From Halapricum desulfuricans (GTDB lineage: Archaea; Halobacteriota; Halobacteria; Halobacteriales; Haloarculaceae): 64,000 nucleotides of DNA. Both the position numbers and the translations under genes were made by a program. The notes beneath the pieces were generated by a model. That model worked only from the letters and a program-made list of their open reading frames with translations. It searched no databases and was not told the DNA's origin. Each line of letters starts with the position of its first letter. Positions within the stretch are counted from its first letter, which is position 1. The stretch lies in NCBI RefSeq assembly GCF_017094465.1, contig NZ_CP064791.1, positions 1,302,001 to 1,366,000 on the forward strand. Direction: 5' to 3'. This document shows, one piece after another, positions 1 through 64,000 of this stretch.

Positions 1-1
1 C

Positions 2-610
2 GCAGACAGCATCAATCGGGTCAGCGAGCGGCGCGGCAAGGGTGCCGCGATCGCCGCGGGTTTCGACACGCTCTCGACGGACGTGCTTGCGTTCGCCGAC
101 GCCGACGGCGCGACGGACGCACCGTCGCTCGTGGACGTCATCGAACCCGTCCGGGACGGGTCGGTCGGTCTCGCGGTCGGCTCCCGTCGCCACCCGGACG
201 CGACGATCACGTCCCACCAGACCGTCATACGGCGACGACTGGGTGACGTGTTCGCGTGGCTCGCCCGCCGGCTGTTGGCGGTCCCGTTGTACGATTACCA
301 GTGCGGTGCCAAGGCCGTCGGCGCCGACCAGTGGGACGAGATTCGGACGCACATGCACGAGAGCGGCTTCGCGTGGGACCTCGAGTTCGTCGCGGTCGCG
401 GACGCGCTCGGATACGATATCAGGGAGGTGCCGATCACGTGGGACGACAGTTCGGACTCGACGGTCGATCCGATCAGGACGCCGATCGAGATGGCTATCG
501 CGATGGGTCGGATCCGACGGCACGTCAAGCCACTCCAGCACCACCAATCCGGATCACAGACTGCTACCTCGTCGGAAAGCGAGAGCTCGACACCCGTCGG
601 TGACAAGTGA
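2..610 (+). CDS. Family 2 glycosyltransferase (dolichyl-phosphate sugar synthase-like), 5' end missing
   Basis: The reading frame is open from the window edge, so the N-terminus lies outside. The visible part has RGKGAAIAAGFD followed by FADADG, the sugar-nucleotide and metal-binding region (DxD-type) of GT2 enzymes that transfer a sugar to dolichyl phosphate. Further on, YDYQCGAKAV and WDLEFVA match the acceptor-side motifs of the DPM1-like subgroup. No membrane segment follows, so this is a soluble or peripheral enzyme at the inner membrane face. Its TGA overlaps the ATG of the GtrA gene, which implies translational coupling and a shared role in lipid-linked sugar supply. The substrate sugar cannot be read from the sequence. 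Confidence 0.85.
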   Translation, partial: ADSINRVSERRGKGAAIAAGFDTLSTDVLAFADADGATDAPSLVDVIEPVRDGSVGLAVGSRRHPDATITSHQTVIRRRLGDVFAWLARRLLAVPLYDYQCGAKAVGADQWDEIRTHMHESGFAWDLEFVAVADALGYDIREVPITWDDSSDSTVDPIRTPIEMAIAMGRIRRHVKPLQHHQSGSQTATSSESESSTPVGDK

Positions 611-1056
611 TGCGGGCGGTGCTGAGAGCCCTGCTGTCGCCGCGTCGGATCGCGCAGTTCACCTCTGTCGGCGTCGTCGGCGCCGTCAGCGAGACGCTCG
701 TGGTCGCCGCGCTGACGGCGTGGGGAACGGCCGACCCACTGCTGGCGAAGGCGGTCGGCGCCGAAATCTCGATCTCGCTGATGTTCGTGTTCAACGACCG
801 GGTGACCTTCGCGACGGAGGGCGTCTCGGACCTCCGACATACTCTCTATCGCTGGGGGCGCTCCCATCTCGTCCGGAGCGGTGGGATCAGTATCGCCTTT
901 ATCGTCCTCTGGGTGCTGACGACGCAGACCACGATCTCGCTGGTCGTCGCCGGCGCGAACCTGTGGCCGACCGTCGCGAATCTCATCGGGATCGGTGTCG
1001 GCCTCTCCGTCAATTACGTCGCCGAGAGCGTCTTCACCTGGCAGGTCCATCGGTGA
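610..1056 (+). CDS. GtrA family membrane protein
   Basis: A 148-residue protein with four predicted membrane helices (about residues 15-35, 45-65, 90-112, 118-140). The opening IAQFTSVGVVGAVSE and the later FVFNDRVTF and NYVAESVFTW are typical of GtrA proteins, which are thought to move polyprenyl-linked sugars across the membrane. The ATG sits in a TGATG overlap with the upstream glycosyltransferase; a GTG three bases earlier is an alternative start. The pair fits one lipid-linked sugar synthesis and flipping unit. The carried sugar is unknown. Confidence 0.85.
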   Translation: MRAVLRALLSPRRIAQFTSVGVVGAVSETLVVAALTAWGTADPLLAKAVGAEISISLMFVFNDRVTFATEGVSDLRHTLYRWGRSHLVRSGGISIAFIVLWVLTTQTTISLVVAGANLWPTVANLIGIGVGLSVNYVAESVFTWQVHR

Positions 1057-1125
1057 CTGTCTCCGCTGTGGCACACGGATTGACGCTACCGGTGGCTCTT
1101 TTCCGATCGAAGCCGAAGGCCATCT

Positions 1126-1539
1126 ATGAACGAGAAAGCGGGCGTCAGCGATCGCTACCTGATGGCCAGTCCCTGGCCGGTGTTCGTCGCGCTCGGCTTC
1201 GCGTTGACCGAGGTTGGACTCGTCCTGGGGCTGTTCCCGGTCGCGGTCGGCGGCGGGTTGCTCTTCGGTGCCAGCGTTGCCGGGATCCTCACTGAAGCCG
1301 ACTACGTCGCCAGCCTCTGGCAAACCACGGCGTACATCGGAGTGGCACTTGTGGTCGTCGGCGCGGGGCTGATGGCACTCGGCGGCCAGATCGGGATCGA
1401 TCTCGTCGTCGCGTCGATCGACCGCCCGAACGTCGCCGGACACCGACTGCTCAGCCGCGGGCTAGCGGTTGCCGTCGCGGGCGTGCTGCTGATCGCGACC
1501 GGCCTCGCCGGCCGGTTCGGCCAGCACCCGACAGCTTAG
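1126..1539 (+). CDS. Small four-helix membrane protein of the cytochrome oxidase locus (DUF7541-like)
   Basis: A 137-residue protein with a charged N-terminus, then four hydrophobic segments (about 18-40, 42-58, 66-90, 108-128). It has no catalytic motif that I recognise. Proteins of this size and order are found next to cytochrome oxidase genes in haloarchaea, and coxA lies two genes downstream on the same strand. A role in oxidase assembly or as an accessory subunit is inferred from position only. The DUF name is from memory and should be checked with Pfam. Confidence 0.7.
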   Translation: MNEKAGVSDRYLMASPWPVFVALGFALTEVGLVLGLFPVAVGGGLLFGASVAGILTEADYVASLWQTTAYIGVALVVVGAGLMALGGQIGIDLVVASIDRPNVAGHRLLSRGLAVAVAGVLLIATGLAGRFGQHPTA

Positions 1540-1583
1540 CCGGTACCAACAATCTATTTAGCGCACTACCCCACATCGGTGGT

Positions 1584-1880
1584 ATGACAGAGCGTATCTT
1601 CGACCGGGACACGCTGCTCGATCTCACCGTCAACGTCATCCCGCTGGCCATGCTCGGCTTTTTCCTCGTTGCCTTCCTCGTCTACGCGCCCGGCCCCTTT
1701 GCGTTCGATTCGGTCCTCTCGACCGTCCAGCTGGCGATCGTGTTCACGACGTTCGTCCTGCTCGCCGTGCTCACCTACTACGCCGGGAAGGCCATCGCCG
1801 GCGCGGAGAAAAAACACGGCATCCACGCCGAAACGGCGACCGTCCAGCCCGACGAGGACGACGACTCCGGCACAGCCTAG
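1584..1880 (+). CDS. Small two-helix membrane protein next to coxA (DUF6684-like)
   Basis: A 98-residue protein. FDRDTLLDLTVNVIPL leads into a first membrane helix (about 15-37), and a second helix covers about 46-70, followed by an acidic, EKK-containing cytoplasmic tail. The start ATG follows the AT-rich string caatctatttagcgc by about 25 bp, which looks like a promoter for a leaderless message. The conserved position before coxA suggests a small accessory subunit or assembly factor. No motif supports a firmer function, and the DUF label is from memory. Confidence 0.7.
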   Translation: MTERIFDRDTLLDLTVNVIPLAMLGFFLVAFLVYAPGPFAFDSVLSTVQLAIVFTTFVLLAVLTYYAGKAIAGAEKKHGIHAETATVQPDEDDDSGTA

Positions 1881-1982
1881 CGGTCCGCAACTACTCTCGA
1901 AATCGACCCGTCCAGTGCGGCTATTTTAAACCACCCACTATATCAGGGGTAGTGTTTCAAGGCAAAACCGGAACTGACCCTA

Positions 1983-1995
1983 ACATTTCTTTACC
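1983..1995 (+). promoter_or_regulatory. Likely TATA-box region of coxA
   Basis: The string acatttctttacc lies 22-34 bp before the coxA ATG, the right distance for a leaderless haloarchaeal transcript. A second A/T-rich candidate, tattttaaac, sits about 60 bp further upstream. Which one is used is not decided by the sequence. Confidence 0.4.
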
Positions 1996-2016
1996 CCCCA
2001 GTCCCGAATAGCGAAC

Positions 2017-3774
2017 ATGGCAAGCGGACAGATCGCGATCACCGTGCTCATGGGGATCTTCCTCGTCGCCGTCACGGCACTGCTCACGCGTATGGAAAAC
2101 TGGCGCTCGTATGCGCCGGCGTCGAGTGGGGCCAGTGGTCTCACCGGTGAGGAGACGTCCTACGGACACAGCGAGAAACCAGGTGGCATCGCCCGCTGGC
2201 TCACGACAGTCGATCACAAGGACATCGGGATCCTCTACGGCGCCTACGCGCTCGTCGCGTTCGCCGTCGGTGGGATCATGGTCATCCTGATGCGGACGGA
2301 ACTGCTGTGGGCGGGCGAAGACATCATGTCGGCGTCGATGTACAACTCCCTGTTAACCAGCCACGGCATCACGATGTTGTTCCTGTTCGGGACCCCGATC
2401 ATCGCGGCGTTCGGGAACTACTTTGTGCCGCTTCTGATCGGGGCCGACGACATGGCGTTCCCGCGAATCAACGCCATCGCCTTCTGGCTGTTGCCGCCCG
2501 GGGCGCTTCTGATCTGGGGCGGCTTTTTCATCCCGGGTATCGAGGCCGCACAGACCTCCTGGACGATGTACACGCCGCTATCGGCCGAACAGCCGATGAT
2601 CGGCGCGGACCTGATGATCCTCGGGCTGCACCTCACCGGCGTCTCGGCCACGATGGGGGCGATCAACTTCATCGCGACCATCTTCACCGAGCGCGACGAG
2701 GAGGTTACCTGGGCCAACCTCGACATCTTCTCCTGGACGATGCTCACCCAGTCCGGGCTGATACTGTTCGCGTTCCCGCTTCTGGGGAGCGCGCTCGTGA
2801 TGTTGCTGCTGGATCGCAACGTCGGGACGACCTTCTTCGCGACCGAGGGCGGTGGTGCGATCCTCTGGCAGCACCTGTTCTGGTTCTTCGGCCATCCCGA
2901 AGTGTACATCCTCGTGTTACCGCCGATGGGGCTGATAAGCTACATCATCCCGCGGTTCTCGGGCCGGAAACTGTTCGGCTTCAAGTTCGTCGTCTACTCG
3001 ACGCTGGCCATCGGTGTTCTCTCATTCGGCGTGTGGGCACACCACATGTTCTCGACGGGTATCGACCCACGTCTGCAGGTCTCGTTCATGGCGGTATCCT
3101 TAGCGATCGCGATACCATCCGCAGTCAAGACCTTCAACTGGATCACGACGATGTGGAACGGCAAGGTCAGGCTGACGACGCCGATGCTGTTCTCGATCGG
3201 CTTCGTCGCGAACTTCATCATCGGCGGCGTCACCGGGGTGTTCCTGGCGACGATCCCCGTCGACTACCTGCTGCACGACACCTACTACGTGGTCGGGCAC
3301 TTCCACTACGTGATCATGGGCGCGATCGCGTTCGCGGTCTTCGCCGGGATCTACTACTGGTTCCCGATCTACACCGGCAAGATGTACCAGAAGGCGCTGG
3401 GCAAGTGGCACTTCTGGCTGACGATGATCGGCACGAACCTGACGTTCTTCGGGATGCTCATCCTCGGCTACCTGGGGATGCCACGCCGGTATGCGACCTA
3501 TAATCTGGTCTCGGTCGGTCCGATTGACCTCTTCACGATCCTCCACCAGTCGGCAACCGTCGGGGCCTTCATCCTGCTTGCCGGCCAGCTCATCTTCGTC
3601 TGGAACGTCGTCTCCTCGTGGCTGTACGGACAGCGCCTCACCGACGGCGATCCGTGGGACCTCAAAGACGACGGGCTCTACAGCCGGGAGTTCCGCTGGC
3701 ACGATCGCCGGATGGACGACGATCTCGTGCTCGCGGACGGCGGGGAATCCGGCGACGAGTCCGACGAGCAGTAG
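2017..3774 (+). CDS. coxA: Cytochrome c oxidase subunit I (heme-copper oxidase, A-type)
   Basis: A 585-residue integral membrane protein that reduces O2 to water and pumps protons. The heme and copper ligands are visible: H116 (SHGITM) and H430 for the low-spin heme, H428 for the high-spin heme (VVGHFH), and H293 plus H342-H343 (GHPEVY, WAHHM) for CuB. E295 and Y297 in GHPEVY mark the A1 type with a D-channel glutamate and the cross-linked tyrosine. K361 fits the K-channel. One extra membrane helix precedes the standard set (residues 5-24). Small membrane-protein genes flank it. No gene with the CuA motif of subunit II lies in the window. Confidence 0.95.
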   Translation: MASGQIAITVLMGIFLVAVTALLTRMENWRSYAPASSGASGLTGEETSYGHSEKPGGIARWLTTVDHKDIGILYGAYALVAFAVGGIMVILMRTELLWAGEDIMSASMYNSLLTSHGITMLFLFGTPIIAAFGNYFVPLLIGADDMAFPRINAIAFWLLPPGALLIWGGFFIPGIEAAQTSWTMYTPLSAEQPMIGADLMILGLHLTGVSATMGAINFIATIFTERDEEVTWANLDIFSWTMLTQSGLILFAFPLLGSALVMLLLDRNVGTTFFATEGGGAILWQHLFWFFGHPEVYILVLPPMGLISYIIPRFSGRKLFGFKFVVYSTLAIGVLSFGVWAHHMFSTGIDPRLQVSFMAVSLAIAIPSAVKTFNWITTMWNGKVRLTTPMLFSIGFVANFIIGGVTGVFLATIPVDYLLHDTYYVVGHFHYVIMGAIAFAVFAGIYYWFPIYTGKMYQKALGKWHFWLTMIGTNLTFFGMLILGYLGMPRRYATYNLVSVGPIDLFTILHQSATVGAFILLAGQLIFVWNVVSSWLYGQRLTDGDPWDLKDDGLYSREFRWHDRRMDDDLVLADGGESGDESDEQ

Positions 3775-3827
3775 CGGCGCGTTCCCCATACCTAGTTTTT
3801 TCCGGTCGACAGCTGTAGATTCAGGGC

Positions 3828-4847
3828 ATGTCCGGGCAGCAGCCGAGCGATACGATGCGCGAGCGGGCCGGCGAGAGCTCGCGGCTGCTCTTGGTGTTAC
3901 TGGACGCCAACCGCTGGCTCGTCACCGCCTTCCTCTCGGTGGTCCTGTTCGCTTCGATCGTCGTCGGTGGCGTTCTCGTGCCCAACCCGGGTCTCTCGAC
4001 CGGCGATCCGATCGAGACGCTCTATCAGGCACTGATCACCTCGACGGTGACGGGCGTGACGCTCGTGTTGACGCTGAGTCAGCTGGTGCTCTCACAGGAA
4101 CTCGGTGCGGTCGGCGACCAGCGCGAGCGGATGGACGGCGCGATGTCGTTTCGCCGTGACGTGGCCCAGGCGATCAACACGGACGTGAGCCCGGCCGAAC
4201 CGTCGGCGTTTCTCCGCGTGCTCGTGACAGAGACACGGGACCGCGCTGTGGCAGTCGACGACGCGCTCGCGAACGGCGACCTCGAACCGGACGTCCGTGA
4301 TCGGGTCACCTCGTATCTCGACGCCGTGATCGAGAACGCCGACAGCGTGATCGAACAACTCGATGGTGCCACCTTCGGCGAGTTCGACGTCATTCGGGCT
4401 GCGCTGAACTACAACTACTCCTGGAAACTCTACGAGGGGCGGTCTATCACCGAGACGCAGGGTGACGACCTCTCAGACGGGGCTGTAGCGGAACTGGACT
4501 CGTTGCTCGCCACTCTGGAACTGTTCGGACCGGCACGCGAACACTTCAAGACGCTGTCTTTCCAGTGGGAGCTGTCAGACCTTTCGCAGGTGTTGCTGTA
4601 CACAGCGATCCCAGCGCTGTCGGTCGCAATCGCCTCGCTGCTGTTTCTCGACCCGTCGACAATCAGTGGCACGAGTGCTGGCCTATCCCACGCGCTCGTT
4701 CTCGTCGCCGCGACGACGACGGTATCGCTACTACCGTTCACCATTCTGCTAGCGTACATGCTCCGGATCGTGACGGTGACGAAACGGACGCTCTCGATCG
4801 GGCCGTTCATCCTCCGAGAGACCGATCGATCGGGTGGACAACCGTAG
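3828..4847 (+). CDS. Conserved haloarchaeal membrane protein with four helices, function unknown
   Basis: A 339-residue protein. Two helices near the N-terminus (about 29-52 and 66-90) are separated from two C-terminal helices (about 248-268 and 280-306) by a soluble, acidic, mostly helical middle region of about 150 residues. The middle part has no motif I can assign. The topology places the soluble domain on one face of the membrane. It lies 53 bp after coxA on the same strand, so co-transcription is possible. Bestrophin-like or sensor-like folds were considered but not supported by any residue pattern. Confidence 0.7.
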   Translation: MSGQQPSDTMRERAGESSRLLLVLLDANRWLVTAFLSVVLFASIVVGGVLVPNPGLSTGDPIETLYQALITSTVTGVTLVLTLSQLVLSQELGAVGDQRERMDGAMSFRRDVAQAINTDVSPAEPSAFLRVLVTETRDRAVAVDDALANGDLEPDVRDRVTSYLDAVIENADSVIEQLDGATFGEFDVIRAALNYNYSWKLYEGRSITETQGDDLSDGAVAELDSLLATLELFGPAREHFKTLSFQWELSDLSQVLLYTAIPALSVAIASLLFLDPSTISGTSAGLSHALVLVAATTTVSLLPFTILLAYMLRIVTVTKRTLSIGPFILRETDRSGGQP

Positions 4848-4853
4848 CCGGAT

Positions 4854-4940
4854 CTAGCCGATCACGAGCGCGAACCCGGCGGCGAACATCATGATCCCGA
4901 CTACCGCCAGCACGAGCAGGAGCAATTCTTTCTCTGACAT
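4854..4940 (-). CDS. Membrane microprotein, 28 residues
   Basis: ATG to TAG on the minus strand encodes MSEKE followed by a single hydrophobic helix of about 22 residues (LLLLVLAVVGIM, then MFAAGFALVIG). The third-position bias to G/C and the clean charged-then-hydrophobic layout argue for a real gene in an otherwise empty gap between two plus-strand genes. Upstream (beyond 4940) the string gcttttcac, read on the minus strand, is a weak promoter candidate. Position suggests a link with the oxidase locus. It is too short for most annotation programs. Confidence 0.6.
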   Translation of the reverse strand: MSEKELLLLVLAVVGIMMFAAGFALVIG

Positions 4941-4999
4941 ACCCCGACGTTATCGCCGGAAGTGAAAAGCATAATCGCTCCCGGCACCAATCGAGGGTT

Positions 5000-5257
5000 G
5001 TGCCACGACGCTGGTCCGGGCGGCGGGTGATCTACGCCGTCTACGCCGTAATCGTCTCGATCGCCGCGCTCATGGGGTTCGTCCTCGGCGCGATCAACCC
5101 CGAGGGGATGGACCCGACGTTGTTCTTCGTCGTCGACTTACCGGCGACACCGGTCGGGATGGTGATATTCGGCGTCTCGACGATCGGCGTGGGTCTGGGT
5201 GCGCTGCTGTTGCTCGTCGCGTATATCGCGGATCGATACGACGACGCCGCAGTATGA
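5000..5257 (+). CDS. Small two-helix membrane protein (DUF7520-like)
   Basis: An 85-residue protein starting with GTG. SGRRVIYAVYAVIVSIAAL begins a first helix (about 8-30), and a second helix covers about 48-75, ending in the charged YIADRYDD. Similar small proteins accompany terminal oxidase genes in haloarchaea, so it is probably the last member of the cox-linked group in this window. An upstream ATG in frame was not found, and the GTG is supported by the arginine-rich start. The DUF name is from memory. Confidence 0.65.
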   Translation: MPRRWSGRRVIYAVYAVIVSIAALMGFVLGAINPEGMDPTLFFVVDLPATPVGMVIFGVSTIGVGLGALLLLVAYIADRYDDAAV

Positions 5258-5301
5258 CATCCTCCCCGTCGGAGACAATTGTGCGTTTTCGCCGGGAGTT
5301 G

Positions 5302-6111
5302 TCACACGTCTTCGTCGCTTTCGTCCATCCGTTCGGTCGTCTCGACCAGCGGGTGGCGGGCGTAATCGACGATCGTGATGTCGCCGATCGACTGCAGGCT
5401 TTCCGATTCGGCGGTTTTCGCCATCTCGAGGTCAACACGCTTGTCGACGCTAATGACGTACGCCTCCATCTCCTCGATGCCGAGCTCGTTGGCCGCGGTC
5501 GTCCGGTGGTGGCCGTCGACGAGCAAGAGCTCACCGTCGTTGTCGACGACGACCAGCGGTTCCGCCAGCCCGCGTTCCAGTTCGTAGCTCCGCCCTTCGA
5601 GTTCGTCGGCGTAGACGCGGGTCTGAGTGGGGCGAAGTTCCGATAGCGGGATCTGTCGGCGGTCCCGCTCGGTCTCGGCACTGTGGACCTCCTCGATCGT
5701 CTCCTGAAGCTCCTCGACTTTGTCCGGCGTGGCCCGTTCGATCTGACTGCGGATCACGTCCGTGTTCGAGATGATTCCCACCAGGTCACCGCCGTCGTCG
5801 ACGACGGGCAATCGCTGGATCCCCGACCGCAGGATGACGCGCGCGGCGTCGTCCAGGTCCATATCGGGATGCGCGACCAGCAAATCCGAGCTCATGACGT
5901 CCCGAATCGGCGTCTCGTCGTCGGCCAGCAGGAGATCGCTCGCGCTGACGAACCCCTTGACGTGGCTGTCGTTGGTGACCGGGAGTCCACTATGGTCGTC
6001 GCTGTCCGCGATCCGCCGGGCGACATCTCCGACTGTCGCCGTCGGCGTGACTGTCGAGACCTCGTGGGTCATGTACTCCTCGACCGTCAGCGACTCATCG
6101 GAACTGGCCAT
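5302..6111 (-). CDS. CBS-pair protein fused to a ParB-like nuclease domain
   Basis: A 269-residue soluble protein. Residues about 8-125 form two CBS motifs (VEEYMTHEV...GLPVTNDSHVKGFVSASDLL and IRDVMSSDLLV...RLPVVDDGGDLVGIIS), which normally bind adenosine nucleotides. Residues about 150-235 form a ParB/Srx-type domain with LSELRPTQT and the GHHRTTAA motif (consensus GxxR), seen in ParB CTPases and free-standing nucleases. The ATG at 6111 is chosen over a TTG one codon earlier. The combination suggests a nucleotide-sensing switch on a ParB-type domain. The neighbouring DHH gene on the same strand also binds nucleotides, but no pathway is proven. Confidence 0.85.
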   Translation of the reverse strand: MASSDESLTVEEYMTHEVSTVTPTATVGDVARRIADSDDHSGLPVTNDSHVKGFVSASDLLLADDETPIRDVMSSDLLVAHPDMDLDDAARVILRSGIQRLPVVDDGGDLVGIISNTDVIRSQIERATPDKVEELQETIEEVHSAETERDRRQIPLSELRPTQTRVYADELEGRSYELERGLAEPLVVVDNDGELLLVDGHHRTTAANELGIEEMEAYVISVDKRVDLEMAKTAESESLQSIGDITIVDYARHPLVETTERMDESDEDV

Positions 6112-6264
6112 CAACGACAGTGACGGCGCCGTGATTGAAAAACCCCACGTCAGACGACCACTCGTCCCGACGGTGCGCGTGGCTCATAGTGATTCTTGTA
6201 GCGATTTACCGCTCCGACTGACGCTTTCGTGCGTCGATGCGGAACAGACCTACAAGCATCACTA

Positions 6265-7788
6265 TCAGTCGTCGATCGATTCGCCTTCGGGCGGGAACAC
6301 GAGTACGTCGCGGTCGCTCGGTTCGCCTTCGATCCGATACTGATCGCCGGAGTCGGCCCGGATCGGTCGGTTCCAGCGCGCCTCAAGTACGTTGAGAAAC
6401 CTGTTCGTGATGACTTCGTCGACGATCTCGACGAGCGGTCGACCGTCACTTTCGGAGCCGCCGTACTCGAAACTCCCCGCTTCGATCTGCGCGCCGGCCA
6501 TGTCGGCGTGGCCCCCCGCGCTACCGATCGGCCCGAACGCGTCCCGGAGCGCCTCCCCGATGTCGAGATCGGCACCGCGCGTCCGCGCGGACACGTGGAT
6601 CGTCCCGTCCTCGATCCCGTAGACGACCGTCGTCGTCACGTCTTCGATGTTCAACAGCCGGTCGGCCGCCTGGGCCAGCGCGTCCCGACTCCGCAATCCG
6701 TCGACGCCGGTGATCACGACCGGGCCGTGTCGGGCGCGATTTCGAATCGCACAGCCGATCGTCTCCAGGGTCTCCGGGGACATGCTCGGGTTCTCGATCC
6801 GCTGGAGGGTTCCGAGGTTCGCGGCCGGAAGCAGGGCCGCAGCCGCCTCGAAATCGGTCTCACAGACCTCCCGCCGGAACTCGTCGGTGTCGACCCGGAT
6901 CCCGAACAGAAGCGCCGTCGCGACGGTCTCGTCGATACGGAGCGCGGACTGTTGCAGATACTCGACCAGCAGGGTGCTCGTCGCGCCGACGTCGCTTCGG
7001 AGGTCGACGTACGCCGCCTCGACCGGTTCCCGGGGCGGATGGTGGTCGATGACGATGTCGATCGGCGTGTCCGCGGGCAACTGATCGTTGACGCCGGGTC
7101 GGGAGTGATCGACCAGCGCGAACCCCCCGAACTCCGAGAGGTCTGCCCCCGATTGCAGGTTCGTCAGTTCGATCCCGAGGAGGTTGACGAACGCGCGGTT
7201 CTCCTGGTGGGCGATCGAGCCGAAATAACACAGCTCCGTCGAGATATCGGCCAGATCCGCGAGCCGTCCGAGTGCGATCGCGCTCGCGATCGCGTCCGGA
7301 TCCGGGTTGTCGTGCATGACGATCGCGAGCGGCCCGTCCAGTTCCGCGAGCACGCGCTGCAAGGCACGGAAGCGACTTCCGGCCTCGGTCAGCCGATCCG
7401 TGATCGCAGCTGCGGTCACCGACGGCCGGTCGATGATGTGATCGGCGTGTCGTTCCACCGCTTCGCGGGTGTCAGGATCGCTCTCGGCGAGATACGCGAC
7501 GTTCAGCGCGTCCGGTAGTGCTCGCCCGGTCGCACGCAGGATCGCGGCTGTTTTCGAGGGGGCGTCCGCGACGGCGAGGACACTCTCGACGTCGGCTTCG
7601 ACGTCTTCGAATGCGGCGGGCGTCGTCGGGTCGCCGTGCGTCGTTGTCGCTGCAGGGACGTGCTCGGTCACTTCTTCGAGCAGTCGCTCGTCGTCGGTCA
7701 CGACGACGAGCGGTCGGCTGCCGTCACCGAGTCGCTCGATGAGCTCGTACGCGAGTGTGCCTGATCCCACCACCAGCCGCGCGCGCAT
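6265..7788 (-). CDS. RCK/TrkA-N domain plus DHH-DHHA1 phosphoesterase
   Basis: A 507-residue protein. Residues 1-120 form a Rossmann-like TrkA-N (RCK) domain starting VVGSGTLAYELIERL. Residues about 150-300 carry the DHH phosphoesterase motifs HDNPDPDAIAS, then VDHSRPG and the diagnostic DHHPP, which bind two metal ions. The C-terminus has the DHHA1 signature GSAGGHADMAGAQI. Such proteins cleave small phosphodiesters such as cyclic dinucleotides or nano-RNA. The RCK domain suggests control by NAD(H) or a nucleotide ligand. The substrate is not shown. The gene lies upstream of the CBS-ParB gene with a 150 bp gap. Confidence 0.85.
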   Translation of the reverse strand: MRARLVVGSGTLAYELIERLGDGSRPLVVVTDDERLLEEVTEHVPAATTTHGDPTTPAAFEDVEADVESVLAVADAPSKTAAILRATGRALPDALNVAYLAESDPDTREAVERHADHIIDRPSVTAAAITDRLTEAGSRFRALQRVLAELDGPLAIVMHDNPDPDAIASAIALGRLADLADISTELCYFGSIAHQENRAFVNLLGIELTNLQSGADLSEFGGFALVDHSRPGVNDQLPADTPIDIVIDHHPPREPVEAAYVDLRSDVGATSTLLVEYLQQSALRIDETVATALLFGIRVDTDEFRREVCETDFEAAAALLPAANLGTLQRIENPSMSPETLETIGCAIRNRARHGPVVITGVDGLRSRDALAQAADRLLNIEDVTTTVVYGIEDGTIHVSARTRGADLDIGEALRDAFGPIGSAGGHADMAGAQIEAGSFEYGGSESDGRPLVEIVDEVITNRFLNVLEARWNRPIRADSGDQYRIEGEPSDRDVLVFPPEGESIDD

Positions 7789-7851
7789 GATCCCGATGTG
7801 TGATCTACAGCGTCAAAAGAGCGTCGTTGCCGCCCTCTGTCCCCCCGCAGT

Positions 7852-8280
7852 TCATTTCAGCCGTTCCTGGAGGAACGACGGATGTGCGGCCGTCACGCCG
7901 TCGATATTCAGGACCGACTCCTCGATGATGTCGCCCAGTTCCTCACCGTCCCGGCCTCTGACTTCGGCCATCAGCATGTGATCGCCGCTGGAGGTGTACA
8001 GCGCCTCGACCGCATCTACCTCCCGGAGCTCGCGCGTGGCCTCGACGTACTGTTCGCTCTCGACGTCGATGCCGACCATGGCGATCGACTGGCTCGAGAG
8101 CTTCTTCGGGTCGACCTCGGCCGAGTAGCCGACGATCACCCCTTCGTCTTCGAGTTTGTCGATGTACTTTCTGACTGTGGGCTTCGAGACGTCCGCCCGT
8201 TCGGCGATCTCCGCATAGGACGCCTGGGCATCTTCTTCGAGGACGGCGAGGATACGATCCGCTGTAGATTCCGCGCTCAT
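7852..8280 (-). CDS. Lrp/AsnC family transcriptional regulator
   Basis: A 142-residue protein with an N-terminal winged helix-turn-helix (residues about 5-60, ASYAEIAERADVSKPTVRKYIDKLEDEGVI split across helices 2 and 3) and a C-terminal RAM domain (about 68-140) that binds an amino acid or other small effector and builds octamers. It lies 69 bp after korB on the same strand. A regulatory link with the oxoacid oxidoreductase is likely, because Lrp proteins often control amino acid and 2-oxoacid metabolism. The effector cannot be read from the sequence. Confidence 0.9.
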   Translation of the reverse strand: MSAESTADRILAVLEEDAQASYAEIAERADVSKPTVRKYIDKLEDEGVIVGYSAEVDPKKLSSQSIAMVGIDVESEQYVEATRELREVDAVEALYTSSGDHMLMAEVRGRDGEELGDIIEESVLNIDGVTAAHPSFLQERLK

Positions 8281-8349
8281 GGACGTTTCTTTCCGGTGCT
8301 CGAAAAAATACCTTGCGAAGGGGGAAACGGCCTTGTTCTCGTCGAACCC

Positions 8350-9285
8350 TTATTTGTGCTTCTCGAGGAGCTGGTAGGACCGGTCCCACTCGGTGTCCTC
8401 GTCGAAGTAGCGCTCGGCAAGCGGCTGCTCGGGCATCTCGCCGATCGCCTGCTTCTCTTCGGTGTAGGAGGGACGCTCGTCGTCGACGTAGAAGCGACCG
8501 GTGAGGATCTCGCCCTCGTGGAGCTTGGACTCGGCGTCGTACATCGCTTCGGCGGCCTCGGCCCGATCGTTGATGTCGTGGCCGTACTCGTCGGAGTCCT
8601 GGATGTCCGTGTAGGGGACGTACTGCTTGGCGTCCTTGTTCCAGGTCGGACACTGGGTCAGGAAGTCCACGTGTGCGAAGCCGTCGTGCTGGATTGCCTC
8701 CGCGAGGATTTCCGCGGCCTGGTTGGGGTTGACCGCCGCGGTACGGGCGATGTAGGACGCACCGGCCGACAGCGAGAGGGTGAGTGGCCGGATCGGGTCT
8801 TTCGCACTCCCCGAGGGCTGGGTCTTGGACTTGTGGCCCTTCGGCGAGGTCGGGGAGGTCTGGCCCTTCGTCAGCCCGAAGATCTCGTTGTTGAACACGA
8901 TATAGGTCATATCGTGGTTCTCACGGGCCGTGTGGATGAAGTGGTTGCCACCGATGCCGTAGCCGTCACCGTCACCGCCGGCCGCGATGACCTCGACGCC
9001 GGGGTTAGCCAGTTTGGCCGCCCGTGCGACCGGCAGCGAACGGCCGTGGATCGTGTGGAAGCCGTAGCTCTCGAAGTAACTGTTCAGCTTGCCGGAACAG
9101 CCGATCCCGGTGAAGACGGCGACCTCGTCGGGGTTGCGGCCGACCTTCGGCATCGCCTGTTTCAGCGCGTTGAGCACACCGAAGTCACCACAGCCCGGAC
9201 ACCACGTCGGCTGGGGCTCGATTCCGGGTGTGAACTCCTCGTCTTCGATCTCTCGGTCCGCTCCGATTGCGTTGAATGCACTCAT
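8350..9285 (-). CDS. korB: 2-oxoacid:ferredoxin oxidoreductase, beta subunit
   Basis: A 311-residue subunit that binds thiamine pyrophosphate. WCPGCGDFGVL near residue 28 supplies cysteines for the Fe-S cluster, GIGCSGK near residue 62 adds another, and GGDGDGYGIGGNHF (about 107-120) followed by NNEIFGLTKGQ is the TPP/Mg motif. With the alpha subunit just upstream (2 bp gap) it oxidises a 2-oxoacid with CoA to acyl-CoA, passing electrons to ferredoxin. The substrate is 2-oxoglutarate or pyruvate; the two-subunit form and KGQTSPTS loop favour 2-oxoglutarate, with moderate certainty. Confidence 0.9.
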   Translation of the reverse strand: MSAFNAIGADREIEDEEFTPGIEPQPTWCPGCGDFGVLNALKQAMPKVGRNPDEVAVFTGIGCSGKLNSYFESYGFHTIHGRSLPVARAAKLANPGVEVIAAGGDGDGYGIGGNHFIHTARENHDMTYIVFNNEIFGLTKGQTSPTSPKGHKSKTQPSGSAKDPIRPLTLSLSAGASYIARTAAVNPNQAAEILAEAIQHDGFAHVDFLTQCPTWNKDAKQYVPYTDIQDSDEYGHDINDRAEAAEAMYDAESKLHEGEILTGRFYVDDERPSYTEEKQAIGEMPEQPLAERYFDEDTEWDRSYQLLEKHK

Positions 9286-9287
9286 GG

Positions 9288-11192
9288 TTAGTCACCTGCC
9301 GCGGGTACGTACTTCATTCGCGTGTGTGGCAGTTCCCCCGTATCGAGACTCGTCTCGAAGCCCTCGACGATGTCGCGGGGTTCGAAGGGGTTGCCGTTGT
9401 ACTTGAGGAGACTGGACATCTTGTCGCCGTATTTGCCCAGCTCCTTCTGGATGTGGCCACGCAGCTGGCCACTGGCGTTCATCTCCGCGACGACAGCGTG
9501 CTCGACGCTGTCGAGGAACTCGGTCATCTCGGCCTCGGGGAACGGCATCAGATCGGAGACGCCGACGGCCTTCACGGAGTGGCCGGCCTCGTTGAGGTGG
9601 TCGACGGCCTCGAAGACCGTGTCCTGCTGGCTGCCCCACGTGATGATCCCATAGTCGGCGTCTTCGGGGCCGTGATAGGTCTGGTGGGACTCCTCGGCGT
9701 CCAGTTCCTCGCGGATATCGTCGAGCTTGCCCATCCGGCGATCCATCTGGATAACCCGGTTTTCAGGGTCCTCGCTGATGTGGCCGACTTCGTTGTGCTC
9801 GTTGCCGGTCGCGAGGAAGCGTCCGCCCTCCTGGCCGGGCACCGAGCGCGGGCTGACGTTCGAACCGTCCTCGGGCTCGTGGAGGAAGCGCTTGAACTTG
9901 TCCGAAGCGTGGTGTGCGGCTTCGGCGATCTCCTCTTCGGTCAGCACCGATCCGGGATCGGCGTTGGGCTCCTCGTCGAAGAAGCTCTCGGGGACGTTGC
10001 GCAGTTCGCCCTGGAGCTTCTGGTCGTAGGCGACGATCGCCGGGATCTGGTACTCGTAGGCCAACTCGAAGGCCTTGCGGGTCTGGGTGTAACACTCCTC
10101 GACGTTGGCCGGCGCGAACACGACGCGCGTCGAGTCGCCCTGGCTCGTATAGAGGATGTGCTCGAGGTCGCCCTGCTCGGGCTTGGTCGGCATCCCGGTC
10201 GAGGGACCGGCACGCATCGCCTCGACGAGCACGAGCGGCGTCTCGGTCATCTCCGCGAGTCCGAGCGGCTCGGACATCAGCGCGAAGCCACCGCCCGAGG
10301 AACCGGACATGGCCTTCACGCCGGCGTGTGAAGCACCGATCGCCAGCGCCGCGGCGGCGATCTCGTCCTCGACCTGCTCGGAGACCCCGTCGAACTTCGG
10401 CAGGTTCTGGGACATGATCGTGAACACGTCGGTCCACGGGGTCATCGGATAGCCCGAGATGAACCGACAGCCCTCGTCGATCGCGCCATACGAGATGGCG
10501 TCACTGCCGGACAGCAGCACCTGCTCCTCGTCGTGGCCATCGCCTGCCGGCGCGGACCAGTCGTGGGTGTGCTCGACCTCCTGGCCGAGCTCGTAGGCGT
10601 CTTCGAGGACCTTGAGGTTCGCCTCTTTCATCTCCCCGGACATGCCGTTGGAGATGATCTCCTCGAAGTACGCCGGATCGATGTCCATCAGCGCCGCCGT
10701 GAACCCGACGCCGGCGGTGTTTCGCATCACGTCGCGACCGTGTTCGCGGGCGATCCCGCGCAGGTCGACGGGGTAGACGTGCCAGCCGTTCTCCTCGGCA
10801 CGCTCCTCGAGGTTGATCGCTTCGACGTCCTCCTCGTCGAGCAGGCCCTCGTCGTAGATGACGATCCCGCCCTCGTTGAGGTCGTCGAGGTTCTCCGTCA
10901 GCGGTTTGGCCTCCTCGTTGCCGTAGTAGGCGTCCTCGCCCGGATTGCGGGCGAAACTGTCCCCGAGCGTGAGGAGGAAGTTGTATCCGTCGCCACGCGA
11001 GTTGACCGGGCCGTTGCCGGCACGTACCTCGACGTACGTGTGGCCGCCCCGGATCCGCGACGGATAGTGTCGGTGTGTGAATACGTTAAGTCCCGAACGC
11101 ATCAGGGCCTTCGCGAAGTTCTGGCTTGTCGAGTCGATCCCGTCGCCGGAACCGCCTGCGATTCGCCAAATGAGGTCTTCTGGCTCTGGCAT
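9288..11192 (-). CDS. korA: 2-oxoacid:ferredoxin oxidoreductase, alpha subunit (fused gamma-alpha)
   Basis: A 634-residue protein. Residues 1-190 are the gamma-type domain (LIWRIAGGSGDGIDS...RIRGGHTYVEVR). From about 215 the alpha domain begins (DAISYGAIDEGCRFISGYPMTPWT), which helps bind TPP and CoA. The ATG at 11192 is preferred to an upstream in-frame start at 11276: it gives the usual MPEPEDLIW start, and a TATA-like ggtatac lies about 28-34 bp before it. It forms an operon with korB and then the Lrp regulator. The complex is the archaeal replacement for the NAD-linked 2-oxoacid dehydrogenase in the citric acid cycle. Confidence 0.9.
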   Translation of the reverse strand: MPEPEDLIWRIAGGSGDGIDSTSQNFAKALMRSGLNVFTHRHYPSRIRGGHTYVEVRAGNGPVNSRGDGYNFLLTLGDSFARNPGEDAYYGNEEAKPLTENLDDLNEGGIVIYDEGLLDEEDVEAINLEERAEENGWHVYPVDLRGIAREHGRDVMRNTAGVGFTAALMDIDPAYFEEIISNGMSGEMKEANLKVLEDAYELGQEVEHTHDWSAPAGDGHDEEQVLLSGSDAISYGAIDEGCRFISGYPMTPWTDVFTIMSQNLPKFDGVSEQVEDEIAAAALAIGASHAGVKAMSGSSGGGFALMSEPLGLAEMTETPLVLVEAMRAGPSTGMPTKPEQGDLEHILYTSQGDSTRVVFAPANVEECYTQTRKAFELAYEYQIPAIVAYDQKLQGELRNVPESFFDEEPNADPGSVLTEEEIAEAAHHASDKFKRFLHEPEDGSNVSPRSVPGQEGGRFLATGNEHNEVGHISEDPENRVIQMDRRMGKLDDIREELDAEESHQTYHGPEDADYGIITWGSQQDTVFEAVDHLNEAGHSVKAVGVSDLMPFPEAEMTEFLDSVEHAVVAEMNASGQLRGHIQKELGKYGDKMSSLLKYNGNPFEPRDIVEGFETSLDTGELPHTRMKYVPAAGD

Positions 11193-11218
11193 GTGTAAAT
11201 CATCGGCCCCCTGCGGGC

Positions 11219-11226
11219 GCCGTATA
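11219..11226 (-). promoter_or_regulatory. Likely TATA box of the kor operon
   Basis: On the minus strand ggtatac lies about 28-34 bp before the korA ATG, as expected for a leaderless haloarchaeal message. It supports the shorter start for korA. A second, more AT-rich block (attattataattc) near 11279-11292 is a possible alternative promoter for a message with a longer leader. Confidence 0.4.
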
Positions 11227-11424
11227 CCAACCACGATTCGCCCGGACAAAAGCGTTGTCACTGACTTATTCGACAATGATTATTATAATTCTGTCGTGTC
11301 TGGTTAGGGAATTTACCGGATTTTATTGCCGGTTCAGCTATATCAAGGTTGTGATCAATAGGTGAGAGAGTGCTGTGCTGTAGCGGCAGGTCGGGTGCCC
11401 GCGTGGCGGCCAGATGTGTCGTCG

Positions 11425-12579
11425 CTATCGTGGCTGCTGGCGATAGATCAGATTGCGCTGGATGTCGTTGGCCCCCTCGTAGATGACCGGGATTCGGACG
11501 TCCCGGTAGACGCGCGCGATCCGCCGGTCAGCCAACACGGATCGGCCGCCGTGGAGTTTCATCCCCTGTTCGGCACATTCGGCCGCGACCTCCGTGGATT
11601 TTGTTTTCGCGAGCGCAGCCCAGAAGCCGGCGTCGTCACTCGCTTTGACTTTGCTCGCGGCCCGCCAGGTCAGCGCGCGGGCCGCCTCGAACTCCAGACG
11701 CATCTCCGCGAGCGTGTGCTGGACCGCTTGGAAGTCGGCGACATCCCGGCCGAACGCCTCCCGGTCGTGAACGAAGTCGTTGGCCTCTTCGATAGCGGCC
11801 GCCGCCAGTCCCAGACCGTGGCCGCCGACGATCACGCGGCCGTGATTGAAGAACTCCGCGAGCATGAAAAATCCCGCACCCTCCGCCCCGATCAGGTTCT
11901 CCTCGGGGATCCGGCAGTCGTTGAACTCGATGTGGGCCTGTTTGCTCGCGCGAAAGCCCATCTTCTCGGGGATGTGCTCGGCGTCGTAGCCGTCGGCGTC
12001 GGTCGGGACGACGAACAGCGAGTAGTTGCCGTAGCGGTTGTCCGGGTCGTCGTCGGTCTTTGCGTAGACGGTTACCCAGTCGGCCTCGACGCCGTTGCCG
12101 ATCCAGTACTTCTCGCCGTTCAGCACCCACTCGTCGCCGTCCTGCTCGGCGGTAGTCGTCATCCCCGCGAGATCGCTGCCCGTCTCGGGTTCGGAGACCG
12201 CCAGCCCGGTGAGCTGTTCGTTCTCGGCGACCGGCCGGAGGTACTCCTCTTTCTGGGCCTCGGTGCCGTGATCGGCCAGGATCTCCGCCCCGAAACTCGC
12301 GAGTTGCAGCGTCAGGGCGATCCCGGCGTCCGCCCGGTAGAACTCCTCGGCGACCGCGAGTACCTCCTCCAGGTCGAGTCCTTTCCCTCCGTACTCCTCG
12401 GGGATGTCCTGAGCGATGAGCCCGGCATCCATCCCCGCTTCGAGGATCTCCCAGGGGTACTCCCCACGGCGATAGTACTCCTCGGCGTTGGGCTGGATGT
12501 ATTCGGCGGCGAACTCCCTGGCCTCCGCTTTGACCTCACGTGCGTGTTCCGGAACGATCCCGTCGTCGAGCAACTCCAT
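11425..12579 (-). CDS. Acyl-CoA dehydrogenase
   Basis: A 384-residue FAD flavoprotein that introduces the alpha-beta double bond in acyl-CoA. The N-terminal helical domain is followed by LTGLAVSEPETGSDLAGM (about 123-140) and KYWIGNG, the FAD and substrate contacts of the beta domain. The catalytic base is E368 in YEGANDIQRN at the C-terminus. Length and all motifs are complete. The gene stands alone, with no beta-oxidation partners or electron transfer flavoprotein genes in the window, so chain-length preference cannot be inferred. It could also act in branched amino acid breakdown. Confidence 0.92.
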   Translation of the reverse strand: MELLDDGIVPEHAREVKAEAREFAAEYIQPNAEEYYRRGEYPWEILEAGMDAGLIAQDIPEEYGGKGLDLEEVLAVAEEFYRADAGIALTLQLASFGAEILADHGTEAQKEEYLRPVAENEQLTGLAVSEPETGSDLAGMTTTAEQDGDEWVLNGEKYWIGNGVEADWVTVYAKTDDDPDNRYGNYSLFVVPTDADGYDAEHIPEKMGFRASKQAHIEFNDCRIPEENLIGAEGAGFFMLAEFFNHGRVIVGGHGLGLAAAAIEEANDFVHDREAFGRDVADFQAVQHTLAEMRLEFEAARALTWRAASKVKASDDAGFWAALAKTKSTEVAAECAEQGMKLHGGRSVLADRRIARVYRDVRIPVIYEGANDIQRNLIYRQQPR

Positions 12580-12685
12580 GATTTATCGTGTCGTATCGGG
12601 CCGATAAATACGCGATGGAACCGGAAGAAACGACGCCGGAGTTTCGGAGCGAGAGTCGAACGGCGGATCCAGGGTGCTACGCGCT

Positions 12686-13288
12686 CTACACTTCTATTTC
12701 CTGCATCAGGTCGACCAGTTCTTCGAGTTGTGGGAACGTGTAGACCGTCACGTCGATGTTGGCGTCCAGCGCGTGGATGCGCGAATCAAACATTAACGCC
12801 ATATCGGAATCGCGATTGCCGACAAGTTCATCGACCATCCCACTGCCGGGGCCGTAGGTGAAAGTCGGGGTCCCCATATCGATAGTCGTGTCGAGGACGT
12901 TCGCCCACCCGTCGATGAATCCCGAAGTCATGATATTGCCGATCTCTTCGATCGCCGACCGTTCCATATCGGTGAAGCCGCTCTGTTCCGGATCCGCCCC
13001 GCCCATGTCTCCCAGCATCCCCTGTGCGAGGGTCTTGGCGTTTTCATAATCGAGCAGAAAGAGGATGTGCCCGTGCGGTGGTTCCTGGAGTTCGATCGAG
13101 ATGCCGATCAGCTTCTCGTCGCCGACGTGGGTCTTGATGTCCGGGATGTCGATGAAGTTGATCTTGGTGATCTCCATCTCCGTCTCCATGCCGGTCATCT
13201 GGCTGAGGTGGTCCGCGACGGTGTTCCCCCCTTCTTTGGCCATCTTGTTGAACAACGCGAGCTTCCGGATGTCGAGCATCAGACTCAT
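12686..13288 (-). CDS. cheC: CheC-type chemotaxis phosphatase
   Basis: A 200-residue protein of the CheC/CheX/FliY family, which removes phosphate from CheY. The phosphatase consensus [DS]-x3-E-x2-N-x22-P is matched exactly once, at SAIEEIGN with the proline 23 residues later in MGTPTF. The equivalent helix in the N-terminal half (KMAKEGGN) has lost the D/S residue. I chose the ATG at 13288 (MSLMLDIRKL) over an in-frame ATG at 13324, because the TATA-like cttaagagg at 13324-13332 would overlap the longer start. No other che genes are adjacent. Confidence 0.85.
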   Translation of the reverse strand: MSLMLDIRKLALFNKMAKEGGNTVADHLSQMTGMETEMEITKINFIDIPDIKTHVGDEKLIGISIELQEPPHGHILFLLDYENAKTLAQGMLGDMGGADPEQSGFTDMERSAIEEIGNIMTSGFIDGWANVLDTTIDMGTPTFTYGPGSGMVDELVGNRDSDMALMFDSRIHALDANIDVTVYTFPQLEELVDLMQEIEV

Positions 13289-13441
13289 GGTAACGATCGG
13301 ATTACCGCCCTGTTTCGACCCCATCCTCTTAAGTCATAGTCCCGCAGTTTTCGCTGGCGAGAATCGGCTCGGGTCGGCGATCATCGACGCTGAAACGTCC
13401 CCGGCTCGCCGGCTGGGTATCGACCGTTTCGGCCATCGCAA

Positions 13442-14107
13442 TTACTCGACGCGATAGCTCACCGCGACACCTTCGCCGACTGGCAACAGCGAGGTCCGGA
13501 AGTCGGGATCGGCCCGCACGGCCGACAGGTACTCCGCGATCCCCTCGGTCGGCCCGGTCGCCTCGATCGACTCGCCGTCCAGAAGCCGCCGGACGTCCTC
13601 GTGATCGATCGTGCTCCCGGCGACGGCGTTGTCGGCCACGACGATCCCGCCAGGGGCGACCTTCTCGCGAACGCTCTCGAACGCCTCGCGGTAGCGGTGT
13701 TTCTCGTTGTCGATCAACACCACGTCGAAGGGGCCGTCGTAGGACTCGATCGTCTCGATAGCGTCGCCGAGTTCGAAGTGAGCGGTCGCCCCGAAGTCCC
13801 CGCGGCCGAGATACTCACGTGCCAGGTCGAGTTCGTCCGCGTCGATTTCGGTGAGAACGATCTCGCCGTCATCCGGAAGTACCCGGCAGAACCAGTAGGC
13901 TGAGTAGCCGTACCCGGAGCCGAACTCGAAGACCCGTTCGGCGCCGGTCATGCGCGCGAGTAGTTCGAGCCAGCCACCGACGGCGGGCCCGACAGTCGGA
14001 AAGCCCTCTCGGTCGGCGTACTCGTCCATTTCTGCGAGCACGTCGTCGCCGTCCGGGCCCACGACGTGTGCGAGTTGTTCGACGCTCTCGGGAATCGGAT
14101 TCGACAT
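13442..14107 (-). CDS. Class I SAM-dependent O-methyltransferase
   Basis: A 221-residue enzyme of the COG4122 (caffeoyl-CoA/catechol O-methyltransferase-like) family. SAM-binding motif I is VFEFGSGYGYSAYWF (about 60-74), with the acidic residue of motif II in ILTEIDADEL-type sequence at IVLTEIDADEL, then FDVVLIDNEKHRYREAF, which normally supplies a metal-binding aspartate. GGIVVADNAV follows. The start at 14107 gives MSNPIPESVEQL; the open frame extends upstream but without gene-like codon use. The acceptor is unknown. A mechanosensitive channel gene lies 35 bp upstream. Confidence 0.85.
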   Translation of the reverse strand: MSNPIPESVEQLAHVVGPDGDDVLAEMDEYADREGFPTVGPAVGGWLELLARMTGAERVFEFGSGYGYSAYWFCRVLPDDGEIVLTEIDADELDLAREYLGRGDFGATAHFELGDAIETIESYDGPFDVVLIDNEKHRYREAFESVREKVAPGGIVVADNAVAGSTIDHEDVRRLLDGESIEATGPTEGIAEYLSAVRADPDFRTSLLPVGEGVAVSYRVE

Positions 14108-14142
14108 GGGCACCTTTCGACCGCCACCGGGTAAAGTCTGAT

Positions 14143-15132
14143 TCACCGATTTCGGCTGACCGGGAACTTCACCCGCTCGGGGTGATCGTTGAACGCCGCG
14201 AGCACCCGCTCGTAGAGGGCGTTTTTCGTCCGCTGGCCCCGGCGCGGGTGGACGAGATACCGCAATCGAAGCGTCACCCACGACTCCTCCTGGACGACGT
14301 TCACTGTCGGTCGGTCCTGTACGTCCAGTTCGACCGGCGTCTCGGCCAGCCGGTCGCGATACTGTTCGATCCGGCGGGCCATCTCGTCGCCGAGGTACTC
14401 GTCGGCCACCTCGGCCATGGTCGCGCGGGCAAAATCGAGGTCAGTCTCGTACGCCACCTGCACCTCGATCTCGTTCCAGACGAAGGGAAACTCGTCGCGC
14501 GTGTAGTTCTTGATGTGACTGGAGAGAACAACGCTGTTGGGAACGGTGATAATCCGCCCGGAAGGCTGGTTGGAGGCGACGAGGTCGCCGTCGATCTCCC
14601 ACAGCGTCGTCACCAGGTAGTCGACGTCGGCCACGTCGCCTTTCGACCCCTCGATAGCGATCCGGTCGCCGACCTGGTAGGGACGCTTGATCATGATGTA
14701 GAACCAGCCCAGGAACGAAAAGAGGGGTTGCTGGAGCGCGAACGTGACGGCGAACCCGACCACACCGAGCGAGAACAGCAGACCGAGCCACTTCTCGGTC
14801 AGCGCGCCCAGCACGCCCGCGACCGCCGCGATCAGGAACGCCAGTCGGAGAACGTTCCGGACGTCGTGCTGGCGGCGTTTGCTCTCGATCCTCGTCTCGA
14901 CCGCCCGGTAGACGAACAGGTAGACGGCGGCGGACAGAAACGCCACGGCAGCCGCGGCCAGCAGCCTGATCGCCACCGGCGCGACTGCGACGCCGCCGAG
15001 CTGTGCGGTGTAACCGACGGTACCGATCCAGCTCGCGGCGACGACGCAGGCGAGTCCGAGACCGATCAGGACGGTGCCGAGGTGCCGAACCACGACGGGG
15101 GTATCGAATGGCTGGGTGAAAACCGTTTGCAC
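14143..15132 (-). CDS. MscS-type mechanosensitive ion channel
   Basis: A 329-residue protein with about five membrane helices (residues 18-200) and the MscS pore and beta domain: FSLGVVGFAVTFALQQPLFSFLGWFYIMIKRPYQVGDRI followed by the split signature DVADVDYLVTTLWEIDG and ITVPNSVVLSSHIKNYT (each seen in order). The channel opens under membrane tension and lets solutes out after osmotic downshock. The GTG at 15132 is chosen as start because the frame further upstream overlaps the thioredoxin-like gene and has arginine/serine-rich, non-coding character. A second MscS gene is present at 58.96 kb. Confidence 0.85.
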   Translation of the reverse strand: MQTVFTQPFDTPVVVRHLGTVLIGLGLACVVAASWIGTVGYTAQLGGVAVAPVAIRLLAAAAVAFLSAAVYLFVYRAVETRIESKRRQHDVRNVLRLAFLIAAVAGVLGALTEKWLGLLFSLGVVGFAVTFALQQPLFSFLGWFYIMIKRPYQVGDRIAIEGSKGDVADVDYLVTTLWEIDGDLVASNQPSGRIITVPNSVVLSSHIKNYTRDEFPFVWNEIEVQVAYETDLDFARATMAEVADEYLGDEMARRIEQYRDRLAETPVELDVQDRPTVNVVQEESWVTLRLRYLVHPRRGQRTKNALYERVLAAFNDHPERVKFPVSRNR

Positions 15133-15178
15133 GCCTGGTCCTGCGTACGTATTCGAAGCTGAGACGTGACGCTGTGGC

Positions 15179-15769
15179 CTACACGTTGAAGTAGTCGGGC
15201 TCGTTGCCCGCTTTCCACTTGATCGAACAGCCACGGGAGGGCTTGTCCTCGGCCTCAACGGACTCACCGGCGAGCACCGTCTCGACGTACTCGCGCATCT
15301 CGTACTCAATGGGCTCCTCATCAGGGTTGAGCGCGTCGTCGATCCGACCGTGATACGCCAGCCGGAACGTCCCCTCGTCGCTGGTGAAGAGGAACGGATC
15401 GGGTGTACAGACCGCGCCGTAGGCCGCCGCGACTTCCTGATCGTCGTCCCGGAGGTAGGCGTCGTAGGCGACGGTGCCGTCCTCGACCAATTCCTGCATT
15501 CGCTCGAAGGAATCATCTGGATACTCCTCGGCGTCGTTGGGGTTGATCCCCACCACGGCGAGGTTGTCGTAGGTCTCAGCGAGGTAGTTCAATTCGTCCA
15601 TCTTCGCCTTGGCGTACGGACAGTGGTTGCAGGTGAACACGACCAGCAGCGCCTCGAAGTCCTCGAAGTCGGCCAGGCTGTACTCCGTTCCGTCCGTCCC
15701 GGGCAACTCGAAATCGGGCGCTTCGCTGCCGCGTTCGAGTCGGTAGCTGTCGGTATCAAGTGCGACCAT
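15179..15769 (-). CDS. Thioredoxin-fold peroxiredoxin-like protein
   Basis: A 196-residue protein of the AhpC/TSA-related group. After GSEAPDFELPGTDGTEYSL comes VVFTCNHCPYAKAKM, where CNHC is the redox CxxC in the thioredoxin fold. The protein ends with RGCSIKWKAGN, a conserved C-terminal cysteine motif of this subgroup. It lacks a signal peptide, so it acts in the cytoplasm. The likely role is thiol-based reduction of peroxides or disulfides. The downstream MscS gene is 46 bp away on the same strand, possibly co-transcribed. Confidence 0.85.
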   Translation of the reverse strand: MVALDTDSYRLERGSEAPDFELPGTDGTEYSLADFEDFEALLVVFTCNHCPYAKAKMDELNYLAETYDNLAVVGINPNDAEEYPDDSFERMQELVEDGTVAYDAYLRDDDQEVAAAYGAVCTPDPFLFTSDEGTFRLAYHGRIDDALNPDEEPIEYEMREYVETVLAGESVEAEDKPSRGCSIKWKAGNEPDYFNV

Positions 15770-15832
15770 AACGGGCGATACTACGGACGGAACGGGGAAG
15801 TCAGTGTCGACGGCGGCGGGATTGAGGAGAAA

Positions 15833-16144
15833 TTACTGATCGAGCGTTGCAGCGATCGCCTGCTCGAAATCGGCCGCGCGTTCATAGGCTGGAGAGCGAT
15901 CGTCGATCGCGTACGTCGATTCGCCGTCGTTGTCAATGCGCTCAAGCACGCCGATATCGGCCAAGGCCGAAAGCGTGTCCGCGAGATACAGGTCTTTCAG
16001 CGGGACGCCAGCGGCATCAGCTAACTCCGAGCGCGTGTAGGTCCCATCAGTATCCAAGTGGACGATGGCGCCGAGGACAGACGCCATTTGCTCGTGTTCG
16101 GCAACGAATCGCCACCCTCCAGGGGTATCGATCGATTCAGTCAT
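15833..16144 (-). CDS. Small winged-helix protein divergent from the pilus operon
   Basis: A 103-residue protein. Residues about 18-75 read as a winged helix (ASVLGAIVHL, YTRSELADAAGVPLKDLYL, TLSALADIGVLERID with a short beta wing STYAIDD). The C-terminus is a short helix. Such proteins are common haloarchaeal transcription regulators. It is divergent from the pilB-like gene with 115 bp between the two ATGs, which makes it a candidate regulator of that operon. That role is inferred only from position. The ligand or partner is unknown. Confidence 0.7.
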   Translation of the reverse strand: MTESIDTPGGWRFVAEHEQMASVLGAIVHLDTDGTYTRSELADAAGVPLKDLYLADTLSALADIGVLERIDNDGESTYAIDDRSPAYERAADFEQAIAATLDQ

Positions 16145-16210
16145 TGCTGGCGGGTATGGATCACACGGTGTTAAGATTGCCTACCCCATCTTTGTGGAGA
16201 ATCAGATATG

Positions 16211-16230
16211 ATATCATTTACATAAAGTTT
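16211..16230 (+). promoter_or_regulatory. AT-rich promoter region of the pilus operon
   Basis: The stretch atatcatttacataaagttt lies 30-50 bp before the ATG of the pilB-like gene and contains a TATA-like tttacataaa. It is preceded by gatatgatatc, a near-palindrome that could be an operator for the divergent winged-helix protein. This is the most AT-rich part of the divergent intergenic region. Confidence 0.45.
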
Positions 16231-16259
16231 TTCCCGGATAACCGCCGAACAAGGAACTA

Positions 16260-18770
16260 ATGGCAATCGATGACACTGACGGGGGAGAGGGTGAGGCGAC
16301 TCACTCCGACGACGATCGGTTACTACAGGACGTCAGTGCCGGAGGGGAGTACGACTGGACTGATTTCAGACGGGAGTTCCACGACGGTGGACGGTTCGAC
16401 CGAAGCAAGTATCTCGGATTCGATCCACAGCATACGGGCGACCGTCTCGAAGACGGGGCAACGGCTGGCAAGACACTCGATCGACACTGGCAGTCGTTTC
16501 TCGATCTCGACACGACCCCGGTCGCCAAGGGCGAGTATTTCTGGGAACACTTCAAACGGGAGTATTACTACGAGAGCGGCGACGAGCCCCCGCGCGACGG
16601 CGACGGGAACAAGATCCCGTTCGAGCCCGAGGAGTACCTCGGATTCGATCCGGACGAGACCGAGTCGCGGCTCAGTGGCGCACAGGACGACGCCGCGACG
16701 CTCAAATCGCTCGTCGACGAGCGCACGGTCGACGTCAACGAAGAGCTCGACGAGGACAGCTTCTTCTCGACGATGGAGGGCCATACGACGGTCGTCAACC
16801 GCTATGACCTGGAGAAGGCCGTCCCGATGGAGAAAAAACAGCACTTCGACGAGGTCGAGCGCTACTGGGTGAACAAACCCTACGCGTGTGCGATCGTCTT
16901 CCATTCGCGAAAGGAGAACGAGCGGAAATACTACGTCGTCCAGCCCCACCTGAATCCGATTGAGGAGGACCTTCGTGACTTTCTCTCCAGAAAGCTTCGA
17001 ACGGCGATCAAGTACGCCGACGACGAGATCGCAGTCGACGGCTCGCAGGCCGAGCGCGCGAACGTGATCCAGCGCGAGACGGAAAAGCTACTCGAGCGCT
17101 ACGACCTCTATAGCGGCCCGACGTCTAACGGTACCGGCCAGCTCGGGAAACTGAAGAAGTTCCTCGGGATGGACCTCGATGTCGAGGCGTCCTCCGGCGA
17201 GCTCGAGGGGATCAAAACGCGGCCCGAGCCGGCTGTTCTCGCTGACGACCCCAAGACGCTCACGGAGTACCAGATCGAGAAGCTGCTGTACTATCTCAAG
17301 CGCGATTTCATCGGCTACGCGAAGATCGATCCGATCAAACACGACATCAACGTCGAGGACGTCTCCTGTGACGGGTACAACTCCCGGGTGTTCGTCTATC
17401 ACACCGAGTACGAGAACATCATCTCCAACGTCGAACACGGCGAATCGGAACTGGACGACTTCGTCGTGAAACTCGCCCAGCGCTCGGGCAAGGGCATCTC
17501 CAAGCGCCAGCCACAGGTCGACGCGACGCTGCCGGACGGCTCGCGCGCCCAGCTCACGCTCGGCAAGGAGGTCTCCGATCACGGGACCAACTACACGATC
17601 CGCCAGTTCAAGGACGTCCCCTTCACCCCGATCGACCTCATCAACTGGAACACCTTCTCGCTCGACGAGATGGCGTTTCTCTGGCTGTGTATCGAGAACA
17701 ACAAATCGATGATCTTCGCCGGGGGGACCGCCTCGGGGAAGACGACCAGCCTGAACGCCATCTCGCTGTTCATCCCGAGCAACTCCAAAATCGTCTCCAT
17801 CGAGGACACTCGCGAGGTCGAGTTGCCCCAGCGAAACTGGGTCGCGAGCGTCACTCGGCCTTCATTCGGGCAGGACGATACCGGCGACGTCGACGAGTTC
17901 GACCTGCTGGAGGCCGCACTGCGTCAGCGTCCCGACTACATCGTCATGGGCGAGGTCCGTGGTGAGGAAGGTCGGACGCTGTTCCAGGTCATGTCGACCG
18001 GCCACACGACCTACACCACGTTCCACGCCGACTCGGTGGGCGAGGTCATCAAGCGATTCACGACCGACCCGATCAACGTCTCGAAGACGCTGTTCACCGC
18101 GCTGGATCTGGTCAGCATCCAGACTCAGACCCGGGTCGACGGGTCGAAAGTTCGCCGGAACAAGACTCTGACCGAGATCAACGAGTACACGCCCGAAAAC
18201 GACGAGATCAACGTCCGGGACGTCTACCAGTGGCAGGCCGATACCGACCAGTTCATCCAGATGGGTAACTCGAACACCCTGGAGGAGATCAAGTTCGACC
18301 GCGGGTGGGGACAGGACCGGCTGGACGAGGAGCTGTTCAAGCGCAAGGTCGTGCTGGCGTATCTCATCGAGCAGAACCTCAACACCTACACGGAGGTCGC
18401 CGCGACGCTGCAGGCGTTCATCAACGACCCGAACACGATCATGACGCTGATCGCCAACGACCAGCTCGAGCGGAGCCTCGAGGACCTGCGGGAGATGGAA
18501 TCCGTGCAGATCGAGGTCGACGCCGAAAAGGAGGAACTCGTCCCCCGGCCGGATCCGGGCGAGGAGATCCTCGGGGAGGCCGAGGAGATCCTCGACAACG
18601 CGGATCCGCTGTTCCGTCAGCTCCGCTCGGAGGAAACGTCGGATATCGTCGAGGCGCTCACCGGCGTCGAACCGGACGACGATATCGAGGTCGACAGCGA
18701 GACGACGGAGGAGACTGATTTCGGCCAGTTCGTGCCCAAGGCCGGCGCGGAGGCGTCTGAGGAAGAATGA
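16260..18770 (+). CDS. Type IV pilus/secretion ATPase (VirB11-PilB family)
   Basis: An 836-residue cytoplasmic motor ATPase. Walker A is GGTASGKTT at residues 488-496, followed by VSIEDTREVELP (Asp box), the Walker B-like DYIVMGEVRGEE around residue 565 and the His box GHTTYTTFHAD at about 581-591. Residues 31-65 and 93-139 are imperfect copies of one module, each ending in YLGFDP plus an acidic tail, an N-terminal extension before the usual N-domain. An acidic C-terminal tail follows residue 740. Its stop overlaps the ATG of the platform gene by 4 bp. It would power assembly of pili made from the downstream pilin-like proteins. Prepilin peptidase is not in the window. Confidence 0.9.
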   Translation: MAIDDTDGGEGEATHSDDDRLLQDVSAGGEYDWTDFRREFHDGGRFDRSKYLGFDPQHTGDRLEDGATAGKTLDRHWQSFLDLDTTPVAKGEYFWEHFKREYYYESGDEPPRDGDGNKIPFEPEEYLGFDPDETESRLSGAQDDAATLKSLVDERTVDVNEELDEDSFFSTMEGHTTVVNRYDLEKAVPMEKKQHFDEVERYWVNKPYACAIVFHSRKENERKYYVVQPHLNPIEEDLRDFLSRKLRTAIKYADDEIAVDGSQAERANVIQRETEKLLERYDLYSGPTSNGTGQLGKLKKFLGMDLDVEASSGELEGIKTRPEPAVLADDPKTLTEYQIEKLLYYLKRDFIGYAKIDPIKHDINVEDVSCDGYNSRVFVYHTEYENIISNVEHGESELDDFVVKLAQRSGKGISKRQPQVDATLPDGSRAQLTLGKEVSDHGTNYTIRQFKDVPFTPIDLINWNTFSLDEMAFLWLCIENNKSMIFAGGTASGKTTSLNAISLFIPSNSKIVSIEDTREVELPQRNWVASVTRPSFGQDDTGDVDEFDLLEAALRQRPDYIVMGEVRGEEGRTLFQVMSTGHTTYTTFHADSVGEVIKRFTTDPINVSKTLFTALDLVSIQTQTRVDGSKVRRNKTLTEINEYTPENDEINVRDVYQWQADTDQFIQMGNSNTLEEIKFDRGWGQDRLDEELFKRKVVLAYLIEQNLNTYTEVAATLQAFINDPNTIMTLIANDQLERSLEDLREMESVQIEVDAEKEELVPRPDPGEEILGEAEEILDNADPLFRQLRSEETSDIVEALTGVEPDDDIEVDSETTEETDFGQFVPKAGAEASEEE

Positions 18771-20944
18771 GTCTCGACACGCGCACCTCGGAGGCGACAC
18801 TCGGCAGTTCCAGTACCCTCGGAGACACGTTTTATCCGCTGTACCAGTGGCTGTTCGACGAGGAGGGCGATTTCGTCGCCAACGTCGAAGACAAGCTCGC
18901 GGAGGCGCGGATGGCGGACAACGTCGAGATGTTCCTCTCGCGTGCGCTCGCGGTCGGCGTCATCTCCGGGTTCGCGCTGTGGCTCGTCGGTTCGCTGCTG
19001 GGCTATCTCATCGTCTCGATGCTATTGCCCGAGGACTGGCTCATCCTCGGTATCGACCTGGGTCAGTACAACCAGCTCGTGAACACGCTAAAATTCCCGG
19101 CGATCATTCTCGTAACGGGCCTGTTTTTCGGTGCGATCGGCTTTACTATCGGTTTCGGCTCGCTGGTGTCGATCCCGTACTTCCGGTCGAACGCCCGCAA
19201 GCGAGAGATCAACGTGCTGCTCTCCGATTCGATTTCGTTCATGTACGCGTTGTCGGTCGGGGGGCTCAACCAGCTGGAGATCCTCGAAGCGATGGCCGCG
19301 GCCGAGGACACCTACGGCGAAGTCGCCCAGGAGTTCCAGTCGATCGTTCTCGAAACCGAATACTTCGACACCGACTACCGGACGGCGATTCGCAACCAGG
19401 CGCTGCAAACACCGAGCGACGAGCTCAGTCAGTTCCTGACGGACATGCTCTCGATCATCAACTCCGGCGGGGACATGACGAGCTTCCTGGAGGATCAAAA
19501 GAACAAGCACATGCGGACTGCCAAGCAGGAACAACAGAAGCTGCTGGAGACGCTGGAGCTGTTCGGCGAGATGTACATGACGATCTCGCTGTTCCCGCTG
19601 CTTTTGATCATCATTCTGGTCATCATGAACATGATGGGCAACGGGAACCCGATGCTCATGTACGGGACCGTCTACGGACTGATCCCGTTGACGAGCATGG
19701 CGTTCCTGGTGTTGGTGTCGACAGTGACACAGGACACGGTCGGCGACGGTTACCTCGAAGCGACACGTGGTGACGGTGGCCAGCCGACGAAATCCGGCGT
19801 TCTCAATCTGGGACTGGTCAAGCAGTTCACCGGCGAATATAGCGTCTTCGACCGGGTCAAGAACCGCGAGGGCTCCTATCAGGTCGGGGAAATCGTTCGG
19901 CAACCGCATATCTTCTTCCGGGACAACCCGCTGTACGTACTCGGACTGACCGTCCCGATATCCCTGCTCGCGCTCGGTCTGTCGATCGTCGCCGGGTGGG
20001 CGGCACTGCCGTTCCCGTTTCAGACGGCCGACGGCACCGGATTCTTCTCCGCGATGGCCGAGGACCCGATCCAGCAGACGTTCTTCTGGGTCTACCTGCC
20101 GATGTACATCAACTTCATTCCGCTGGCGATCTTCTACGAGTGGAACCAGCGATACCGGAAGTCCGTGATCGGCAAGCTCTCGGAAAACCTCCGCAAACTC
20201 GCCAGCGCGAACGACACCGGCATGACGTTGCTGGAGTCGATCAACGTCGTCGCCGACACCTCGACGGGCCGGCTGGCCGACGAGCTCGATACGATTCACG
20301 CGAAGACGAACTACGGGACGAGCCTCAAGCAGAGCCTCCGGGAGTTCAACAACAAGTTCCACGTCCCGCGGATGGCCCGGACGGTGAAGCTGATCAGTGA
20401 GGCACAGGAGGCCTCCAGCCAGATCCAGGACGTTCTCTCGACGGCAGCACAGGCCAGCGAGAATCAGGACGACATCGAACGCGATCGCAAGTCCCGCACG
20501 CGGATGCAAGTCGTGATCATCATCATGACGTATCTCACGCTGCTGGGCGTGATCGCGCTCCTGAAGATGCAGTTCCTGGATACGATGCAGGGGCTGGAAT
20601 CGGCGTCGTCCGGCAGCGGCGCACAGGGTGGCCAGTTCTCGGTCGATTCGCTGGGACCGCTATCGATGCTGTTCTTCCACGCGGTGACACTCCAGGCGAT
20701 CCTCTCGTCGTTTATCGCAGGCTATATTAGGGATGTCAACCTGGTATCAGGCGTCAAGTACGCGGTGATCCTCTCGACCATCGCGCTGGTGGTCTGGATC
20801 GCCGTCGGTGGCAGCGATACGGCTGTCGGATCGAACGAGACGGCCGAGGCAGCACTCGCACTGCTGGTGGTGGGCCCGATCGGTCACGATCTGCGGCGAC
20901 TTCGAACACGGGTAACTCAGCTATGGGACGGGGACGATTCCTGA
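18767..20944 (+). CDS. Type IV pilus membrane platform protein (TadC/GspF family)
   Basis: A 725-residue integral membrane protein with two GspF-type modules. The first has helices about 62-90 and 105-135, then a soluble helical region with LSDSISFMYALSVGGLNQLEIL, and two helices near 260-320. The second begins near 380, repeats the layout with KLASANDTGMTLLESI and ends with helices near 575-600 and 635-690. This duplicated form is typical of archaeal PilC/FlaJ-like platforms, on which the ATPase acts. It overlaps the ATPase gene (ATGA) and the next pilin-like gene by 22 bp, showing tight coupling. Confidence 0.9.
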   Translation: MSLDTRTSEATLGSSSTLGDTFYPLYQWLFDEEGDFVANVEDKLAEARMADNVEMFLSRALAVGVISGFALWLVGSLLGYLIVSMLLPEDWLILGIDLGQYNQLVNTLKFPAIILVTGLFFGAIGFTIGFGSLVSIPYFRSNARKREINVLLSDSISFMYALSVGGLNQLEILEAMAAAEDTYGEVAQEFQSIVLETEYFDTDYRTAIRNQALQTPSDELSQFLTDMLSIINSGGDMTSFLEDQKNKHMRTAKQEQQKLLETLELFGEMYMTISLFPLLLIIILVIMNMMGNGNPMLMYGTVYGLIPLTSMAFLVLVSTVTQDTVGDGYLEATRGDGGQPTKSGVLNLGLVKQFTGEYSVFDRVKNREGSYQVGEIVRQPHIFFRDNPLYVLGLTVPISLLALGLSIVAGWAALPFPFQTADGTGFFSAMAEDPIQQTFFWVYLPMYINFIPLAIFYEWNQRYRKSVIGKLSENLRKLASANDTGMTLLESINVVADTSTGRLADELDTIHAKTNYGTSLKQSLREFNNKFHVPRMARTVKLISEAQEASSQIQDVLSTAAQASENQDDIERDRKSRTRMQVVIIIMTYLTLLGVIALLKMQFLDTMQGLESASSGSGAQGGQFSVDSLGPLSMLFFHAVTLQAILSSFIAGYIRDVNLVSGVKYAVILSTIALVVWIAVGGSDTAVGSNETAEAALALLVVGPIGHDLRRLRTRVTQLWDGDDS

Positions 20945-21456
20945 CGGACGAGCGGGGACAGACACTCCAAGACTATGTCGTCGGCGTGGTCGTCGTCCTC
21001 CTCGCGACGTTTTTCGTCATCGCGTATCTGCCGAACGTGTTCGCGTCTTACGACAGCCCGACCGACGGGATCCGTTCGAGCCAGGCCGATAGGGTGGCCG
21101 AATATATCCTCACGAACTACAGCGTCGAGGACCAGTCACACGAACTCAGGTACGATGGCCCGGGGGGCCTTCACGACACACTTTCGACCGAAGCCGGAAT
21201 GAACGCGCTTCGCGATCAGACGTCGTTGAATACGAGTACGGATCGACGGCTCCCACCCGATATCCAGGTGTTTCTGGTCAATGCGTCCACGCTGTCCGAC
21301 CGGGACGAACTGGTTCCGGCAGTCCATCGGGGAAACACGCTATCGTACGGTGATACGTACCGTGGTCAGGCTGCTGCACGTTCGATCAGGGTGGTTACAA
21401 TGGACAACGAGACAATCTGTGATCCGAGCTGCTGGCTCGTCGTGAGGGTGTGGTGA
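20923..21456 (+). CDS. Type IV pilin-like protein (DUF7287-like)
   Basis: A 177-residue protein with a class III signal peptide. R11-G12 before Q13-T14 matches the archaeal prepilin peptidase rule [KR][GA][ALIFQMVED][ILMVTAS], and a hydrophobic helix follows (about 17-40). The C-terminal part is a soluble domain with a cysteine pair (CDPSC) just before the end WLVVRVW. The start lies 22 bp inside the platform gene. It is probably a minor pilin or pseudopilin of the same machine. The family number is from memory of haloarchaeal annotations. Confidence 0.8.
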   Translation: MGRGRFLTDERGQTLQDYVVGVVVVLLATFFVIAYLPNVFASYDSPTDGIRSSQADRVAEYILTNYSVEDQSHELRYDGPGGLHDTLSTEAGMNALRDQTSLNTSTDRRLPPDIQVFLVNASTLSDRDELVPAVHRGNTLSYGDTYRGQAAARSIRVVTMDNETICDPSCWLVVRVW

Positions 21457-21460
21457 GACG

Positions 21461-22087
21461 ATGACTGACAGACGTGGACAGGCGTATACGCTGGAAGGCA
21501 TGTTCAGTGCGATCGTCGTGCTGACTGCCCTCCTCTACGGGTTACAGGCAGTGGACGTCGGCCCCTGGACGAGCGAAGCCGCGAGCGAAACGAGTTCGCT
21601 CGAGACCCGGGCACAGGACGCGCTGGATATCGCCGCTTCGGAGGGAAGTCTCAGCAACGTCACGCGGTGTTACGGCGTCAACCCCGAATCGACTGGCGGG
21701 TACGTTTTCTCCGGACAGATAGCGGGGCCGGATGCGACCACGTTCGAGCGCCTGTTGAACACAACCTTCGACGAGCGAAACCGCAACTACAACGTGTATC
21801 TCTACTACTGGGACGAGGAGACCGGGCAGAAAGAGCGAGAACTGGTCTCGATGAATCGAACGGCGGCCGATTCCGGCGTCGTCGCTCCGACTGATTCTTC
21901 GGTCGTTGCGAGCCGAACTGTCGTCCTCTACGACGATATGCCGACGCGGTTCGGCAGCGATCCGAAGTGTGGACGGACGGGGGCGACGTTGGAAGACTAC
22001 TCGGAGAGACATGGCTGGTACGTCGAAGACATCGCTCCGAACTCCCCGGTTTACAACGTCGTCGAAGTGCGGGTGGTTGTATGGTGA
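21461..22087 (+). CDS. Type IV pilin-like protein (DUF7288-like)
   Basis: A 208-residue protein. R5-G6 before Q7-A8 is a prepilin peptidase site, with a hydrophobic helix LEGMFSAIVVLTALLYGLQ directly after it. The soluble part contains CYGVN and a later cysteine in DPKCGR, which may form a disulfide, and ends with NVVEVRVVVW, a C-terminus shared in style with the preceding protein (VRVW). It starts 4 bp after the previous stop and overlaps the next gene by 7 bp. The role as a minor pilin is inferred from signal and operon position. Confidence 0.8.
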   Translation: MTDRRGQAYTLEGMFSAIVVLTALLYGLQAVDVGPWTSEAASETSSLETRAQDALDIAASEGSLSNVTRCYGVNPESTGGYVFSGQIAGPDATTFERLLNTTFDERNRNYNVYLYYWDEETGQKERELVSMNRTAADSGVVAPTDSSVVASRTVVLYDDMPTRFGSDPKCGRTGATLEDYSERHGWYVEDIAPNSPVYNVVEVRVVVW

Positions 22088-23094
22088 CTGGGCCGAGCGA
22101 CGAGCGAGGGCAGTTGCTGTTGGTCGGTGCAGTCGCGATCGCGCTCGTGGTCGTCGGCGGCGTCGTCTTGCTCAACGGTATGAAGTACACTGATACGGTC
22201 GGCACGTCGGGTACCGACGACGCGATTTCCGATTCGGAACGGACCGTCGAGATGGCCGAATCCGACCTTGACGGGCTGGTCGACCGTGTGGGTAGCGATA
22301 CGTCGCTTCTCACCTTCGAGGAGCATCTCCAGCGGAACGTCTCCCAACTGAGCCGCGTTTACACGCGGCTGGCCGCTGACCGGCGATCAGCGTACCTCAA
22401 CATCTCCGTGAACACGACCGCGTCCGGAAGCGGCTGGTTGTTGAATCAGTCTACTGAGGGACAGTTCGAAGGCGAGGACGGTGCCCAGAACTGGACTGTC
22501 GTTTCCGATGCTACCGTTACCGAGCCGTTTCGGATCATCGTAGACGAGTGGCCGGACGCGACGGGGAACGGTTCCGACGCCAAAGAAAGCCCGTTGTATA
22601 TCAATGTGACCGACGACAATGGTCACTGGTGGTCGCTCAAACTGAACGATTCTGGAGGGGGATCTGCTGAGGGGAAACAGGTGTCCGTTTACACGGATCG
22701 AGGACTCCAGGAGGCCTACCGAGAAGACGACGTGTCGTGGATCGGCGACGACGGTCCATACGAGATCGACGTGACAGCGGGCCGGATCGACACAGCAGCG
22801 ACAGCGGAACCGGTGACCGGGCTGTGGACGTTCGCTGCAAACGTCTCAACACCGTACGATATCTCCTTCCGGGACGGGTTCCCGGGAAGTGGCGAAGGCG
22901 GTGGTGAAAAAAGTGCGACGGGCCGGTACCGGATCGCAACGGACGGTGTGGCAGCCGCTGAGATACCCGACAGCGTCAACGCGACCGAAATTCCAGTCTT
23001 CCATCCGGCGTTCGATATCTACTACCACCAGCCGGAAATCCAGTATACCCGGACGATATCCGTCACGTACCATCCGGGAGGGGATGTGGAATGA
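22081..23094 (+). CDS. Type IV pilin-like protein with large glycosylatable ectodomain (DUF7261-like)
   Basis: A 337-residue protein, the largest of the five in the operon. R9-G10 before Q11-L12 is the prepilin peptidase site, followed by LLLVGAVAIALVVVGGVVLL. The ectodomain has many N-x-S/T sequons (for example NISVNTT, NWT, NVT, NDS, NVS, NAT), so N-glycosylation outside the cell is likely. The ATG at 22081 overlaps the previous gene by 7 bp; an upstream in-frame start exists but would remove the N-terminal position of the signal. The stop overlaps the next ATG (ATGA). Confidence 0.8.
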   Translation: MVTGPSDERGQLLLVGAVAIALVVVGGVVLLNGMKYTDTVGTSGTDDAISDSERTVEMAESDLDGLVDRVGSDTSLLTFEEHLQRNVSQLSRVYTRLAADRRSAYLNISVNTTASGSGWLLNQSTEGQFEGEDGAQNWTVVSDATVTEPFRIIVDEWPDATGNGSDAKESPLYINVTDDNGHWWSLKLNDSGGGSAEGKQVSVYTDRGLQEAYREDDVSWIGDDGPYEIDVTAGRIDTAATAEPVTGLWTFAANVSTPYDISFRDGFPGSGEGGGEKSATGRYRIATDGVAAAEIPDSVNATEIPVFHPAFDIYYHQPEIQYTRTISVTYHPGGDVE

Positions 23095-23573
23095 CTGATC
23101 GGCGATTTCACGGGGACACGCGAGCGGCATCGATCGCGATCACACACGCGCTCACCCTCGGTATCACGGCGTTGTTGATCACGACCCTGCTTTTCAGCAC
23201 TGGATCGATGCTCGACCAGCAAAAAGAGCGTGTCATCCGTGCCGGCCTGCTCGATGTCGGCGATAGCGTCGTCACTGAACTCCACGAGATCGATCGAACC
23301 GTCGCGAACGGAAACGTTTCGAGTGACGTGAACACGACAGTCACGTATCCCGACCGCGTCGGAGGGGTCGTCTATACGGTCCGGCTGTCAGTCGCGTCGG
23401 ACGGGACAGTCACTCTGTATGCCAACTCTTCGAACCCGAACTACGATATGTCGGTTCCGACCAAACTCGGCAATACCACTGCAGTCTGTGAAGGGTACAA
23501 AAGCAGCGGTGAGATACGGATCTACTATGACGCCGGTCGGGAATGTCTGACTATCGGGGGTGTGGATCGATGA
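23091..23573 (+). CDS. Type IV pilin-like protein (DUF7266-like)
   Basis: A 160-residue protein. R11-A12 before A13-S14 fits the prepilin peptidase rule with alanine instead of glycine at the -1 position. The helix AITHALTLGITALLITTLLF follows. The soluble part is beta-rich with two cysteines (AVCEGYK and RECLTIGG) that could pair, and sequons NVS, NTT and NSS. Both ends overlap neighbours by 4 bp in ATGA form, so the five pilin-like genes are translated as one block. Proposed to be a minor pilin. Confidence 0.8.
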   Translation: MTDRRFHGDTRAASIAITHALTLGITALLITTLLFSTGSMLDQQKERVIRAGLLDVGDSVVTELHEIDRTVANGNVSSDVNTTVTYPDRVGGVVYTVRLSVASDGTVTLYANSSNPNYDMSVPTKLGNTTAVCEGYKSSGEIRIYYDAGRECLTIGGVDR

Positions 23574-24307
23574 CTGACGAACGTGGCGTCTCCGATCTCG
23601 TGGCCTTCGTCCTGACGTTCGGGATCATCATTCTGTCCGTCAGCACGGTGTACATGCTCGGATTCGACAGTCTCGAAGAAGTCCGTGACGACGAGCAGAT
23701 CCGGAGCGTCGATCGGACGATGGAAGGTGTGTCCGAAACACTCGCAGACATCCATCGAGAAGACGCGCCGAGCCGATCGGTCGCGGTCGGTCTCGACGGC
23801 GGCACGATTTCGGTCGTCGAGGAGTCACAGGTGAGAGTCATCATCGAGACGCCGAACGAGACGATGACGCGATCCATCGACGTCGGGGCACTCGTTCTCA
23901 CCCCGAACGACAACGCCGAGATGGTGTATGAAGGTGGAATCGCATACCGAACCCAGGGCGACGGGCAGTTCGTCCTGTCGGATCCGGCGATATCGTGTGA
24001 TGGTCGGACCGCAGTCGTCGACATATCGAAGGTGACGGGTCAGCTCAGTATCTCCGCGCCCGGCACGGTCGAGTTGTCGGGGCGGCATACCTCGGAGCGT
24101 GCGCTGTACCCGGTTGCTGGCCAATGGCGGAATAACGCGACCGCCGTCGAAATCGAAATCGACGACACCCGCAATCCCGATGCCTGGCGGCAGTACTTCG
24201 AGACGAGTCCCGACGGCTGGACAGAAACGGGCGATGGGTACCGGTGTAGCGGCCTCGATGGGGTATCCGTGCGGACGACGACGATCACGCTCGACGTGGT
24301 CTACTGA
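23570..24307 (+). CDS. Type IV pilin-like protein (DUF7289-like)
   Basis: A 245-residue protein, last gene of the operon. R5-G6 before V7-S8 is the prepilin peptidase site, followed by DLVAFVLTFGIIILSVSTVYML. The soluble domain carries two cysteines (AISCDGRT and GYRCSGLD) and ends TTTITLDVVY. The N-terminal RGVSDLV closely resembles RGVSEVL in the large convergent pilin-like protein, which suggests the two belong to one family. The ATG at 23570 overlaps the previous stop (ATGA); an upstream start in frame at 23543 is less suitable for the signal. Confidence 0.8.
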   Translation: MTDERGVSDLVAFVLTFGIIILSVSTVYMLGFDSLEEVRDDEQIRSVDRTMEGVSETLADIHREDAPSRSVAVGLDGGTISVVEESQVRVIIETPNETMTRSIDVGALVLTPNDNAEMVYEGGIAYRTQGDGQFVLSDPAISCDGRTAVVDISKVTGQLSISAPGTVELSGRHTSERALYPVAGQWRNNATAVEIEIDDTRNPDAWRQYFETSPDGWTETGDGYRCSGLDGVSVRTTTITLDVVY

Positions 24308-24382
24308 CCGAGACGTGGATGGACGGTGTTTGCGCTGTGCCCCAGCCGGCGCTCACAGAAGTCCCTGAACAGAGCAAGCCGA

Positions 24383-24427
24383 CGCTCGAACGGTCTCCGT
24401 TCCGGCAGGGCCGGAAGCCATCGAGCG
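24383..24427. terminator. Nested hairpin between convergent pilin genes, possible bidirectional terminator
   Basis: An outer stem CGCTCGA/TCGAGCG (24383-24389 with 24421-24427) encloses a perfect 7 bp inner stem TTCCGGC-AGG-GCCGGAA (24400-24416). It sits in the 192 bp gap between two converging transcription units and is followed on the plus strand by aattttgtc. Termination on both strands is a reasonable guess. The rest of the gap holds no gene that I recognise. Confidence 0.45.
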
Positions 24428-24499
24428 CCGTCAATTTTGTCAGGTGGGTAAATATCTGGTCGGCACCAATCAAAACTGTCGCTGCAAGTGCTTACACAG

Positions 24500-27400
24500 T
24501 CATTCGAAGGTGATGACGTTCATATCGATGGAGATGTATTCCGGGTTCTGGGCATCGGGGTAAGCCTCGGCAGCGGGCACGATCTGGATCGTCCCGGTGA
24601 ACCTGTCGTCTTCGGTCTCGATCTCGTAATCGTAGTAGCCGGTCGCGTTCGACCACGATCCTAGGCCGAACCGTTCGAACGTCGCGCTGGTACCGTCCAG
24701 CGAGACGTCGGTAGTTGCCGTCCTCGTCTCGCCGGTCGAGCGATTCGTTAGCGTGAAATCGACCTGTTGCGTGCCCGCGACGGTAGCCGTGTTCTCGATG
24801 AGGCCATCGAGGTCGGACAGACTAGTGACGAGGATCAGTTCGTCTTCGTCGTAGCTCTCCGTTCCGACTCGGACTCGGTTGACGACGAACGTTTCGGTTT
24901 CGACGGTGATCGTCCCGCGTTGACTGCTGTTGTCCGCGTCGTATCCGGTGTTGTCCGCGGTGGCTTCGACGCTGATCGGTCCCGTCTCATCGGTCGGAAC
25001 GCCATCGAAGGTGACAGTCGTGGATTCGCCGGCCGGGAGCGTGATCGCTTCGCTGCTCCGGGACTCACCATCGACGAACCAGCGAACCGGCATCGTCGCG
25101 TCTTCGTCACCGACGTTCGCAACTGTCGCCGTCACGGACGCGTCCGAATCTAGCGGGACGCCCCGCGGGTACGCTCGCTCGAAGCCCTGTACGATGAATC
25201 GAGGTCCGCGATCGGAACCGACGTAGACGTTTCCGGAGCGGGTCTGGTTCGGATTCGCAGTCAATCCGAGTTCGTACTCGTAGGTGCCCGGATCGTAGCC
25301 TGCGTTCGGCGGGATATCGAACTCGATCCAGGTGCTCTCGTTGTGCTCGAGTTCGCCTGTCGCAGTGCTACCGGCTGCAGCCCCATCGAAGTGATACGTA
25401 ACATCGGTCGATCCGACCTGACCGCCCCTGTTGGTCACCTCAACACGAAGCGTGTCGGTTTCACCTTCTTCGACGACGGCCGGTGTCTGCAGATCGCTGA
25501 TCACCAGACGGGCCGGTGTCTTTACTGTTCGAGTCCGATTGACGACTTCGAACAACACGACTGCGTCGTTGTAGTCGGGGTCGCCGCTAGTCGATGGATC
25601 CGCGTCGTCCGGATCAGCGTCCGGCTGGGTGAGTTCGAACAGCATCACCAACTGATCGTCTTCGAGGTTGAGCCGCCCCGTATCGGGATCGAACTTGTCT
25701 TCGAGAATGTCACCGATGCTACGCTGATCCGGACTCGCACTACCCCACGATGGCACTGTTTCGTTGTCACCGAGGATGACGACATTTTCAGTGTTCTGGT
25801 TGCTGTTGGTCGAAACCAGCTCACTGCCCCAATCAGTACACCGGTTTCGATCGAACCAGCCGTATGGATCGACGTACCTGTCGAGTCCGGTGTCCGTGTA
25901 TCCGTACCTCTCACACCCGTAGGTGGTTGCGGAAACCCACAGCGACGATGCCTCCGAGACAGTCACGGTCCGGTTGAAATACGGATTGCGATCGACCTGC
26001 CTCTCCCAGTTCCTGGGACGGTTCAGATCGTCCCCGCTCCACACGTTGTGTTCGACGCGTCCGGCAGTCTCGTTTTCCGTGACGATGTCCATCACTGTGG
26101 GAGCACGACTGATCTCGCCGCCGTCGATCCGGTAGTTCCCGTCGTTCGGGTCGTATATCCACCCGCCGTCGCTGTCCCACCACCAGTCCCCGTTCGACCA
26201 GCCGACGTAGTCATAATCGTACGATGTCGCAGTCGGCTCCGTTCCGAGCACCTGCAGCCGGGCAGTCGTATCACCGTCGATCTCTATCTGCCCATCATCA
26301 CCCGATTCGAACGCACCTGAGAGATTCGCGGCCACACGGATCTGGTCGGTCGCCGAGGAGTTGGCCGTCGACACCGTGTACTCGTAAGCCCCGGCCGGAA
26401 GCGCCTCCGGGACCTCGTAGTCAAACGTGACGGTCGTTCCGGAACCGGGAGCAAGCGATACGGTATCAGTCTTGCTCGTCCCGTCCGCGAAGGCGAATTC
26501 GATCGTCTGTTCGGCGCTGCTCGCCCCTGTGTTGTTGATTACCGCCGTTACCGTCGTCGTGTTACCCTGTTCGACTGGGTTCGGAGTGGCTCGCACGCTC
26601 GAGACCTGGAAGAAATCGGTCGCTTTCTCCCCTACGTAGAACGTCCGCGTGACGTTCTCGTCCCCCGTCTGGACGGTGTAATTGTACAGGCCTGGCGTGG
26701 CGACCCCATCGACCGTCAGCGTGAGTTCGCGGCTCTCTTCTCCGGTCTCGGAGAGATGCCCGTCGAGCGTGGGTTCCCATTCACCCCGGTCGACGACTGT
26801 GCCTGTCGAAGCGTTTTGCACCCGGATTTCGACCGACTGCGTACCGTCAACGCCACCTGTGTTTGTAATCGACGCGTTGATTTCGAACGTCTCCTCCGCG
26901 TCGATACCGGTTGGCGATCCCGCCTCGGAGATATCGAAATACGCTGCGCTCCCGATGTCGATCAGCGTCGTCGCGAAGTCGTCGTTCGAGGTGACGTTCA
27001 ACGGTATGTCAGTTCCACTCGACCCCGTTGGAATATCGAACGTCAACGTCGCCTCCTCCTCGCGACCGAGGCCGACCGTGCGAGTGGCTTCCCGGTCGCC
27101 GTCGAAACTGAACGCGATCGTCTGGTTGCCGAGCAAGTCTCCCTCGTTTCGAACTGTCACGTTGAGCTGTGGGTTGCCGGATAGGTGCGCACTATCGGGC
27201 GCATCGAGTGACGTGATCTCGAAACGCGGCCAATCATCGTCTGTATCCCCAATATCGATCGTATCGGAGTACACGTCATCTCCCGTCTCGATGCGGTATT
27301 GATACCTGCCAGGGTCGCTCACGGCGTCACCGGGGATCGTAAACTCGTAGTCGACTGCCTCTCCCCCGGCGAGCCTCTCGGTTTCGACGTGCTGGGGCGC

Positions 27401-28411
27401 CGCTCCGGAGACCGGATCCCATCCTCCGCTTGCCGTCTCCTTATATATCGAAAACGAGATATCGTTCGTTTTCGTCAGATCGCCCGTGTTCTCGACTGTC
27501 GTGTTCACGGATACGTCTTCGTCTGCCGGTGCACTCGGAACGGCGTCCACGCCCGTCACCTCGAAGTTCGCGAACTCGGTATCCTGGACCGTATACGTGA
27601 TTTCGACGGTATCGCCCGATCCGACCTGGGTGTCTTCACCGGGACTGACATCGACCAGCCGGTCGTCGTAGTTACGAAGCGCGTAGTTGTGCCAGGCCGT
27701 CGCGAATCGGCTGTTCTCGACCACGACAGTGATGTTTTCCACACCCTGTGGGCGACAGCTCTCGAGTTGCCCGACCGGTGTCGATGGTCCCTCGCTCAAT
27801 GCAACTGCTGTCTTGTTGACGAACAGCGAGCGAGTGAGATTGGCCGTCATGCGACGACTCTCGCTCTCGTTGAGACGGGCATCGATCGTACTCGATCCGT
27901 GCATCCCCGTCTGCATCTGAGACAGAGAGACGGCCAATCGTCCGTCTCGGTATTCGATGTTCGGTGCCCGGACCATCGAACTGCTGTTCGGTCCTGTCTG
28001 CTCCCACACACCACCGAATTCGTACCCGACAGCGTCACCGTCCGCCGATTCGTAGACGAGCGACTGCAATTCGATCTCGCCGGTCGTACAGGAAGCGTTT
28101 CCGTTCGCATACAACGTAATTCGGGTCCGAGATTCAGTCGTTACGTCGTTCGCTATCTCGTCCGGCAGTTCGAACGCGACGGACTCCGATTCGGACTGTC
28201 GTATCGCTTCGATTTCGGACGCGAACTGCTGGAACGACTGGGTCGCGGACTGGACCCGGTTTTGCTCTTCGACTTGCTCGACAGTGTTCCCGCCCATCAC
28301 CAGCAATAGCACCGCCGCTGTGACGACGAATCCGATCAACAGCGCAGTGCCGAGTACTTCAGAGACACCCCGGTTGTCGCCCCCGACAGACCCCTCTTGT
28401 ATCCGGCGCAT
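24500..28411 (-). CDS. Giant type IV pilin-like surface protein with CARDB-like repeats
   Basis: A 1303-residue protein. R14-G15 before V16-S17 is a prepilin peptidase site and is followed by the helix EVLGTALLIGFVVTAAVLLL. Residues about 40-290 form a DUF7289-like pilin head. Then come about four CARDB-like beta-sandwich repeats (VENTGD, VRNEGD, ITNTGG, INNTGA mark the strands). A Trp/Tyr-rich insert with two cysteines follows (about 730-950, GWSNGDWWWDSDGGW). About three more CARDB-like repeats complete the protein. Many N-x-S/T sequons are present. I expect a pilus-tip or cell-wall adhesin. It converges on the pilus operon and has its own promoter. The ATG at 28411 gives the proper signal. 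Confidence 0.85.
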   Translation of the reverse strand: MRRIQEGSVGGDNRGVSEVLGTALLIGFVVTAAVLLLVMGGNTVEQVEEQNRVQSATQSFQQFASEIEAIRQSESESVAFELPDEIANDVTTESRTRITLYANGNASCTTGEIELQSLVYESADGDAVGYEFGGVWEQTGPNSSSMVRAPNIEYRDGRLAVSLSQMQTGMHGSSTIDARLNESESRRMTANLTRSLFVNKTAVALSEGPSTPVGQLESCRPQGVENITVVVENSRFATAWHNYALRNYDDRLVDVSPGEDTQVGSGDTVEITYTVQDTEFANFEVTGVDAVPSAPADEDVSVNTTVENTGDLTKTNDISFSIYKETASGGWDPVSGAAPQHVETERLAGGEAVDYEFTIPGDAVSDPGRYQYRIETGDDVYSDTIDIGDTDDDWPRFEITSLDAPDSAHLSGNPQLNVTVRNEGDLLGNQTIAFSFDGDREATRTVGLGREEEATLTFDIPTGSSGTDIPLNVTSNDDFATTLIDIGSAAYFDISEAGSPTGIDAEETFEINASITNTGGVDGTQSVEIRVQNASTGTVVDRGEWEPTLDGHLSETGEESRELTLTVDGVATPGLYNYTVQTGDENVTRTFYVGEKATDFFQVSSVRATPNPVEQGNTTTVTAVINNTGASSAEQTIEFAFADGTSKTDTVSLAPGSGTTVTFDYEVPEALPAGAYEYTVSTANSSATDQIRVAANLSGAFESGDDGQIEIDGDTTARLQVLGTEPTATSYDYDYVGWSNGDWWWDSDGGWIYDPNDGNYRIDGGEISRAPTVMDIVTENETAGRVEHNVWSGDDLNRPRNWERQVDRNPYFNRTVTVSEASSLWVSATTYGCERYGYTDTGLDRYVDPYGWFDRNRCTDWGSELVSTNSNQNTENVVILGDNETVPSWGSASPDQRSIGDILEDKFDPDTGRLNLEDDQLVMLFELTQPDADPDDADPSTSGDPDYNDAVVLFEVVNRTRTVKTPARLVISDLQTPAVVEEGETDTLRVEVTNRGGQVGSTDVTYHFDGAAAGSTATGELEHNESTWIEFDIPPNAGYDPGTYEYELGLTANPNQTRSGNVYVGSDRGPRFIVQGFERAYPRGVPLDSDASVTATVANVGDEDATMPVRWFVDGESRSSEAITLPAGESTTVTFDGVPTDETGPISVEATADNTGYDADNSSQRGTITVETETFVVNRVRVGTESYDEDELILVTSLSDLDGLIENTATVAGTQQVDFTLTNRSTGETRTATTDVSLDGTSATFERFGLGSWSNATGYYDYEIETEDDRFTGTIQIVPAAEAYPDAQNPEYISIDMNVITFE

Positions 28412-28515
28412 AGTTTCGTATGTCTCCCACGTCGAGAAATGTGTTTTGGTACACGGGCCGAGTGTGTTGAGATTACGATCGCGATCGCTTAGACGCGAGA
28501 AATATTGGGATTCAG

Positions 28516-29736
28516 TCAGTACTGGCCGACGATACCCGCGTCGGTTTCGCCCTGTGCGTCGAACTCCGCGACGAACTCGTCGAGTCGCTTGGGATCGTCG
28601 CTCCCGGGCAACGGCCGGTCGGCCGTCACGCACTCACCGTCGACACCGAGTCGCTCACAGACGAGATCGGTCGTCGATTCGGCCATCTGTCGGTAGGTGG
28701 TCAGCTTTCCCCCGACGACGCTGACGGCGTTTTCGACCCCGTCGTCGGCGTGGTCGAGTTGGAAGAAGCCCCGTGAGATCCCGCGGCCACCCCGCTCGTC
28801 CTCGTCGGGCGCGTACAGCGGGCGTACGCCCCACCACGTGCGAACCGTCGGGGCGTCGGCGACCGGCGGCAGCATCGCCGCACATTCCTCGACCGTTCGC
28901 TCGATCTCCCAGTCTTCACGCGCGTACTCGTCCGGATCATCGACCTCGACGCTGGTCGTCCCCAGAACCACCTCGCCCTCGTGGGGGACGATGATGTCCC
29001 CGTCGTCGGGATCACGAGCCCGGTTCAGGACCGGTCCGAGACCGTCGTATTCGACCGAGAGCATCACCCCGCGCGTCGGCCGCATCGCGACGTCGAGATC
29101 GGCCATGTCAGCGAGCGCCTCGGCCCAGGCGCCGGTCGCGTTGACGACGTACTCGGCCTCGATTCGCTCGTCGACGCTCCCGCCGACGGTGACGTGCTGG
29201 ACGCGGCCGTCGTCGATTGCGATATCCTCGACCGGCGCGTGCGTGTGAATCGTCGCTCCGTGATCACGGGCGTCGGCCGCGTTTGCGGCGACCAGCCGCG
29301 ACGGGTAGATCACGGCGTCGGGCACTTCCATCGCCCGCTCGACGTCCGACGCGATTTCCGGAATGCGTTCGCGAACAGCCTCATCGTCGAGCGTCGTCGT
29401 CGGAATCTCCGCGGTCTCACAGGCGTCGCGCTTCCGTTCGAAGTACTCCGGATCGTCCGCTGTCAACTGGACGAACAGGCCGCCGGTGTCGCGGATGCAC
29501 TCGCCCGCGATGTCCTTGAGAACCCGGTTCTCTTCGATGCACTCTTCAGCCCCGACTCGGTCGGATTCGGCGTAGCGTGCGCCGCTGTGGAGCAATCCGT
29601 GCGAGCGGCCGGAGGTGCCACTCGCCAGACCGTCTCGCTCGACCAGTGTCACGTCGACGTCTCTGAGTGCGAGGTCGCGAGCGACGCCGACACCGGTCGC
29701 ACCACCGCCGATCACCAGAACTGTTGTCGTTCGCAT
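28516..29736 (-). CDS. FAD-dependent glycerol-3-phosphate dehydrogenase-like oxidoreductase
   Basis: A 406-residue enzyme of the DAO/GlpA family. The N-terminus has the FAD-binding VLVIGGGATGVGVARDLALR, with SGTSGRSHGLLHSGARY close behind, typical of GlpA/GlpD. WWGVRPL and GGKLTTYRQMAE near the C-terminus complete the FAD domain. Full-length haloarchaeal GlpA has a further C-terminal [2Fe-2S] BFD-like domain (over 500 residues); here the protein stops before it. No glpB, glpC or glycerol kinase gene is adjacent. It may be a short paralogue or act on another 2-hydroxy acid. Confidence 0.8.
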   Translation of the reverse strand: MRTTTVLVIGGGATGVGVARDLALRDVDVTLVERDGLASGTSGRSHGLLHSGARYAESDRVGAEECIEENRVLKDIAGECIRDTGGLFVQLTADDPEYFERKRDACETAEIPTTTLDDEAVRERIPEIASDVERAMEVPDAVIYPSRLVAANAADARDHGATIHTHAPVEDIAIDDGRVQHVTVGGSVDERIEAEYVVNATGAWAEALADMADLDVAMRPTRGVMLSVEYDGLGPVLNRARDPDDGDIIVPHEGEVVLGTTSVEVDDPDEYAREDWEIERTVEECAAMLPPVADAPTVRTWWGVRPLYAPDEDERGGRGISRGFFQLDHADDGVENAVSVVGGKLTTYRQMAESTTDLVCERLGVDGECVTADRPLPGSDDPKRLDEFVAEFDAQGETDAGIVGQY

Positions 29737-29833
29737 ACCGTCTATTCGGCTCTGGGAACATGTACGTGCGGTTGTCGGGGATATTGGCCGAGAGGCGATC
29801 GGCGTACCGACTCGGTGTCGACTGTCGAACTCG

Positions 29834-30958
29834 TCACTCGTCGACGATCCCGCCATCGAGGTAGTGTTCGATCCGGTCGTTCGTCGAGGCCGCGACCTTC
29901 GTGAACGTGACCACGCGCTCGCCCTCGAGGCGCCGATCCGACTCGATATCGATAGTCAACTGGAACTCCCGAAGGTGGCCCAGCAGGGCGTTGATCGTCT
30001 CGGGATCGCCCCGAACCGTATGCCGTTCGCCGACCGTCTCGCCGTCGGCGACGGCTTCGATCGTCTCGGCGAACGGTAACAGGATCGACTCGCCGAGATC
30101 GTGAGCACGCTCGCGGCGTCGATCGGGCGAGTCCTCGAATTCGACCGTCTGAAAGGCCTCACGGAGCAGTCGCGAGAACAGAAAGTCCCGTCCGTACTCG
30201 AATGGTAATGCGAACGCGTCCGCCAGTTCGGCGTGGTGGGTCGCTTCGGTGGTGTACTTCAGGAGTGACTGCCCGTCCTCTGATTTCAGCACGACGCCTT
30301 CCCGACTCTCGGTGTCCAGGGTCTCGATGGCGTCACGGACAGCCCCAGGAGCATCGTCGATAGTGTGCCAGCCGAACGTCTGGGGCTGTTCGAACCCGTA
30401 CTCGGCACAGAGTTCACGCCGCCGCTCGGGCGCGAGCGGGCGGCCGCTCGTCCGATCGCGGACGTCGAAGATCCGGAAGGCGTTGGTCTCGGTCTCGTCG
30501 TAATCGTGTACTGTATAGGGGTTTTCCGGGCCGATCAGCTCCGCACAGAGCATCGTCTCGGGATGGTCAGCAAAGAAATCACCCGGATCGAGCAGCTGGC
30601 GGGCGCGCTCGGTCGTGTACGGGCAGACGTAGCCGCCACGGGTGAACGCCGTCGTACCGTCGACGTCCGCGATCCTGACGTTGAACCCGTTGAGTTTCTC
30701 CTCGATCGTCACGCGGTCGCTCTCGAAGTAGTGCCGGACGCCGGGATCGAGCACGAGCACGCGCGGGACACTGGGGTAGCCACGGACGACCGCGCCGGTC
30801 GTCTCGACGAGGACCGTCCCGCGTTCGAGGCCGTGGCGGGCGTCGGGCAGGTGGTAATACTCCAGCCCGTGGTCGGTACGGGCCTGGAAGTGCTCGAACA
30901 GTTCCGACGGGGTGTCGGCACTCGTCTCGAGTCGCTCGTGCCAAGCGTCTTTGTCCAT
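29834..30958 (-). CDS. ATP-dependent RNA ligase, archaeal Pab1020/Rnl3 type
   Basis: A 374-residue nucleotidyltransferase. The adenylated lysine is K88 in EEKLNGFN (motif I KxNG). Later motifs are ELIGPENPY (motif III-like), [10 protein letters not shown] (motif IV) and LLKYTT (motif V with the essential lysine). The C-terminal third is the helical dimerisation and nick-closing domain of this archaeal family. It seals 5'-phosphate and 3'-OH RNA ends and is linked with RNA circularisation. The ATG at 30958 is the usual start ([10 protein letters not shown]). It is divergent, over 73 bp, from its known genomic partner. Confidence 0.88.
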
Positions 30959-31031
30959 AGTTATCACTACACTTGATTCGGACAAAAGCAGCGGGGGTGG
31001 TTCTATAGGTTTCGACGTACAACTCCCGGAC

Positions 31032-31694
31032 ATGCCCCCGGAACTGCCGCGACAGCAGTTCGTGCTCGACACGTCGCTTTTCATCACCGAGGAGATACGC
31101 GAGCCCGAGGAATCCCTGGAAGAGGCCGTCCTCAGGCTCCTGGACCGGATCGCGACGGCGCGGCTCGAGCTCAACATCTCCTGTCACATGCCGCCCTCGA
31201 TTCACGACGAACTCGTGACGATGCTCCGTGAGCGCGACGTGAGCGAGGAGGTCTTCGAGCGGCTGGAAACGTGGGTCGTCCGCAAGAGCCCCGATCGCTA
31301 CGGCGTGAACATCCCCGCCGACATCGTCTACCAGTTCGTCGACGAGATGAGCGATCGGGTCGATCGGGGACTCCGAGTCTCCGAGGAAGCACTCCGGGAG
31401 GTCGAACAGCTCGACCCCGACAAGCTGGGCTCGGGCGAGGAATACATGACCGAGGCCGACCGCGTCCTCTCGAACCTCCGGGACAAGTACCGTCAGGCAC
31501 TCCGTCAGGGCGTGCTCGACTCCCGGGAGGACTTCGATCTGCTCGTGCTCGCGAAGGAACTCGACGCTGGCGTCGTCACCGAGGACCGGGGCATCATCGC
31601 GTGGGCCGATCGCTTCGGCCTCCGGTATGTCCGTGGCGGGCAGTTCCCGACGCTGCTGGAGGAGTACTTGCGGGCCACGGGCGTCGAGGGGTAG
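31032..31694 (+). CDS. RNA ligase partner protein (PIN-like domain)
   Basis: A 220-residue protein with a PIN-like nuclease fold. [14 protein letters not shown] near the N-terminus supplies the first aspartate, and [30 protein letters not shown] near the C-terminus gives the later acidic residues (given here in two blocks of the same motif). This family is consistently found beside the archaeal RNA ligase, here divergently transcribed. It may trim or hold the RNA ends to be joined. Nuclease activity has not been shown by the sequence alone. The ATG at 31032 ([11 protein letters not shown]) is chosen over an overlapping upstream start. Confidence 0.85.
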
Positions 31695-31815
31695 CGACAC
31701 CGCACAGCACATGTGGGACGATAACACGGATCCCTAGTAGGCGTATACAGACTCTAGGCTGTCCGAGCCCGTTTCAGGGAAGCGTATTTGTACCTCGATT
31801 CGCCAGACACACACG

Positions 31816-32007
31816 ATGACTGACGGCGAGATCGAGGCCATCGAGTTCGAGCAGACCGACGGGGTGATGGGCGTCTACATCGAGAGTGTTGGCGTCTACG
31901 AGGACGGGAGCACGGAAGTCCTCGACAGCACGACGGTCGGCAGTCCACGAGAGTTCGAACGCATTCGGGCGTTCGAACAACGCTGCAAACGCCAGTACAG
32001 CCAGTGA
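31816..32007 (+). CDS. Small hypothetical protein, 63 residues
   Basis: A 63-residue, acidic, beta-rich soluble protein with no cysteine and no membrane segment. It has a symmetric look (IEAIEFEQTDGVMGVYIESVG) and a helical, basic C-terminus (IRAFEQRCKRQYSQ has one cysteine). The string gcgtatttgtac about 35 bp upstream may be its promoter. I do not recognise the family. A structured palindromic element starts 5 bp after its stop codon. Confidence 0.55.
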   Translation: MTDGEIEAIEFEQTDGVMGVYIESVGVYEDGSTEVLDSTTVGSPREFERIRAFEQRCKRQYSQ

Positions 32008-32012
32008 ACCGC

Positions 32013-32085
32013 TTCGGGGTCAAGTGGTTCGAGACGCGAAGCGTCTCGTCATCACGGAAGACAGAGTCTTCCGTACGACCCCGAG
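32013..32085. repeat. Three-way-junction palindromic element (PATE/IS605-end-like or structured RNA)
   Basis: An outer stem CGGGGTC/GACCCCG (32015-32021 with 32077-32083, extendable by T-A and T-G) encloses two perfect hairpins: GAGACGC-GAA-GCGTCTC (32031-32047) and ACGGAAGAC-AGA-GTCTTCCGT (32054-32074). The joining strands are 9, 6 and 2 nt. It lies between the small gene and the promoter of the PINA gene. Its style resembles palindromic ends of haloarchaeal IS200/IS605-type elements (PATEs), but it could also be a small RNA or the terminator of the upstream gene. Confidence 0.55.
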
Positions 32086-32183
32086 GCACTCACCTTGCTT
32101 TCTCTGTAGATATCACCGAGCGACCGCCGGATCCGCGGAGGGGGAGTCATCGTGCTTATCAGTCTCGGTCGCCCAGATCAGGC

Positions 32184-34040
32184 ATGGACGTAGTACCGGA
32201 CACGAGCGTGGTCATCGACGGCCGCGTGTCCGAGCAGATCGCCGACGGCGACCTCGCAGGGGCGACGATTGTCGTCCCCGAGGCGGTCGTCGGCGAACTC
32301 GAAGCGCAGGCCAACGACAGCCGCCAGCAGGGCTGGGACGGCCTCGAGGAATTGCAGAAACTCGCTGATCTCCACGACGCGGGCGACATCACTGTCGAGT
32401 ACGTCGGACGACGCCCGGATGCGGTCGAGAAACGCGAGGCCGGCGAAGGAGAGATCGACGCGCTGATCCGCGATCTCGCCGCCGAACGCGACGCGACGCT
32501 TCTGACCAGCGATGTCGTCCAGAGCGAGGTCGCACGGGCGAAGGGGCTCGACGTCATCTATCTCGAGCCCCACGGCCGGGACATCGAGCGACTCTCGATC
32601 GAGAACTTCTTCGACGAGTCGACCATGTCGGTCCACCTCAAGGTCGGCGTCGCCCCGAAGGTCAAGCGCGGCGACATCGGTGACATGCACTACCAGCGGA
32701 TCCGCGACGAGCCGGCCACCGAATCCGAACTGACGGAGTACGCCCACGAGATCGAGGAGAGCGCTCGGGCCAGCCCCGACGGGTTCCTCGAACTTGACGA
32801 GCCAGGGATGAGTATCGTCCAGTTCCGCGAGTACCGGATCGCCATCGCCCGGCCCCCCTTCGCCGACGCGCTGGAGATCACCGCAGTCCGGCCGATCGTC
32901 AAGACCGACCTCGACGACTACGAGTACGCCGACGAACTCCGCGATCGCCTCGCCACCCAACAGCGCGGCGTCCTCATCTCCGGGTCACCGGGGGCCGGCA
33001 AGTCCACGTTCGCCCAGGCTGTCGCGGAGTTTCTGACTGACAACGACTACGCGGTCAAGACCATGGAGAAGCCCCGGGACCTCCAGGTCGGTGACGACAT
33101 CACCCAGTATACGGCACTGGGCGGGGAGATGGCCAAGACCGCCGACTCGCTGTTGATGGTCCGGCCGGACTACACCATCTACGACGAGGTCCGCAAGACC
33201 GACGACTTCGAGGTGTTCGCGGACATGCGCCTTGCAGGTGTGGGGATGATCGGCGTCGTCCACGCTACTCGCGCGATCGACGCCCTCCAGCGACTCGTCG
33301 GACGGGTCGAACTCGGGATGATCCCCCAGATCGTCGATACCGTCGTCTACATCGAAGCCGGCGAGATCGCCAAGGTCTACGACGTACAGACGGAGGTCAA
33401 GGTTCCGGAGGGACTGATGGAGGAAGACCTGGCACGGCCGGTCATCACTATCAAGGACTTCGAGACCGGCCGCCCGGAGTACGAGATATACACGTTCAAC
33501 CGCCAGGTCGTGACGGTGCCGCTGAACGAAGGCGAGAGCGACGAGAGCGGCGTCGACCGGATCGCACGCCAGGAGATCCAGCGCGAGATCCGCTCGGTCG
33601 CGGATGGCCACGTCGAGGTCGAACTGCAAGGTTCGAACCGTGCGGTCGTCTGGGTCGAAGAACACGACATCAGCCACGTCATCGGCAAGGGCGGCGGTCG
33701 GATCTCCGACATCGAGAACCGACTCGGCATCGAGATCGACGTGCGCACCTTCGACGAACGGCCCGGCGGAAAGTCCGGATCGAGTGCCGAGAGCAATGAC
33801 GCCGGATCGACCGGTTCCACCGGCGACGTTGTCACTCCGGAAATCACCTCGCGACACGTGATCGTCCCGGCCCACGAGTACACGGGCGACACCGTAGAGG
33901 TCCAGGCCGACAGCGAGTACCTCTTCACGGCGACGGTCTCCCGCGGCGGCGAGATCCAGGTGTCCCGGGGGAGTGCGATCGCCGAAGAACTGGAGCAGGC
34001 GATCGACCGGGGCAAACAGATCACTGTCGTCCCCTCGTAG
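32184..34040 (+). CDS. PINA-type ATPase: PIN domain, RecA-like ATPase and KH domain
   Basis: A 618-residue protein. Residues 1-130 are a PIN nuclease domain (VVPDTSVVIDGRV, GEGEIDALIRDLA, LLTSDVV with the acidic residues). Walker A is GSPGAGKST at about 266-274, and the Walker B-like YTIYDEVRK follows. A type-KH domain near residue 490-520 shows HVIGKGGGRISDIENRL. A TRAM-like beta tail with VIVPAHEYTGDTVEV may follow. Members form hexameric rings that combine nuclease and helicase-like activity in archaeal DNA repair. The start at 32184 gives MDVVPDTSV and lies about 27 bp after cttatcag. Confidence 0.9.
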   Translation: MDVVPDTSVVIDGRVSEQIADGDLAGATIVVPEAVVGELEAQANDSRQQGWDGLEELQKLADLHDAGDITVEYVGRRPDAVEKREAGEGEIDALIRDLAAERDATLLTSDVVQSEVARAKGLDVIYLEPHGRDIERLSIENFFDESTMSVHLKVGVAPKVKRGDIGDMHYQRIRDEPATESELTEYAHEIEESARASPDGFLELDEPGMSIVQFREYRIAIARPPFADALEITAVRPIVKTDLDDYEYADELRDRLATQQRGVLISGSPGAGKSTFAQAVAEFLTDNDYAVKTMEKPRDLQVGDDITQYTALGGEMAKTADSLLMVRPDYTIYDEVRKTDDFEVFADMRLAGVGMIGVVHATRAIDALQRLVGRVELGMIPQIVDTVVYIEAGEIAKVYDVQTEVKVPEGLMEEDLARPVITIKDFETGRPEYEIYTFNRQVVTVPLNEGESDESGVDRIARQEIQREIRSVADGHVEVELQGSNRAVVWVEEHDISHVIGKGGGRISDIENRLGIEIDVRTFDERPGGKSGSSAESNDAGSTGSTGDVVTPEITSRHVIVPAHEYTGDTVEVQADSEYLFTATVSRGGEIQVSRGSAIAEELEQAIDRGKQITVVPS

Positions 34041-34162
34041 CGGTTCGGTGGGTTCCCGTGTCCAGTGCCCCGGGATGTCACTGTGTCGCTCCGAGTGTGT
34101 GATTACTACAATTGAGAACTGCTCCCAAAGGCCTTAACGCCAGTAGGCGTGTGTCTCGCGTA

Positions 34163-34222
34163 ATGGACGCACAGATCCGCAACCGAACGGCGTGGACGGG
34201 AACACTCGATAGCACGAGGTGA
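34163..34222 (+). CDS. Candidate 19-codon leader ORF before the CheC-like gene
   Basis: ATG to TGA encodes MDAQIRNRTAWTGTLDSTR. A TATA-like ccttaacg at 34131-34138 lies about 26-32 bp before this ATG, as for a leaderless start, so transcription probably begins at this ORF. Its stop codon TGA is the last part of an AGGTGA ribosome-binding site for the CheC-like gene, four bases before that ATG. This arrangement suggests translational coupling or a regulatory leader peptide. Confidence 0.45.
   Translation: MDAQIRNRTAWTGTLDSTR
34217..34222 (+). promoter_or_regulatory. Shine-Dalgarno site AGGTGA of the CheC-like gene
   Basis: AGGTGA is complementary to the 3' end of archaeal 16S rRNA and ends four bases before the ATG at 34227. 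It is unusual in this window, where most genes appear leaderless, and it overlaps the stop codon of the preceding 19-codon ORF. It fixes the start of the CheC-like protein. Confidence 0.5.
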
Positions 34223-34226
34223 GAGT

Positions 34227-35579
34227 ATGCACGTAGATGCCGACTCGCTCGAACAGCTCAATCTGCGGACGAGAGACGGGGCGGAACGAGCGGGCCAGCG
34301 ATTCTCGGACGCGGTCGGTATCGAGACGAAGATCGGCGCGACACGGATCCAGATCACCAGCCAGCAGGATCTGGTAGCCGCGTTGCTGACGGGCGAGGAG
34401 GAGTGTCTCAAGTTCGAGGTGAACGGACTGCCCTCGGGAACCGCAATCCTGACCTTCGACGACGGGGCACGGTCGCTGATTCGCGAGCACTGTGCCGGTG
34501 ACAGCGGCGTGGACGATCTGGCCGGAGAGTTACTCGACGCGTTCGTCGAGAAATGGGAGTCCTACGTCGGCGACGATCTGGGAGTCGGGACGGTCACGTA
34601 CGTCCCCGATCCGGCCGCGCACGACTTCGGTTTCGAATCGGTGAGCGAGGACGCCGAGAGCACACCGCTCTTCCAGGGCAGTATCGACGCTGTCGATCAC
34701 TCCGGCCGGGTCAAACTGTATCTCGTCCCCGACGCAGCGTCGCTGGAGACGCTCCTGGCCAGTGACGCGACCCCGGACGACTCGGCGGACACTCTCGTAG
34801 CGGACGGTGCGTCCGAGATAGACGACGCCGCGAGCGCGTCCGACACACCCGGATTCAGCGACGATGGAGCGGATACAGCCGGCGAATCCGGTCTGTTCGG
34901 CGATGACGGCGACAGCGACCGCTTCGAGGCGGGATCCAGCGCATCCACACCACTTCCGCTGGACAAGCTCTCGGTGTTCAGCGATCTCACACGAGCGGGC
35001 ACGAAGGCTGCAGCCGATCGCGTCACGGCGTTTACTGGTATCGAGACCGACACCAAGATCTCCGGGATCAACTTCACTCCGATCGACGATATCTCTACGA
35101 GTCTGGACGCGGATTCCTACGTCGGGACGACGCTGGCGTTCGAGGGTAAACCCAGCGGCCATCTGGCGATCATGTTCCCCGACGAGTCGGCCCGCCGAGT
35201 GGCCGACGAAATGCTCCCGACGGATCCGGACGGCGACGGGCTCACGGAGATGCACAGGAGTGCACTCGAAGAGCTGGGTAACAACATGGCTTCGGGGTTC
35301 ATCGACGGGTGGGCAAACGTCCTGGGGACCTCGGTCGACCACACCCCGCCGGCGTTCAGCGACGACATGGAACTGACCCTGATCGACCTGGTGACCGAGC
35401 AACTCGGTCCGTTCCAGACCCACGCGTACACGATCGAATCGAGGATCACGACCGAATCGGTCGCGTTCGACTGTGAAATCCACGCGCTACCCAACGAGGC
35501 GCAGTTGAGTGAGGCGCTCGATGACCTGCTCGTCTCCCGCCGTGACCGCACGGAAGCCGACCCCGACGAGATCTTCTGA
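34227..35579 (+). CDS. Two-domain CheC-like protein
   Basis: A 450-residue protein. The N-terminal part (about 1-175) resembles a CheC/CheX-like fold without the phosphatase motif. An acidic low-complexity linker follows (about 178-242). The C-terminal domain (about 245-435) is CheC-like and carries the full phosphatase consensus: SALEELGN with the proline 23 residues later (HTPP). FIDGWANVLG is shared with the CheC at 12.7 kb (FIDGWANVLD). It probably dephosphorylates CheY or a related receiver protein. The linker may allow a second binding partner for the N-domain. No other chemotaxis gene is near. Confidence 0.75.
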   Translation: MHVDADSLEQLNLRTRDGAERAGQRFSDAVGIETKIGATRIQITSQQDLVAALLTGEEECLKFEVNGLPSGTAILTFDDGARSLIREHCAGDSGVDDLAGELLDAFVEKWESYVGDDLGVGTVTYVPDPAAHDFGFESVSEDAESTPLFQGSIDAVDHSGRVKLYLVPDAASLETLLASDATPDDSADTLVADGASEIDDAASASDTPGFSDDGADTAGESGLFGDDGDSDRFEAGSSASTPLPLDKLSVFSDLTRAGTKAAADRVTAFTGIETDTKISGINFTPIDDISTSLDADSYVGTTLAFEGKPSGHLAIMFPDESARRVADEMLPTDPDGDGLTEMHRSALEELGNNMASGFIDGWANVLGTSVDHTPPAFSDDMELTLIDLVTEQLGPFQTHAYTIESRITTESVAFDCEIHALPNEAQLSEALDDLLVSRRDRTEADPDEIF

Positions 35580-35654
35580 TCCCCAAACTGCTCGTTCACC
35601 GCGCCCCCACTCGACGAAGCGGGCGTTTTTGTCGCTCCGTTCTGTAGCGGTTCC

Positions 35655-37184
35655 ATGACCGTCCTCGTGCTGGGCGATCAACTGAACGCCAGCGTCGGCC
35701 CGCTGGCCGACCGCCCCGACGACCGCGTCTTGCTGATCGAATCGATGGGTCTCGCCCGGAAGTTGCCGTATCACCCGCACAAGCTCACGCTCGTGTTCAG
35801 CGCAATGGCCCACTTTCGGGACCGGCTTCGCGAGTCGGGGCGGGCCGTCGAGTACCGGCAGGTCGAGCGCTTCGCTGACGGGATCAAAGCACACCTGGAC
35901 GCCCATCCCGGAGACGAACTCGTCGTGATGCGGCCACCGAGCTATCGGGCCGGCGAGCGGTTGCGCGAACTCGTCACGGACCACGGCGGCCGACTCACCG
36001 TCGTCGAGAACGAACTGTTCCTCTGCTCGCCCGAGCAGTTCGACGACTGGGCCGGCGATCGGTCGAGTTATCGACACGAGGAATTCTACCGGTTTATGCG
36101 CCACCAGACTGGCTATCTGATGGACGGTTCGGAGCCGGTCGGGGGCGAGTACAACTACGACGAGGAAAATCGCCAGACGCCACCGGAGGATTACGAACCG
36201 CCCGAGCCGCCCGTGTTCGAGCCCGATGAAACTACTCGCGACGTACAGTCGTGGGTCGCCGAGACGTTCGACGGCGCCTACGACGAGCCGCCATACGGTG
36301 GTGGGTGGGCTGATCCCGGGCCGTTCCGCTGGCCAGTGACCCACGAGCAGGCCCTGTCTGTGCTGGAGTCGTTCGTGACCGACCGACTTGCTCAGTTCGG
36401 CCCGTATCAGGACGCGATGGTCGCCGACGAGTGGGCACTGCACCATTCGCTGCTCTCGCCCGCGATCAACCTCGGGCTTCTCCATCCGCGGACGGCGATC
36501 GAACGGGTGATCGAAGCCTATCGCGAGCGGGGCGTCCCGCTGAACAGCGTCGAGGGGTTCGTCCGGCAGGTGCTGGGCTGGCGGGAGTTCACCCGCCACG
36601 TCTACCGCCGGGAGATGCCTGAGCTTGCCGGGGCAAACCAGCTCGGACAGACCGAGCCGCTCCCACCGTTTTTCTGGACCGGTGAGACCGACATGGCCTG
36701 TCTCGCGGACGTGATCGACGGCGTCCGAGCGCGGGGGTACTCACACCACATCGAACGGCTGATGCTCCTCTCTAATTTCGCGACGCTGCTCGGCGTCGAA
36801 CCCCAGCAGCTGAATCGCTGGTTTCACGCGGCCTACGTCGACGCCTACCACTGGGTGACGACCCCGAACGTCGTCGGTATGGGAACGTTCGGCTCGGACA
36901 CTCTCTCGACGAAGCCCTACGTCTCTTCAGCCAACTACGTCGACAAGATGGGCGACTACTGCAGCGACTGTCCCTATTACAAGACCAAGACCACCGGCGA
37001 GGGAGCCTGCCCGTTCAACGCGCTGTACTGGGACTTCCTGGAGCGCAACGCCGAGCACCTCGCTGACAACCATCGGATGGGGCTGGTGTACAACCACCTG
37101 GAGAACAAAGACGAGGGCGAACGTGAGGCGATTCGGGAGCGTGCCGAGGCGCTTCGCGAGCGCGCACAGCGGATGGAATTGTAG
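35655..37184 (+). CDS. Cryptochrome/photolyase-related protein with Fe-S cluster (COG3046)
   Basis: A 509-residue protein of the prokaryotic (6-4) photolyase/cryptochrome (FeS-BCP) family. It starts VLVLGDQLNASVGPL, typical of the N-terminal DUF523-like photolyase domain of this group. The C-terminal FAD domain has EGFVRQVLGWREF and MLLSNFATLLGVEP, and the cluster ligands are near DYCSDCPYY and GACPFN. It uses light to repair (6-4) photoproducts or to sense light. A halophile exposed to sunlight would use it for repair. All key cysteines are present, and the gene stands alone. Confidence 0.9.
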   Translation: MTVLVLGDQLNASVGPLADRPDDRVLLIESMGLARKLPYHPHKLTLVFSAMAHFRDRLRESGRAVEYRQVERFADGIKAHLDAHPGDELVVMRPPSYRAGERLRELVTDHGGRLTVVENELFLCSPEQFDDWAGDRSSYRHEEFYRFMRHQTGYLMDGSEPVGGEYNYDEENRQTPPEDYEPPEPPVFEPDETTRDVQSWVAETFDGAYDEPPYGGGWADPGPFRWPVTHEQALSVLESFVTDRLAQFGPYQDAMVADEWALHHSLLSPAINLGLLHPRTAIERVIEAYRERGVPLNSVEGFVRQVLGWREFTRHVYRREMPELAGANQLGQTEPLPPFFWTGETDMACLADVIDGVRARGYSHHIERLMLLSNFATLLGVEPQQLNRWFHAAYVDAYHWVTTPNVVGMGTFGSDTLSTKPYVSSANYVDKMGDYCSDCPYYKTKTTGEGACPFNALYWDFLERNAEHLADNHRMGLVYNHLENKDEGEREAIRERAEALRERAQRMEL

Positions 37185-37225
37185 GTATCGTCCACCTTTT
37201 GTACGCGTACACTAACTATCGGTCG

Positions 37226-37552
37226 ATGACCGACTTCGATCCAGAGCGCTTCGAGGACAAGTACGAACACTATTTCACCGAACTCCAGCAGGCGTACAAG
37301 AGCGCCTTCGACGTGATGTCCGAACAGTACGACTCCGGGTTGATCCACGCGATCGACCAGTACACCCTGGCCGAGAGCGAGCCGTTCTACGAGGGCGACG
37401 GCGAGTTCCGGATCGAGCTGCCTGCGGACGCGGTCGAGCGTGTCGCTCCCGAGACGGAACTCGATGCGACGGAGCTCGAAGACATCTACGCGGAGTACAC
37501 GGACGAACTCGAACGCCAGCTCCGACAGGTATTCGACCTGGTTGGCTCCTGA
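37226..37552 (+). CDS. DUF5783-like haloarchaeal protein
   Basis: A 108-residue, very acidic, mostly helical soluble protein. The layout FDPERFEDKYEHYFTELQ, IHAIDQYTLAESEPFYEG and ELPADAVERV fits a conserved haloarchaeal family of unknown function that I remember as DUF5783. No cysteine or catalytic pattern is visible. The ATG at 37226 is chosen because the upstream codons (YAYTNYRS) include the likely promoter region. It lies 41 bp after the photolyase-related gene, so co-transcription is possible. Confidence 0.7.
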   Translation: MTDFDPERFEDKYEHYFTELQQAYKSAFDVMSEQYDSGLIHAIDQYTLAESEPFYEGDGEFRIELPADAVERVAPETELDATELEDIYAEYTDELERQLRQVFDLVGS

Positions 37553-37658
37553 TCTAGCATCAACGACCGTCCGGAATCAGGACGAACAGCTGCCGTATCA
37601 CCCGTTTGCGACTGTCACGAACCAAAGGTTCAAACGCGGCGCTCACGTACCCGAGCAC

Positions 37659-38027
37659 ATGAGTGCTGAAACCGACGACGGTGGGAGCGACCTCGAGGAT
37701 CGCATCGCGAACTTCCTGCGACGGAACTTCCCGCAGATCCAGATGCACGGCGGCAGTGCAGCGATTCAGGAACTCGACCCCGAAGCCGGGGAAGTGACGG
37801 TCGCGCTGGGCGGCGCCTGCAGCGGCTGTGGCATCTCGCCGATGACGATCCAGGCCATCAAGACGCGCATGACGAAGGAAATCCCCGAGATCGAGACCGT
37901 CCACGCCAACACCGGTGCCGGCGGCGGCATGGGCGGCGCCGACGACGGTCCGACCCTGCCCGGTGACTCCCGAGGCGGCAGCATCGACGACGGCGGCGAC
38001 GACGAAGGCCCGCAGGCCCCGTTTTAA
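37659..38027 (+). CDS. NifU C-terminal-domain Fe-S scaffold protein
   Basis: A 122-residue protein. Residues 13-90 match the NifU C-terminal (Nfu) domain, with the cluster-binding pair in GACSGCGISPMT. The C-terminus is a Gly/Asp-rich acidic tail (GAGGGMGGADDG). It carries a transient [4Fe-4S] cluster for delivery to target enzymes in the cytoplasm. The start ATG lies just after caaaggttcaaacg, a TATA-like promoter. The last 4 bp overlap the stop of the convergent panE gene. Confidence 0.88.
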   Translation: MSAETDDGGSDLEDRIANFLRRNFPQIQMHGGSAAIQELDPEAGEVTVALGGACSGCGISPMTIQAIKTRMTKEIPEIETVHANTGAGGGMGGADDGPTLPGDSRGGSIDDGGDDEGPQAPF

Positions 38028-38914
38028 CTTCGCAGGTTTCGCCCCCGTTCCCACGTCTCGATTAACGCCGTGAGCGTCTCGTTTATCGGGACTGGCTCGC
38101 TCGCCCGCTCGCAGACAGCCCCGTTTATCGCGTCGATCTCGGTCCGTTGCCCGGCTTCGAGATCCTGATACATCGACGAACGGTTCGGTGCCGTCGTCTC
38201 GACGACTGCTTCGAGCCTGTCGATCGCGCGTTCGTCGGGCAGTTCAACCCCGCTGTCGCGCGCGACGCGGGCGGTCTCAGCGGCCGCCCGCGCTGCGACG
38301 TCGCCGGCTGCCCCCTCGGCGAGGGCGCCGTTCTCGACGCGAGCCAGCGCCGTGATCGCGTTGATCCCGGCATTGATCGCGAGTTTCTCCCAGAGCCGCC
38401 GCGGCATGTCGGCCGCGACGGTCGTGTCGACGTCGGCGCTCTCGAAGGCCCCGGCTGTCCGCTCGGCCACGGCGGAATCCCCGCCACCTCTCGCTCCGAG
38501 CGTCACCGTTCCCACGCCGGTACAGCCCACGATGCCGGGTTCGACCAGCCGCGCCCCGTAGGTACAGGTCCCGGCGAGGACCGCCCCATCGAGCGGTTCG
38601 GACAGGCTCTCCTCGTTGCCGAGCCCGTTCTGCAACGAGAGGACGACGTCTGGATCGGCCGCTCTCAGGGCCTGCGCCGCTTCGCCGGTGTCGTAGCTTT
38701 TGACCGTCACGATCGCCAGCTCGGCCGAGTCGGGCACAGTCGTGTCCGCGTCGGGATACGTCGTCGTTTCGATCTCGCCAGTGATCTCGAGGCCCTGGTC
38801 CCGGACAGTACTCACGTGTGGCTCGCGACCGACGAGCGTCACGTCGTGTGTGGCTGCGAGCAATCCGCCGATCAGACTGCCGAGGCTTCCGGCCCCGAAG
38901 ACGAGTATCCGCAT
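38024..38914 (-). CDS. panE: 2-dehydropantoate 2-reductase
   Basis: A 296-residue NADPH-dependent reductase that makes pantoate for coenzyme A. The nucleotide-binding loop is VFGAGSLGSLIGGLLA at the N-terminus. VKSYDTGEAAQAL and LQNGLGNEE follow, with catalytic lysine in the LWEKLAINAGINAITAL block near residue 170 and the N-G-A region after it. E-rich TEIDAINGAV near residue 265 is also conserved. The length is usual for the family. It lies directly after the rubredoxin-like gene (no gap), suggesting co-transcription, and converges with the NifU gene. Confidence 0.88.
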   Translation of the reverse strand: MRILVFGAGSLGSLIGGLLAATHDVTLVGREPHVSTVRDQGLEITGEIETTTYPDADTTVPDSAELAIVTVKSYDTGEAAQALRAADPDVVLSLQNGLGNEESLSEPLDGAVLAGTCTYGARLVEPGIVGCTGVGTVTLGARGGGDSAVAERTAGAFESADVDTTVAADMPRRLWEKLAINAGINAITALARVENGALAEGAAGDVAARAAAETARVARDSGVELPDERAIDRLEAVVETTAPNRSSMYQDLEAGQRTEIDAINGAVCERASEPVPINETLTALIETWERGRNLRS

Positions 38915-39208
38915 TCAATCTTGTATGTGGTAGTAGATCGCTTCCTGGGGCGCCCCACAGTCGGGACAGCCGTCGTCCGGTAACTCCTCGATGTCCCCGA
39001 TCGCGCCGCACTCGTAGCACCGCCAGGTCAGCTCCGCCTCGCCGGGGATCCCCGAGGCGACGTGCTCGCTCGACATCGCCGTGATCCCTTCGTCCGTGCT
39101 GACGTAGAACCCGTGTTCGTCGAAGCCACGGACGGTCCCGAGTCGATTGCCCGTCTCGTCGTAGATCTCCGTGCCGAAGGCGACGTCGATGTCGTTGCTC
39201 TCGATCAT
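38915..39208 (-). CDS. Rubredoxin-like zinc-ribbon protein (DUF7130-like)
   Basis: A 97-residue protein. The N-terminal half is a PRC-barrel-like beta domain (FGTEIYDETGNRLGTVRGFDE). The C-terminal half is a rubredoxin-type knuckle pair, CYECGAIGD and GCPDCGAPQ, which binds zinc or iron. The ATG at 39208 is preferred over one five codons upstream. A TATA-like attcaaag lies at 39232-39239, directly beside the right-end hairpin of the TnpB element, so the insertion has come up to the edge of this promoter. Function unknown; redox or DNA/RNA-binding roles are both possible. Confidence 0.8.
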   Translation of the reverse strand: MIESNDIDVAFGTEIYDETGNRLGTVRGFDEHGFYVSTDEGITAMSSEHVASGIPGEAELTWRCYECGAIGDIEELPDDGCPDCGAPQEAIYYHIQD

Positions 39209-39240
39209 GTGTGGTAATACCACGCCAGGGCCTTTGAATG

Positions 39241-39266
39241 TTCCCCGCGCACGGTGGCGCGGGGAA
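39241..39266 (-). ncRNA. Right-end hairpin, probable 3' part of the TnpB guide RNA
   Basis: TTCCCCGCGC and GCGCGGGGAA form a perfect 10 bp stem with a 6 nt loop, 8 bp after the tnpB stop codon. In IS605-type elements such a right-end stem-loop ends the omega RNA scaffold, and the next 16-20 nt act as guide. Read on the minus strand, the guide position begins CATTCAAAGGCCCTGG, the promoter of the rubredoxin-like gene. Confidence 0.5.
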
Positions 39267-39274
39267 TCCTGCTC

Positions 39275-40522
39275 TCACGAGACGAGGCTTCCTGTTTCGA
39301 CGACGTGACTTGCAGACACAGACTTAAACTGAGTCGTGTCCGTAGCGGTCACAGTCTCCACAGGCGTTTCTTCGGGCCATCCCAGCCCTAGTGCAGCAAA
39401 ACCACGCTTGAGGACGTTCATCGCCGCATTCGCATCTCGATCTGTTTCGAACCCACACGATGGACAAGAGTGGTCCCTGACCCAGATCGGCTTTGCCGTC
39501 TCCACGCCGCATCGAGCGCACTCGTTGGTTGTCGCCTCGGGTTCGACCTGCACGACGTGACACCCGTACAGGTCGGCCTTGTATTCGAGAAGTGTGATGA
39601 ACTGTCGCCACGCCGCATCCTGCTTGTTCCGAGCGTTGTGCGACTGCTCCAACATCTCCTTCACGTCTAAGTCCTCGACAAACACCGCATCGTACTCACG
39701 GACCAGCCACGTCGTTATCTTGTGCTGGTAGTCCAGCACTTTGCGCCGGATGTGACGCTTCACCTTGGTGACCTTCTGGCGTTGTCTCTCCCAGTTGTTC
39801 GACCCGTGTTCTTTCCGCGAGAGTTTCCGTTGCTCGCGGCGCAGGCGCTCGTATTCGTCTTCGAGATCGAGCCACTCCACGGTTGTGCCGTCACTGGTGT
39901 GGATGTAGTTGAGAATGCCGAGGTCAATCCCAACGCTGTTGCTCGCGTCCAGCGAATCCACGTTGGGCTTCTCGGGCAGAACGGCATCATCGGTTTCCAG
40001 CCCGAAAGAGACGAACCACTCGCCAGTTGTCTCCTTTTTCATCGTGACTTCGTTGATGGTGGCGTGGTCAGGGATTGGGCGTGAGTATCGGATTTTTACC
40101 CAGCCGATCTTGCTGAAGCGGACGTAGGCGTCCGTGTCGTGGCCCCTCTTTTCATCGAGGTCGAAACCAGACTGGTTGTACGTCACGCTCCGGTACTCAC
40201 TGGGCGCTTGGCGTGTGAGTCGACCGACGTTGTCCCCCTTCTCTTTGAGTTTGCGCAGGACGGTGAGATTGTGGTGGAAGCGTGCGACGGTGGCTTGGGC
40301 GGCTTTCGAGTGTAGTTCAGCAAATATCGGCCACCGTTGTTTCCACTCGGGGAGCTTGTTGTTCTGGTCGTACTCGCTCGGTTTGTCGTCCACTGGGCTG
40401 TTCTCGTAGTCCCAGCGGACGTGGTTGTAGAGTTGGCGATGCACATCGAGATGGTGTTCCAGTCGCTCCGCTACCTCGTCTGTCGGGTAGGCGCGGTAGC
40501 GGTGACTGTATTCCATCACCAT
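39275..40522 (-). CDS. tnpB: RNA-guided endonuclease TnpB
   Basis: A 415-residue protein. The RuvC catalytic residues are all present: D200 (VGIDLGI), E283 (FVEDLDV) and D363 (DRDANAAMN). The zinc finger uses C335, C338, C353 and C356. The N-terminal part (HRYRAYPTDEVAERL) is the helix-turn-helix region of the family. It should therefore be an active, guide-RNA-directed DNA nuclease that helps the element persist. It begins with ATGGTGATG; the third codon is an alternative start. The gene has no tnpA partner here. Confidence 0.9.
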   Translation of the reverse strand: MVMEYSHRYRAYPTDEVAERLEHHLDVHRQLYNHVRWDYENSPVDDKPSEYDQNNKLPEWKQRWPIFAELHSKAAQATVARFHHNLTVLRKLKEKGDNVGRLTRQAPSEYRSVTYNQSGFDLDEKRGHDTDAYVRFSKIGWVKIRYSRPIPDHATINEVTMKKETTGEWFVSFGLETDDAVLPEKPNVDSLDASNSVGIDLGILNYIHTSDGTTVEWLDLEDEYERLRREQRKLSRKEHGSNNWERQRQKVTKVKRHIRRKVLDYQHKITTWLVREYDAVFVEDLDVKEMLEQSHNARNKQDAAWRQFITLLEYKADLYGCHVVQVEPEATTNECARCGVETAKPIWVRDHSCPSCGFETDRDANAAMNVLKRGFAALGLGWPEETPVETVTATDTTQFKSVSASHVVETGSLVS

Positions 40523-40545
40523 CTATCGATTAGCGATATGTCGAC

Positions 40546-42465
40546 TTAATGGTTTGTATCACGAGTTGTCGGCCTCATCCCCGACCACGGTGGGTCCGGG
40601 TATTCGCCTCGATATTTGTATAAATCTCGACCACCGTGCGGGTAGCGGTTCTCGATAGTTCTGTCTCCCGTCGAGAGCGCCAGCGTCACGTCACCGTCGG
40701 TCGGCAACTCGATCGTCGCGACCGATGCAGTCGCGTTCGTGTCGACGACGACGTCCGTCTCGCCCGACGACGCCGACGACTCCCAGACGAGGGTGCCGGT
40801 ACACCGCGTGTCGAGGTCGTTGTGAACGAGGACATCACTCTCGGCGGCGCTCGGATCGGCAAGCGTCGCCTGCACCGGCTCGAATGCAGTCTCGAGCGCG
40901 TCGAACGCTTGCTTGGGATCGCCCTCGGCGCCGAGGACACCCATCCCCGCGTCGCTGGTGTCCCGGAGCGCGTACACCGCCAGAATCGACGTCCCCTCGT
41001 TTCGGAGCCCTTCCGCGACGCGCTTCAGGGTGTGTGCCTGGTACCGCTGTGAGGCCTCGGCCCCGCCGTCGACGTGGCTGTCGTGGATGCGCCGGTCGAA
41101 GCCAGCGAGTTCCGTGGGGTCGTCGATCGCGAGCGCGCCGGCCCCGAACTCGGCGACGACGTCGCTGTTCAGGAACCGTCCCACGTCGTCGGCGCGGCCG
41201 TAGCGCCAGCCGGGGTACAGCGTCGCGGCGTCCGTTTCGATCCCGGGCGGACCGACTACGGGAAACGCGAGTACCGACGACGGGAGCGCCTCGGCGATCT
41301 CGCGAGCGTTCGCGTCGTCGTAGCTCGCTCGCCAGGCCCGCCAGCGAAACCGCAGCCGGTCGAGTAATCCGGAGCCGAGTGGCGTCTCGAACGGATCGAC
41401 CGGATCGTCGTGGACGCCGACCGCCGCCAGCGACGCCGCGTGACCGTAGTGTTCGATCAACGCCGACGCCAGTGTTTGGCCGCGTTCGACCGCCGGCGTC
41501 ACGTCGCCCGTCAGCGGCAGATCCGCCCACAGCAGGACGCCCTCGCGCTCGCAGGCTTCGAGCACCGCTCGTGAGGGGACGTGTGCGTGTGTCCGGACGA
41601 GATTCGCGTTCGCCTCGGCCGCGCGGGTGACGTCGTCCGTGGTGGCATCGAGCAGGTTGACGCCGCGCAGCGTCGTCTCCGTTCCGTTGACGGTCAGAGT
41701 CTCGTCGACGTAGCGAACGTCGGCGAAGCCGGTCGTGACGGTCGTCTCCATTCCCTCAATTTTTGCGACCACGTCGTAGCGATTCTGGGCGCCGAGATCG
41801 GCCGGCCACCACAGCGACGGATCGCGCATCTCGACGGTGTGTTCGACCGTGACACGCTCGCCGGCGTCGGCTTCGATCGGCGTCCGTTCCATCATGCCCC
41901 GGCCACGGCTCCTGTCCGCCGGGCGGACGGAGACGGTCAGCCGGTCGTCGATCGGTTGGTCCGCGACGATCGTCGCACGAACGTCGATCAGCCCCCGATC
42001 GTCTTCGAGTCGGGGCGTCACATCGACTCGGTCGATGTAGGTGCCCGGATAGCGTCTGAGCGTCGCGTCCCACCAGATCCCGGGGACGGATTCGGCCGCT
42101 GGGATCGCGTCCGTCCCGTATATCCCGCCGAACCCGTCGGCGGGACGGCGACAGACGACCCGTACGTCCGTCTCGCCGTCCGCATCGAGCCGTTCGTCGA
42201 GGGGGATTCGAAGCGGCACGAACGGTGCGTCGTGGGTCGTGACTCGCTGGCCGTCACACCAGACGGTTGCTTCGCCGTAACAGCCGCGCAACTCCAGGAC
42301 GGCGTGAGCCATCGGCCCCGAGAGAGGGTCCTCGATGACGGTCCGATAGGCGACTGTGTCAGCTCCGGCGAACCGTGCGGGCCGCCCGGGCACGTCGACT
42401 GGCGTCCACGACTCCGGCTCCGGATAGGTTCCGTCGGACTCGACTTCGGCACCACGCCATTGCAT
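40546..42465 (-). CDS. Glycoside hydrolase family 2-like protein, possibly catalytically impaired
   Basis: A 639-residue protein. The N-terminal sugar-binding jelly roll (WTPVDVPGRPARFAGADTVAYRT, in two blocks) is followed by an immunoglobulin-like domain and a TIM-barrel with LTVNGTETTLRGVNLLDA and NLVRTHAHVPSRAVLEACEREGVLLWADLPL (typical of GH2 strands 1-3). VAEFGAGAL could carry the nucleophile. The acid/base NE motif is replaced by VGVHDDP. The start at 42465 is supported by a TATA box 27 bp upstream. The last residues (MRPTTRDTNH) probably read into the TnpB element. Substrate unknown. Confidence 0.75.
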   Translation of the reverse strand: MQWRGAEVESDGTYPEPESWTPVDVPGRPARFAGADTVAYRTVIEDPLSGPMAHAVLELRGCYGEATVWCDGQRVTTHDAPFVPLRIPLDERLDADGETDVRVVCRRPADGFGGIYGTDAIPAAESVPGIWWDATLRRYPGTYIDRVDVTPRLEDDRGLIDVRATIVADQPIDDRLTVSVRPADRSRGRGMMERTPIEADAGERVTVEHTVEMRDPSLWWPADLGAQNRYDVVAKIEGMETTVTTGFADVRYVDETLTVNGTETTLRGVNLLDATTDDVTRAAEANANLVRTHAHVPSRAVLEACEREGVLLWADLPLTGDVTPAVERGQTLASALIEHYGHAASLAAVGVHDDPVDPFETPLGSGLLDRLRFRWRAWRASYDDANAREIAEALPSSVLAFPVVGPPGIETDAATLYPGWRYGRADDVGRFLNSDVVAEFGAGALAIDDPTELAGFDRRIHDSHVDGGAEASQRYQAHTLKRVAEGLRNEGTSILAVYALRDTSDAGMGVLGAEGDPKQAFDALETAFEPVQATLADPSAAESDVLVHNDLDTRCTGTLVWESSASSGETDVVVDTNATASVATIELPTDGDVTLALSTGDRTIENRYPHGGRDLYKYRGEYPDPPWSGMRPTTRDTNH

Positions 42466-42469
42466 ATCC

Positions 42470-42507
42470 CCGACAGCGGTCGCCGATCGTATAAAAGAAA
42501 CTGTCGG
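42470..42507 (-). promoter_or_regulatory. TATA box flanked by an inverted repeat, GH2-like gene promoter
   Basis: CCGACAG (42470-42476) and CTGTCGG (42501-42507) are exact inverted copies on either side of a TATA-like cttttatacg (minus strand, about 42489-42498). The box lies 25-33 bp before the ATG. The repeat could be an operator for a dimeric regulator that blocks TBP or TFB. Confidence 0.45.
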
Positions 42508-42611
42508 CCCCGACGCCAGCAGTGGATCCCCTTCGGGGACACACATCGGCTATCCGTCAGGTACCCGGTGCGATCCGGTGGCGGTATCCGGGCGGCCCCG
42601 GGACTTCGGAG

Positions 42612-44837
42612 CTACTGGAAACCGATCCGGCCCGAACCGCGCTGGCGGTCCATCTCCCGGCCGCCGCCGCGGAACTCGTCTTCCATCTGCTCGAAGTACT
42701 CCCTGATGTCGTCGTTGACCGTCGGGCGGACGCTTTCCAGTGCCGACCGGAAGTGTTGCATCTCGACTTCTTCGGCGTCGTCATCGTCCCGGAGCGCCTC
42801 GATAGCGGCCTCGCGGGCGATCGACTCCAGGTCCGAGCCGACGTAGCCTTCGGTGATTTCGGCGATCTCCCGTAGGCTGACATCCGGAGCCAACGGCGTG
42901 TCGTCGGTGTGGATCTTGAGGATCTGTTCGCGCCCGTCCGTGTCGGGCTCACCGATGTCGATCAGACGGTCGAACCGACCCGACCGTATGAGGGCGGGAT
43001 CGATCATGTCCGGACGGTTGGTCGCGCCGATGACCATCACGTCCTCCATGTCTTCGAGGCCGTCCATCTCGGTCAGCAGCTGGTTGACCACGCGCTCGGA
43101 GACGTTCGAGCCGACGTCGCCGCCGCGCCCGGGTGCGAGGCTGTCCAGCTCGTCGAAGAAGATCACCGTCGGTGCGACCTGCCGGGCCTTCCGGAAGGTC
43201 TGACGGATGGCCTTCTCGCTCTCGCCGACCCACTTGCTGAGCAGCTGCGGCCCGCGCACGGAGATGAAGTTAGCGTCGGTCTCGTTGGCGACGGCCTTTG
43301 CCATCAGCGTCTTGCCAGTTCCAGGCGGCCCGTACAGTAAGACGCCGGCCGGCGGTTCGATCCCCATGCGCTCGAACTTCTCGGACTGGTTCATCGGCCA
43401 CTCGATGCTCTCTTTGACCTGGCCTTTCGCGTCTTCGAGACCGCCGACGTCGTCCCAGGAGATCTTGGGCAGTTCGACCAGCACCTCCCGCATCGCGCTC
43501 GGGGAGACCTCGTTCAGCGCTCCGCGGAAGTCCTCACGCTTGATGATCATCCGGTCGATCAAACTCGGCGGGATGTCCTCCTCGTCGAGATCGATCTCCG
43601 GCAAGTAGCGACGCAACGCCTTCATCGCTGCCTCCTTGGTGAGGCTCTCGATGTCCGCGCCGACGAAGCCGTGCGTCTCGGCCGCGAGTCGTGGCAGTTC
43701 CACGTCATCGCTGAGGGGCATCCCGCGGGTGTGGATCTGCAGGATCTCCTCGCGACCGACCTCGTCGGGGACGCCGATCTCGATCTCCCGGTCGAACCGG
43801 CCGGGCCGCCGGAGGGCGGGATCGACGCTGTCGACCCGGTTCGTGGCCGCGATGACGATGACCTGGCCGCGCGATTCCAGCCCGTCCATCATCGTCAACA
43901 ACTGGGCGACGACGCGCCGTTCGACTTCGCCGGTGACGTCCTCCCGTTTGGGCGCGATCGAGTCCAGTTCGTCGATGAAGATGATCGAGGGCGACTCCTC
44001 GGTCGCGTCCTCGAAGATCTCACGTAACTGTTGTTCGGACTCGCCGTAGTACTTCGAGATGATCTCAGGGCCAGCGATAGAGAAGAAACTGGCAGACGTC
44101 TCGTTGGCGACTGCCTTTGCAAGTAAGGTCTTGCCAGTCCCGGGCGGCCCGTGCAGCAGCACCCCCTGGGGCGGCTCGATCCCCAGTTTCTTGAAGATCT
44201 GGGGGTGCTTCATCGGGAGTTCGACCATCTCGCGGACGCGCTGTATCTCGTTCTGGAGGCCGCCGATGTCCTCGTAGGTGATGCCGCCGCCGGTCTTCTC
44301 GAATCCGGAGATCGGCTCTTCGCGCAACTCGACGTCGGTATCCTCGGTGATCAGTGCCACCCCATCGGGTTCGGTCTCGACGGCGATCAGCGGGATCGCC
44401 TGCCCGGGCGAGCGCATGAACGGATGGTTCGTCGAGGACATCACAGGGACGATGTCGCGCTCGACGACCGGCCGCTTGAGGATCTGTCGTTTGACCATCC
44501 CCGCCGCGTCCGAGCCGAACTGGACGCTGGCTTCCTCGGGCGGAGCGAGGACGAGCTTCTCCGCCTTCTCGGCCTCAGCCTTGCGGATCGTGACGCGCTC
44601 GCCGATCCCGACATCCGCGTTCTGACGGGTGAACCCGTCGATGCGCACAGTGTCGGTGTTCCAGTCCTGGCGGTCGGCCCGCCAGACCTTCGCGGCGGTC
44701 ACGTCTCCGCCTTCGATCTCGATGATGTCACCAGGGGAGAGTTTGAGATGCAGGAGCGTATCAGGGTCGAGGCGCGCGATACCTCTACCCGAGTCGTTCG
44801 GGTATGCCTTCGCGACCTCTAGTTGGACTTCGTTCAT
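42612..44837 (-). CDS. cdc48: AAA ATPase CDC48/VCP
   Basis: A 741-residue protein. The N-domain (1-180) has the double-psi barrel. Two AAA modules follow: Walker A GPPGTGKT at 230-237 and 503-510, Walker [10 protein letters not shown] near 285 and VIFFDELDS in the second module, and arginine fingers in RRPGRFDR and RSGRFDR. The hexamer unfolds proteins for the proteasome and remodels complexes. The C-terminus has the short tail without the eukaryotic HbYX-like end. The start at 44837 gives [10 protein letters not shown]. It is divergent from the aldolase gene with a 215 bp gap that contains both promoters. Confidence 0.95.
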
Positions 44838-45052
44838 AGTCGAGGGTCGATGTGTGACTCTGGGGCATGCCCGGAGATATGCTTTTTGCTCCAACGGGCT
44901 GATTCGCGGATACGAGACGCTTTTGCTGGTCGAGCTGACTCCGGTTTTGCTGTATCTGTCTCCCGAATGATCGTAAATCGAGTCGAAACCGTTGATCAGG
45001 ATTCCGCATCAATTATTACGTCGGCGAGTAAACGCTGAGCCGGTGACAACAA

Positions 45053-46048
45053 ATGCCGTTCTACGGCGGTAACGAACTCAGTCAGGTGTACGACGAGGCG
45101 CTGGAGGATGACTTCGGGCTGGTGGCCAGTAACGTCGCCGAGCCGGACGTGGCGATGGGACTCATGGACGGGGCTGCGTCCGTCGACTCGGACCTGCTCA
45201 TCCAGATGAGTGCCGGTGCCTGTCGGTTCGCGGGCAACGGCGATGCCGAAGCCGGACTCCGGGCGATGGGCAACTACATCGAGACCATGGCCGAGCAGTA
45301 CGACATCGGTGTGTTCCTCAACATGGACCACCAGACGGACATGGACTTCATCGAGATGCAGATCGAGAGCGATATCCCCTCCTCGATCATGATCGACGCC
45401 TCCCACGAGGACTTCGAGGAGAACATCCGCCAGTCCAAGCAGGTCGTCGACATGATCGAAGAGAAGGACGCCGACATCCTCGTCGAGGCGGAACTCGGCC
45501 AGATCAAGGGCGTCGAGGACGAGATCGTCGCCGAGGAGGCCTTCTACACGGACCCCGAGGACGCCGTCGAGTTCGTCGAGCGCACCGGCGCGGACCTGCT
45601 GGCGATCTCTGTCGGCACCCAGCACGGCGTCGCCAAGGGCAAGGATCTGGAACTGCGCCCGGACCTCGCCAGCGAGATCAGCGAGACGCTGGCCGATCAC
45701 GGCCTGGAGATCCCGCTCGTGCTGCACGGCACCTCCGGGCTCCAGCCGGCCCAGGTCGAGGACATGATGGGACGGGGCATCTGCAAGATGAACAAGGACA
45801 CCCGCTACCAGTACGAGTACACGCGGACGCTGTTCGACCACTACCTCGATCACAAAGACGAGATCGTCCCGCCGGAGGGCGTCGAGGACCAGCGCGACAG
45901 CTTCTACAACGACACTGAGTGGTCGCCCAACAAGGACCACTTCGACCCGCGCGTCGGCGGTCGACTCGTCCGCGAGCGCATCGAAGAGGTCCACGCCGAC
46001 CTCGCGGAACTGTCGGGCTCGGCCGGCAATTCGATGTTCCCCGAGTAG
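45053..46048 (+). CDS. fba: Class II fructose-bisphosphate aldolase
   Basis: A 331-residue zinc enzyme of the class II aldolase family. Likely metal and catalytic residues are D92-H93 (NMDHQTD), the E-rich EAELGQIKG near 145, H191 (VGTQHG) and H225 (VLHGTSG), with a C-terminal phosphate-binding region [13 protein letters not shown]. It interconverts fructose 1,6-bisphosphate with dihydroxyacetone phosphate and glyceraldehyde 3-phosphate, mainly for gluconeogenesis in haloarchaea. The fructose-bisphosphatase of this window (60.2 kb) would act on the product. A TATA-like caattattacg lies about 36-46 bp upstream. Confidence 0.92.
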
Positions 46049-46052
46049 AGAC

Positions 46053-47243
46053 CTAGAAGAACTCCCGCAACTGCACGTCTTCTTTCGGCCACAGCGCTTC
46101 GAGCGTCGCGGCTGTCTCTCCCTCGCAATCCAGTCCACGCCCACGCACGTCTGCAACCGGGCGATAACCGACGAGTAACTGCGCGAGCGTCCCCGCGTCG
46201 ACGGTCGCGTCCGGGTCGGCTTGGGTCGGTTCGCACGTCCCCGCGCCACCCTCGACAGACAGCTCGATCCGCGAGTGCACGTCGTCCGAATCCGGGAGTC
46301 GATCGTCGCCCATCGGATCAGTGACCTCGAAGACGACGCGAGCGGTGATCCCGTCGGGATAGGGACACGACTCCAGCGCGAGTGCCGGGTCCGTGACCCG
46401 GATCATCGGCCCGGCGTGGATCGAGCACGAGACGGCGTCCGGATCCGTGACCCTGTCCAGCAACGCGGCCTCCTCGGCGAGCGTGAGTTCGACCCGAGCG
46501 ACCTGTGAGTCGTGGGTTCCGAGCAGGCCGAGCAGGTGATCCCGCGCGTCCCGATCGGCCGCCGAGAAGTCCTCGGCACGGAGCACGTCGTTTCCGCCTG
46601 CCGATTCGAACGCGTACGTGACGTACCCGCGAAGGTCGCTGCCGTCGCGCCAGGCGTAGGCCCACGGCGGATCGTCGCCGAAGGTGCGGTCGCGCCACCA
46701 CTGTTCGCTCCGCTCCATCGACAGCGTCGTTCCCTCGCCGTGCGCGCGCTGGGCGCGTTCGAGCCGTTCCCAGTCGTCGGGACCGACGCGTTCGTAGGTG
46801 CCGCGGGCGGTCGTCCCCGCGGCCGCGAGTTGCTCAGGCGGGAGTTCGTAGGTAGTGTAGCGATCTGCGATCGCCCACCCAAACTGCCGGTAGAAGGCGT
46901 GTTCGAACGGCCACAGCGCCGCGAGTCCGAACCCGCGATCGCGCGATTCCGAAAGCAACCCCGCGAGGAGCCGCTTGACGTTACCAGAGCGGCGGTGCTC
47001 CGGCGGCGACGAGACGGCGGCGATCCCGCCGATCGTCGTCCGCGTCCCTCGAAGGCGAACGTTGAGTTCGTACAGCGCGCCCGTCGCGAGGAGTCGGTCG
47101 TTCTCGTAGAGCCCGTACCGATCCGCGATCCGGTCGGGTAGCTGATCGTCTAGCCCTGGACCGTCTTCAGGATTGAACGCGTATTCGATGAGTCGTCGGT
47201 AGCGATCGAAATCGGATTCGGGAACACGGCGAACGACCGGCAT
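46053..47243 (-). CDS. Eis-like GNAT N-acetyltransferase with SCP2-like C-terminal domain
   Basis: A 396-residue protein. The N-terminal GNAT domain has the acetyl-CoA loop region GGIAAVSSPPEHRRSGNVKRLL (shown as consecutive strand and helix 3 pieces, with RRSGN near residue 88). A second GNAT-like half carries ALWPFEHAFYRQFGWAIADR, the Eis hallmark. The C-terminal SCP2-like domain (about 295-396) ends with a carboxylate next to FF, which Eis proteins place in the active site. It acetylates an amine substrate, not identified here. It converges on the aldolase gene with a 4 bp gap. Confidence 0.85.
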   Translation of the reverse strand: MPVVRRVPESDFDRYRRLIEYAFNPEDGPGLDDQLPDRIADRYGLYENDRLLATGALYELNVRLRGTRTTIGGIAAVSSPPEHRRSGNVKRLLAGLLSESRDRGFGLAALWPFEHAFYRQFGWAIADRYTTYELPPEQLAAAGTTARGTYERVGPDDWERLERAQRAHGEGTTLSMERSEQWWRDRTFGDDPPWAYAWRDGSDLRGYVTYAFESAGGNDVLRAEDFSAADRDARDHLLGLLGTHDSQVARVELTLAEEAALLDRVTDPDAVSCSIHAGPMIRVTDPALALESCPYPDGITARVVFEVTDPMGDDRLPDSDDVHSRIELSVEGGAGTCEPTQADPDATVDAGTLAQLLVGYRPVADVRGRGLDCEGETAATLEALWPKEDVQLREFF

Positions 47244-47295
47244 GCCACGTCGATGGTGTGGCTCTTACAAGACACTTCCCAACGCAGCGTACCGG

Positions 47296-47925
47296 TCACA
47301 GGAAGAAGAACGCGATCGCACCGCCGATCGTCGGAACCGCGCTCGCGATCCAGACCGGCCGGCTCCAGCGCATGACCTTCTTGCCGTCAAGCGGCCCGAA
47401 CGGCAGCATATTGAACCCGGCCAGCAGGGCGTTGATGATCACGCCGAGATAGCCGATCGTGCCCAGCAGGCCGACTCCGGCGGCCTCACCGCCGATCCAG
47501 ACGCCGGCGAAGACGGCGACCAGCGCGACGTTGACCGCCGGGCCGGCCAGCGCGATCAGTCCCTGTTCGCGGGCCGTGATCCGGCCACGGTGATAGACTG
47601 CGCCCGGCGCGGCAAACAGAAAGCCCGCGAAACCGGCCATCACAGCCAGAAAGAGCATGCTGTAGTCGGCTCGGAACTCCGCCAGCTGGCCGTAACGGAC
47701 CGCGACGACCTTGTGGGCGAGTTCGTGCAGCAGGAACCCGATTCCGGCGGTGAGCATGCTGAGGACGAACCCGATACCCAGGACCGGGAGCACGTCTGCG
47801 GACGGCGTCCCACCGAGCAGCGACCGAAGGGCGCCGTTGAAATAGAAGGCGGTGAACGCCACGCCGAGAGCGACCCAGGCAACGGCGAGATCGCGAATCT
47901 CGCGGTCGCTAAATCGAATGTCCAT
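47296..47925 (-). CDS. Site-2-type membrane zinc protease (M50 family)
   Basis: A 209-residue membrane protein with about five or six helices. The zinc motif is H67-E68-x-x-H71 in LLHELAHKV, inside the first helices, and the second metal-binding motif is NMLPFGPLDGKKV near residue 190. It cuts membrane substrates inside the bilayer. Its ATG overlaps the stop of the TraB gene in TGATG form, so the two are coupled and may work together on a membrane signal. The length is short for M50 and lacks PDZ or CBS domains. Confidence 0.87.
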   Translation of the reverse strand: MDIRFSDREIRDLAVAWVALGVAFTAFYFNGALRSLLGGTPSADVLPVLGIGFVLSMLTAGIGFLLHELAHKVVAVRYGQLAEFRADYSMLFLAVMAGFAGFLFAAPGAVYHRGRITAREQGLIALAGPAVNVALVAVFAGVWIGGEAAGVGLLGTIGYLGVIINALLAGFNMLPFGPLDGKKVMRWSRPVWIASAVPTIGGAIAFFFL

Positions 47926-49514
47926 CAGGAGATCACGTCCAGCACGATCCGGGCACCGTTCTCGACCCCGTCCAACATGAGGTCGACGATCCCGGTGATC
48001 CCGCCGACTTCCGCGGACATGTACGGGAGCACGACGAACACGAAGCCGTAGCTGGCGATCATGCTCCCGACGTTGGTCATCGCGACGATCGCGATCAATC
48101 GGAAGAGCGGCACGTCGGTCAACCGGTCGTACAGTTCGCCGATCGTGGCGTCCTCGTCGCTGACGATCTCGTTCAGCCTGGAGATGTCCCCGATGTTGAC
48201 GTCGATGTATCGCAGTTCGACGTAGCCGGCAAACCAGCCCGGCGCGAGCAGCGGGTTGACGCTTGTCAGCCAGGCGATGCCGCCCCCGACAATCGCCGAG
48301 GGCCAGTGGGCACCCGCGAGCTTCGCCAGACTCAACGCGGCGATGCCGTTGACGAGGAACCAGGCGACGAACAGCCGGATCACCCACCCCTCTTTGGCGC
48401 CACCGAGCAACAGAAGTCCGAAGAAGACGGCGAACCCGACAGTAAAGAGGTAGCCGAAGGCCTTGTACAGCGAGAAGCGTTTCTGTTTGAGCGTCCCGGT
48501 GATCGACTCCATCGGCGGGAGCCGTTCGGGGTCGTCGAGATACGACTGGATGCCTGCGCGGTGACCGGCGCCGACGACGGCGACCACGTCGTAGCCCGCC
48601 TCCCGGAGTGCGACCAGCCGATGGGCGATAAAGGCGTCGCGCTCGTCGATCAGCGCCTCCGCACCGCCCGGCGAGAACTGGCGGAATTCCTCCATCATCG
48701 CCGAGACGACGTCCGTGTCGGTCAACTCCTCGATGTCGAACTCCTCGTACTCGGTGTCCGTATCGAGCGCGTACGCGAGTAGCGCGGCGATCGGCAGACC
48801 GACTACCAGCGCGACCGCTCCCGCGAGTAATGCCCCATCAGCCAGCGTGAGTAACGACCCGCCGACGAACGGGACCGCGTCCGCGAGACCGGGGGAGAGC
48901 AAGAGCGGTCCGGCGACGAGCTCAGCCCCGAGCGCGAGGAACGTTCCCAGGAACAGGCCGATGCCGAGTCCGGCCTGGAGAGTTCCGACCATACCGGCCA
49001 GCAGCCCGCCGAACATCGTGGCTTTCTCCCTCGTCGAGAGGCGCTGCCAGAAGCGCTGGATCGTCGTCTGGATGTCCCGATCGACCAGGGCGACGCCGAT
49101 GTCGTGTGCTTCGGCGGTCTCGACGGCGGCCATCATATCCGCCCCGGGTTCGATGTCGAAGCGCTCGCCTAACCGGGTCTGAACGTACGACAGCATCCAG
49201 TACGCCAGAAACTGGAAGACGGTGTTGCCGTGCAAGAGGTCGCTGGCGTCGAGATCGTCGGGCGTCCCGCCTTTCATCTGTCGGTAGCGGCCCTCGTCGA
49301 GTTCGACCGCGACGATGTCCGGCTGTCTGTCGGCGATCGTCTCCTCGACCTCCTCGACGCTCGCCGAGGAGACGTGGGCCGTCCCGACGAGTTCGACGCT
49401 TCCGTCCCCGTCGGACGGCTCAGGCCGGCGGGCGCCAGTCTCACTGTCCGATGACAGTGAGCCAGTGGCTCCGGACTCCTCCGAACCCACCCCCGAGGTA
49501 CCGTAATCACTCAT
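47925..49514 (-). CDS. TraB/PrgY-like family membrane protein
   Basis: A 529-residue protein. Residues about 40-160 form the TraB domain: VELVGTAHVSSASVEEV with the family's GTAH motif, then AVELDEGRY and VALVDRDI. About six membrane helices follow, the first two or three near 165-255, then a soluble VVAVVGAGHRAGI section (second GxxH-like motif), then helices 345-500. Related proteins shut down peptide pheromones in Enterococcus and are proposed to be metalloproteases of the Tiki/GumN type. It is coupled with the site-2 protease gene. Substrate unknown. Confidence 0.88.
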   Translation of the reverse strand: MSDYGTSGVGSEESGATGSLSSDSETGARRPEPSDGDGSVELVGTAHVSSASVEEVEETIADRQPDIVAVELDEGRYRQMKGGTPDDLDASDLLHGNTVFQFLAYWMLSYVQTRLGERFDIEPGADMMAAVETAEAHDIGVALVDRDIQTTIQRFWQRLSTREKATMFGGLLAGMVGTLQAGLGIGLFLGTFLALGAELVAGPLLLSPGLADAVPFVGGSLLTLADGALLAGAVALVVGLPIAALLAYALDTDTEYEEFDIEELTDTDVVSAMMEEFRQFSPGGAEALIDERDAFIAHRLVALREAGYDVVAVVGAGHRAGIQSYLDDPERLPPMESITGTLKQKRFSLYKAFGYLFTVGFAVFFGLLLLGGAKEGWVIRLFVAWFLVNGIAALSLAKLAGAHWPSAIVGGGIAWLTSVNPLLAPGWFAGYVELRYIDVNIGDISRLNEIVSDEDATIGELYDRLTDVPLFRLIAIVAMTNVGSMIASYGFVFVVLPYMSAEVGGITGIVDLMLDGVENGARIVLDVIS

Positions 49515-49581
49515 CGACCCATAGTAGTGGGTCTGACTCTCTTACGGTTGTCGGAGTCGGCGGCTACGGCGACCCGCAGTA

Positions 49582-49725
49582 TCACTCTCGCGGGACTGCG
49601 ATGTTCCGCATCGCCGCCCCGCAGGACGGACACCGGAGATGGCTGTCCGTCGTCGTGATGCGCTTGCCACAACTGCAGCATTCGTATCGCGATTCGGTCG
49701 GAGTGTACGGGTCTTCTTTCAACAC
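49582..49725 (-). CDS. Rubrerythrin-like zinc microprotein, 47 residues
   Basis: GTG to stop encodes a 47-residue protein with two CxxC knuckles, YECCSCGKRI and LRCPSCGAAM, and the ending RNIAVPRE, a conserved end of the short haloarchaeal rubrerythrin-like zinc-ribbon proteins. It starts LKEDPYTPTESRYEC after the GTG. A TATA-like ggttatatct lies 25-32 bp upstream on the minus strand, supporting the GTG as a leaderless start. The long open frame upstream is not coding in character. Confidence 0.75.
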   Translation of the reverse strand: MLKEDPYTPTESRYECCSCGKRITTTDSHLRCPSCGAAMRNIAVPRE

Positions 49726-49807
49726 GCGTGTGACTGACTTACATGGAGATATAACCGTTTTGTGGAAACACTTGCCCAGATTACGGCAAAATATTAGGAA
49801 TAATACG

Positions 49808-50365
49808 TTATTCAAGCCGAGAAGAAACGACGAACGTTTCCCGACGGTCGTCTGCACGGTCGGTCTCGAAGCCAGCTGACTCAAGAGCAGTCGCTGCCTC
49901 GTCGGCGTCGAACCGTTCGCCGAGTGGCGGGCCGCGTTCGCCCGTGCCAGCACTGCTCCAGTCAGCGATCCCGACGCGGGCACCAGGTCGGCAGACGCGT
50001 GCCAGTTCAGCAAGTGACGCCTCGCTTGCGAACTCGTGGTACGTCATTGTCGAAAAGACGCCATCCAGGGCGTCGTCTTCGAACGGAAGGTCAGCGACCT
50101 CCGCGGTCACCTGTTCGACGTTCGCGGGCAATCCTTTCTCCCGGTAGTGTTCGTGCATCGCTTCCTGGATGTCGACCGCATAGACATTCTCGACGTACGG
50201 GGCCACCTCGTCGGTGTAGAACCCGGTCCCGCTGCCGAGATCGGCGACGACTGCGTCGTCGTCCGGTCGAAATAGCGCAAGCAGTTCGTCGACTGAGACG
50301 TATTTGAATCGGGACTGGTCTTCGAGCCCGTCGGCCTGACTGCTATCGAACGTGTGAAATCCCAT
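49808..50365 (-). CDS. Class I SAM-dependent methyltransferase
   Basis: A 185-residue methyltransferase of the UbiE/Methyltransf_11 type. Motif I is VVADLGSGTGFYTDEVA near residue 40, VYAVDIQEAM gives the acidic residue at the end of strand 2, and DGVFSTMTYHEF and GARVGIADWSS follow. Substrate not recognisable. A TATA-like ataaac box lies about 25-32 bp before the ATG (minus strand, near 50390-50397), so the message is leaderless. Confidence 0.85.
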   Translation of the reverse strand: MGFHTFDSSQADGLEDQSRFKYVSVDELLALFRPDDDAVVADLGSGTGFYTDEVAPYVENVYAVDIQEAMHEHYREKGLPANVEQVTAEVADLPFEDDALDGVFSTMTYHEFASEASLAELARVCRPGARVGIADWSSAGTGERGPPLGERFDADEAATALESAGFETDRADDRRETFVVSSRLE

Positions 50366-50532
50366 ATCGAGCTAGCAGGGACGAGCGCGTTTATATGGGT
50401 TGATATCGGGAAATTTCGGAGATACTGAACTCACGTAGGCTCTCGGAGCACTCAAACAGGACACCAGTTGAAGTACGTGCAGCACGAGGCTCAGCCGGCA
50501 ATCTGAAGAGGATGCCTTGCCATAGGGTACCT

Positions 50533-50718
50533 ATGGCGACGATCGTGCCACCGACCAGGCGAGAATGTGAACGGTGTGGCCGTGTGGATGTCTGGGACGA
50601 CGAGCAGATGAACTGGACGATCTCCGGGGAAGACGACGAGAAACGCGTCGGCAATCCCCAGTGTCTCCACGAGTGGGACATCAACGGCGAATACAACCCG
50701 TTCGATCCAGACGAATGA
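50533..50718 (+). CDS. HEWD family zinc-finger protein, 61 residues
   Basis: A 61-residue soluble protein. CERCGRVDVWDDEQMNW begins a zinc knuckle and NPQCLHEWDINGEYNPF carries the HEWD motif after which this haloarchaeal family is named. The start at 50533 (MATIVPPTR) is preferred to an upstream ATG, which would remove the usual opening. Function unknown; the zinc site suggests nucleic acid or protein binding. It precedes the aIF-1A gene by 156 bp. Confidence 0.8.
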   Translation: MATIVPPTRRECERCGRVDVWDDEQMNWTISGEDDEKRVGNPQCLHEWDINGEYNPFDPDE

Positions 50719-50874
50719 GCAGGGCTTACTTGTCGCTACAGTAGAACATACGCCGAACCGATAGATAGACCGCAGATCCACGTGGTGCAGTGTCGTGAGA
50801 ATGGTAACCGTGCTTGTGGGTCGTGCTACCACGAATCTCCAATCACTTAACCGTGCCGGGGGGCTACACAGTGT

Positions 50875-51159
50875 ATGAGCAACGACTCACAGCGCAACAA
50901 CCTGCGGATGCCCTCGAGCGATGAAGTATTTGCTGTCGTGACACGACACGAAGGCGGCAACCACGTTCGCCTCCAGTGTCAGGACGGCGAAACGCGAATG
51001 GGGCGAATCCCCGGGCGGATGAAGTACCGGACCTGGATCAACGAGGGCGATGTCGTCATCGCGGAACCGTGGGACTGGCAGGACGAGAAAGCGAACGTCG
51101 AGTGGCGGTACGACGAACAGGACGCCCAGCAACTCCGGCAGGAAGGCCACATCGAGTGA
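50875..51159 (+). CDS. eif1A: Translation initiation factor aIF-1A
   Basis: A 94-residue S1-type OB-fold protein. [18 protein letters not shown] opens the fold, with [21 protein letters not shown] (spread over strands 2 and 3) and [20 protein letters not shown] the conserved core. It binds the 30S A-site region and helps place initiator tRNA. The acidic C-terminal tail of the eukaryotic factor is absent, as usual in archaea. A TATA-like acttaacc lies about 28-35 bp before the ATG. Confidence 0.95.
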
Positions 51160-51161
51160 CG

Positions 51162-52304
51162 CTAGCTATCTGACTGCAACTCTTCGACCAGTTGTTTGAT
51201 CGCGGCGTGGTGTTTGCGAAGCAACTCGTTCTGTTTGTTGACCGCGGTCGTCAACTCCTCGAGTTGTTCGTCGATGCGCTCCAGATCATCCCCGGTCGCA
51301 TCTGCTGTCGACTGGCTCGGCTGGTTGGTCGCCTCGACCCCGTCCGGCTGGTTGGTCGCCTCGACCCCGTCCGCCGTGCTACCTCTGGTCGTTTCTGGGT
51401 CCGGCGAGCGTTCCTCCGACGGTGAATCGTCCGTCGAGTCCGCTTCGGCGTCGGCGATCGAAGCCGTCTCCGTGTCGGACGGGGGAGCTACATCGGTCGC
51501 GTCGCTATCACCGACCGCTTCGGGCGTCAGATCTTGGTCCGGGTCGATACTCTCGGTCTCGGCGTCCGACTCGGGCTGGCCACCGAGTGGGCGGATCTCG
51601 TCGTCCAGGAACGTCTCATCCGACTGGCTGGTACCTGCATCGCCCGTTTTATCCGAATCGTCCGCGTTCGATCGGAACTGTGCCTGTAGCTCGGACAACG
51701 AGGTGACGTCGAAGAAGTCAGTCAGCGCGCGTTCGAGAGCGCGTTCGACGAGTCGGGCGTCGTCGTTCGGCGTCTTGATCCGTTCAGGGTGGCCATCGAT
51801 GTGCAGGACGACTTCGGTCGCGACGCGAGCCTGTTCGAAGTCGATGCCAGTGAGATCCTCGTAGGCGAACGCCTCGTACTCCCCGTCCCAGACGGTGTTG
51901 CCGACGTACTTGACGATGCGTCGGTCGGCGACCACGAGCGTGAGTTCGCTGAACCGAAACGCTTCGACGACGCTTTCGTCTGGATCGAGGATGCGTTCGG
52001 CGCTGAGAATGCCTTCGAGCACGAGGGCAAGTGCGTCACGCGTCGCACCGGCCGGGACTGTCAGCGATCGCTCATCCTCGACGTACTCGAAGTGGAACTT
52101 CGTCTTCCGGCGTCCTTCCGACAGCGCAAGCTGTTCGACCTCGTGGGGATATTCGGCGACGCGCTCGTCGCTGAGCAGACCGTCAGCACGATACAGTAAC
52201 GTCCGGGTCGGCGTCAGACAGAGCAGGTCGTCGTCACCCAGCGCGAGCCCGGCCAGCACGTCCTCCTCGCCAAGGTGTTCCCTGATCAGTTCCGGCAGTT
52301 CCAT
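51162..52304 (-). CDS. DUF7115-like haloarchaeal protein with acidic linker and coiled coil
   Basis: A 380-residue protein. Residues about 1-190 consist of two PH-like beta domains (LLCLTPTRTLLYRADG and TLVVADRRIVKYVGNTVW are parallel parts). Residues about 205-325 are an acidic, low-complexity linker with a duplicated nonapeptide DGVEATNQP. The C-terminus (about 335-375) is a coiled coil (DDLERIDEQLEELTTAVNK). The start at 52304 gives MELPELIREHL. It is probably a self-associating scaffold or membrane-proximal regulator; I know of no tested function. It converges on aIF-1A with a 2 bp gap. Confidence 0.75.
   Translation of the reverse strand: MELPELIREHLGEEDVLAGLALGDDDLLCLTPTRTLLYRADGLLSDERVAEYPHEVEQLALSEGRRKTKFHFEYVEDERSLTVPAGATRDALALVLEGILSAERILDPDESVVEAFRFSELTLVVADRRIVKYVGNTVWDGEYEAFAYEDLTGIDFEQARVATEVVLHIDGHPERIKTPNDDARLVERALERALTDFFDVTSLSELQAQFRSNADDSDKTGDAGTSQSDETFLDDEIRPLGGQPESDAETESIDPDQDLTPEAVGDSDATDVAPPSDTETASIADAEADSTDDSPSEERSPDPETTRGSTADGVEATNQPDGVEATNQPSQSTADATGDDLERIDEQLEELTTAVNKQNELLRKHHAAIKQLVEELQSDS
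51321..51374. repeat. 27 bp tandem duplication inside the DUF7115-like gene
   Basis: Positions 51321-51347 and 51348-51374 are identical except for the final base. The repeat keeps the reading frame and duplicates nine residues (DGVEATNQP) in the disordered linker. It is a recent duplication and a possible site of length variation among strains. Confidence 0.9.
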
Positions 52305-52387
52305 ACCGCGTGTGTGACCTTCCCGAGCCATAAATCCGCGGGGTGTGGCAACTGGCCCCGCAGCCCTCGTGCGAAACAGATGAGAAG

Positions 52388-52396
52388 CTTAAAGAG
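52388..52396 (+). promoter_or_regulatory. TATA box of tRNA-Met
   Basis: cttaaagag lies 25-33 bp before the first base of the tRNA, with a purine-rich BRE-like gaag directly upstream. Position and content fit an archaeal tRNA promoter. Confidence 0.6.
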
Positions 52397-52420
52397 TACC
52401 ACCCCGCTATCACCTGGTGC

Positions 52421-52565
52421 GCCCGGGTGGCTTAGCTGGACATAGCGCCGCACTCATAGGGTTTCACTCTGAACGCGGCACCCATCCCGGCATGCCCGTC
52501 GAGGCGCTGTCGAGCCTCGGACCTGGGTCATGCGGAGATCGAGGGTTCGGAGCCCTCCCCGGGCA
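52421..52565 (+). tRNA. Elongator tRNA-Met(CAT) with a 71-nt intron
   Basis: Acceptor GCCCGGG (52421-52427) pairs with CCCGGGC (52558-52564); the discriminator is A and no CCA is encoded. The anticodon stem is CCGCA/TGCGG and the anticodon CAT is at 52455-52457. The intron runs from 52459 to about 52529, between positions 37 and 38, the usual archaeal site. The T-arm GAGGG-TTCGGAG-CCCTC is intact. The intron must be removed by the archaeal splicing endonuclease and ligated. Haloarchaeal elongator tRNA-Met is known to carry such an intron. The D-stem has one mismatched pair. Confidence 0.92.
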
Positions 52566-52632
52566 TTCTACTAAACATTGTCATGCCCAACAGCCACGGG
52601 TGTGGTCACGTGGGTGTCTTTAGCCGGCCCCG

Positions 52633-53151
52633 TCATACGGGAAGCACCGCGTTCACTGCCCGTCCGAGATAGAACGCGAGCAACGCGGCCGCGCCGCCGA
52701 GTGCGAGCAGACCGTAATTCCCGAGCGTGTTGTCGGCTCGACACACGTCGTAGGTGATGTGCGGGCCGTCGTCGCCGAGCGGCTTGATACCCATCGGTGT
52801 CAGAGCGTCCGCCCCGATATGTGCCAGGATCGCCACTGCGCCGGTCGTCCCGCCGAACACTGCCGCCCCGACGACGACCAGCGGGTTCACGCCCGGGCTC
52901 GATACTGACGCCCCAATCCCTGCACCGAGCAGGGCCGTTCCGATCGCGACTACAGCTGCGAAATGAACCGTGTGCATTATGCCACGGTGGGCAATCCCCG
53001 GAATTCGTTGGTCCCAGTCGGGCACCATCGCCAGCGCTACTGCGAGCAGCGCACCGCCGACGGCGGCGGCCGGGAACCCGAGTGCGATCACGACGAATCC
53101 CAGCGGTGCGTAGGCCAGCAGCGACGCCCCATAATGGCCTTCCCTGTGCAT
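52633..53151 (-). CDS. Membrane-bound metal-dependent hydrolase-like protein (YdjM/DUF457 family)
   Basis: A 172-residue integral membrane protein with about four helices. Histidine and acid motifs typical of the family are HREGHYGAS at the N-terminus, PDWDQRIPGIAHRGIMHT near 45-62, and HIGADALTPMGI near 110. These residues could bind a metal at the membrane face. The enzymatic activity of the family is not established. The gene lies downstream of tRNA-Met on the opposite strand. The 294 bp beyond its start (53152-53445) hold no gene that I can support. Confidence 0.82.
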   Translation of the reverse strand: MHREGHYGASLLAYAPLGFVVIALGFPAAAVGGALLAVALAMVPDWDQRIPGIAHRGIMHTVHFAAVVAIGTALLGAGIGASVSSPGVNPLVVVGAAVFGGTTGAVAILAHIGADALTPMGIKPLGDDGPHITYDVCRADNTLGNYGLLALGGAAALLAFYLGRAVNAVLPV

Positions 53152-53445
53152 AGCTACAGCGTCCGAATCCGGTTATCGCCCGTGAGGGCGGTACTCGTCG
53201 AGGTGCGACTGTGGTGGTCCCCTCGCCTCGTGACCTGCAGGCGTTCCCGCGTTGAGGCCTCTGATCGGGCTCCGGTTCGAACGACGAGAGCCGTCGAAAT
53301 CGCACTCGGTTCCCTGGGGCATACGCTCGTTGTTTGTAGCCCGTCCGAAGAATGCTTTGGGTAACTGGGGATCCCGTCGATTTGTTTCAGCCCGTAAGCG
53401 GCACAGAGCCGCAGCTATTTCCGAGCGCGCCTCGGAGAACGGATC

Positions 53446-53715
53446 ATGAGCGGTGACCGATTCGCGGATGGGCCGCAAACGAACTCAAGTGCGCTCAGCG
53501 CGGAGGTTATGGCAGTCCTCGCCGCGGGGGTCGGAATTGTCGGATCGTTCGTCTCCGCGGCCCTGTTCGCACCGATCGCGATCGCTTTGGGATATCTGGC
53601 GATCCGAAAGCCGACATCGAGCCGCTGGCCCGCGTGGGTCGGCTGGATCACAGCCGCTGTCAGTACACTCAATCTCGTCGCCTGGCTGTTTATATTCGTG
53701 TCCAGCTCCACCTAA
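53446..53715 (+). CDS. Small two-helix membrane protein (DUF4190-like)
   Basis: An 89-residue protein with a polar N-terminus and hydrophobic segments at about 20-52 and 62-86. The pattern GIVGSFVSAALFAPIAIALGYLAIRK (in two parts of helix and loop) recalls the short DUF4190 membrane proteins, which end a helix pair with a conserved glycine-rich turn. Function unknown. It precedes the MFS transporter gene by 70 bp. Confidence 0.6.
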   Translation: MSGDRFADGPQTNSSALSAEVMAVLAAGVGIVGSFVSAALFAPIAIALGYLAIRKPTSSRWPAWVGWITAAVSTLNLVAWLFIFVSSST

Positions 53716-53785
53716 TGACCGCAGAAGAACCGTATATATGTGCTATGGGACCGATCGACCATAACACGAGGACGAACAGACACCG

Positions 53786-55165
53786 ATGACTGGCGAAGAC
53801 ACGACCGTCAAAGCCGAGGAATCGAGTGCCATTGAGACGCTCAGGCGGTTTTTCGCCCTCCGCCGAGACGTGCTGGTGCTATCGCTGGCGATGTTCGCGT
53901 TCAGTCTGGCCTTCCAGATGACCAATCGGTTCCTCCCGGACTACATCGTCGCACTGGGAGGGTCGGAGTTTCTCGTCGGCGTCTTCGGAACGGTCGGCAA
54001 TATCATCGCGGCCGTCTACCCGTATCCCGGCGGCGCACTGTCCGACCGGATCGGCTCACGGTACGCGCTGACGCTGTTCGGCGCACTCTCGACGGCCGGC
54101 TTTCTGCTGTGGTTGCTCGCGCCCGGTCTCGGAACGATCGGTATCGCCGGCGTGACGATCCAGCCGTGGGTGTGGATCTTCGTCGGACTGCTGCTCGCAC
54201 AGGCCTGGAAATCCTTCGGGCTCGGGGCGACGTTCGCCGTCGTCAAGCAGGCGACCGACCCCTCGCGGCTGGCCGCCGGGTTCGCCTCGACGGAAATCTT
54301 CCGGCGGTCGGCCTTCTTCCTCGGCCCGGTCCTCGCCGGGTTGCTGATCAGTCTCCACCCGGATTTCACGGTGAGCTTCCGATACGTACTCGCGGTCGGG
54401 GTCGTTGCAGGGATCCTCGGGACGGTCGTCCAGCACGTCCTCTACGACGCCAGCGACACCATCGGCGACTCCTTCGAGGGGCTCGCCCGGATCCGTCAGG
54501 ACCTCCAAGAGATGCCGGAGCCCCTGCGACCGCTCCTGATCGGCGATACCCTCGTCCGATTTGCCAACGGGATGGTCTACGTCTACTTCATCATCGTCGT
54601 CACGCGGTTTTTCGAGGTCGGGCTGGAAACCTCGGTATCGTTGCCTACCATCGGGACGGTAGCAGTCGACCTTTCGCCCCAGGCCTTCTTCGGTTACCTG
54701 CTTGGCGTCGAGATGGCGGTCGCCCTGCTCGTGATGATGCCCGCCGCGAAACTCGCCGAGCGGGTCGGTCTCAAGCCGATCGTTGCGCTCGGATTTGCCG
54801 TCTATGCGATCTTCCCGGTCGTATTGATCAACGCGCCCGGGACGCCGCTGTCTATGATACTGCTGTTTGCGTTCTCCGGACTCCGATTCGCCGGCCTTCC
54901 CTCGCACAAGGCGTTGATCGTCGGCCCCGCCGAGCGGGACGCGGGCGGGCGCGTGACGGGGACGTACTACCTCCTCCGGAACACGATCGTCATCCCGAGC
55001 GCAGCGCTGGGTGGGTTCCTGTGGGCCGGGATCCCGGCGTGGCTCCCCGGGAGCGCCCTCTACGACGGCAGTCCGACGCTCGCGTTCGCCGTGGCGTCGG
55101 TCGTCGGCATCGTCGGGACAGTCTACTTTCTACTCCGGGGCACGGAGTTCGAGGCATATGCCTGA
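53786..55165 (+). CDS. Major facilitator superfamily transporter
   Basis: A 459-residue protein with 12 predicted membrane helices. The loop 2-3 signature is present as GGALSDRIGSRYAL (residues about 75-90), and the repeat in the second half is KLAERVGLKPIV. The central loop carries EGLARIRQDLQEMPEPLRPLL. Substrate cannot be inferred; the layout is that of drug/sugar-type MFS carriers. Its stop lies 1 bp before the convergent aldo-keto reductase stop. Confidence 0.88.
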   Translation: MTGEDTTVKAEESSAIETLRRFFALRRDVLVLSLAMFAFSLAFQMTNRFLPDYIVALGGSEFLVGVFGTVGNIIAAVYPYPGGALSDRIGSRYALTLFGALSTAGFLLWLLAPGLGTIGIAGVTIQPWVWIFVGLLLAQAWKSFGLGATFAVVKQATDPSRLAAGFASTEIFRRSAFFLGPVLAGLLISLHPDFTVSFRYVLAVGVVAGILGTVVQHVLYDASDTIGDSFEGLARIRQDLQEMPEPLRPLLIGDTLVRFANGMVYVYFIIVVTRFFEVGLETSVSLPTIGTVAVDLSPQAFFGYLLGVEMAVALLVMMPAAKLAERVGLKPIVALGFAVYAIFPVVLINAPGTPLSMILLFAFSGLRFAGLPSHKALIVGPAERDAGGRVTGTYYLLRNTIVIPSAALGGFLWAGIPAWLPGSALYDGSPTLAFAVASVVGIVGTVYFLLRGTEFEAYA

Positions 55166-55166
55166 C

Positions 55167-56195
55167 CTATCTGTGGCCCCAGCGCTCGCCGTCTCCGGCG
55201 TAGCGGGCATCGACGATGCGGTTGAACTGCTCGTCGGACAGCGAGATGTCGACCGCGCCGACGTTCTCGTCTAACTGTCCAGTCGTACGCGCGCCGACGA
55301 TGGGAATCGTCGTGAAATCCGGCTGCTCGATCAGCCAGCGCAGCGCTACCTGGGCGGGTGTGGCGTCCAGTTCGTCGGCGATCGCGCGGATCTCGTCCAG
55401 CACGTGCCAGCCCCGCTCGGACAGGTAGTAATCGTCGAAGCGGTCGTCGAGGCTGCCGCGTGCCCCGTCCGGCCCTTCGAAGGCCGTCGGATCGTCGTCG
55501 CTGGTGCGCTCGTATTTGCCGGTCAGGAACCCGCCGGCCAGCGGCGAATAGGGACAGACCGCGATATCCTGGTCGGCACAGACGTCCAGGTAGTCTTTCA
55601 CGTCGTCGCGATATCCCGCGTGGAAGAGCGGCTGGGCCACGTCGAAGCTGGCCAGGTCCTCGACATCGCTCTTCCAGAGTGCTTTTGTCAACTGCCAGGA
55701 GGCCATCGTCGAGGCACCCAGGTAGTTGATTTTCCCCTCGCGAACGAGGTCATCGAGCGTCCGCATCGTCTCCTCGATCGGGGTGTCCTCGTCCCAGCGG
55801 TGGATGTAGTACAGGTCGAGGTAGTCGGTGCCGAGCCGCTCCAGCGTCCCCTCGATCTGAGCGCGGATGTGCTTGCGCCCCAGTCCGCGGTCGTTCGGGC
55901 CGGGTTCACCCCAGCCGTCGAAGGGAAAGTACACCTTCGAGGCGATGACGACATCCTCCCGGTCGTGGCTTGCCAGCCACTCGCCAATGTACTCCTCGCT
56001 GGTGCCGTTGGGCGTCCCGTAGACGTTGGCCGTGTCGATGAAATTGATGCCGTGGTCCCAGGCCGCATCGAGCAGTTCGTGGGCCTGCTCGCGGTCGGTC
56101 TCGACGACACCGCCGGTCTCCCGTCCGAACCGCCAGGTGCCGAAACACAGCTGTGAGACGCGCGTGCCCGTGGATCCGAGTGTCGTATACTCCAT
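55167..56195 (-). CDS. Aldo/keto reductase
   Basis: A 342-residue TIM-barrel NADPH-dependent reductase. The catalytic tetrad is visible: D in FIDTANVYGTPNG, Y in the same segment, K in VIASKVYF and H in LYYIHRWDEDTPIE. The C-terminal cofactor-binding part contains IPIVGARTTGQLDENVGA (split over strand 8 and following helix). It reduces an aldehyde or ketone, substrate unknown. The start at 56195 (MEYTTLGSTG) is the usual one; upstream codons are not gene-like. Confidence 0.9.
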   Translation of the reverse strand: MEYTTLGSTGTRVSQLCFGTWRFGRETGGVVETDREQAHELLDAAWDHGINFIDTANVYGTPNGTSEEYIGEWLASHDREDVVIASKVYFPFDGWGEPGPNDRGLGRKHIRAQIEGTLERLGTDYLDLYYIHRWDEDTPIEETMRTLDDLVREGKINYLGASTMASWQLTKALWKSDVEDLASFDVAQPLFHAGYRDDVKDYLDVCADQDIAVCPYSPLAGGFLTGKYERTSDDDPTAFEGPDGARGSLDDRFDDYYLSERGWHVLDEIRAIADELDATPAQVALRWLIEQPDFTTIPIVGARTTGQLDENVGAVDISLSDEQFNRIVDARYAGDGERWGHR

Positions 56196-56238
56196 ACGGG
56201 CGGCGCTACGGCCGGGCTGCACCTATAGCTACTGGGCA

Positions 56239-57336
56239 CTACGACTGGAATCCGTCTTCCCAGCGGAAACGGCCGTCCCGCTGGATCACCTCGCCGTCGA
56301 CCAGCAAGCGCGACCCGTCGTCCATGTTCGTGATCAGATCGACGTGGACGGCGCTCTCGTTGCCCTCCTCACCGTCCGGAAGACAGGCGTCGTAGGCCCG
56401 ACCCACGGCGAGGTGGATGGTCTCGGCCATCTTCTCGTCGAAGAGGATCGAGTCAGTCGGTCGATCGATCCCGCGGTTCATCCCGATCCCGAGTTCGCCC
56501 AGTCGCTTCGCGCCGTCGTCGGTATCCAGTATCTCCCCGATGACAGCTTCGTTCATCGACGCGTTGTAATCGACGACGACACCGTCTTCGAACTCCAGGC
56601 GAATGTCCCGAACGCGTTTGCCCCGAACCGTCATCGGAACGTCGAACGTCACGTACCCTTCGGGGGACGCCGGCGCGGTAAAGACCTCGCCGCTGGGGAG
56701 ATTGTGTGAGTCGTACGCGACCGACGCCGCGCTGTTGACCGCGGTTCGACCCTCGATCGACATCGTCAGATCGGTGTCCTCGCCGACGATCCTGGCTTCG
56801 CTTCCGTCGTCCAGAATCTCCTTTAGCGTATCCATCTCCTCGGCCAGCTCCTCCCAGTCTCGGAGAACCGCGTCGTACACGAACTCCTCGTATGCGGGGT
56901 GACTCATGCCGGCCTGCTGGGCCAGCGACCGAGTGGGGTGGACCGTCGAGACCCAGTCGGTGTCCATCCGCGCCTCACGAATCGCCTGCCGAGCGCGGCT
57001 GTACGCGTTCTGTCGATCGCCCGGCACGTCCGCCGTCGCAGCCGTATTGCGACCGCCGCCGAGATACAGCACGCTGTCCGCGTTTTCGTATAGCTCGAGC
57101 TGGTACTCCGGGTCGCGGTCGAATTCGCCACCGTGCCCCTGGAGATATGCCCGTGAGATCTCGCCGGATTGATATAGCGATATGAGATTTGCGTCTCGTT
57201 CACCCAACACTCGGGCGGTCGCGACTGCGAGATCGTGAGCGCCGTCATCGACGGCCAGTACGACGTCGTCACCGGATTCGATGCGTGCGCTCCAGTCGAC
57301 CAGCGTCTCCGCGTGCTCGTGGATTCGATCGTCCAT
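56239..57336 (-). CDS. M29-type aminopeptidase (thermophilic metalloaminopeptidase family)
   Basis: A 365-residue protein of the M29 family. Metal ligands fit NEAVIGEIL (E), GMNRGIDRPTDSILFDEKMAETIHLAVGRAY (E, H) and VHVDLITNM (H, D) in the C-terminal half. It removes N-terminal residues from peptides. The start at 57336 gives MDDRIHEHAETLVDW. The gene is divergent from the MBL-fold gene over 73 bp. Confidence 0.88.
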   Translation of the reverse strand: MDDRIHEHAETLVDWSARIESGDDVVLAVDDGAHDLAVATARVLGERDANLISLYQSGEISRAYLQGHGGEFDRDPEYQLELYENADSVLYLGGGRNTAATADVPGDRQNAYSRARQAIREARMDTDWVSTVHPTRSLAQQAGMSHPAYEEFVYDAVLRDWEELAEEMDTLKEILDDGSEARIVGEDTDLTMSIEGRTAVNSAASVAYDSHNLPSGEVFTAPASPEGYVTFDVPMTVRGKRVRDIRLEFEDGVVVDYNASMNEAVIGEILDTDDGAKRLGELGIGMNRGIDRPTDSILFDEKMAETIHLAVGRAYDACLPDGEEGNESAVHVDLITNMDDGSRLLVDGEVIQRDGRFRWEDGFQS

Positions 57337-57409
57337 ACCCCCGGTTCGGTCAGCGTCGGTAAAACCGCTCCGACGAAACGACCTTACAAGCGGGCCGTGA
57401 CCGTGACGT

Positions 57410-58039
57410 ATGGAGATCACACCCCGGGTTCGGACCCGCGCCATCGATTGGTCTTACGGCAATTACGAAGAGCCGCTGTCTGTCCACGTCGCTTGGCCTG
57501 CCGAGACGACGGTTCTGGTCGGCGGTGGCGACGAATCGATCGATTCGGCGGTCGTCGCGTTCGCCCGTGAACACGACGTCGAGGCCGTCATCATCGAGCA
57601 CGCGCACGTCGATCACTACGGCGCGGTTCCGGCGCTCGTTGACGAGCTCGGCGTGACCGTCGCTGCCCCGGCACGTGATCGCGCTGCACTCCCGGGGATC
57701 GACGTCGACGTACCCCTGCACGACGGCGACACCCACTGGGGGATCGAGTCGATCGCGACACCGGGTCACACGCCGGGGAATATGGCGTATATGTCCGGTA
57801 ACGTGTTGTTCGCCGGCGATACGGTCGTCGGGAGCGATTCACAGTTCGCAGCGGACGACGACTGGAGCGGGCCGCTTGCGGTTATCGAGTCACGATTCAA
57901 TCACGACGACACTCGGGCCCGCGAGAGCGTTCGCCGGCTACAGGAACTGAACGTCGAGACGATCCTCGTCTCACACGGCTCGCACGTTCGTCACAGCGCG
58001 ACAGACGCCATCGAAACGTTGCTCTCCGACCTTCGGTGA
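57410..58039 (+). CDS. MBL-fold metallo-hydrolase
   Basis: A 209-residue protein. The metal-binding motif is H64-x-H66-x-D68-H69 in EHAHVDHYG. Further ligands are H in ATPGHTPGNM and D in FAGDTVVGS, with the last histidine in ILVSHGSHV. The N-terminal part is shortened compared with the usual TPF-type start. It hydrolyses a thioester, lactone or phosphoester; substrate unknown. A TATA-like cttacaag lies about 25 bp before the ATG. Confidence 0.87.
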   Translation: MEITPRVRTRAIDWSYGNYEEPLSVHVAWPAETTVLVGGGDESIDSAVVAFAREHDVEAVIIEHAHVDHYGAVPALVDELGVTVAAPARDRAALPGIDVDVPLHDGDTHWGIESIATPGHTPGNMAYMSGNVLFAGDTVVGSDSQFAADDDWSGPLAVIESRFNHDDTRARESVRRLQELNVETILVSHGSHVRHSATDAIETLLSDLR

Positions 58040-58102
58040 TCGGGGGACGATATCCCCGTCAGTATCAGAAAGCCTTTGGATGGAAGCGCCGATTGTGGGG
58101 GT

Positions 58103-58957
58103 ATGATCGACCAGACCATCGAAGAGATCGAGGAGATGCAGACGCATAGCTCCTCGATCGTGGCGGTCAAGGCGGCTGCCGCGCTTCGGTCGCTGACTGA
58201 CGGCGATTTCCCGACAGTCGAGGAGTACGTCCGTGCGCTCGACCGCAACAGCAGTGCGCTTCGCCGGGCCAAACCCTCTCACGCCTCGCTGTACAAGACC
58301 CAGCGACAGATCGTCACGACGGTCTCCGACGCCGACGCCGACACAGTCGAGGAGGCACAACAACTCACCGAACAGGTCATCGACAAGGTGATCGAGACGG
58401 TCGAATCCGCGAAAGAGCAGGCGGCCGAACGGGCCGTCGAACTCATCGACGATGGAGCAACGTTGCTCACACACGATTACTCGACGACGGTCCTTCGCAC
58501 GATCGAGTTGGCCCTCGAAGAGGGATACGAGCTGACTGTCTACATCACGGAGGGGCGACCGCGGTATCTCGGTCGCAAGACTGCACGGGCGCTCGCGGAG
58601 TTCGACGGTGTCGACCCGCATCTGATCGTCGACAACGCCAGCGGCCACTTTCTGTCGAACTGTGACCGGGTACTCGTCGGGATGGACAGCGTCGTCGACG
58701 GACACCTGCACAATCGCATTGGCACGTATCCGATCGCGGCGACGGCGGCGGACGTGGGTGTTCCAGTCACGGCCGTGGGCGCGAGCGCGAAGATACCCGA
58801 GGGCGGCTTCCAGTTCGAAAACGAGTTCCGTCCAGTCAGTGAGGTTATGCGCGAACCCGCTGAAGGGTTCACCATCGAGAACCCGAACTACGACGCTACC
58901 CCTGTCGAACTGCTTGATTCGATCGTCACCGACGACGGAATCCGCCAATACGAGTAA
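58103..58957 (+). CDS. eIF-2B alpha/beta/delta-like protein
   Basis: A 284-residue protein of the eIF-2B/ribose-1,5-bisphosphate isomerase/methylthioribose-phosphate isomerase superfamily. VGMDSVVDGHLHNRIGTYP is the typical conserved aspartate and phosphate-binding region. The isomerase catalytic cysteine, usually in a T-x-C-x-S segment, is replaced here by LLTHDYSTTVL, so isomerase activity is doubtful. The N-terminal helical domain (1-110) is complete. It may be an aIF-2B-type binding protein or a sugar-phosphate-binding regulator. Confidence 0.82.
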   Translation: MIDQTIEEIEEMQTHSSSIVAVKAAAALRSLTDGDFPTVEEYVRALDRNSSALRRAKPSHASLYKTQRQIVTTVSDADADTVEEAQQLTEQVIDKVIETVESAKEQAAERAVELIDDGATLLTHDYSTTVLRTIELALEEGYELTVYITEGRPRYLGRKTARALAEFDGVDPHLIVDNASGHFLSNCDRVLVGMDSVVDGHLHNRIGTYPIAATAADVGVPVTAVGASAKIPEGGFQFENEFRPVSEVMREPAEGFTIENPNYDATPVELLDSIVTDDGIRQYE

Positions 58958-58959
58958 GT

Positions 58960-59922
58960 GTGGCATCCGAACTGATGTCCGTACTTGTTCACCTGCTTGT
59001 CGGGTCAGTATTCCGTAATTGGAGCCGGATTCTCAGAGACTACGTCGCTGCCGGCGTAGGTGAGCTACTGCAGGTCGTTGCCGTGTTCGGTGTAGCGTAC
59101 GTCCTCGCCCAGTTGTTTGTCCGACTGTTCGGCCCGCGTATCTCCACACGCTTCGAGCGCCCGAGTCTCGCTCGCGTGACGGTCCGTGGCGGCACCGTGG
59201 CAATCTATCTGATCGCGTTGTTCTCCGTGCTGCGTATCTACGGGTTCCGGCTCAGCCAGATCGCGCTGACGGTGACCGTGTTCACTGCCGTACTCGGTGT
59301 CGTACTCGCACCGATCGTGGGGAGCTTCATCAGCGGCATCTTTCTGCTGGCCGACCAGCCCTACGAGATCGGCGATATGATCGAGATCGCTGACACGGGC
59401 CAGCGCGGTTTCGTCGAGGACATCACGCTCCGGTACACCAAGGTATTCACCCTCGAGAACACCTTCGTCGTCGTCCCGAACGGAACGATGCGAGACCGGG
59501 ACGTGATCAACTACTCCGCGGAAGACAGGCGAACACGCCAGTCACTCGACTTTGTCGTCACGTACGAGGGCGATCTCGATCAGGCGCGAGAGCTGATCGA
59601 GAACGCCGCACGGTCGGTCGACGGCGTCATTCGAGGTGGTCCGAGTATCCGTATTGGACCGAGCGGATACCCTGCGAATCCGACGTGTCATGTGGCTGAA
59701 TACGGCGATCACGGGGTGCATCTGACTCTCCGATACTGGGTCGAAGAGCCATACAAGCTCGCAGCTATCAAGTCGAACGTCTTGTCCGAGATCTGGGAGC
59801 GACTCGAAGGCGCTGACGTCGAAATCGCGTATCCCCACTCGCACATGGTCTTCGACGAGACGAGCGGCGAACTTCCAGTCTCGATGCGTTCCGGCGAAGG
59901 CGATACTCCGCGAGAGCATTGA
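58960..59922 (+). CDS. MscS-type mechanosensitive ion channel (second copy)
   Basis: A 320-residue protein with three or four membrane helices (about 15-150). The pore helix and beta domain show VFTAVLGVVLAPIVGSFISG, LLADQPYEIGDMIEI, RGFVEDITLRYTKVFT and VVVPNGTMRDRDVINYS. It begins with GTG, 2 bp after the stop of the eIF-2B-like gene, so the two are likely co-transcribed; an ATG at 58975 is an alternative start. The N-terminus differs from the first MscS at 14.1 kb, so the two are distant paralogues. Confidence 0.87.
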   Translation: MASELMSVLVHLLVGSVFRNWSRILRDYVAAGVGELLQVVAVFGVAYVLAQLFVRLFGPRISTRFERPSLARVTVRGGTVAIYLIALFSVLRIYGFRLSQIALTVTVFTAVLGVVLAPIVGSFISGIFLLADQPYEIGDMIEIADTGQRGFVEDITLRYTKVFTLENTFVVVPNGTMRDRDVINYSAEDRRTRQSLDFVVTYEGDLDQARELIENAARSVDGVIRGGPSIRIGPSGYPANPTCHVAEYGDHGVHLTLRYWVEEPYKLAAIKSNVLSEIWERLEGADVEIAYPHSHMVFDETSGELPVSMRSGEGDTPREH

Positions 59923-60155
59923 CCTTCTCCCCGCGCTGAGGCGCTGAGGCTTTCTCCTCGATTATCCGTACCGGTCTCGAGCAGTTACTGGACACATTCG
60001 TTCGACGCACATTTGGGCGAACTGTGACGTAATCCTTCCTCGGTGATAATAGTATAACCACAATGCAATCGCCTCTAGGGCTGTATGAGATAGGATCAAG
60101 ATTAAACGCATTAGACAGAAGAATATTATGTGTTGCGTAGGGACACTAACACGAG
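59923..60155. other. Intergenic stretch without a supported gene; possible insertion-element remnant
   Basis: This 233 bp region contains a tandem copy of gcgctgag (59933-59940 and 59941-59948), then a short GC-rich part and a long AT-rich part (agtataaccac, gattaaacgcatt, gaatattatg) that should include the fructose-bisphosphatase promoter. The GC-rich half resembles an end of a haloarchaeal insertion element, but I cannot place it in a family. Confidence 0.3.
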
Positions 60156-61091
60156 ATGGCCGCACCTGGCCCTCGGTCGAACGATCCCGAGACGGCGGAC
60201 GAATCGGCCTGTATTACCACTATTGTCGACACGATCGCGGACATCGTGCCGAAGCTACGCACAGCTTTCGAGACACATCGCAGTTACGAGGGCGACTACA
60301 ATCCGAGTGGGGAGGAAATGCTCGCTGCGGACGTCTACGCTGACGAGCTACTCGAATCGAGACTGGGCGGGCTCGACTGTATCGGGACCTACGCTAGTGA
60401 GGAACGAGCCGATCCGATACAGGTCGGCACCGGTCTGTCAATCGCCGTCGATCCGCTTGACGGCTCAAGCAATCTGGGGTCGAACAACGGTGTCGGAACG
60501 ATCGTCGGTATCTACGATGGGGATCTGCCAGCCAGTGGCCACGACCTCGTCGGCGCGATGTACGTCCTGTACGGACCGACGACGACAGCAATGGTCGCCA
60601 CCGACGACGGTGTCACCGAATATCTTTGTTCTGACGGTCAGCGCGAGGTGTTGACGCCGTCGGTATCACTTCCAGAGACGGGTACTGTCTACGGGTTCGG
60701 TGGCCCCGTTCCCGAGTGGCCGAGTGCGTTTCGTCGATACGCCATGTCGGTCCAGCGGCGGCTGAAACGACGCTATGGTGGCGCACTCGTCGCTGACGTC
60801 AATCAGGTCCTGAGTCACGGCGGTGTGTTCGCCTATCCGAGTCTGGAGACGCGCCCGTCCGGCAAGCTCCGACTGCAGTTCGAGGCGAACCCGATCGCAT
60901 ATATTATCGAGCAGGCGAACGGCCTATCGTATCAGGGAAGCGGTTCCGTACTCGAAACGGAGCCTGAGCGCCTCCACCAGCGGACGCCGTTGTTCGTCGG
61001 CAGCCCCGAACCGCTGGCCGAACTCATCGAAACACTGGGTGGCAAGGCTACTCCACCCACGATAACGACCCGCCACTCTCCCTGGGAATAA
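60156..61091 (+). CDS. fbp: Class I fructose-1,6-bisphosphatase
   Basis: A 311-residue enzyme of gluconeogenesis, converting fructose 1,6-bisphosphate to fructose 6-phosphate. The metal and phosphate motif DPLDGSSN is at 99-106, with acidic metal ligands E82-E83 (SEERADP) before it. Substrate contacts appear in RYGGALVADVNQVL and FEANPIAYIIEQANG. The enzyme is complete. The upstream AT-rich region (aagaatattatg) suggests a strong promoter. It should act on the product of the class II aldolase located 15 kb upstream. Confidence 0.93.
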   Translation: MAAPGPRSNDPETADESACITTIVDTIADIVPKLRTAFETHRSYEGDYNPSGEEMLAADVYADELLESRLGGLDCIGTYASEERADPIQVGTGLSIAVDPLDGSSNLGSNNGVGTIVGIYDGDLPASGHDLVGAMYVLYGPTTTAMVATDDGVTEYLCSDGQREVLTPSVSLPETGTVYGFGGPVPEWPSAFRRYAMSVQRRLKRRYGGALVADVNQVLSHGGVFAYPSLETRPSGKLRLQFEANPIAYIIEQANGLSYQGSGSVLETEPERLHQRTPLFVGSPEPLAELIETLGGKATPPTITTRHSPWE

Positions 61092-61304
61092 CACATAGCA
61101 GAGTCATACGCGTGGCAATCGCTGTGTGTAATCCTGGCCCTGACCATGCTTTCGTACGAGAACGATGGGGTCGATATTCTATATAGCTAGATGCAGTTTA
61201 TGAGTTTGAGATAGAACGAGAATATGACCCTCTGTATACCCACTTGGGTAGATATCTGGCCGAATTGCGAACCTATTGGAAGCGATAGCGTATGCGGGAG
61301 TCCG

Positions 61305-62345
61305 TCACAGCAGCTGATAGATGTGTTGTTCGTATACGTCCCGAACGCGGGATCCCCAGTCGTGAGTGTACGTGTCGATGATGTCCTGTGCAACGTCACC
61401 ACGGAGATACTTGACGATCCCACGATCACCGGTTCGATCGCGTAGATGGGTCGTGAAAAAGTGGCGGAAATAATGTGGCGTGACGTTATCCGCTGCACCG
61501 GCACCGTCGTGATACCAGCCGGCATCGCTGGCGTGGCTCGTCACCGTATGATGGACCATATCGGTCGTGATTCGCCGCCCCCAGTTGTCTGCCGTACCCG
61601 TGAAAAGCGGATTTGCATTGGAGATAGAGTCGGGTCGAACAGCAAGCCACCGTGTAAGGACATTCCGCAACTCGGAATCAACTGGGATGACAGTGTCGCG
61701 CTGGCGCTTGTTCGACGCTCGCCGGTGTTCTCCGTTCGTCTGTGATCCCCGTGTCGGTGTCGCTGACACGTACAGTGAGTCGGGCCGCCCCTCCAGTTGC
61801 GGGCGTACAGTCACGCCATTGCGAGGATCGTCCGTGAGATTGAGATCGCGCTGGTCCAAATTGCAGAGTTCTCCGGCACGAATCCCGGTCTTGAGTAATG
61901 TCACGACGATCGCCCGATCGAGCGGATGAGTCAATCGATCAAGAAACGACCGCATTTCCATCAGCGATATCTCACGTCGCTGTGGGTCCGTGTCGATCGA
62001 CTCGTCGATCTCTTCGACGACGAGTGCCATCGGATTCGAATCGAACGTCCCGACTTGCGTCATATAGCCGTAAAAACGGTGCAGATAGGACGCATATGTC
62101 GCCACCGTACTCTCGGCGACTGTCCCGCGGAGGCTGTGAATATAAGCCATACAGTCGCGGTGTGTGGCCGCAGCGAGTGTCGCTACGGCCGTCGCATAGT
62201 TGTCACCCTCATCGTCCAGGAACCGCGCAAAATCCCGTAGCACGCGCTCGTAAGCGGCCTGTGTACGCTCGCTTTTGCCCTGATACGCGATGTCCTGCAG
62301 GAAGTACGCGATCGGGTCCTCCTCCGGATCGTCTGTCCGGCTCAT
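61305..62345 (-). CDS. Tyrosine recombinase (XerC/D-like integrase)
   Basis: A 346-residue site-specific recombinase. The N-terminal SAM-like DNA-binding domain (about 8-100) has TQAAYERVLRDFARFL. The catalytic residues are R156 (KTGIRAGEL), H291 and R294 (TPHYFRHF), H328 (YTHDW) and the nucleophile Y338 (RDVYEQ). It overlaps the stop of the upstream regulator-like gene by 4 bp. It probably belongs to an integrated element that includes the neighbours. No tRNA gene is next to it, so the attachment site was not found. Confidence 0.9.
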   Translation of the reverse strand: MSRTDDPEEDPIAYFLQDIAYQGKSERTQAAYERVLRDFARFLDDEGDNYATAVATLAAATHRDCMAYIHSLRGTVAESTVATYASYLHRFYGYMTQVGTFDSNPMALVVEEIDESIDTDPQRREISLMEMRSFLDRLTHPLDRAIVVTLLKTGIRAGELCNLDQRDLNLTDDPRNGVTVRPQLEGRPDSLYVSATPTRGSQTNGEHRRASNKRQRDTVIPVDSELRNVLTRWLAVRPDSISNANPLFTGTADNWGRRITTDMVHHTVTSHASDAGWYHDGAGAADNVTPHYFRHFFTTHLRDRTGDRGIVKYLRGDVAQDIIDTYTHDWGSRVRDVYEQHIYQLL

Positions 62346-62755
62346 GTGACGAGAGTGTAGCCACCGTTTCGCCCACTGTAGCGGACGACGTTCTCCTCTT
62401 GCAGGTCAGCCAGTGTCTCATCGAGGCGTTCCTCGATATTGTCGGTAATCGCCGCCAGCAGTTCGTCCCAGCTGTAATACTCGCCCGCCGTGAGCACGGA
62501 TTCGACGCGCTGTTCGAGCCCGTCAGAGGTATCCGTTCCGTCGCTCGTTGTCGTTTCCTCGGTCGATGTCTCCTTGCTTTCGTCCGGAGTCGGTTGCTCC
62601 GGAAAGCCGCGCCGACCTGCCTGCACCATCGTACGGACGAACTCGCTTTGGCTCATGTCGAGCTCGTCAGCGTGTTCGCGCCATTCGTCTTTTTGATATG
62701 CGGGAACGTACGTTTTGACGACAGTCCGCGACGTATCGACCTGTTCGTCCGACAT
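62342..62755 (-). CDS. Ribbon-helix-helix-like protein (DUF5805-like) coupled to the integrase
   Basis: A 137-residue protein. The N-terminal half reads like a ribbon-helix-helix DNA-binding fold (VVKTYVPAYQKDEWREHADELDMSQSEFVRTMV in two pieces: strand then helix-turn-helix). An acidic low-complexity linker follows (about 58-82), then a winged-helix-like end (ITDNIEERLDETLADLQEENVVRYSGR). It resembles DUF5805 proteins, often encoded before haloarchaeal integrases. The ATG at 62755 is chosen over a weaker upstream one. It may control the integrase or its recombination. Confidence 0.75.
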   Translation of the reverse strand: MSDEQVDTSRTVVKTYVPAYQKDEWREHADELDMSQSEFVRTMVQAGRRGFPEQPTPDESKETSTEETTTSDGTDTSDGLEQRVESVLTAGEYYSWDELLAAITDNIEERLDETLADLQEENVVRYSGRNGGYTLVT

Positions 62756-63183
62756 GGGCGTGTCGTGAACCCCCTGGCATATCAATTTGTCCCAGTCTCG
62801 GGGATAAGGCCACTTATCCTGTTTTCTAGCCCCCTATATAGCGTCAAAAATGACAACGAACCATCTCGACTCCGGAAAAGAGATTGTATAGTACTACAAT
62901 ACCATATAAAAATTGAGAGCGCGATCTGGCCTCCCGTCATCGCCGATCCTGTAAACCGACGTTCTCCACCTCCAACCCCTGGGGCTATCGGCGGAGAAAC
63001 CCGTATAAATCAACCATCACTTTCACGGCTGAACGGTAGCGTCCAGGTCGTGTTACTACCGACTGTAGCGGTTGAACGAATTCGACACGACTGGCTGCAA
63101 ATACCCATGCAAGCCACCGGCCATACAATCGAGTAGACCACTCGCGGTGTCAGCAATCAACCGATGGTCTCCCGTCCGATGCC
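62756..63183. other. AT-rich intergenic stretch with an operator-like palindrome
   Basis: This 428 bp region has low GC compared with the rest of the window, with runs such as cccctatatagcg and taccatataaaaattg. An 18 bp palindrome-like ATTGTA-TAGTAC-TACAAT lies at 62883-62900. A gene is not supported on either strand. It may hold the promoter of the integrase operon and a regulator site. Confidence 0.4.
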
Positions 63184-63673
63184 CACAGTATCTCGAAAGC
63201 AATCGTTGAGGGATGTGTCGAACGCGGTGTCGGGATGCGTGTCGCTGGCGACCTTGGCGGCATCCGGGAAGATGACGGGAGCGGCGAACCTCTGGGGCGA
63301 CCCCGATGATCTCGATCGACACGGATGGGCGTTTGACCGCTTCACGACGCCACTTGACTACAAGGCAGGAGTTGAGGGTATCGACGTGGAGTTGGTGTCG
63401 GAATGCTATACGTCGAAGTCGTGTTCGGTGTGCAGCCACACTGACGACAATCAGCGCGTTGAACGTGGACTGTACGTGTGTGAGAAGTGTGAGACGGTTG
63501 CGAACGCGGACGTGAAGGGCGCGAAAACAATTCAGCAAAAGGTACTCCCGAGCCTCGCCACGGATGTCGATGATCGGGATAACGGCTGGTTGGCACAGCC
63601 AGCGGTTCACCTGTTCGATCGTAGTGCGGGGTATTTCGCCCCACGAGAGCAGGTTGCTAACCGCAAATCGTAA
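63184..63673 (+). pseudogene. tnpB: Frameshifted 3' remnant of a tnpB gene
   Basis: Two reading frames carry consecutive parts of one TnpB. The first (63184 to about 63284) reads HSISKAIVEGCVERGVG and VAGDLGGIRED, the RuvC-II region. The second (from about 63287) reads HGWAFDRFTT, then the zinc ribbon CSVC...CEKC and NADVKGAKTI with the last catalytic aspartate, ending SAGYFAPREQ. A one-base shift near 63285 breaks the gene. The N-terminal half is missing. It differs from the intact TnpB at 39.3 kb. Confidence 0.85.
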
Positions 63674-64000
63674 TATCCCAATCCAGCGGTGCGGGGCTGT
63701 GGAATACCTGCGCATTCAGTCGCGGGAAAATTTCTCAGTGAGGTTGTCAGTGAGTTATCTACTGCCAGCAATCGGAGCCTCACTCGGGCTGGTATGGCTT
63801 TTTCAGCAGTCAGTCATCCGGCGGCGACAGATGACTTCGATCCCACCGCAGTCGAAGCTAGCTGATCTCGGCAAAACTGTGTCGTCAGCTCCGTAAACGC
63901 CACCAATATCACTCCGGGCAGGTATCAGGACCCAGGGGCCACACCGTAAGACCACTTGAGCAGTGCCCAGTATGCTGGCCGTCTCAGTCACTTCGGCGCC
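63674..64000. other. Region after the tnpB remnant, no supported gene
   Basis: Short open frames exist on both strands but none shows haloarchaeal codon use or a recognisable motif. The sequence just after the tnpB stop probably contains the right end of the old element, but I found no clear terminal hairpin. Confidence 0.4.

Follow-up and report, generated by a model that had tools for sequence, protein, structure and literature searches.

A giant haloarchaeal pilin-like protein with a LecB-like domain on a CARDB stalk, probably the adhesive subunit of a facing pilin operon

In the window studied here, that is, the whole stretch of 64,000 nucleotides taken from a haloarchaeal genome of 2.88 Mb, a minus-strand gene facing a pilin operon encodes a protein of 1303 residues, P0001. 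We propose, with a probability of roughly 60%, that P0001 is an archaeal modular minor pilin, most likely capping the pilus, that holds a LecB-like calcium-dependent lectin domain. Established for this protein are the gene and its signal motif, the family of the head, the order of the domains, the conservation, the link to the operon, the replacement of the body by other adhesion domains, and the predicted fold. Its parts are:

24500..28411, minus strand: P0001, putative giant modular pilin, 1303 aa, ATG at 28411
28295..28411, minus strand: class III (prepilin) signal and onset of the hydrophobic N-terminal helix, aa 1-39 (TIGR02537)
27587..28372, minus strand: DUF7289 pilin head, aa 14-275 (PF23960, 3.3e-18; model; alignment)
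26321..27586, minus strand: stalk of four CARDB/Ig-like beta sandwiches, aa 276-697, boundaries approximate (PF07705; model strands)
25526..26320, minus strand: LecB-like domain (the insert), aa 698-962, with C833/C858 (alignments; model; VIA)
26114..26218, minus strand: Trp/Tyr-rich loop DYDYVGWSNGDWWWDSDGGWIYDPNDGNYRIDGGE, aa 732-766, 35 residues, missing or different in orthologues
25562..25582, minus strand: DPDYNDA motif, aa 944-950, end-anchored on the LecB calcium ligands D99, D101, N103 and D104
24503..25525, minus strand: three further CARDB-like sandwiches, aa 963-1303 (PF07705; match to 3idu)

The reading frame and the prepilin signal, both proposed in a preliminary description made from the sequence alone, were borne out. 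The N-terminus, MRRIQEGSVGGDNRG/VSEVLGTALLIGFVVTAAVLLLVMGG, matched NCBIfam TIGR02537 (archaellin/type IV pilin N-terminal domain) with 28.9 bits against a cut-off of 20. Cleavage is predicted after R14-G15 from the archaeal prepilin motif, and a similar prepilin-like start is kept in the orthologues of a 14-row alignment. A second hydrophobic segment or other membrane anchor was searched for in P0001 and none was found, which rules out a lipoprotein or a Sec-secreted adhesin with a C-terminal anchor. The Pfam and NCBIfam scans of P0001 were also free of the bacterial N-methylation domain, the N-terminus being of archaeal type, and the Pfam scan gave no match to the C-terminal beta-propeller of PilY1.

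Behind the signal, the head scored 66.5 bits against DUF7289 (PF23960; curated cut-off 27), and the same family was found in P0008, the last gene of the operon (5e-40). The resemblance already noticed between the two heads (RGVSEVL/RGVSDLV) is thus true homology, since DUF7289 matches both. Cysteines C108 and C219 of the head are invariant in the alignment of 14 sequences. The AlphaFold model of P0001 shows a 55-residue N-terminal helix (residues 18-72) followed by a beta domain; residues ahead of about position 50 are modelled with low confidence, and for the full-length model both the global (pTM 0.34) and the inter-domain confidence are low. When it was used for a fold search, Ig-like repeats swamped the matches and the head was not informed. 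The expectation of about seven beta sandwiches with CARDB repeats agrees with our reading of the strand list of the model, which counts four ahead of the insert and three behind, the seventh reaching past the modelled part. CARDB (PF07705) scored 93 bits in P0001, and the sandwich at aa 1065-1173 aligned with the solved CARDB domain 3idu with a Z of 13.3.

Another domain is inserted between these two sets of sandwiches. It had been described as a Trp/Tyr-rich domain with two cysteines that might vary between strains. The two cysteines stand (C833/C858); strong aromatic richness is confined to the species-peculiar loop at aa 732-766, which lies between early strands and is mostly of low model confidence, and the remaining insert is common to all orthologues. 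A hypervariable insert is therefore rejected: the aromatic loop alone varies, whereas the core of the domain ranks with the best-conserved parts. Invariant residues of the insert in the alignment of 14 are P799, C858, Q896, E926/L927 and D946-x-N948-D949; C833 is nearly so.

As the preliminary description had suggested, the structure was predicted and the insert compared by fold search. The insert, modelled from residues 694-972 together with 15 homologues (AlphaFold), reached a pLDDT of 79.6 and a pTM of 0.81. Foldseek matches were weak (best E 0.012), with LecB-type lectins appearing from E 0.018 within a range of 0.01-0.03. Upon re-alignment with VIA, the first 14 rows were all LecB-type calcium lectins at Z 8.7-10.0, the best being BclA (2vnv, Z 10.0, 117 residues, 2.6 A), with PA-IIL (1gzt) at 9.0 and RS-IIL (1uqx) at 8.7; these were followed by thrombocorticin (7.1) and then, from 5.5, by unrelated folds of the TNF/C1q type. 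The last residues aligned by VIA are 266 of the model and 114 of PA-IIL. Anchoring the last strand at this end places D944, D946, N948 and D949 (model D251, D253, N255 and D256) on LecB D99, D101, N103 and D104, a mapping that assumes an ungapped last strand and is not an exact superposition. These four LecB residues coordinate calcium (PMC8752737), and their P0001 equivalents are invariant in 16/16 sequences, including those from Halorussus and Haloarchaeobius. The invariant E926 is a candidate counterpart of LecB E95. A C-terminal carboxylate like that of LecB G114 is absent because the insert is an internal domain.

At the sequence level, the insert did not match the PA-IIL model PF07472, and against DUF4114 (PF13448) it stayed below the cut-off, a single sequence out of 16 giving E 0.098. 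Since both models fail to match, we call the insert LecB-like and not a LecB member. No known Pfam family was found for it, neither its profile nor its motif retrieved anything from the PDB sequences, and the LecB motif text had no match in the open-access literature. A search for DUF4114 relatives in haloarchaeal genomes was silent everywhere, controls included.

P0001 converges on a plus-strand operon, with a stop-to-stop gap of 192 bp. The operon and its neighbour comprise:

15833..16144, minus strand: small gene, possibly a regulator (function inferred from sequence), divergent from pilB and conserved beside the operon
16260..18770, plus strand: PilB-type assembly ATPase, 836 aa (PF00437, PilB3_C)
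18767..20944, plus strand: PilC/TadC-type membrane platform, 725 aa (PF00482)
20923..21456, plus strand: pilin-like, DUF7287 (PF23958, 4e-35)
21461..22087, plus strand: pilin-like, DUF7288 (PF23959, 7e-48)
22084..23094, plus strand: pilin-like, DUF7261 (PF23922, 9e-9)
23091..23573, plus strand: pilin-like, DUF7266, short form (PF23928, 5e-16)
23570..24307, plus strand: P0008, small DUF7289 pilin, last gene of the operon (PF23960, 5e-40)

This machinery may be related to PilB1-C1 of Haloferax volcanii, the deletion of which reduced adhesion (PMC6491452).

We surveyed 100 stretches around DUF7288, which served to mark the operon, from 17 genera of one family, calling genes with profiles built for this work. 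A convergent, larger DUF7289 protein lay directly behind the small DUF7289 pilin in 99 of the 115 operons (a count that includes a few doubles from overlapping stretches), with a gap mostly below 100 bp. Most of the other operons had a large DUF7289 protein nearby in another position. Because of this convergence across 17 genera, the large DUF7289 protein can be regarded as a standard partner of the operon. Among the named examples added to the survey, Haloferax and Halorussus showed the same layout, and two archaeoglobal metagenome-assembled genomes have the small DUF7289 gene and the large one in succession on one strand. The question raised earlier, whether a giant convergent pilin always accompanies the operon, receives a divided answer: a large DUF7289 partner usually does, whereas the 1303-aa form is not universal, as the lengths fall into three classes or more (465-658, 734-794 and about 1270-1380 aa). 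Of the 146 genomes of the same family that were searched, about 34 have full-length or near full-length homologues, mostly of 1240-1330 aa, with hosts that include Halorientalis, Haloarcula and Halomicrobium. All 21 Haloarcula genomes checked carry DUF7288 operons and nearly all of them bear the giant; in many, the giant adjoins a different pilin operon, and a second DUF7288 operon lies about 150 kb off or on another contig. Carriage by viruses was not borne out: none of 27 pattern matches in IMG/VR encoded a relative.

The bodies behind the DUF7289 head are exchangeable, being DUF7308, DUF7305, a von Willebrand A (vWA) domain, or the CARDB stalk with the insert. In the class of 470-660 aa, hhalign found no match to the insert and DUF7308 or DUF7305 follows the head instead, so these bodies are different. 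The proteins of 734-794 aa carry a vWA domain with a DxSGSM MIDAS motif and then a domain related to the insert (profile comparison, E 3.7e-7, probability 92.9%) that does not have the DYND motif. A Halorussus protein of 500 aa consists of head and insert with CARDB absent, and likewise those of Haloarchaeobius (507-529 aa); since the insert can thus stand directly behind the head, it is an independent module, to which CARDB is added as a stalk. Furthermore, a relative of 1449 aa joins CARDB and vWA. Long DUF7266 pilins occur in 12/14 operons of the vWA group, and beside the giants DUF7266 is almost always of about 150-160 aa. The 12 long DUF7266 pilins scanned all contained PKD, six contained Laminin_G_3 (ConA-like lectin) and one contained ricin-type lectin repeats. 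From these sequence comparisons, the replacement of the body by vWA, beside DUF7266 pilins that carry PKD and in several cases also ConA-like or ricin-type lectin domains, suggests a modular adhesive pilin.

A course of events consistent with these parts is that a prepilin peptidase would cut the N-terminal signal of P0001, the long hydrophobic helix would sit in the membrane, and PilB and PilC would then pull the protein into a pilus with the five small operon pilins. P0001 would most likely cap this pilus, because about 1000 extra residues on the head would be hard to bury in a filament. The four CARDB sandwiches would extend the LecB-like domain, with three more sandwiches behind it, and this domain, presumably with calcium bound, would probably bind a sugar carried by a surface, by an adjacent cell or by the biofilm matrix.

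The tip location is suggested by analogy with bacteria. In Streptococcus sanguinis, PilB (vWA) and PilC (ConA-like lectin) have bulky modules that were modelled at the tip (PMC8179133, PMC9934059). They share with P0001 a small pilin head, large C-terminal adhesion modules and a predicted display at the tip, and their module types recur in the sister proteins of P0001. They differ from it in having the bacterial N-methylation domain and in lacking a CARDB stalk and a LecB-like domain. Of the two marks of bacterial modular pilins in the IPR012902-based census, P0001 shows the extra functional module C-terminal to the pilin head but not the N-methylation domain; the most extreme multi-domain example in the bacterial survey has 860 residues (PMC8179133). 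PilY1.1 of Myxococcus xanthus is likewise a pilus-associated adhesin, with an N-terminal calcium-binding domain (DUF4114) that its authors compared with the BclA, RS-IIL and PA-IIL lectins (PMC9109919). However, it is not a pilin but a PilY1 protein with a C-terminal beta-propeller, and the P0001 domain fails the DUF4114 model. LecB/PA-IIL (PF07472) resembles the insert in predicted fold and in the DxDYND motif at the position of the calcium site, but it is a free protein of 114 aa that uses its partner's C-terminal carboxylate as a ligand, whereas the insert is internal, spans about 265 aa and has no significant sequence match. Among archaea, the family arCOG02911, a duplicated signature minor pilin of clade 2 and 4C euryarchaeal systems with about 250-550 aa (Makarova et al. 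2016, PMC4858521), is probably the same as DUF7289, judging from size, position and duplication. As far as the account given there of this family extends, it describes neither CARDB, vWA or lectin bodies, nor forms of 750-1300 aa, nor the convergent order. Nor did the open-access literature, outside which most subscription papers fall, yield an account of pilin forms with vWA, lectin or CARDB or of the convergent layout, or a paper naming DUF7289, DUF7266 or DUF7288 or treating archaeal modular pilins.

Parts of this proposal can be read otherwise. P0001 could be a modular pilin in which the LecB-like fold is structural or binds a protein and takes no sugar, a reading that we consider somewhat unlikely. 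It accounts for the failure of the LecB and DUF4114 sequence families to match the insert and for the related vWA-class domain that does without the DYND motif, and it avoids the intersubunit C-terminal ligand of LecB, which is impossible in an internal domain. The weakness of the Foldseek matches by themselves and the want of a demonstrated counterpart in the insert for the LecB ligands Glu95 and C-terminal Gly114 also count against a lectin. However, the invariance of D944, D946, N948 and D949 in all aligned homologues is as expected for a working metal site, and the sister proteins and partner pilins bear domains recognised as lectin or vWA.

The position of P0001 allows two further readings. 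Since the full-length model is flexible, the protein could be built in along the shaft, or stay at the pilus base, with its stalk pointing sideways; the low inter-domain confidence permits a flexible linker, and for modular pilins with such a linker PMC8179133 allows for a place in the body of the pilus. This is unlikely, as the bacterial counterparts were modelled at the tip only and the locus offers five small pilins, which fits a minor-pilin complex. It is more improbable still that P0001 is a membrane-anchored adhesin with a pilin-like N-terminus that never enters a pilus. The distance between the giant and the second operon in many Haloarcula genomes is in favour of such an adhesin and against assigning the giant to the operon pilus, but the adjacency in 99/115 operons and the family shared by the head and a small operon pilin argue for a pilus subunit. 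A capping modular pilin with a LecB-like lectin domain is consequently the reading that we retain.

The locus also differs within the genus. Four congeners hold at the same locus a vWA pilin and a long DUF7266 pilin with PKD, with ConA-like lectin domains in at least two of them; the locus is taken as identical because the window and all four share its conserved upstream neighbours, a thioredoxin-like gene and the small gene that may be regulatory. PilB and PilC of the window share 80-92% identity with those of the congeners and about 70% with Halorientalis-type operons. In contrast, the five pilins are closer to the Halorientalis type (34-51% identity) than to the congeners (mostly 27-39%). 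The head tree groups the window giant with Halorientalis-type giants and places the sampled congeners in the vWA group. Therefore, the pilin set and the large pilin were exchanged together while the motor was conserved, either through gain by transfer or through differential loss. We tentatively extend this to haloarchaea, in which the PilB/PilC motor might be fixed and the pilin cassette swapped as a block with its large adhesive pilin at one chromosomal locus, as an archaeal counterpart, built on an unrelated pilin family, of the bacterial tip-adhesin strategy.

From the structure of the locus, a single gene can be picked for each operon as the likely adhesive subunit, along with a domain worth testing. 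The pilin families concerned still carry DUF names, and there are homologues in the manipulable genera Haloferax and Haloarcula. The locus further suggests that the same modular-pilin solution, vWA and lectin types included, was reached in bacteria and in archaea through different pilin heads. Under a block swap, the bodies would comprise the LecB-like lectin with its CARDB stalk, vWA accompanied by a partner that bears a lectin, and others. The small gene at 15833..16144 is kept beside the operon with 64-67% identity in three congeners, 55% in the fourth and 39-44% in three genomes of genus g10.

In the vWA class of large DUF7289 proteins, the domain akin to the LecB-like insert of the giant pilin lacks the DYND motif, as seen in the following product.

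L046 (comparison stretch) 2971-5280, + strand: vWA-class protein; insert-related domain at about aa 595-730

It looks as if metal-dependent binding had shifted from the insert-related domain to the vWA domain. A vWA-type large pilin also adjoins a lectin-bearing pilin in another stretch (L080, below), and a 575-aa vWA-type DUF7289 protein occurs in one of three tandem DUF7288 pilin cassettes on a congener contig (G004:C238, L044).

L080 6796-8544, - strand: DUF7266 pilin with PKD and ricin-type beta-trefoil lectin repeats

Next to the pilin operon of the window stands a small gene that is conserved at this position both in congeners and in Halorientalis-type genomes, and which may regulate the operon.

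Window 15833-16144, - strand: 103-aa gene, divergent from pilB

The genome of the window holds a second five-pilin operon (L037, G000:C1:1548000-1567000), without adjoining PilB/PilC; after it comes a 528-aa DUF7289-DUF7308 protein encoded convergently.

Large DUF7289 genes also stand in rows. Natronobiforma cellulositropha (L156) has five consecutive ones (499-765 aa), with no operon seen within that stretch, and a run of three includes the gene below.

L082 2534-5140, + strand: 869-aa DUF7289 protein that includes bactofilin-like and DUF7305 regions

Follow-up and report, generated by a model that had tools for sequence, protein, structure and literature searches.

Double-hairpin elements of fungal mitochondria are tiny mobile hairpin pairs without genes, and for the REPINs, which are moved by RAYT transposases, mobility appears to lie with the doublet and not with the single hairpin. 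In Haloquadratum walsbyi, terminal-only PATEs are described as fused ends of IS605-type transposons, and their 52-bp forms were suspected to move (PMC3119063). The same paper describes the SMR-A small mobile repeats HqIRS42/43/55, which are ~110 bp long, have inverted terminal ends and are listed there with a mover that is not known. An active PATE in Halobacterium is cited in PMC10544981, and CGTC-tagged REP sequences are reported in five bacterial phyla in PMC3733652. According to the classification given in PMC6006769, the RAYT classes are bacterial, and in archaea only the IS200-type subclass of Y1 enzymes is reported.

Here, we analysed a palindrome in a 64-kb stretch of DNA (the window). 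The initial annotation had described a three-way junction at 32013-32085 and offered a PATE-like mobile palindrome, a solitary TnpB-guide-type RNA and a structured terminator as readings. The palindrome is present: its 73 nt fold as RNA with -42.4 kcal/mol, compared to a shuffled mean of -21.3 (z = -7.39; none of 200 shuffles equally good), and with flanks, folded as single-stranded DNA, the palindrome has a z of -5.82. The fold consists of an outer stem of 8 bp (32014-32021 paired to 32077-32084) and two hairpins, CGAGACGC-GAA-GCGTCTCG with 8 bp and ACGGAAGAC-AGA-GTCTTCCGT with 9 bp. Stem lengths and coordinates had thus been given correctly to within 1-2 bases, and what had been missed is the nesting of two elements: the sequence unit exceeds the folded part on both sides (32004-32105), the outer stem appears to be mainly the end of a host transposon, and the two inner hairpins appear to be a separate insertion. 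Most likely, the folded stretch represents two tiny gene-less mobile DNA elements, one nested in the other and of kinds that are scattered across salt-loving archaea, and not a regulatory RNA. From sequence comparison we are highly confident that the feature comprises two nested non-autonomous mobile palindromes, i.e. an outer terminal-only PATE and an inner 54-bp unit (Table 1).

Table 1. Proposed features of the nested palindromes, in window coordinates. A slash marks an element boundary or, in the end hairpin, the point of insertion.
Feature	Position	Strand	Basis
Outer element, 102-bp terminal-only PATE, CTAC/AG...GGTTCAC/	32004..32105	- (transposon orientation)	Empty sites; 4 further own-genome copies with the same ends
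Target GTAG (CTAC on the minus strand), kept adjoining the element	32106..32109	-	Present in the L286 empty site and beside all five terminal-only copies
IS200/IS605-type end hairpin, first arm and loop (CTTCGGGGTCAAG)	32012..32024	-	L023 empty form CCTCGGAGTCAAG/CCCCGAGG
IS200/IS605-type end hairpin, second arm (CCCCGAGG)	32079..32086	-	Comparison with the L023 empty form
TGA stop codon of the 63-aa ORF 31816-32007	32005..32007	+	Brought in with the outer-element end; relatives have TAG at the same place
Inner 54-bp double-hairpin unit, placed in the host hairpin between G32024 and C32079	32025..32078	+	Match to model R1, 72.8 bits; clean 54-bp insertions elsewhere
First 27-nt half, bulged hairpin; stem 32030-32037/32041-32048; pairs 32025-32051 and 32026-32050	32025..32051	+	Stem columns covary, as do columns 2 and 26
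Second 27-nt half, inverted; stem 32055-32062/32066-32073	32052..32078	-	Covariation

The element lies between the 63-aa ORF (no Pfam match) and a PIN/T2SSE-ATPase/KH gene (32184-34040), both on the same strand. The search for this locus within the genus covered six genomes, our own included. In three of them (G037, G050 and G003) both flanks were matched and the element was absent, i.e. the site is empty; G023 and G062 matched the downstream gene only and are therefore uninformative on the insertion site. The alignment to the empty sites places the insertion at exactly 32004-32105, between CAGTACAGCCA and GTAG, with GTAG kept once. Orthologous ORFs end in TAG, and the window ORF stops at the equal codon position by the element-borne TGA, so that a transposon end here replaces the stop codon of a gene and leaves the protein length unchanged. 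A position between two same-strand genes, starting at a stop codon, would suit a structured transcription terminator or mRNA-stability element of the 63-aa gene. We consider this reading very improbable, since the site lacks conservation within the genus and is empty in relatives with the same gene order, and since the overlap of the GTAG/CTAC target with the old TAG stop accounts for the position of the element; the terminator branch of the initial annotation thus found no support. By accident, the element may act as a terminator or stability element.

A DNA search of the own genome with the palindrome returned 40 match rows, and in 14 aligned copies the palindrome is common to all, the flanks are mostly different and the orientation is either way. 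Three of the copies (L015-L017) form the ends of 452-bp elements that are 98-99% identical. Five copies share the ends GTGAA...GTAGA (target included), with a length of 107 bp in the window copy (L009) and in L011, and of 162 bp in L013, L020 and L021; the latter two are 98.8% identical over exactly 162 bp, different outside and located at unrelated sites. Furthermore, L022 and L023 are long elements that encode TnpB and an IS200-type TnpA (Y1_Tnp) and carry the same end hairpin; a CTCGGGGTCAAG block is common to both of their ends. The end hairpin of L023 is empty, and between TCAAG and CCCC the corresponding end of L022 holds a 109-bp insert and the window copy a 54-bp insert. It had been proposed that several copies at unrelated sites would indicate a mobile element; these are found in the own genome and, together with the empty sites in three same-genus genomes, they bear out the reading as a PATE or mobile palindrome.

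Like the terminal-only PATEs of H. walsbyi as described in PMC3119063, the outer element shows fused ends with an IS605-type near-terminal palindrome, has no terminal inverted repeats, no target duplication and no transposase or other gene, and adjoins a short conserved target sequence; its copies at different sites suggest that it is mobile, as expected for a PATE. The likeness is one of description and extends to another genus, and the outer element measures 102 bp, not 52 bp as there, because the 54-bp unit sits in its palindrome.

We infer that the outer element originated by a core deletion, in which near-identical end hairpins of an IS200/IS605-type transposon would have recombined and the genes between them would have been deleted, leaving a single hairpin between two end sequences, CTAC/AG... 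and ...GGTTCAC/. No locus was found in both its full and its deleted state. The inner unit would already have inserted at G^CNNC(G) in the loop of this host hairpin, without target duplication. The PATE would then have entered the lineage after its split from the genus relatives, landing beside the CTAC target where the 63-aa gene stops. Its most likely mover is an IS200-type Y1 transposase that acts in trans on single-stranded DNA and has its gene at another place in the genome. The inner unit is now carried along with the PATE, and it also enters other places on its own, tnpA and tnpB included. A longer stretch at L025 (G000:C1:2597658-2597704 and surroundings) nests several different perfect hairpins and closes with an IS605-type end hairpin.

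Could the palindrome be a structured non-coding RNA, either a solitary TnpB-guide-type (omega) RNA or a small RNA? The fold is very stable, compensatory changes are present, and the host hairpin resembles the right-end structure with which TnpB guide RNAs close. Moreover, a 489-bp viral PATE is reported to be expressed (PMC10544981). Against such an RNA, no Rfam family matched the locus at threshold, no tnpB 3' end is attached to it as would be expected for a TnpB guide RNA (omega RNA, sot RNA), the locus is empty in three relatives and hence not conserved in the genus, and the copies lie at unrelated sites in either orientation. The initial annotation had counted a lack of covariation against its proposal. 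Covariation does exist; it spans dispersed mobile copies and is therefore no sign of an RNA encoded here. We thus regard an RNA gene as highly unlikely and the guide-RNA branch as not upheld; layered mobile DNA would explain the eye-catching fold.

A model of the inner unit was built from ten sequences. We extracted 118 units with flanks and used 96 distinct 54-mers, in which the loop is 3 nt, for covariation; other units are 52-66 bp long. Covariation is strong in both stems and between columns 2 and 26 (GC 54, CG 38, other 4), and was absent between columns 2 and 53 of the same 54-mers; the effective sequence number is low (9.3), such that these counts overstate independence. Based on the pairing of column 2 with 26, an outer stem of the unit's own, i.e. 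a three-way junction within the unit, was rejected, and the unit is best described as two 27-nt imperfect hairpins, whose halves T-S-G-(TY bulge)-CGA...TCG-T-S-A face each other head to head. Double-change cells amount to 409 for this two-hairpin model (22 pairs) and to 355 for the three-way model (21 pairs), in an alignment built to fit the three-way structure. Strict half-unit matches in the own genome number 16 (reversed control: 0), and by position every one sits in a doublet or a four-hairpin array; as in REPINs, the doublet rather than the single hairpin appears to be mobile.

The apical stem of the unit varies in blocks and its loops occur in both orientations. Both features, together with the existence of four-hairpin arrays, would be compatible with inner hairpins that arose within the host hairpin itself through replication slippage and template switching, without insertion of a mobile unit. 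We judge this very unlikely, as the same unit with the same ends is found in tnpA, in tnpB and at other sites, in clean 54-bp insertions with one target motif. Within an inserted mobile unit, template switching may keep the arms perfect. A four-hairpin form of the insert with 109 bp, 55 bp longer than the unit, was observed in L013, L018, L020, L021 and L022, and L019 is an apparent hybrid of hairpins from the 54-bp and 109-bp forms.

When exactly 54 bp are taken out, TnpA becomes continuous in L022 and L118, and TnpB in L103 and L079; the L079 junction retains a stop codon. The tnpA of L022 is broken by another 54-bp unit, and that of L023 is unbroken. Read by eye, L181 and L183 belong to one element type and hold the unit at two different points; each shows the site of the other empty. 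No target duplication was seen at the unit insertions. For the target motif we pooled 226 of 232 units, six being dropped for short or masked flanks, in 35 site clusters, a number that is an upper bound on independence since some clusters are variants of one site type. The unit is preceded by G and followed by C in 33 of these clusters, a C stands at +4 in 28 (background 0.309, p 3e-9) and a G at +5 in 22; 110 of the 226 units belong to a single cluster of IS605-type ends. The unit thus appears to enter G^CNNC(G) without target duplication. The idea of a general targeting of hairpin apices came from the IS605-type end, the tnpA site and two other sites. As a rule it was rejected, finding no support beyond the IS605-type end: over 27 site clusters the best spanning stem averages 4.11, compared to 4.09 at 5,000 random points between G and C (p 0.46). 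In L114:801 (G041), the unit lies between an IS605-type end and a tnpA interior, as if a deletion had joined two sites.

Is the inner unit a common element in haloarchaea? In the own genome, 17 separate places match the unit model at E <= 1e-9. In the family sample, 89 of 96 genomes and all 22 genera have a match at E <= 1e-3, and in the phylum sample 56 of 294 genomes do so at E <= 1e-6. At the latter threshold, matches were found in 50 of 53 genomes within the order and in 6 of 241 outside it, a split that was inferred from the order of a sorted list leaving out 218 genomes without a match. Scanning named genomes for the unit pattern gave at least 120 stretches; among the 80 titles listed, 79 are haloarchaea, Haloquadratum included, and one is 'uncultured archaeon A07HR67'. 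The matches outside the order (G102, G121, G131, G139, G246 and G248) have E values of 4e-7 to 1e-12, and three of these six genomes hold 9-15 model matches each; they are putative relatives of the unit or other hairpin pairs.

Regarding the mover of the unit, the own genome has five Y1_Tnp matches; IS200-type Y1_Tnp genes are present, and none was linked to the unit as a dedicated enzyme. Across the 96 genomes, the counts of Y1 and of the unit correlate with a Spearman coefficient of 0.55, which falls to 0.26 once the TnpB count is allowed for; both values ignore kinship, and the unit counts are lower bounds from both strands. Units are matched in 29 of 35 genomes without a Y1 match, seven of which have ten or more. 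In G048, which is 99% complete, neither a Y1_Tnp nor a PF07282 match was found, and clear units of 60-66 bp lie at sites other than IS605-type ends. A resident Y1 gene is therefore not needed for the unit to persist, and may or may not be needed for its movement; on the comparison of counts, a Y1 transposase as the sole mover of the unit was set aside. A RAYT is not the expected mover, given that the archaeal Y1 enzymes reported in PMC6006769 are of the IS200-type subclass only.

How does the inner unit compare to the described repeats? It behaves like SMR-A as described in PMC3119063, in that it has inverted terminal ends, causes no target duplication and inserts into near-terminal palindromes of PATEs and IS605-type transposons. 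With 54 bp it is shorter than the ~110 bp of SMR-A, although a 109-bp four-hairpin form exists, and its double-hairpin anatomy and target motif have no counterpart in the description of SMR-A with which it was compared. It is built like the doublets of CGTC-tagged REP in PMC3733652, with a tag, an 8-bp stem, a 3-nt tail, head-to-head dimers with the tags outside and, apparently, no dedicated transposase. In form, the unit reads (T)CGTY + 8-bp stem + TSA, with a TGGTT variant of the tag in about half. Its loop is 3 nt compared to 4-5 nt, and its tail TSA compared to mostly CCA, in the REP sequences described there. As the unit thus departs from SMR-A in length and from CGTC REP in loop length, we file it as neither.

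REPINs are set apart by the RAYT classes, which are bacterial; the archaeal enzymes reported in PMC6006769 are of the IS200-type subclass only. The fungal double-hairpin elements, which are alike by description, reside in organelle genomes. A search of the open-licence literature brought up the 2011 Haloquadratum paper and the REP papers and no description of the 54-bp unit or its target motif. RepRanger, as presented in PMC12306157, tests archaea, among which no haloarchaeon was seen. We tentatively speculate, with clearly less than even confidence, that the units are order-wide haloarchaeal REPIN-like double hairpins, found mostly in IS200/IS605-type ends and genes, that enter G^CNNC(G) without target duplication through a mover other than a RAYT, which does not have to be the host IS605-type element. 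REP systems would then have an archaeal equivalent, whose mover either awaits discovery or is an IS200-type TnpA borrowed in trans. Should the inner unit prove to be an SMR, the exact anatomy of those repeats would be at hand (two 27-nt hairpins with bulges, fixed ends, a target motif and no duplication), and their mode of movement would become testable.

Some observations concern the neighbourhood of the element. A PIN_5 ribonuclease-domain protein (PF08745, E 2e-74) is encoded upstream at 31035-31691 (+), and a second PIN-domain protein downstream. No tRNA or tmRNA was found within the 64-kb window. A tyrosine recombinase of the phage-integrase family (PF00589; 61305-62345, minus strand) lies close to a TnpB remnant, and this region is possibly the edge of an integrated element. 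At 63540-63728 (+), a match to Rfam sot0042 (88.7 bits, gathering 88) overlaps a TnpB-like ORF (63164-63673; TNB domain, PF07282) at its 3' end, and likely represents a transposon-associated sense-overlapping RNA.
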